14,474 bases of DNA from Promethearchaeota archaeon (lineage in GTDB: Archaea > Asgardarchaeota > Lokiarchaeia > Sigynarchaeales > SOKP01): positions 1-14,474 of the forward strand of contig JAEOTL010000182.1 of NCBI GenBank assembly GCA_016839845.1. Reading direction: 5' to 3'. How positions within the stretch are numbered: position 1 is the first letter of the stretch; every line of letters starts with the position of its first letter. Both the position numbers and the translations under genes were made by a program. The notes under the pieces are model-generated. The model ran no database searches. It saw only the letters and a list, made by a program, of their open reading frames with translations, and had not been told where the DNA came from. Positions 1 through 14,474 of this stretch are shown piece after piece.

Positions 1-1
1 A

Positions 2-637
2 GAAGAAGGATGGCCTCATATATGGATGGATCCTAAGAGACCAATGATGTTCGGAAATTTAATTATGCCCTCAGGATTTTATTATGAATTTAGAATGAAA
101 ATTCATAATGCTTTTATTCGGGCAAAAGAAAAAATTAAGGAAGCTGCAAGTGAGTTTGATAAAGTTTTCGGGAGAAGTTATGGAAACGGTTTAATTCAAG
201 AATATAAAATGAGTGATGCTGATGTAGGCGTTGTGATTTACGGTGATCTAGCTTTACAAATGGAACAAGCAATTGATGATGTAAGAGAGGAAGGATATAA
301 AGTAGGGATGGTAAAATTAAGACATTTCCGTCCGTTTCCCGTTGAAGAAATCAGAAAGGTTATTAAAAAGGTTGATCTTGTTGGTATTATTGATAGAGCC
401 ACGGCATTTGGTTCTCAAACAGGAGGACCAGTTAGTACTGAAGTAAAAGCTGCCTTACATGATACAGAGATAAAAACAAAAATGTTACCGATCATTAATG
501 GATTAGGAGGAAGGGAAGTATCCCAAGAACAACAGAGAAATCAATTAAAAATGTTAGCCCATTTAAATGAAACTGGAGAGGTTCCCAAAGACATATTGCA
601 TGGGACACTCTGGGATGGATTATTGGAGGTTGATTAA
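2..637 (+). CDS. porA: Pyruvate:ferredoxin oxidoreductase alpha subunit, C-terminal part (5' truncated by window edge)
   Basis: The reading frame is open from base 2, so the gene begins outside the window; an internal ATG at 26 is not a real start. The visible ~211 residues match the end of the PorA subunit: the region around EYKMSDADVGVVIYGD (core of domain II), then KLRHFRPFPVEEIRK and the GIIDRATAFGSQTGGP stretch typical of pyruvate/2-oxoacid oxidoreductase alpha chains, and the closing INGLGGREVS motif. Together with PorB it oxidises pyruvate with CoA to acetyl-CoA and CO2, reducing ferredoxin, or runs in reverse in autotrophs; it is cytoplasmic. The porB start follows after 3 nt, and the end of porA carries porB's ribosome binding site, so the two are co-transcribed. 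Gamma and delta subunits are not in view. Substrate (pyruvate rather than another 2-oxoacid) is inferred from family resemblance. Confidence 0.9.
   Translation, partial: EEGWPHIWMDPKRPMMFGNLIMPSGFYYEFRMKIHNAFIRAKEKIKEAASEFDKVFGRSYGNGLIQEYKMSDADVGVVIYGDLALQMEQAIDDVREEGYKVGMVKLRHFRPFPVEEIRKVIKKVDLVGIIDRATAFGSQTGGPVSTEVKAALHDTEIKTKMLPIINGLGGREVSQEQQRNQLKMLAHLNETGEVPKDILHGTLWDGLLEVD
625..630 (+). promoter_or_regulatory. Shine-Dalgarno of porB
   Basis: GGAGGT lies inside the last codons of porA, 10 nt before the porB ATG. It fixes the porB start and indicates translational coupling of the pair. Confidence 0.7.
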
Positions 638-640
638 AAG

Positions 641-1582
641 ATGGTAAAATTAAAAGAAGCGTTAGATTCTTGCCAAGAAGAGCTGTTCCTCCCGGGGAAC
701 TCTTGCTGCGCCGGTTGCGGTCTTGAAGTTGCTCTTAGATGGGCAATGAAGGCTTTAGGACCTAATACTGCCCTTGTAACTCCCGCTTCATGTTTAAATG
801 TCGTTATAGGATTGTGGCCTAAGACGGCACCAAATTTCCCATTTACTAATATGGCATTCGCTGCTGGAGCGGCGGCTGCTACAGGTATGAAAGCAGCTTT
901 TGATGCAAAAGCTCATAGGTTTCCAAATAGAGGGTGGGATGAAATTACTTCATTAGTATTCGCAGGAGATGGTGGAACAGCAGATATAGGTATTCAAGGC
1001 CTTAGCGGAGCCGCAGAGAGAAATACTGACATTTTATATTGCTGTTATGATAATGAGGCATATATGAATACGGGAATTCAACGTTCTTCAAGCACACCCC
1101 ACGGAGCAATCACTACAACGACAACTCTAGGAAAGGATAGGTTTAAGAAGAACTTACCAGCTATACTAGCGGCTCATGAAATACCATATGTTGCGACTTG
1201 CAGTATCAGTGACCCTCTTGATTTATATGACAAATTTAAAAAAGCGAAGTCAATTAAAGGTTGCAAATATATCCATATTTTAGCTCCTTGCCCTCCTGGA
1301 TGGGGTTTCAATTCTGAAAATGCTATTGAGATAGCTCGATTGGCGGTAAAATCAGGTTCGTGGATACTATTTGAGGTTGAAAATGGTATTATGACGTTAT
1401 CTAAAAAGAGTAAAGCATTAGTTGACGCATCTAAAAGGGTTCCACTAGTAGATTATCTTTCTAAACAAAAAAGATTTGCTCAAATCTCAGAGAAAGATCT
1501 AATAGAACTTCAGGAACAATTAGATCATAACTGGGAACGGATAACTGTAGAATTGAGTTGCCAAGAACAATATCCAAAATGA
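641..1582 (+). CDS. porB: Pyruvate:ferredoxin oxidoreductase beta subunit
   Basis: Complete 313-residue PorB, close to the usual family length. It carries the thiamine diphosphate site: GDGGTADIG at about 109-117 followed by N138 fits the TPP/Mg motif (GDG...N). The proximal [4Fe-4S] cluster ligands are visible as C23 and C26 (CAGCG), C51 (PASCLN) and C217 (APCPPGW). It forms the catalytic core with PorA and transfers electrons from the hydroxyethyl-TPP intermediate to ferredoxin. A Shine-Dalgarno GGAGGT at 625-630 sits 10 nt before the ATG and supports this start. The gene is the last of its operon: a T-rich stretch follows the stop and a new promoter-like element precedes the next gene. Nothing appears truncated or missing. 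Confidence 0.95.
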   Translation: MVKLKEALDSCQEELFLPGNSCCAGCGLEVALRWAMKALGPNTALVTPASCLNVVIGLWPKTAPNFPFTNMAFAAGAAAATGMKAAFDAKAHRFPNRGWDEITSLVFAGDGGTADIGIQGLSGAAERNTDILYCCYDNEAYMNTGIQRSSSTPHGAITTTTTLGKDRFKKNLPAILAAHEIPYVATCSISDPLDLYDKFKKAKSIKGCKYIHILAPCPPGWGFNSENAIEIARLAVKSGSWILFEVENGIMTLSKKSKALVDASKRVPLVDYLSKQKRFAQISEKDLIELQEQLDHNWERITVELSCQEQYPK

Positions 1583-1587
1583 TTTCT

Positions 1588-1602
1588 AAATATTTTTTAT
1601 TT
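1588..1602 (+). terminator. Possible T-tract terminator after porB
   Basis: TATTTTTTATTT starts about 9 nt after the porB stop on the coding strand, with no stem-loop before it. Archaeal RNA polymerase terminates on U-rich tracts, so this is a plausible end for the por transcript, but AT-richness of the region weakens the call. Confidence 0.35.
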
Positions 1603-1615
1603 ACTTAATCTTGTG

Positions 1616-1627
1616 AAATTATAATAG
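1616..1627 (+). promoter_or_regulatory. Possible TATA element for the yrdC-THUMP operon
   Basis: AAATTATAATAG lies 47-58 nt upstream of the ATG at 1674. A start about 25 nt downstream would leave a leader of roughly 25-30 nt. AGGAGA at 1641-1646 would then lie near the transcript 5' end and is too far from the ATG (28 nt) to serve as an ordinary Shine-Dalgarno site. The gene lacks any closer ribosome binding sequence. Confidence 0.35.
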
Positions 1628-1673
1628 AATGAAACCTTATAGGAGAAAAGGAACAAAATTTTAATCTATATTC

Positions 1674-2345
1674 ATGGGATTCTTAGTAAAACTTGCTGGG
1701 AAAGAGTTAAATAATATAGCGGTATATTTAGAAACTGCTGTTGAAAATATAATAGATGGAAAAGTCATTGCTTTTCCAACCAATTCTGTTTATGGGATTG
1801 GAGGAAGTCCTGTAGATCTTGAAGTAATTAACCGAATATATGACATCAAATTCCGAGATCGAGCCAAGGGTTTCTTATTGTTAGTTTCTGATTATGAGGA
1901 AGCTTTAAAGATCGCAGAATTTAACACGTTATCAACTACATTAGCCTCGAAGTATTGGCCAGGTCAGTTAACACTAATTTTAAAGAAGAAAGAGCCATCA
2001 ATTATACCACCTGAAGTAACGGGATTTAAATCAACTGTTGGTCTACGTGTTCCAGAGAACGAAATTACACTAAGGATATTGAGACTTCTTAAGTCAAAAG
2101 GGCATCTCGGAGTTATAATCGGGACATCTGCCAATTATTCAGGGGAACCTCCTTGTATTAGTGGAGAAGAAGTCGCTAAAAGAATAATGAGTCCAATTGA
2201 TTTAATTATTGATGGAGGAAAATCTAAATCACAATTATCGACAACAATAGTTGATTGTACCAGTGATAAACCAACTTTTTTAAGAATCGGTAAAATACCA
2301 AAGGAAGAGATTTTGGATTTTCTGTCTAATACTGAGGGTGAATAA
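1674..2345 (+). CDS. YrdC/Sua5-type L-threonylcarbamoyladenylate synthase (single domain)
   Basis: A 223-residue YrdC-domain protein. Family landmarks in order: AFPTNSVYGIG (33-43), the basic KFRDR patch (59-63), WPGQLTLIL (95-103), VGLRVP (122-127), IIGTSANYSGEP (148-159) and the STTIVD strand (189-194). The enzyme makes threonylcarbamoyl-AMP from threonine, bicarbonate and ATP; KEOPS then transfers the group to A37 of ANN-decoding tRNAs (t6A). Length fits the YrdC type without the C-terminal Sua5 domain found in many archaeal homologues. The first motif is unusual: family members normally have PT(E/D)T(V/L)YGL, here PTNSVYGI. An in-frame TAA at 1662-1664 rules out an upstream start. The stop overlaps the following THUMP gene by 8 nt, so they are co-transcribed. 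Two KEOPS subunits (Cgi121, Pcc1) lie elsewhere in the window. Confidence 0.88.
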   Translation: MGFLVKLAGKELNNIAVYLETAVENIIDGKVIAFPTNSVYGIGGSPVDLEVINRIYDIKFRDRAKGFLLLVSDYEEALKIAEFNTLSTTLASKYWPGQLTLILKKKEPSIIPPEVTGFKSTVGLRVPENEITLRILRLLKSKGHLGVIIGTSANYSGEPPCISGEEVAKRIMSPIDLIIDGGKSKSQLSTTIVDCTSDKPTFLRIGKIPKEEILDFLSNTEGE

Positions 2346-2865
2346 TACGAAAAATTTTAATCTATTAATTTCCACATCTAGATTTAATGAAGTAAATGCT
2401 AACGCAGAATTATGGTTTATCTTGTCAATTTGTGGTGATATTTATCCAGTAATCTCAAAGCTCCCTTTTTCAGGCTTAATTGCCGCATTAACTAATATCG
2501 AAGCAAAAGAAGCCATAGGTAAAATTCGAAAAATATCTGAAAAAGATCCTAAGTTCTTCCAATATATCTTAAAAATTGTACCAATAGATTTTGTATGCGA
2601 AACAACCGCACAAATTTTAACTAAGTTAGTCCATGAACAATATAAGACCTTTATTTCATCACAAGAATCTTTTAGAATCGTTCTAAAGCGAAGGAAGCAC
2701 GAAAAAATTGACCGAGATTTATTAATTGAGATGATAGCAAAGGGGATTAGCAATAATGTAGATCTTGAAAATCCCGATAAGATTATTAGGATTGAAGTGT
2801 TGGGAAATTATAGTGGGATTTCTTTTCTTGAAAAAAAAGATATTATTCGAATAATTAACGAGTAG
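2338..2865 (+). CDS. THUMP-domain protein, Tan1-like tRNA acetylation adaptor
   Basis: A 175-residue protein starting at GTG 2338, overlapping the yrdC end by 8 nt. The sequence follows the archaeal THUMP/Tan1 pattern: FNLLISTSRFNE with alternating residues near the N-terminus, a middle ISKLPFSGLIAALT segment, FFQYILKIVPID followed by VCETT, then ESFRIVLKRRKHEKIDRD and VDLENPDKIIRIEVLG close to the C-terminus. THUMP domains bind the tRNA acceptor end; eukaryotic Tan1/THUMPD1 helps the Kre33/NAT10 acetyltransferase make ac4C in tRNA. No catalytic domain (methyltransferase, thiouridine synthase) is fused, which favours the adaptor role, though this is inference. The convergent cgi121 gene overlaps its last 11 nt. 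Confidence 0.8.
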   Translation: MNNTKNFNLLISTSRFNEVNANAELWFILSICGDIYPVISKLPFSGLIAALTNIEAKEAIGKIRKISEKDPKFFQYILKIVPIDFVCETTAQILTKLVHEQYKTFISSQESFRIVLKRRKHEKIDRDLLIEMIAKGISNNVDLENPDKIIRIEVLGNYSGISFLEKKDIIRIINE

Positions 2866-3574
2866 AGTTCTGTTTTACTTTTGTTCTTTCAACATTTAAT
2901 AAAGCCATCTTCTCACAAATTAAATCAAAAGTTGCTAAGGCAAGATTATTTAGGTCATTTTTATTCTCCAAAATATCTTTTTGTTTGGTTCCATAGGAAT
3001 TTAATATTGAGTTAATTTGCATATTATTTAAATCGAAGTATTGATTGATCCTGTTGATTTTTTCAAGGGTTAAATCGTTAATTGTTAATTTTACATCCTT
3101 AGCTTTCAAAATTTGCAAGAGTTTGTTATTAACTCGTTCTATATTATTAGTTGGGGAGATAAAGCATGTGGTTAATGTTCCCTTATTTAAATCTTTCATA
3201 TCAATCCCAAAGGATTCTATTCCTTTACTAATCTGCCTTTTTGTTGATAAATATAAAAGTAGTTCGATATTTTTGCTGTTTGATATGTTTGATTTATGAT
3301 GGAAGGCTTTTTGTAAATAATAGCAAGCTGTGAATATATGATCTTGGTTTAAAACATAATTATCTTTTATGAATTGGATAACTAACTCATTATTATCTTT
3401 TTGGATGTTTTCGATTAAACCAAATAAAATTTTAATGAGATCCCCTTTATCTTTAATTTCAAGGTTTTCTATAATGTAATTTGAATCAAAATTGATTTGG
3501 TTTAATCCTACAAAATAATTAAGGGCCATTTCTTTAATAAAAAAATTTTTAATTATCAAACTGGTAAACTCCAT
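2855..3574 (-). CDS. cgi121: KEOPS complex subunit Cgi121
   Basis: The core motif ISNSKNIELLLYLSTKRQISKGIESFGI (split here: residues 97-124) is diagnostic of Cgi121/TPRKB; the preceding LNQDHIFTACYYLQKAF helix and the C-terminal FDLICEKMALLNVE helix also fit. Cgi121 is the KEOPS subunit that binds Bud32 and the tRNA 3' CCA tail, helping recruit substrate for t6A formation. I chose the ATG at 3574 (protein of 239 residues, MEFTSLIIKNF as first strand) rather than the longer frame from 3661, because the extra 29 residues lie wholly inside ecfT and do not resemble the family. The chosen start still overlaps ecfT by 19 nt, with no clear ribosome binding site, suggesting translational coupling. 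The 3' end overlaps the convergent THUMP gene by 11 nt. The family is small and divergent, but the motif is clear. Confidence 0.82.
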   Translation of the reverse strand: MEFTSLIIKNFFIKEMALNYFVGLNQINFDSNYIIENLEIKDKGDLIKILFGLIENIQKDNNELVIQFIKDNYVLNQDHIFTACYYLQKAFHHKSNISNSKNIELLLYLSTKRQISKGIESFGIDMKDLNKGTLTTCFISPTNNIERVNNKLLQILKAKDVKLTINDLTLEKINRINQYFDLNNMQINSILNSYGTKQKDILENKNDLNNLALATFDLICEKMALLNVERTKVKQNSTR

Positions 3575-4323
3575 AAGAAAAATTCTGGCATATAAGCAAA
3601 CTGAACCTTCAAGATAATAAAAAATGTAAGAACTAAAAGCAAGTATATTGTAAAAATCCAATCCTTCACGGTAAATTTAATGGTGTAGTAATATGTACGT
3701 TCCTTCTTACTCCCGAATGCTCTTGATTCTAAAGCCTCAGCGACATTAAAGGCTCTACGTATTGAACAGATTATAAGGGGAATTAATAAAGGAAAGAGAT
3801 TTTTAATTTGATTGATTAAACCTTTTTCTTGCATTTCATATCCCCTGCTTTGTTGGGCATCTATAATGTTTTGGGCTTCTATTGCTATAGTTGGGACGAA
3901 TCTGAATGCTAAAGAGAAAGAGAATGCGAATTCATACGGGAATTTCATTGTTATCAATGATAATGCCAAATCATTCGGATCCACAGTTAAAAAGAAGAGG
4001 GAAAAAGCAGAAACCATAATATATATTCGAAAAATCATTGCCACGGCAAATGAAAAAGATATGAACAGAGTGTTTAATATGAGAATAAACAGTATTAGGA
4101 AGGACATGGCACGGATACTCTTAAGCCATTGCTTTAGGAGTTTACCAATAATGATCAGAGGGATTAAACTTAAGAAAATGATAAATAGAGGAACAATTTG
4201 ATTAAATAGTAATGCAATTATCGTATAAATTAACGCTAATATTAGTTTAGCTCGAGGATCTAGCTGGTGTAAAAAAGATTTCTTTTTTATAAACTTAAAA
4301 GCATTGAGAAAATCTAAAGACAT
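3556..4323 (-). CDS. ecfT: ECF transporter transmembrane subunit EcfT
   Basis: A 255-residue hydrophobic protein with about five to six membrane spans (roughly 26-43, 45-60, 73-91, 93-113, 130-150 and 222-240). LDPRAK at 21-26 is the hallmark N-terminal motif of EcfT. The two coupling-helix motifs that dock onto the ATPases are present: AQQSRG (156-161) and AEALESRAFG (195-204), each with the A-x-x-x-R-G/A pattern. EcfT joins the ATPase pair to a substrate-binding S component that imports vitamins or metal ions. GAGGAGG at 4333-4339, inside the end of ecfA2, lies 9 nt before the ATG and supports this start. No S component is in the window, so the substrate cannot be named; the module may be shared by several S proteins encoded elsewhere. 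Confidence 0.92.
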   Translation of the reverse strand: MSLDFLNAFKFIKKKSFLHQLDPRAKLILALIYTIIALLFNQIVPLFIIFLSLIPLIIIGKLLKQWLKSIRAMSFLILFILILNTLFISFSFAVAMIFRIYIMVSAFSLFFLTVDPNDLALSLITMKFPYEFAFSFSLAFRFVPTIAIEAQNIIDAQQSRGYEMQEKGLINQIKNLFPLLIPLIICSIRRAFNVAEALESRAFGSKKERTYYYTIKFTVKDWIFTIYLLLVLTFFIILKVQFAYMPEFFLWSLPV

Positions 4324-4327
4324 TTTA

Positions 4328-5197
4328 TTAGTCCTCCTCTGAAATTGGGTTGTTGGTCAATATTTGCGTTATATAGGAAATTAGCTCATTTTTTGTGGTA
4401 ATTTTTTCTGTATTTTTGAATCCTGAATCTTGCAGGGCTAGTGATATTTGCTGTGCTTGAGGTAATACTAGTGATGATTTATTGACAAGAAGATCATTAC
4501 TCAATATATGATGGGTTGGTCCATCTGCTATTATCTGTCCATCAGCCATTAAAATTGTTCTAGGGATATAGTCATAAGTAAATTCAATATTATGAGTAAT
4601 AATAATAATAGTTTTATTTTTTTTTCTCTCCTCATTGATTAAATTAATAAATGATTCAATTTCTCTTGCATCTTGGCCCAATGTGGGTTCATCAAACACA
4701 AGAATTTCCACGTCTCTACATACTATTGAAGCGATTGCGAGTTTTTTTGATTCTCCGCCTGAAAGATTTAGTGGGGATCTTTCCCGATATTTCTCAAGAT
4801 CAAATTCTTTTAAAACATTATTTACTTTATTTTGAAGCTCTTCCTTACTCATATCCAAATTTTTCAATGAGAATTTGATTTCATCTTCAACGGAATTAGC
4901 GAAGAGCTGATGAGAGGGATTTTGAAAAATTAAACCAATATTTCTCGACAATTGAGCTATGCTTTTCAAGTTTGTATTTTCGTTGTTTATGAAAATCTCG
5001 CCTCGTGTGGGTTTAATTAACCCATTCAAAGAGCGAATAAGTGTTGTTTTACCAGCTCCATTTTTACCCATGATACCAACAAGTTCACCTTTATTAATTT
5101 TTAAGTTGATAGCTTTTAATGCAACAGTACCGTTTGGATAACTATAATCGAGATTTTTGACCATTATCATCGTTTGATTTTTTTCTATGCCACTCAC
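4328..5197 (-). CDS. ecfA2: ECF transporter ATPase, second copy (EcfA2/EcfA')
   Basis: A 289-residue ABC ATPase with all motifs: Walker A GKNGAGKT (44-51), Q-loop Q92 in FQNPSHQLF, signature LSGGE (145-149), Walker B ILVFDE ending in catalytic E170, and H-loop H202 in ITHN. It hydrolyses ATP as a heterodimer with the product of the gene before it to drive ECF import. Translation starts at a GTG that overlaps the upstream TGA stop (GTGA), a tightly coupled arrangement. A C-terminal tail of about 60 residues after the ATPase core is lysine/serine-rich and less conserved. Assignment of A1 versus A2 rests on gene order and is tentative; the ATPase call is firm. Confidence 0.92.
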   Translation of the reverse strand: MSGIEKNQTMIMVKNLDYSYPNGTVALKAINLKINKGELVGIMGKNGAGKTTLIRSLNGLIKPTRGEIFINNENTNLKSIAQLSRNIGLIFQNPSHQLFANSVEDEIKFSLKNLDMSKEELQNKVNNVLKEFDLEKYRERSPLNLSGGESKKLAIASIVCRDVEILVFDEPTLGQDAREIESFINLINEERKKNKTIIIITHNIEFTYDYIPRTILMADGQIIADGPTHHILSNDLLVNKSSLVLPQAQQISLALQDSGFKNTEKITTKNELISYITQILTNNPISEED

Positions 5198-6048
5198 CTG
5201 TTATGTCTATAGTTTTTAATAGTTTTTATCACTCCGGGTATTGAAGTGGGAATTTTACCTGAATATAAGTTACTCTGCTGAAGACTGTTAAACGTCCTAA
5301 AAATAGTTGGCTTATTTAACCTTAATCTTTCAAAGTTCTTGCCATTAAGAACCTCTTCAGTAGAACCATGTTCGATTACCCGAGCTTCCTCCATAAGAAT
5401 CATTTGTTCTGCGATTGGAAGTAATAAATCTAAGCGATGTTCACTTATCAGAATTGTGATTCGTCGTTCTGCTTGAATCTCTTTAAGTAGGTTAACGATT
5501 TTTTTTGCCATATAAGGGTCTAATAGAGCCGTAGGTTCATCCAATATGAGTATTTTAGGTTCCAGCACGAGGATTGATGCTAACGCAACTCGTTGTTGTT
5601 CCCCCCCGCTCAGTTCAAAGGGAGCTTTATCCATTAAGTGTTCAATTTCAGTCAAGGATGCGCTCTCTTTTATTTTTCGTGAGATCTCTTCTGGTTGAAC
5701 ACCTAAATTTTCTAATCCAAATGCGATCTCATGTTCTACGTTCATAGAAACTAATTGGTTCTCAGGATTTTGAAATACGATGCCAACTTCAGTAGAAAGA
5801 TCGCTTATCGGGGTAGTACTTGTATTCTTCTCATTAATATTTACAATTCCCTTATAAAAACCAGAATAAAACTGAGGAATTAATCCATTCATACATCTTA
5901 TTAAGGTTGTTTTTCCTGATCCTGTTTCCCCACACAATACTATAAATTTATCTTCGCTGATTCTCAAATTTATGTTATCTAAGGCATATTCGTCATATCC
6001 TTTATATCGGAAGGAAAAATTATCAAATTTTATTAAATCCATACTCAA
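5194..6048 (-). CDS. ecfA1: ECF transporter ATPase, first copy (EcfA1/EcfA)
   Basis: A 284-residue ABC ATPase: Walker A GETGSGKT (40-47), LIPQFYSGFYKG after it as in ECF-type ATPases, Q93 in FQNPENQLV, signature LSGGEQ (146-151), Walker B ILILDE with E171, and H204 in SEHR. FQNPxxQ is typical of the ECF/cobalt transporter subgroup. It is the first gene of the ecf set, followed by the second ATPase (4-nt overlap) and ecfT. The 57-nt gap to the upstream DHH gene contains AAATATAAATA at about 6070-6080 on the minus strand, about 25-30 nt before the ATG, which could be a promoter for the ecf-cgi121 operon; read-through from the DHH gene is also possible. No Shine-Dalgarno sequence is seen. Confidence 0.92.
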   Translation of the reverse strand: MSMDLIKFDNFSFRYKGYDEYALDNINLRISEDKFIVLCGETGSGKTTLIRCMNGLIPQFYSGFYKGIVNINEKNTSTTPISDLSTEVGIVFQNPENQLVSMNVEHEIAFGLENLGVQPEEISRKIKESASLTEIEHLMDKAPFELSGGEQQRVALASILVLEPKILILDEPTALLDPYMAKKIVNLLKEIQAERRITILISEHRLDLLLPIAEQMILMEEARVIEHGSTEEVLNGKNFERLRLNKPTIFRTFNSLQQSNLYSGKIPTSIPGVIKTIKNYRHNR

Positions 6049-6105
6049 TGAGAATCTATCATTCAGTTTTTATTTATATTTTTCATTAATTAATAAAAGT
6101 TTAAA

Positions 6106-7113
6106 TTATAATGCTTGCTTGATTTTTAGAATTAATTTTTCAAGCAAAATATCTACTTTAATTTTAACAGTCAAAGAGGCAGCACCATCGTGCCCCCCTC
6201 CACTTCCATTGAATTCCTTAGAAAGTTCTTCCATTATTTTCCCTAAATGTAATCCTTTGCTCTTACAAACACTTTTCCTAGCTCTCGCATTAATAGTTGT
6301 TTCTTTTTTTTGAATAGAATAGACGATACTGATATCAAAACCAACATTAAGTAATGTTGAGGCAATTTTAGCACCAAAACTACTAGCATTGCTGATTCCT
6401 ATTAAGTAATCTCCTTCACGGACTATTCTCACTCTTTGCGATCCTTTTATTTTGGCGATTCTTTCTGATATATCCGTATCCTTCTCTAGCATATGTTGAA
6501 TTTCCTGTATGTCCACATCTTCATCTACTAATTTAGATACGTTCTTTATTGTTTCATTACTCCCATATTTAAAAAATCCAGAATCAGTTAAAATCGCGGT
6601 GATTATTAAAATTTTGTAGGGTAATGTCAATTCTTGATCATAAACCTCAAAAAGCTCTAGAATTATTTCTGCTGTCGATGATCGCTGTTCATTTATTATA
6701 CTTACCAAATTATTGTCTTCTCTTTTGGTTAAATCTTCTGGATAATGGTGGTGATCTATGAAAAAATAAGGGATTTCTACGGGATTATCATTTCCATCTT
6801 TAGTTCTTATTTGTTTAATGTTGCTCGTATCAACTATTATACAAACTTCGAAATCAGAAAATTTAACATTATTTGAATAATTAAAGTTAAAACTCGGGAA
6901 TTTATGAGTAAAACGTTTCATAAAATTCTTTGTATCCTTTGATACATTCGAAAAATAGATTGAGAGCACAGGATTTTTAAAGTATGTCTCTAAAAACTGA
7001 TATAACGCATAGCAGGACACTAAACCATCAATATCAACTAAATCGTGGGTAGTTAAGAGTATTTTTTTACCCTCTAAAAAAGAAAGAAAGTCTTCAAATT
7101 TAGAAATTGACAT
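6106..7113 (-). CDS. DHH-family phosphoesterase (DHH-DHHA1, NrnA/RecJ-like)
   Basis: A 335-residue protein with the two-domain DHH-DHHA1 layout. Metal-binding motifs: HDLVDIDG (23-30, family H-x-x-x-D-x-D-G), DTS (95-97), DHH (120-122) and TDSGFF with D177. The C-terminal DHHA1 domain ends in GSGGGHDGAA (303-312), the substrate-binding glycine-rich loop. Such proteins hydrolyse short RNA/DNA oligonucleotides, pAp or cyclic dinucleotide products using manganese. The gene lies 8 nt after prefoldin beta, a common archaeal arrangement in which the function is usually called only 'DHH phosphoesterase'. A role in degrading nanoRNA left by the exosome encoded nearby is attractive but is only inference from neighbourhood. 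Confidence 0.87.
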   Translation of the reverse strand: MSISKFEDFLSFLEGKKILLTTHDLVDIDGLVSCYALYQFLETYFKNPVLSIYFSNVSKDTKNFMKRFTHKFPSFNFNYSNNVKFSDFEVCIIVDTSNIKQIRTKDGNDNPVEIPYFFIDHHHYPEDLTKREDNNLVSIINEQRSSTAEIILELFEVYDQELTLPYKILIITAILTDSGFFKYGSNETIKNVSKLVDEDVDIQEIQHMLEKDTDISERIAKIKGSQRVRIVREGDYLIGISNASSFGAKIASTLLNVGFDISIVYSIQKKETTINARARKSVCKSKGLHLGKIMEELSKEFNGSGGGHDGAASLTVKIKVDILLEKLILKIKQAL

Positions 7114-7121
7114 AAATTTAT

Positions 7122-7484
7122 TTAAGCACTTTTATTTTGAAGATCGGCTTGAATTGAACTACTCAATGTTTTAATTTGATTTTCCAGCCGAGTATTTTTT
7201 TGATCTAATGTTTTGGCTCTCATCTCAAGAGTAACTTTTAGACTTTTTTTCTCGTCAAGTAACTTATTTTTATCACTTTTTAGAAGTAGTCCTCCGATAG
7301 ATTTGTAAGCGATGGCGTCATCACCGATCTTTTCCAATTCTTCAATTGCAAATTCCGTTTCTCTTAAATGGGATTCTGTCTGATTTTTTTGTTGTTGAAT
7401 AATCTCATAAGTTTGTTGCAAGTTTGCTAGATTTTGTAATTTACTCCTCTGTTCTTCACTTAAATTTTCAAGATTAATAGACAT
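7122..7484 (-). CDS. pfdB: Prefoldin beta subunit
   Basis: A 120-residue, nearly all-helical protein with two long heptad-rich coiled-coil arms (about 8-52 and 76-118) around a short hairpin, the prefoldin beta fold. IGDDAIAYKSIGGLLLKSD at 53-71 is the characteristic hairpin (family pattern D..vYK.vG.vl). With the alpha subunit it forms a jellyfish-shaped hexamer that hands unfolded proteins to the thermosome. AAGGAAGGA lies a few nt before the ATG. A 52-nt gap to pcc1 holds TATTATAAT at about 7510-7522, so an internal promoter is possible, but co-transcription with pcc1 is equally likely. Confidence 0.9.
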   Translation of the reverse strand: MSINLENLSEEQRSKLQNLANLQQTYEIIQQQKNQTESHLRETEFAIEELEKIGDDAIAYKSIGGLLLKSDKNKLLDEKKSLKVTLEMRAKTLDQKNTRLENQIKTLSSSIQADLQNKSA

Positions 7485-7536
7485 TTTTTTCCTTCCTTAT
7501 TGGTACTTTATTATAATAGTAGTAATACTTTTTTTT

Positions 7537-7809
7537 TTAAGAAATTTCTGTTAATGATATTGTACTATCAATTATTTTCCCAAAACTAACAATTTCGTTT
7601 ATAGACGCTCGAAATGCAGTTATATCGTTAGATTCGATTTTAAAGAGCAAATTCGTCTTATTTTTTTTTTCTATTACAATTTTTGAGCGTTTTGTGTGCA
7701 ATTTCTGAATTTCTGGCATAAATGAGTTATAAGAATTATCGCGAATATCAGAATTGGTAAAACGAAATTCTATTGATGATTCAATTGTAAAAAGAGTATC
7801 TTGATTCAT
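7537..7809 (-). CDS. pcc1: KEOPS complex subunit Pcc1
   Basis: A 90-residue protein. The strand-helix-strand pattern with an early ESSIEFRFTN strand, central KIVIEKKNKTNLLFKIES strands and a TAFRASINEIVSFGKII helix with conserved 'R.S.N' fits the Pcc1/LAGE3 family; size also fits. Pcc1 is the dimerisation platform that binds Kae1 within KEOPS, which transfers threonylcarbamoyl to tRNA A37. Its ATG shares one base with the L37Ae stop (TAATG), so translation is coupled. Location between L37Ae and prefoldin beta matches the archaeal context in which pcc1 is often found. Sequence identity within this family is low, so context carries part of the weight. Confidence 0.8.
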   Translation of the reverse strand: MNQDTLFTIESSIEFRFTNSDIRDNSYNSFMPEIQKLHTKRSKIVIEKKNKTNLLFKIESNDITAFRASINEIVSFGKIIDSTISLTEIS

Positions 7810-8096
7810 TATTCTTCAATGGTTTCAATTTCTCTTTGACGCCGTTTAGCAACTCTGAAAGATTCTGCGCCCCTAGGCGTTTCTGTAAAATAAGCTCCAC
7901 CAGTAAATCGAGCGTCACACTTTTTACAATGCCAAATACCGGCCGATACTCTTTGAATCGAACCTTTTGTTTCACATCGAGGACATTTAATATCTCCTTT
8001 CATTTTTTCTAAAATTAAACGAGTCCTCTTTCTCAAAGTGCTTCCGTATCTCGCACCGTATTTCCCAGTGGGACCAACTTTCTTAGTTCTAGTCAT
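7809..8096 (-). CDS. rpl37ae: Large subunit ribosomal protein L37Ae (eL43)
   Basis: A 95-residue zinc-ribbon protein: MTRTKKVGPTGKYGARYG at the N-terminus, C38-x2-C41 (CPRC) and C57-x2-C60 (CKKC), then FTGGAYF. This is the archaeal/eukaryotic eL43 family. It opens an operon with pcc1, prefoldin beta and the DHH gene. No Shine-Dalgarno sequence is visible before the ATG. In many archaea the RNA polymerase subunit gene rpoP follows L37Ae; here the next gene overlaps by one base, so rpoP is absent from this place. Confidence 0.95.
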   Translation of the reverse strand: MTRTKKVGPTGKYGARYGSTLRKRTRLILEKMKGDIKCPRCETKGSIQRVSAGIWHCKKCDARFTGGAYFTETPRGAESFRVAKRRQREIETIEE

Positions 8097-8135
8097 TTTA
8101 TGCTTTAATTAGTTTTCGATAAATAATGTTACATT

Positions 8136-8161
8136 AAAATTTATGGTATACTATAAATTTT
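8136..8161. promoter_or_regulatory. 26-bp near-perfect palindrome in the L37Ae promoter region (candidate operator)
   Basis: Arms AAAATTTAT and ATAAATTTT flank a GTATAC palindromic centre; 12 of 13 base pairs match, with one G/T mismatch at 8145/8152. It lies 40-65 nt upstream of the L37Ae ATG, where a TATA box would be expected. The size suits a dimeric regulator. In AT-rich DNA shorter palindromes arise by chance, but this length is notable. Confidence 0.5.
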
Positions 8162-8162
8162 T

Positions 8163-8178
8163 CTATAGCACACTATAG
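8163..8178. repeat. Paired CTATAG repeats upstream of the L37Ae operon
   Basis: CTATAG CACA CTATAG: the self-complementary hexamer appears twice, 4 nt apart, one base after the 26-bp palindrome. It may be part of the same control region, either as TATA/BRE elements or as a protein site. Confidence 0.35.
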
Positions 8179-8256
8179 TCTCCAATGGATTTTGTAGGTT
8201 AGATTACAAATTAAAATTATTGAATACTTTGAATTAAGGCTTTAAAAATAATTAAC

Positions 8257-8286
8257 TAAAAAAAAGATATAAAAAAAAATAAAAAT
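8257..8286 (-). terminator. Oligo-T terminator of the exosome operon
   Basis: On the minus strand, directly after the rrp42 stop, two T-runs (nine and eight T) interrupted by ATATC fill about 30 nt. There is no stem-loop. This is what archaeal intrinsic termination looks like and separates the rrp42 transcript from the L37Ae operon. Confidence 0.6.
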
Positions 8287-8288
8287 TA

Positions 8289-9113
8289 TTAGACAGAAGA
8301 TATATATTGTTCTAAATTTAACTCCTTTCTTAACTTACGTCCAATTTCCATCGATTTTTTACTGAGCATTTTAATTTCATCAATGGAAAATGTAGCTACC
8401 CCACTTTTTTGAATCGATGTAATCTTATCTTCAGTCACAGAAATTGAAATTCTCCCTTCTGCTATTAATTCTTCAGGTAGATTGGGATCTAGGAAAATTA
8501 TGTCATCAATCTTCCCATATGTTAAAACAAAAGGTAGCTCATTGACTAGATCTTTTCCTGTAAAATATTTTCCAGTCCATTCAAGCCCATTATCTCCAAT
8601 TTTACCTTTAGGAATATGCGCTGAAAGTAATGTGGTTAAAGCACTTACACCACCAGCATCAATTAAATTTCCACCATGGTTAATTACATACATATCAATA
8701 AAAAGGATATATACAGCTTCCTTTTCTTTAATACATAGCTTTTTTGTTTGAATGCAATCCGCATGTCGAATTCCCCGATCAACAACACGAGCTAATTCTA
8801 TTGATTGTTCATCTGGGGGTCCTCTTTCAAATAAGGGGGATGCCAAGGGCAGTAACTCAGCCATGACAGTAGCCACTCCTTCATCTGGAAGATCTGGAAA
8901 AGGTTCACCAACATCGTATTTTAATCCGGTAATTATTCTTGTATCACCTAATGTAACATCAGCAGAACCTTCCGCAGAAGCAACTGTGTCGGCTTTAATC
9001 GTAAAGTCCCGATATTCCCATAACCCTCGACCATCAATTCTCTCTTCTTTCTTTAAATTAGAAGCAATAAAATTCTTTTCAATACGGGATATAATTCGTC
9101 TAACATCCATCAT
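8289..9113 (-). CDS. rrp42: Exosome subunit Rrp42 (RNase PH fold, non-catalytic)
   Basis: A 274-residue RNase PH-fold protein. ERIDGRGLWEYRDFTI near residue 24, GSADVTLGDTRIITGL, and SLFERGPPDEQSIELARVVDRGIRHAD-like helix identify archaeal Rrp42. It alternates with Rrp41 in the hexameric exosome ring, which degrades RNA from the 3' end with phosphate and also adds A-rich tails. Rrp42 lacks the catalytic aspartate but contributes RNA-binding arginines. Start is at one of two tandem ATG codons (9113 or 9110), preceded by AGGTGA within the rrp41 end. The gap from the rrp41 stop is 5 nt. Length is ordinary for the family. Confidence 0.95.
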   Translation of the reverse strand: MMDVRRIISRIEKNFIASNLKKEERIDGRGLWEYRDFTIKADTVASAEGSADVTLGDTRIITGLKYDVGEPFPDLPDEGVATVMAELLPLASPLFERGPPDEQSIELARVVDRGIRHADCIQTKKLCIKEKEAVYILFIDMYVINHGGNLIDAGGVSALTTLLSAHIPKGKIGDNGLEWTGKYFTGKDLVNELPFVLTYGKIDDIIFLDPNLPEELIAEGRISISVTEDKITSIQKSGVATFSIDEIKMLSKKSMEIGRKLRKELNLEQYISSV

Positions 9114-9118
9114 GTGTG

Positions 9119-9892
9119 TTAATCACCTTTTCCTCCTTTCTCTTCTTTATATTCTTCTTGTATAGCTATATATTTTCTTTTTAACGAGTCTAATTGTATT
9201 TGATGAACTTTTTTCAGTGCTTCCTCAGCTAAATTCAAGAAATCATTCATTTCCTCCAAGTTCATATCTCCATCAAATTGTAATAAGGATACTTCTTCAT
9301 TATACCATGTAATTGCTATTGGTAGATCTGCTTCTCCTGCTTTATCTTCAATTCCTGAGAGATCGACAACCCGTTTTCCGTCTATCTTACCGACTGCTAT
9401 TGCAGTTACCAAACTTTTCATTGGTACTCCTGCGTCTGCTAAAGCCAAAGCGGCTACAGTGGTGCTAGCACATCTAGTTCCTCCGTCTGCATCAATTACT
9501 TCGATAAAAACTTCAAAGCTAGTACCTGGATACAATTCAAGGAAAAGAATTGGCTCAAGGCAATCTGATACAATCATTGAAATCTCTTTTTCTCTACGCC
9601 CAGGAGCAGGTCTTTTTCGGTCAAAAACAGAATATGTGGCCATTCTATAAAAAATTCTAAGAATTCCTCGATCTGGTTTTGCTAGATGTTTTGGATGGAC
9701 TTCTCTTGGTCCATAGACTGCAGCAAATATTTTATTATTTCCCCATTCAAGATAAGCCGATCCATCAGCATTATTAATAACTCCTACTTCCATTTTTATT
9801 GGTCTTAGTTCTGTTAAGTCTCTCCCATCAAGTCTTTTTCCATCTTCACGAAAAAGTTTCTCGGGATATTCGTCTTTAATAACTAACGGCAT
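9119..9892 (-). CDS. rrp41: Exosome catalytic subunit Rrp41
   Basis: A 257-residue RNase PH-family protein, the active subunit of the archaeal exosome. It shows KRLDGRDLTELRPI (19-32), the RPAPGRREKEIS stretch with R99/R100, the phosphate-binding GGTRCAST (137-144) and GEADLPIA with the catalytic aspartate D189. It forms Rrp41-Rrp42 dimers arranged as a ring, capped by Rrp4 or Csl4. The ATG lies 1 nt after the rrp4 stop, with GAGGTTT in the rrp4 end as ribosome binding site. The C-terminus is extended by a lysine/glutamate-rich tail (EEYKEEKGGKGD) that appears disordered. Confidence 0.96.
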   Translation of the reverse strand: MPLVIKDEYPEKLFREDGKRLDGRDLTELRPIKMEVGVINNADGSAYLEWGNNKIFAAVYGPREVHPKHLAKPDRGILRIFYRMATYSVFDRKRPAPGRREKEISMIVSDCLEPILFLELYPGTSFEVFIEVIDADGGTRCASTTVAALALADAGVPMKSLVTAIAVGKIDGKRVVDLSGIEDKAGEADLPIAITWYNEEVSLLQFDGDMNLEEMNDFLNLAEEALKKVHQIQLDSLKRKYIAIQEEYKEEKGGKGD

Positions 9893-9893
9893 T

Positions 9894-10742
9894 TTATTCT
9901 AAACCTCTTTTCTTTTTTTCATTTATAATAAATTCTTGCATTCGATCTGTTAATCCTACTGTGTGCGCCTCTGATGCGATTTTCTGAATTGCTTCTATTA
10001 ATAATCGTTCATGAGCAAGATCTTCCCCCTTTAGCCATATTCTTCCATTTTGAGTAACGAAAATATTGCTGTTTGTTAAGTTATTTAACATTTTAATCAT
10101 TGAACCATTGCGACCGATTATTCGGGGAATTTTAGGGGGATCTATTGAAATTACAACCCCATTATTTCTTTTCCCTAAATATTTTCCTACAGTAGTTAAT
10201 TCCGGTTTATTTAAACGATCGGCGGATAATATTTTTACTATTAAAATATCTCCTATATCAAATTTGCTTGTAGTTGAATCCTCGCTATTTTGAGATCTAC
10301 CTCCACCACCCCTTCCGCCTCCTCTATACGATCCCATTTTACTTCTCTTAATGGTATTTTTTGGTTTGAGGGTGCCGAAGTCCTTTGCACCAATATCACA
10401 TCTGTATTTCACAGGATTTTTATCTACAACAAGGGCAATAACTTTATCACCAGGTCGAGGAGTATAAAAACCTCTAAGGGGAATCACATTAATGTAATTC
10501 CTTTTTACTTGTTTCAACCCTATATTTAAAGAAATTATTTTTGTTCTTTTTTTGTTGTATATGGTTCCTCTACCAGGCATAAAAGTCTTGGTATCTTCAG
10601 TTAATACTTCTCCTGGAACAACGATCTCTCTTGAAGCTTCATCATCTTCAAAATCCTCGTATTCTTCATCTTCATCATTTGAAGTTTTTTCAACTTCCTC
10701 AAATGAATTTTCTTTTGTATCGTTCTCCATTATTGTTTTCAC
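9894..10742 (-). CDS. rrp4: Exosome RNA-binding cap subunit Rrp4, with acidic tail and RGG-like insert
   Basis: A 282-residue Rrp4, longer than the usual ~230-250. Domains: N-terminal domain (about 40-85, REIVVPGEVL through RGTIYNKK), S1 domain (about 86-185, PGDKVIALVVD onward) and KH domain (about 195-265, with the G-x-x-G loop IIGRNGS at 208-214). The cap binds substrate and feeds it into the ring. Two oddities: the first ~38 residues are strongly acidic (a run of D/E with few hydrophobics), and the S1 domain contains RGGGRGGGG at 140-148 followed by a serine-rich linker, resembling an RGG RNA-binding box. Translation may start at GTG 10742 or ATG 10730 (four codons later); neither has a clear ribosome site. 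TTTATATT at about 10786-10793 could be an internal promoter. Confidence 0.93.
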   Translation of the reverse strand: MKTIMENDTKENSFEEVEKTSNDEDEEYEDFEDDEASREIVVPGEVLTEDTKTFMPGRGTIYNKKRTKIISLNIGLKQVKRNYINVIPLRGFYTPRPGDKVIALVVDKNPVKYRCDIGAKDFGTLKPKNTIKRSKMGSYRGGGRGGGGRSQNSEDSTTSKFDIGDILIVKILSADRLNKPELTTVGKYLGKRNNGVVISIDPPKIPRIIGRNGSMIKMLNNLTNSNIFVTQNGRIWLKGEDLAHERLLIEAIQKIASEAHTVGLTDRMQEFIINEKKKRGLE

Positions 10743-10819
10743 TTTCTTTCTAATTACTATCTTATTTCCTAACCTTTGTAAAAAATAATATAAACGAGAA
10801 TTAACTAAATCCTTGGTGG

Positions 10820-11623
10820 TTAGGATTTCAAAATTTTAGTTTGAATTCTACCATGAGTGAGTTTGTTCAATTTATCAATTAACTCCATTTGTAATCCCGC
10901 TGGTAAACTAATAACTGATACCCAAGAACCATCAGACTGCCATTCCTCTTTCTTGATCTGTGCTAATTGAGCTACGATATTATAACCCTTGGCAGTAAAG
11001 GAGGAAGGGATCTTAATCGCCATTTCAACTTGTTCCATTCGAATTGGTATAATTGCTCGAATGCTTTTAACAACGTCATCAACTTGTTCTTCAGGATTCT
11101 TCATTAAATCAATTTTAACTTTAGCTTCTTCTATAGCTTTTTCAATTCGTTGATAAGGATGAGGTTTCTTATTTTGGGGATTAATTGCATTTTTGCTGAT
11201 TATAGAAATAATTTGTTTCATTTTTTTGGTTCTTTCCTCTTCCCTTTGATGTTTAGTCCAATGAATTTCTCCGTCGAGTAATATATGAGCAGCAATCGTT
11301 TTACCATCAGTTGTATCGAATACAACTTCCATATCACCATCAGTAGCTTTTTTTCCTCGCCTTAAATCTTCAAACACCGTAAAACTCTCAAAAATGAGTT
11401 CAAGATCTATCTTACGGTCATTTAAAACTTCTTCAACATCAAGACGAGTTTTTACTTCTCCCGCTTTTAATCGGTTGTCGATTTCTTCACGTATATTCTT
11501 TTTTGCTTCCCACGCTTTTTCGGGATCCATTAACATCTCAAAATTTCTTCCTGACTTCCCAATTCTTCCAATGATATATTCTCCTAAATCAATCCTTGGT
11601 CGGTCGGTTGGACGCCCAAACAT
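10820..11623 (-). CDS. sbds: SBDS-family ribosome maturation protein
   Basis: A 267-residue protein with the three-domain SBDS layout: N-terminal FYSH domain (about 1-95, including FEMLMDPEKAWEAKK and TRLDVEEVLNDRK), a middle helical domain (about 96-165, with HWTKHQREEERTKKMKQII) and a C-terminal ferredoxin-like domain (to the end). The family releases aIF6/eIF6 from the large ribosomal subunit with an EF-2-like GTPase, and its archaeal genes are regularly next to exosome genes. AAGGAAGT lies about 8 nt before the ATG. It follows psmA after 104 nt and precedes rrp4 after about 77 nt. Confidence 0.95.
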   Translation of the reverse strand: MFGRPTDRPRIDLGEYIIGRIGKSGRNFEMLMDPEKAWEAKKNIREEIDNRLKAGEVKTRLDVEEVLNDRKIDLELIFESFTVFEDLRRGKKATDGDMEVVFDTTDGKTIAAHILLDGEIHWTKHQREEERTKKMKQIISIISKNAINPQNKKPHPYQRIEKAIEEAKVKIDLMKNPEEQVDDVVKSIRAIIPIRMEQVEMAIKIPSSFTAKGYNIVAQLAQIKKEEWQSDGSWVSVISLPAGLQMELIDKLNKLTHGRIQTKILKS

Positions 11624-11727
11624 AATGTAACTTCCTTATCTTATGAATTGGTTTCGCTAAAGTTCAATCCTATCTTTTATTGTCTTTGCGTTAATAGATA
11701 ACTATGAAGGGTTACTGCCTTGAGAGA

Positions 11728-12438
11728 TTACTCTTTACTTTCAGAAGATATTAATTTACCTAATAGTTCTTCCTTTTCATCTAAACTTAAAGGTGTAAAC
11801 TTTCTATCTTCTTTCAATATATATGCTACATCGCATGTACTCTTAGTTAAATTATCACCCATCAATTCTTTGAGCGCTTTAAGAGGTAGCAATTTAAGTT
11901 CCTCATCACTTATATCTTCATTATAATGTTCCTCAAGGTAAGCCCTTACTTCTGTGGCTTCTGATCCGATAGCGAACGCAAAATACTTCCATAATGCGCC
12001 TGATGGATCAGTCAAATATAAAGAAGGTTTACCATCTTCGTCAATTCCAGCAATTAAAAATGAAACCCCAAAAGGGCGAACTCCTGCATTCTGGGTAAAT
12101 ACTTGCTTATACTCACAAATGTTTAATGTGCAGTCTTTTACTGAGATTTTCTCATCATAATTTAATAAATTAACCTGCGCTTGAATGCGAGCCCTATCAA
12201 TGAGAACTCTTGCATCCGCAGTTAATCCTGCTATGGCAACTCCAATGTGATCGTCAATCTTAAATATTTTTTCTGAACCTAAACTTTGATCTTGAAGTTC
12301 AGAACTTTTCTTCTCAACCGCAAACACAACAGAATTTTTATTTATACAAACAATTGCGGTTGTTCCTCTTCTAACTGCCTCAATGGCATATTCTACTTGA
12401 AATAGACGACCCTCAGGTGAAAACTGAGTTATTGCCAT
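11728..12438 (-). CDS. psmA: 20S proteasome alpha subunit (conventional start; true N-terminus probably upstream)
   Basis: Proteasome alpha-type chain: AITQFSPEGRLFQVEYAIEAVRRGTTA is the alpha-subunit signature (split: residues 2-28), followed by AVEKK, GLTADARVLIDRAR and RPFGVSFLIAG. Seven alpha chains form each outer ring of the cytoplasmic 20S proteasome and gate substrate entry by their N-terminal tails. From the ATG at 12438 the protein has 236 residues but lacks the family's gate residues (normally ...GYDRAIT). The upstream in-frame codons do encode GQGRGYD, directly continuous with MAIT, so translation most likely begins at about 12471 (see the separate entry). It is first in the psmA-SBDS-rrp4-rrp41-rrp42 operon. 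Many archaea place RNase P subunit genes upstream; here a profilin-like gene stands instead. Confidence 0.95.
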   Translation of the reverse strand: MAITQFSPEGRLFQVEYAIEAVRRGTTAIVCINKNSVVFAVEKKSSELQDQSLGSEKIFKIDDHIGVAIAGLTADARVLIDRARIQAQVNLLNYDEKISVKDCTLNICEYKQVFTQNAGVRPFGVSFLIAGIDEDGKPSLYLTDPSGALWKYFAFAIGSEATEVRAYLEEHYNEDISDEELKLLPLKALKELMGDNLTKSTCDVAYILKEDRKFTPLSLDEKEELLGKLISSESKE

Positions 12439-12471
12439 ATCGTATCCTCTACCTTGACCTTGGAAGATAAT
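12439..12471 (-). other. psmA: Conserved psmA N-terminal extension opening with ATT (candidate non-AUG start)
   Basis: The psmA frame stays open back to ATT at 12469-12471, directly after an in-frame TGA (12472-12474). It encodes a short stretch ending in QGQGRGYD, which matches the conserved gate segment of archaeal alpha subunits (Y and D before AIT). No ATG, GTG or TTG exists in this stretch. A strong Shine-Dalgarno lies 7 nt before the ATT. Either AUU starts translation, or a 1-base error or shift links this frame with the ATG at 12473-12475, which lies in the neighbouring frame. Confidence 0.65.
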
Positions 12472-12478
12472 TCATCAG

Positions 12479-12485
12479 CCTCCTT
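12479..12485 (-). promoter_or_regulatory. Strong Shine-Dalgarno of psmA
   Basis: AAGGAGG on the minus strand, 7 nt from the in-frame ATT at 12471, 3 nt from an out-of-frame ATG (12475) and about 40 nt from the conventional ATG at 12438. It is the strongest ribosome binding site in the window and argues against the conventional start. Confidence 0.7.
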
Positions 12486-12527
12486 ATATTTGATTCAAAC
12501 TTTTTTAAAATCCTAAATTTGCTAATA

Positions 12528-12550
12528 AAAACGGTTTACGTTTTATAGGT
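12528..12550 (-). promoter_or_regulatory. TATA element and adjacent inverted repeat upstream of psmA
   Basis: ACCTATAAAA (12541-12550, minus strand) fits an archaeal TATA box; initiation about 25 nt downstream would give a leader of about 45 nt before the Shine-Dalgarno-linked start. AAAACG-GTTTA-CGTTTT (12528-12544) is a perfect 6-bp inverted repeat overlapping its downstream edge, so a regulator could block or bend this promoter. The rest of the 12486-12724 gap is AT-rich with no gene seen. Confidence 0.45.
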
Positions 12551-12650
12551 TTTAAATTTTGATTAATTCCTTTTATTTATATTATTTTTTTGTTTACTTT
12601 GTTAATCTGAAGTAATAATTACTGAAATAAATATTTTTATAATATATTTT

Positions 12651-12660
12651 AAAAAAAGAA
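12651..12660 (-). terminator. Possible T-tract terminator after the profilin-like gene
   Basis: TTCTTTTTTT on the minus strand, about 65 nt after the stop at 12725, without stem-loop. Plausible for archaeal termination, but in AT-rich DNA. Confidence 0.3.
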
Positions 12661-12724
12661 TTTAAATTATGATAAAAAGCATAACAGAGAGGGTTTTTAA
12701 TTCAGATCTTTAAATTATCCTAAT

Positions 12725-13096
12725 TCAAGACCACGCAACTTTATTTATGAAAATTGACCACTCTAGTATTATCAATCCTTCATCCCTTGTATGAGCGACA
12801 AGATAATCCCCTTCTTTAGTAATTGATCCTACAATGTTACCTTTTCCTCCTCCAATATTCTTAGCAGCCAATTGAATCTCATCGTTTTTTAAAATTGCAA
12901 ATCTACTGCCTTGAAACACGAGAGCAGGTTCGTTTGTTTTCCATGCAGTGAGAATTGCTCTTGCTTCATCGTTAGATAATTGGAATTCTCCTGATTTAAA
13001 AACAACATCTCCTTCACTATTTAACAGAAAAATCTCCTCTATTCCTTCCTGCTTATTTAGAGCATTGGAAAGCTCATGAAATCTTTGTTCTTCCAT
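12725..13096 (-). CDS. Small profilin-like protein (roadblock/LC7 fold as alternative)
   Basis: A 123-residue alpha/beta protein without signal peptide or membrane span. Predicted order: helix (3-14), strands (GIEEIFLLNSEG, DVVFKSG), helix with an acidic cap (SNDEARAILTAW, 41-52), strands PALVFQGSRFAILKNDE and EIQLAAKN, a glycine loop (GGGKG, 82-86), strands IVGSITKEG and DYLVAHTRDEG, and a C-terminal helix. Strand order and the 'G-x-K/R-[FY]-x-V-x-x-x-D ... K-x-G-x-x-G ... T ... L-[IV]' spacing resemble profilin, an actin-monomer binder found in Asgard archaea and eukaryotes; the length also fits. Roadblock/LC7 proteins have a similar topology and cannot be excluded. It stands alone, transcribed toward psmA, divergent from the DUF2110-like gene. 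Confidence 0.55.
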   Translation of the reverse strand: MEEQRFHELSNALNKQEGIEEIFLLNSEGDVVFKSGEFQLSNDEARAILTAWKTNEPALVFQGSRFAILKNDEIQLAAKNIGGGKGNIVGSITKEGDYLVAHTRDEGLIILEWSIFINKVAWS

Positions 13097-13170
13097 AATA
13101 ATTCCACTTTCTAAATTAATCTAATTTTAATTTAAATGAAAAATAAAAATTTAGAAATATAAGTCTTTTT

Positions 13171-13186
13171 AGCATTGGAGAATGCT
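13171..13186. repeat. Inverted repeat between divergent genes
   Basis: AGCATT-GGAG-AATGCT, extended by one T-A pair on each side to a 7-bp stem with a 4-nt loop. It lies in the 162-bp gap between the profilin-like gene and the DUF2110-like gene, so it could be an operator for either or both. It is not placed after a gene, so it is unlikely to be a terminator. Confidence 0.35.
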
Positions 13187-13258
13187 ATGATAGAATGAGT
13201 AAACTATTTTACGTTTAATAGATTAGGAGAATTACAATTCTAAGTTTCCAACCATATT

Positions 13259-14059
13259 GTGATCTTATTGCCAAAAAGTTTAGTATTAATCGATAAAATT
13301 TACAATATTTCACCAAAAAAACAAAAGGAAGATATTTACTTAAGATATCAAAAGTATTTATATGAGCATATCAAGGGATTTCCTGACACTACAGTGAAAT
13401 TAAAAAAATTAAGGCAATATGACAAAAGATTCGAGGTCATTATAAACGGACCTGAAGAAGTTTTTGTTCAAAACTTATTAAAAAGCGAAATAGGGAGTAT
13501 TCAAGAATTTAATTCAATAAAAGTTGGTCAGATTTTCAAAGGAACACTGGTGGATGTAGGAAAGGTCGGGTTTGGATTATTTGCTGATTGCGGTATCATG
13601 GATCCACAAATAGATATATTAGTAAATTTACATACACTTCGGACTCAATTATGTAATGGTAAGGAAAAATCCTTAAAGGAAATTATTGAAGCATATGAAT
13701 TTATAGATAATTTCCCCGTTTATGTAAAAATCACTAAGATTGAAACAGAAAATAATAAAATACAAGGAGAATTTGCCCCTGAAACCCTCAACCTTTTTAA
13801 AAAAATAACACGCGAAAATATTGAGGGTGTGTTTCTCAGTGGGGAGACCAAGGGTCAGTTTAAGAAAGTAATAACACAACAAGGGCATTTTAGAGATATC
13901 ATTACAGTTAAGAGATTTGGTTTCTTAGAAAACCTCGTTTTATTAAAGAAAGACTCCGATGCTCCAGGAATTATCTCTCACATTGGAAAAAAACTCAAAA
14001 ATTGTAAGATGAGTGCAATACGACCTAAAAAGATAAGAAAATTGCTCTATGACAAGTAA
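13259..14059 (+). CDS. DUF2110-like archaeal protein with an S1/OB-like segment
   Basis: A 266-residue soluble protein starting at GTG; an in-frame TAA at 13241-13243 excludes a longer form. AGGAGA lies about 30 nt upstream, too far for an ordinary site. The centre (about 89-131, VGQIFKGTLVDVGKVGFGLFADCGIMDP onward) has the G-x-V/L-V-D-V-G-K-V-G-F-G pattern of an S1-like OB-fold, followed by NLHTLRTQL and EFIDNFPVYVKI. The C-terminal part (HFRDIITVKRFGFLENLVL, then DAPGIISHIGKKL) fits the uncharacterised archaeal DUF2110 group as I recall it. An RNA- or nucleotide-related role is only suggested by the OB-like part and by conservation in archaea. The gene converges on the tRNA-Val gene, 7 nt away. 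Confidence 0.65.
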   Translation: MILLPKSLVLIDKIYNISPKKQKEDIYLRYQKYLYEHIKGFPDTTVKLKKLRQYDKRFEVIINGPEEVFVQNLLKSEIGSIQEFNSIKVGQIFKGTLVDVGKVGFGLFADCGIMDPQIDILVNLHTLRTQLCNGKEKSLKEIIEAYEFIDNFPVYVKITKIETENNKIQGEFAPETLNLFKKITRENIEGVFLSGETKGQFKKVITQQGHFRDIITVKRFGFLENLVLLKKDSDAPGIISHIGKKLKNCKMSAIRPKKIRKLLYDK

Positions 14060-14066
14060 GAAATAA

Positions 14067-14169
14067 TGGGCCAGAGGAGGTTCGAACTCCCGATTTTCTC
14101 GGTGTAAGCGAGACGTCTTTGCTCTATTTTAGAAGTTAAACAATATTATAGCCACTAGACCACTGGCCC
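14067..14169 (-). tRNA. tRNA-Val (UAC), interrupted in the D-loop
   Basis: Exons (minus strand) 14148-14169 and 14067-14117 join to a 73-nt tRNA. Acceptor GGGCCAG/CTGGCCC pairs fully; the D-arm is GTC-TAGTGGCTAT-GAC; anticodon stem TCTCG/CGAGA holds the loop CTTACAC with anticodon UAC (14104-14106); T-arm GGGAG-TTCGAAC-CTCCT; discriminator A, with CCA not encoded. Without removal of about 30 nt the D-loop would be about 40 nt long. No intron is at the usual 37/38 site. It reads GUA/GUG valine codons. Confidence 0.88.
14118..14147 (-). other. Non-canonical intron in tRNA-Val D-loop
   Basis: About 30 nt (29 if one more A stays in the loop). Exon GCT can pair with AGC near the intron 3' end, flanked by small unpaired bulges, and TATT/AATA forms the inner stem, a relaxed bulge-helix-bulge structure with a 3-bp central helix. 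The exact boundaries are uncertain by 1-2 nt. Confidence 0.7.
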
Positions 14170-14174
14170 AGATT

Positions 14175-14197
14175 AAAAAAACCTTTTGATTAGGTTT
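14175..14197 (-). terminator. Possible hairpin/T-tract between the two tRNA genes
   Basis: On the minus strand AAACC and GGTTT flank a 9-nt loop and run into seven T. It lies about 130 nt after tRNA-Ser and just before tRNA-Val, so it could end the tRNA-Ser transcript; it overlaps TTATTAAA, a possible TATA element for tRNA-Val. Both readings are weak. Confidence 0.3.
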
Positions 14198-14341
14198 AAT
14201 AATTAGTTAAAATTAAAATTTGTGATTTTTAAGGAGAATTGAAAATATATATTCTCTAGGCTATCTAAAACCATATCTAAACTCCAAAAAATATCTCAAT
14301 ATATAATTAGTTCTTGAAAAATATGAGCGCTCAGGGTGGGA

Positions 14342-14371
14342 TTTTCGGTGATATGCTAGATGCATAATCTT
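14342..14371 (-). other. Non-canonical intron in tRNA-Ser T-loop (59/60)
   Basis: 30 nt. Exon T-stem GTGGG/CCCAC is the outer helix, TTCG/CGAA the 4-bp central helix, AAA and AAT the two 3-nt bulges, and TATGC/GCATA the inner hairpin. Cutting after the second nucleotide of each bulge, the normal rule for the archaeal endonuclease, leaves exactly the T-loop TTCGAAT. This is a textbook bulge-helix-bulge site. Confidence 0.88.
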
Positions 14372-14434
14372 TTCGAACCCACGTATCCGTTGGACACTGG
14401 TTTAGCAGACCAGCGCTCTACCAGGCTAAGCGAC

Positions 14435-14465
14435 GTACTTTCTATCAATCTAAAAGATTAATGAA
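14435..14465 (-). other. Non-canonical intron in tRNA-Ser acceptor stem (6/7)
   Basis: 31 nt. ATTAATC/GATTGAT forms a 7-bp intron hairpin. Bulges AGT and ACG, each cut after the second base, flank an imperfect central helix (GCTC with AAGT: one G-U pair and one C-A mismatch). This join restores a perfect 7-bp acceptor stem and U8. Confidence 0.75.
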
Positions 14466-14474
14466 CTGAGCTCT

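Follow-up and report, generated by a model that had tools for sequence, protein, structure and literature searches.

A Lokiarchaeal tRNA-Ser(GCU) gene with introns in the acceptor stem and T-loop, and acceptor-strand copies in the leaders of related genes

A tRNA-Ser(GCU) gene interrupted by two introns, one in the acceptor stem and one in the T-loop, is present at the end of the window, i.e. of the whole stretch of 14,474 nucleotides that was analysed. It is most probably (about 0.92) a functional gene of a Lokiarchaeon, giving a transcript with two introns of the bulge-helix-bulge (BHB) type. The gene itself belongs to a known kind, because such introns have been published for other Asgard archaea; the element that, judging from the sequences, appears to be new is a copy of the acceptor strand in the leader, which accompanies the acceptor-stem introns in relatives of the window.

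The interrupted gene and its exons

The gene, its parts and its neighbours are as follows.

14471-14328, minus strand: tRNA-Ser(GCU) gene, with exons of 6, 63 and 14 nt and a spliced length of 83 nt
14472..14474, minus strand: 5' leader, the last 3 nt before the contig end
14466..14471, minus strand: exon 1, GCTCAG, positions 1-6 (splice tested with ARAGORN)
14435..14465, minus strand: 31-nt intron of the acceptor stem (site 6/7), putative relaxed BHB
14372..14434, minus strand: exon 2, positions 7-59, anticodon GCU (Rfam fragments and ARAGORN-tested splice)
14342..14371, minus strand: 30-nt intron of the T-loop (site 59/60)
14328..14341, minus strand: exon 3, positions 60-73, discriminator G73, CCA not encoded
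14067..14169, minus strand: neighbouring tRNA-Val(UAC), spliced length 73 nt; D-arm intron of 30 nt at 14118-14147 (limits set by eye)
13259-14059: DUF2110 gene (Pfam)

ARAGORN detected no tRNA at the locus in the unspliced window, nor after removal of a single intron; with both introns removed, it called a tRNA-Ser(gct) with a complete cloverleaf. The Rfam tRNA model matched the D and anticodon arms alone, below its threshold. The coordinates, intron lengths, intron sites and 83-nt product given in a preliminary description of this DNA were all exact, and its warning that standard searches would miss such a gene was borne out. The neighbouring tRNA-Val(UAC) likewise was not detected by ARAGORN. 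Counts of Asgard tRNAs made with standard tools may miss real genes. As the exons lie in order within 144 nt, there is no need to invoke a circularly permuted or split gene.

The contig is archaeal (32.8% G+C), and its DUF2110 gene has 31 related loci, each with Lokiarchaeota or Lokiarchaeia in its title and with 53-82% identity in the best segment. An uninterrupted tRNA-Ser(GCT) is present at 12 of these loci, at most about 1.5 kb from the DUF2110 gene, and it is such intron-free orthologues that prove the identity of the exons. The spliced window tRNA is identical at 79 of 83 positions both to L078, which is intron-free, and to L071, which was compared after splicing of its T-loop intron. 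Both have the same acceptor stem as the window tRNA, and exon 1 recurs unchanged in L074, L090 and L099 and in the acceptor stem of L078. In the anticodon stem, a pair is compensated between the window (CTGGT/ACCAG) and L078 (CCGGT/ACCGG).

The tRNA-Val(UAC) gene has orthologues without intron in L005, L007 and L009, and in L003 and L011 insertions occupy the site of the window intron; a further orthologue, in L004, seems by eye to contain three insertions. A small protein encoded at 12725-13096 (minus strand), close to proteasome alpha, SBDS and exosome genes, matched profilin weakly, with E 0.00068 and short of the curated cut-off.

Introns of tRNA-Ser(GCU) in the class and their splicing motifs

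Of the 83 genomes of the class, 52 matched a 25-base pattern for tRNA-Ser(GCU), at 54 places in total, and none matched a reversed control pattern. The intron table includes 54 of 55 genes, counting the window and leaving out L062. No intron is present in 18 genes, while the D-stem is interrupted in 29, the T-loop in 15 and the 6/7 site in four. The D-stem (at about 23/24) is the only site in 19 genes, T-loop 59/60 in three, and 6/7 in two (L090 and L099); D-stem and T-loop introns occur together in ten genes, and 6/7 and T-loop introns in two, namely the window gene and L074. Four genes (L098, L103, L107 and L109) were assigned to the D-stem plus T-loop group by eye, because an exon-3 look-alike inside the intron caused the script to call a 2-nt insertion. 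The T-loop introns of these four and of L108 contain a sequence close to the exon-3 strand (e.g. CCCATTGATTAC compared with CCCACCGATTGC), which is enough to make a parser see a complete tRNA and is the 3'-side counterpart of the leader copies described below.

Throughout the phylum, an exact pattern, which may miss cases since it tolerates no mismatches, found the 6/7 intron in three of 227 genomes, the same three as in the class. One tRNA-Ser(GCU) pattern match each was obtained in genomes G009, G015 and G065, so that the interrupted gene is the sole copy found there. Two other bins hold two tRNA-Ser(GCU) genes each (L065 and L092 in G043; L105 and L106 in G071) with differing D-stem introns, either as mixed bins or as true duplicates.

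In a tree of the DUF2110 proteins (31 sequences, L030 left out), the window adjoins a clade formed by L011, whose tRNA-Ser gene has the same two introns, and by L003, L005, L007 and L012, which have none (support 65). L021 and L026, with the 6/7 intron only, are placed amid near kin having D-stem plus T-loop genes. Their tRNA (L090) and the one from the distant L011 genome (L074) are identical at 82 of 83 positions. The simplest reading of such near-identity between distant genomes is lateral replacement of the tRNA-Ser gene. A single essential tRNA gene has undergone both gain and loss of introns, at three sites, inside one class.

The borders of the window introns were scored against shuffled introns (single-base shuffles). 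At the T-loop intron, the cuts fall between AA and A and between AA and U, and the central helix UUCG/CGAA has all four pairs (P=0.006); on the intron side the helix is weak (P=0.42), and the two helices jointly give P=0.02. Of the BHB motif that had been called perfect, the central helix therefore stands, but the weakness of the intron-side helix makes this border a relaxed form. All of the five T-loop introns scored, out of 15, have a fully paired central helix, with TTCA/TGAA replacing TTCG/CGAA in L066; some of the others (L067, L111) have three of four pairs by eye, and those of L071, L079 and L074 lie at the same site as in the window and look similar by eye.

At the 6/7 intron of the window, cut between AG and U and between AC and G, the central helix GCUC/AAGU is weak, with three of four pairs (P=0.06), and the intron forms a strong hairpin, UCAUUAAUC/GAUUGAUAGA (P=0.015; P=0.002 for both helices jointly). 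The hairpin begins 1 nt past the 5' cut and ends 6 nt short of the 3' cut in all four genes with this intron, the spacing in L074, L090 and L099 having been read by eye. The four central helices have 3, 2, 3 and 3 pairs of 4, with combined-score P values of 0.0004-0.007, and the introns have diverged in sequence (19/34, 24/31 and 21/33 aligned identities). The 6/7 border thus has exact BHB spacing and is at best of the relaxed form. A central helix in another register (GAGCU/AGUUC, in L090) was dropped by eye, being absent from the window and L074.

Copies of the acceptor strand in the leader

In L074, L090 and L099, the heptamer GCTCGGG starts 17-19 nt upstream of exon 1 and can pair with the 3' acceptor strand CCTGAGC at all seven positions, one of them G-U. 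The copy is therefore present in all three tRNA-Ser genes of relatives with an acceptor-stem intron, and within 60 nt it was found in none of 50 tRNA-Ser genes without such an intron. Among 67 other distinct intron-free tRNAs, three had a copy, in each case GGGTTCG upstream of tRNA-Val, which is read as the T arm of the preceding tRNA-Ser gene. It should be noted that L090 and L099 are near-identical, so that the three cases represent two lineages at most, and that lateral transfer may link them to L074. Only the last 3 nt of the leader are included in the window, and the corresponding stretch would be outside the contig.

RF00005 scans of 12 Lokiarchaeal genomes for further acceptor-stem introns, with 22 regions read by eye, gave one new case, a tRNA-Ile in G015; beyond the known cases, the regions, drawn from the matches listed, looked by eye like D-arm, T-loop or other introns. 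The new case led to a survey of tRNA-Ile(GAU), which was found in 39 of the 83 genomes of the class and has a 7/8 intron in 14 of the 39. In each of these 14 genes, a second acceptor strand lies upstream, imperfect in two: 11 pair at 7/7 positions by script, L172 does so in the alignment, and L189 and L190 pair at 6/7 by eye. No copy was found in 21 tRNA-Ile controls with an intact acceptor stem, four of 25 (L173, L204, L207 and L208) having been dropped because of strands misread by the script or 6/7 pairs. Outside the class, tRNA-Ile was found in 14 places and 12 were fetched, with two places of G097 left out; ten were readable by eye (L217 and L218 were not), and none of these ten has an acceptor-stem intron.

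An acceptor-stem intron poses a problem, since its splicing must use the strand that holds the tRNA closed. A tentative explanation, to which we give slightly less than an even chance, is that the 3' strand pairs with the leader copy as a stand-in, so that the real strand is available for building the splicing motif together with the intron. Candidate stand-ins accompany the 6/7 introns of tRNA-Ser(GCU) and the 7/8 introns of tRNA-Ile(GAU), and one would be expected upstream of the window gene. If this is true, it would be a new way of tolerating an acceptor-stem intron.

In the folding of 13 tRNA-Ile precursors, the helix between leader and 3' strand had a probability of 0.37-0.99 and the BHB central helix one of 0.34-0.98; when the leader was scrambled, pairing with the 3' strand passed to the real strand (0.30-1.00), and the probability of the central helix dropped to 0-0.38. 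For the precursor of L172, the leader helix had 0.97 and the central helix 0.20, the latter becoming 0.00 with a scrambled leader. These folds indicate that the leader copy can serve as a stand-in strand before splicing. The tRNA-Ser precursors L074, L090 and L099 had central helices of 0.02, 0.08 and 0.16 natively, and scrambling of the leader produced no consistent drop (0.00, 0.26 and 0.22). After in-silico splicing, the 3' strand was held by the leader with 0.20-0.85 and by exon 1 with 0-0.67 in the 13 tRNA-Ile, by the leader with 0.45 and by exon 1 with 0.53 in L172, and by the leader with 0.98-1.00 and by exon 1 with 0 in tRNA-Ser. The models favour a stand-in role in tRNA-Ile before splicing, but neither after splicing nor in tRNA-Ser. 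Since the leader still wins after splicing in nearly all cases, one has to suppose that tertiary folding or RNase P displaces it.

This failure after splicing would be expected less of a stand-in than of a functionless remnant of the tandem duplication that made the intron, a reading that we regard as a serious competitor, though somewhat less probable. The tRNA-Ile leader resembles the gene beyond positions 1-7, as far as position 13 (GGGAAAG-CGGCTT compared with GGGAGAG-TGGCTT), and the near copies of the exon-3 strand in T-loop introns (L098, L103, L107-L109) are also what duplication could leave behind. Against it, the leader and 3' strand of tRNA-Ile are paired in register in 94 of 98 alignment cells (95.9%), as compared with at most 68 of 98 when the leader is shifted by 1 to 5 positions. 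Moreover, L170 and L172 have C2-G71 for G2-C71 in the acceptor stem and a leader copy changed likewise, perhaps as one event, and the leader heptamers of L074 and L090 are identical despite diverged spacers and introns. For the whole tRNA-Ile structure, shuffles that ignore relatedness reached the covariation score in 0 of 500 cases, the number of pairs changed on both sides in 3 of 500, and the number of further pair types in 30 of 500; shifted partners were no more than 74% paired. In the tRNA-Ile counts, each related genome is taken as a separate case.

It is also conceivable, but improbable, that the leader copy of the genes with acceptor-stem introns is the true first exon, the intron being longer and including the inner copy. 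In predicted folds of the three tRNA-Ser precursors, the leader outcompetes the inner strand for the 3' strand by 4.9 to 10 kcal/mol, and it also takes the 3' strand in most tRNA-Ile precursors and after splicing. Furthermore, the copy of L090 lies 44 nt past a TATA-like stretch, close to the 42 nt seen by eye for the tRNA-Ser start of L084. However, the inner strand is identical to the acceptor strand of the intron-free orthologues (in tRNA-Ile, GGGAGAG in 12/12 and GCGAGAG in 2/2), whereas the tRNA-Ile leader varies and has a U6xU67 mismatch in L189 and L190. The base that follows the leader, at the place of U8, is not U in 11 of 14 tRNA-Ile, and BHB geometry is obtained by eye from the inner-strand cuts only, in textbook form in L172. 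Cuts after the leader copy were dropped by eye, as they give no hairpin at the right spacing.

Splicing enzymes, known systems and standing of the gene

Matches to PF01974 were found in 20 of 20 Lokiarchaeal genomes, with two paralogues, alpha and beta, in 17 of them. The KPR loop and the Y/H/K triad are present in 18 of 18 alpha subunits, while the catalytic His is missing at all 12 beta loci fetched, from 19 beta matches. G003 and G006 have the beta type alone and G009 the alpha alone (genome completeness not given); the two introns of the window recur in G009, where the PF01974 search found no beta subunit. Relatives of the window thus appear to encode a two-subunit splicing endonuclease in which one paralogue is catalytic and the other lacks the full triad, and the heteromeric, broad-specificity enzyme anticipated in the preliminary description has a probable counterpart in these 17 genomes, with the Crenarchaea-type loop of their alpha subunits. 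RtcB was present in six of six genomes tested.

For comparison, PDB 3p1z and 3ajv are structures of (alpha-beta)2 EndA with the Crenarchaea-specific loop, from A. pernix, and 1a79 is from M. jannaschii. The alpha subunit of G009 (L046) has 3p1z_B as its best PDB match and keeps K44 and R46, but for one Lokiarchaeal beta (L050) the nearest structure by sequence is 1a79. Lokiarchaea belong to the archaeal group closest to eukaryotes, and the presence in them of a Crenarchaea-type loop, a feature associated with broad intron removal, bears on the origin of eukaryotic tRNA splicing. As far as the available parts of the sources go, K44 and R46 are the loop residues named for A. pernix (PMC12397907), and the Crenarchaea-specific loop is tied to relaxed motifs (PMC6379350, PMC12397907).

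In the window, both introns would be cut by an (alpha-beta)2 endonuclease with a Crenarchaea-type loop, the exons would be ligated by RtcB, and the tRNA ends would be trimmed by RNase P and tRNase Z. For the 6/7 intron, by extension from the relatives, a leader copy might keep the 3' strand paired while exon 1 engages the intron. Transcription, cutting and ligation, and the presence of the enzymes in the window's own genome, are thus presumed.

Among Asgard archaea, tRNA introns in Atabeyarchaeia and Freyarchaeia are often outside 37/38, with several in over half of the tRNA genes (PMC11291895). These are Asgard hosts with non-canonical sites, as here, but of other classes, and the available part of that source mentions neither introns in the acceptor stem nor copies in the leader, nor the type of endonuclease. 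The Thermoproteales resemble the present case in that a tRNA may contain as many as three introns, many of them outside 37/38, and that multiple introns are linked to an endonuclease type with a specific loop; this is another archaeal order, and the available parts describe no leader copy of the acceptor strand (PMC4033280, PMC8450103). The window itself belongs to the Lokiarchaeia and not to the Thermoproteales. The acceptor stem is already known as an intron site in archaeal pre-tRNAs, and the available parts of the sources give no 6/7 or 7/8 case and no second strand in the leader (PMC6379350, PMC12397907). Among the open-licence matches listed, no title or beginning of an abstract referred to non-canonical or acceptor-stem tRNA introns in Lokiarchaeia, nor to leader copies of the acceptor strand.

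That the insertions destroyed the window gene, leaving another tRNA-Ser(GCU) in service, is very unlikely, given that the exons are intact, the cloverleaf complete and the anticodon stem compensated, that three relatives have the same 6/7 insertion in the sole copy detected, and that the insertion borders are BHB-like. Least likely of all is an assembly artefact: the window does end 3 nt from the gene, and a tRNA-Ile locus of G015 (L188, about 600 nt from a contig end) looks by eye like a chimaera, with the 3' flank of L201 and an L174-like 5' half, but the 6/7 intron lies inside longer contigs in L074 (73.8 of 114 kb), L099 (5.4 of 202 kb) and L090 (27.6 of 34 kb). As a separate observation, the tRNA-Ile loci L188 (contig C92 of G015) and L201 (G073) have their 3' flank in common and differ in their 5' halves, only one having the intron, as a result of either recombination or a chimaeric contig end.
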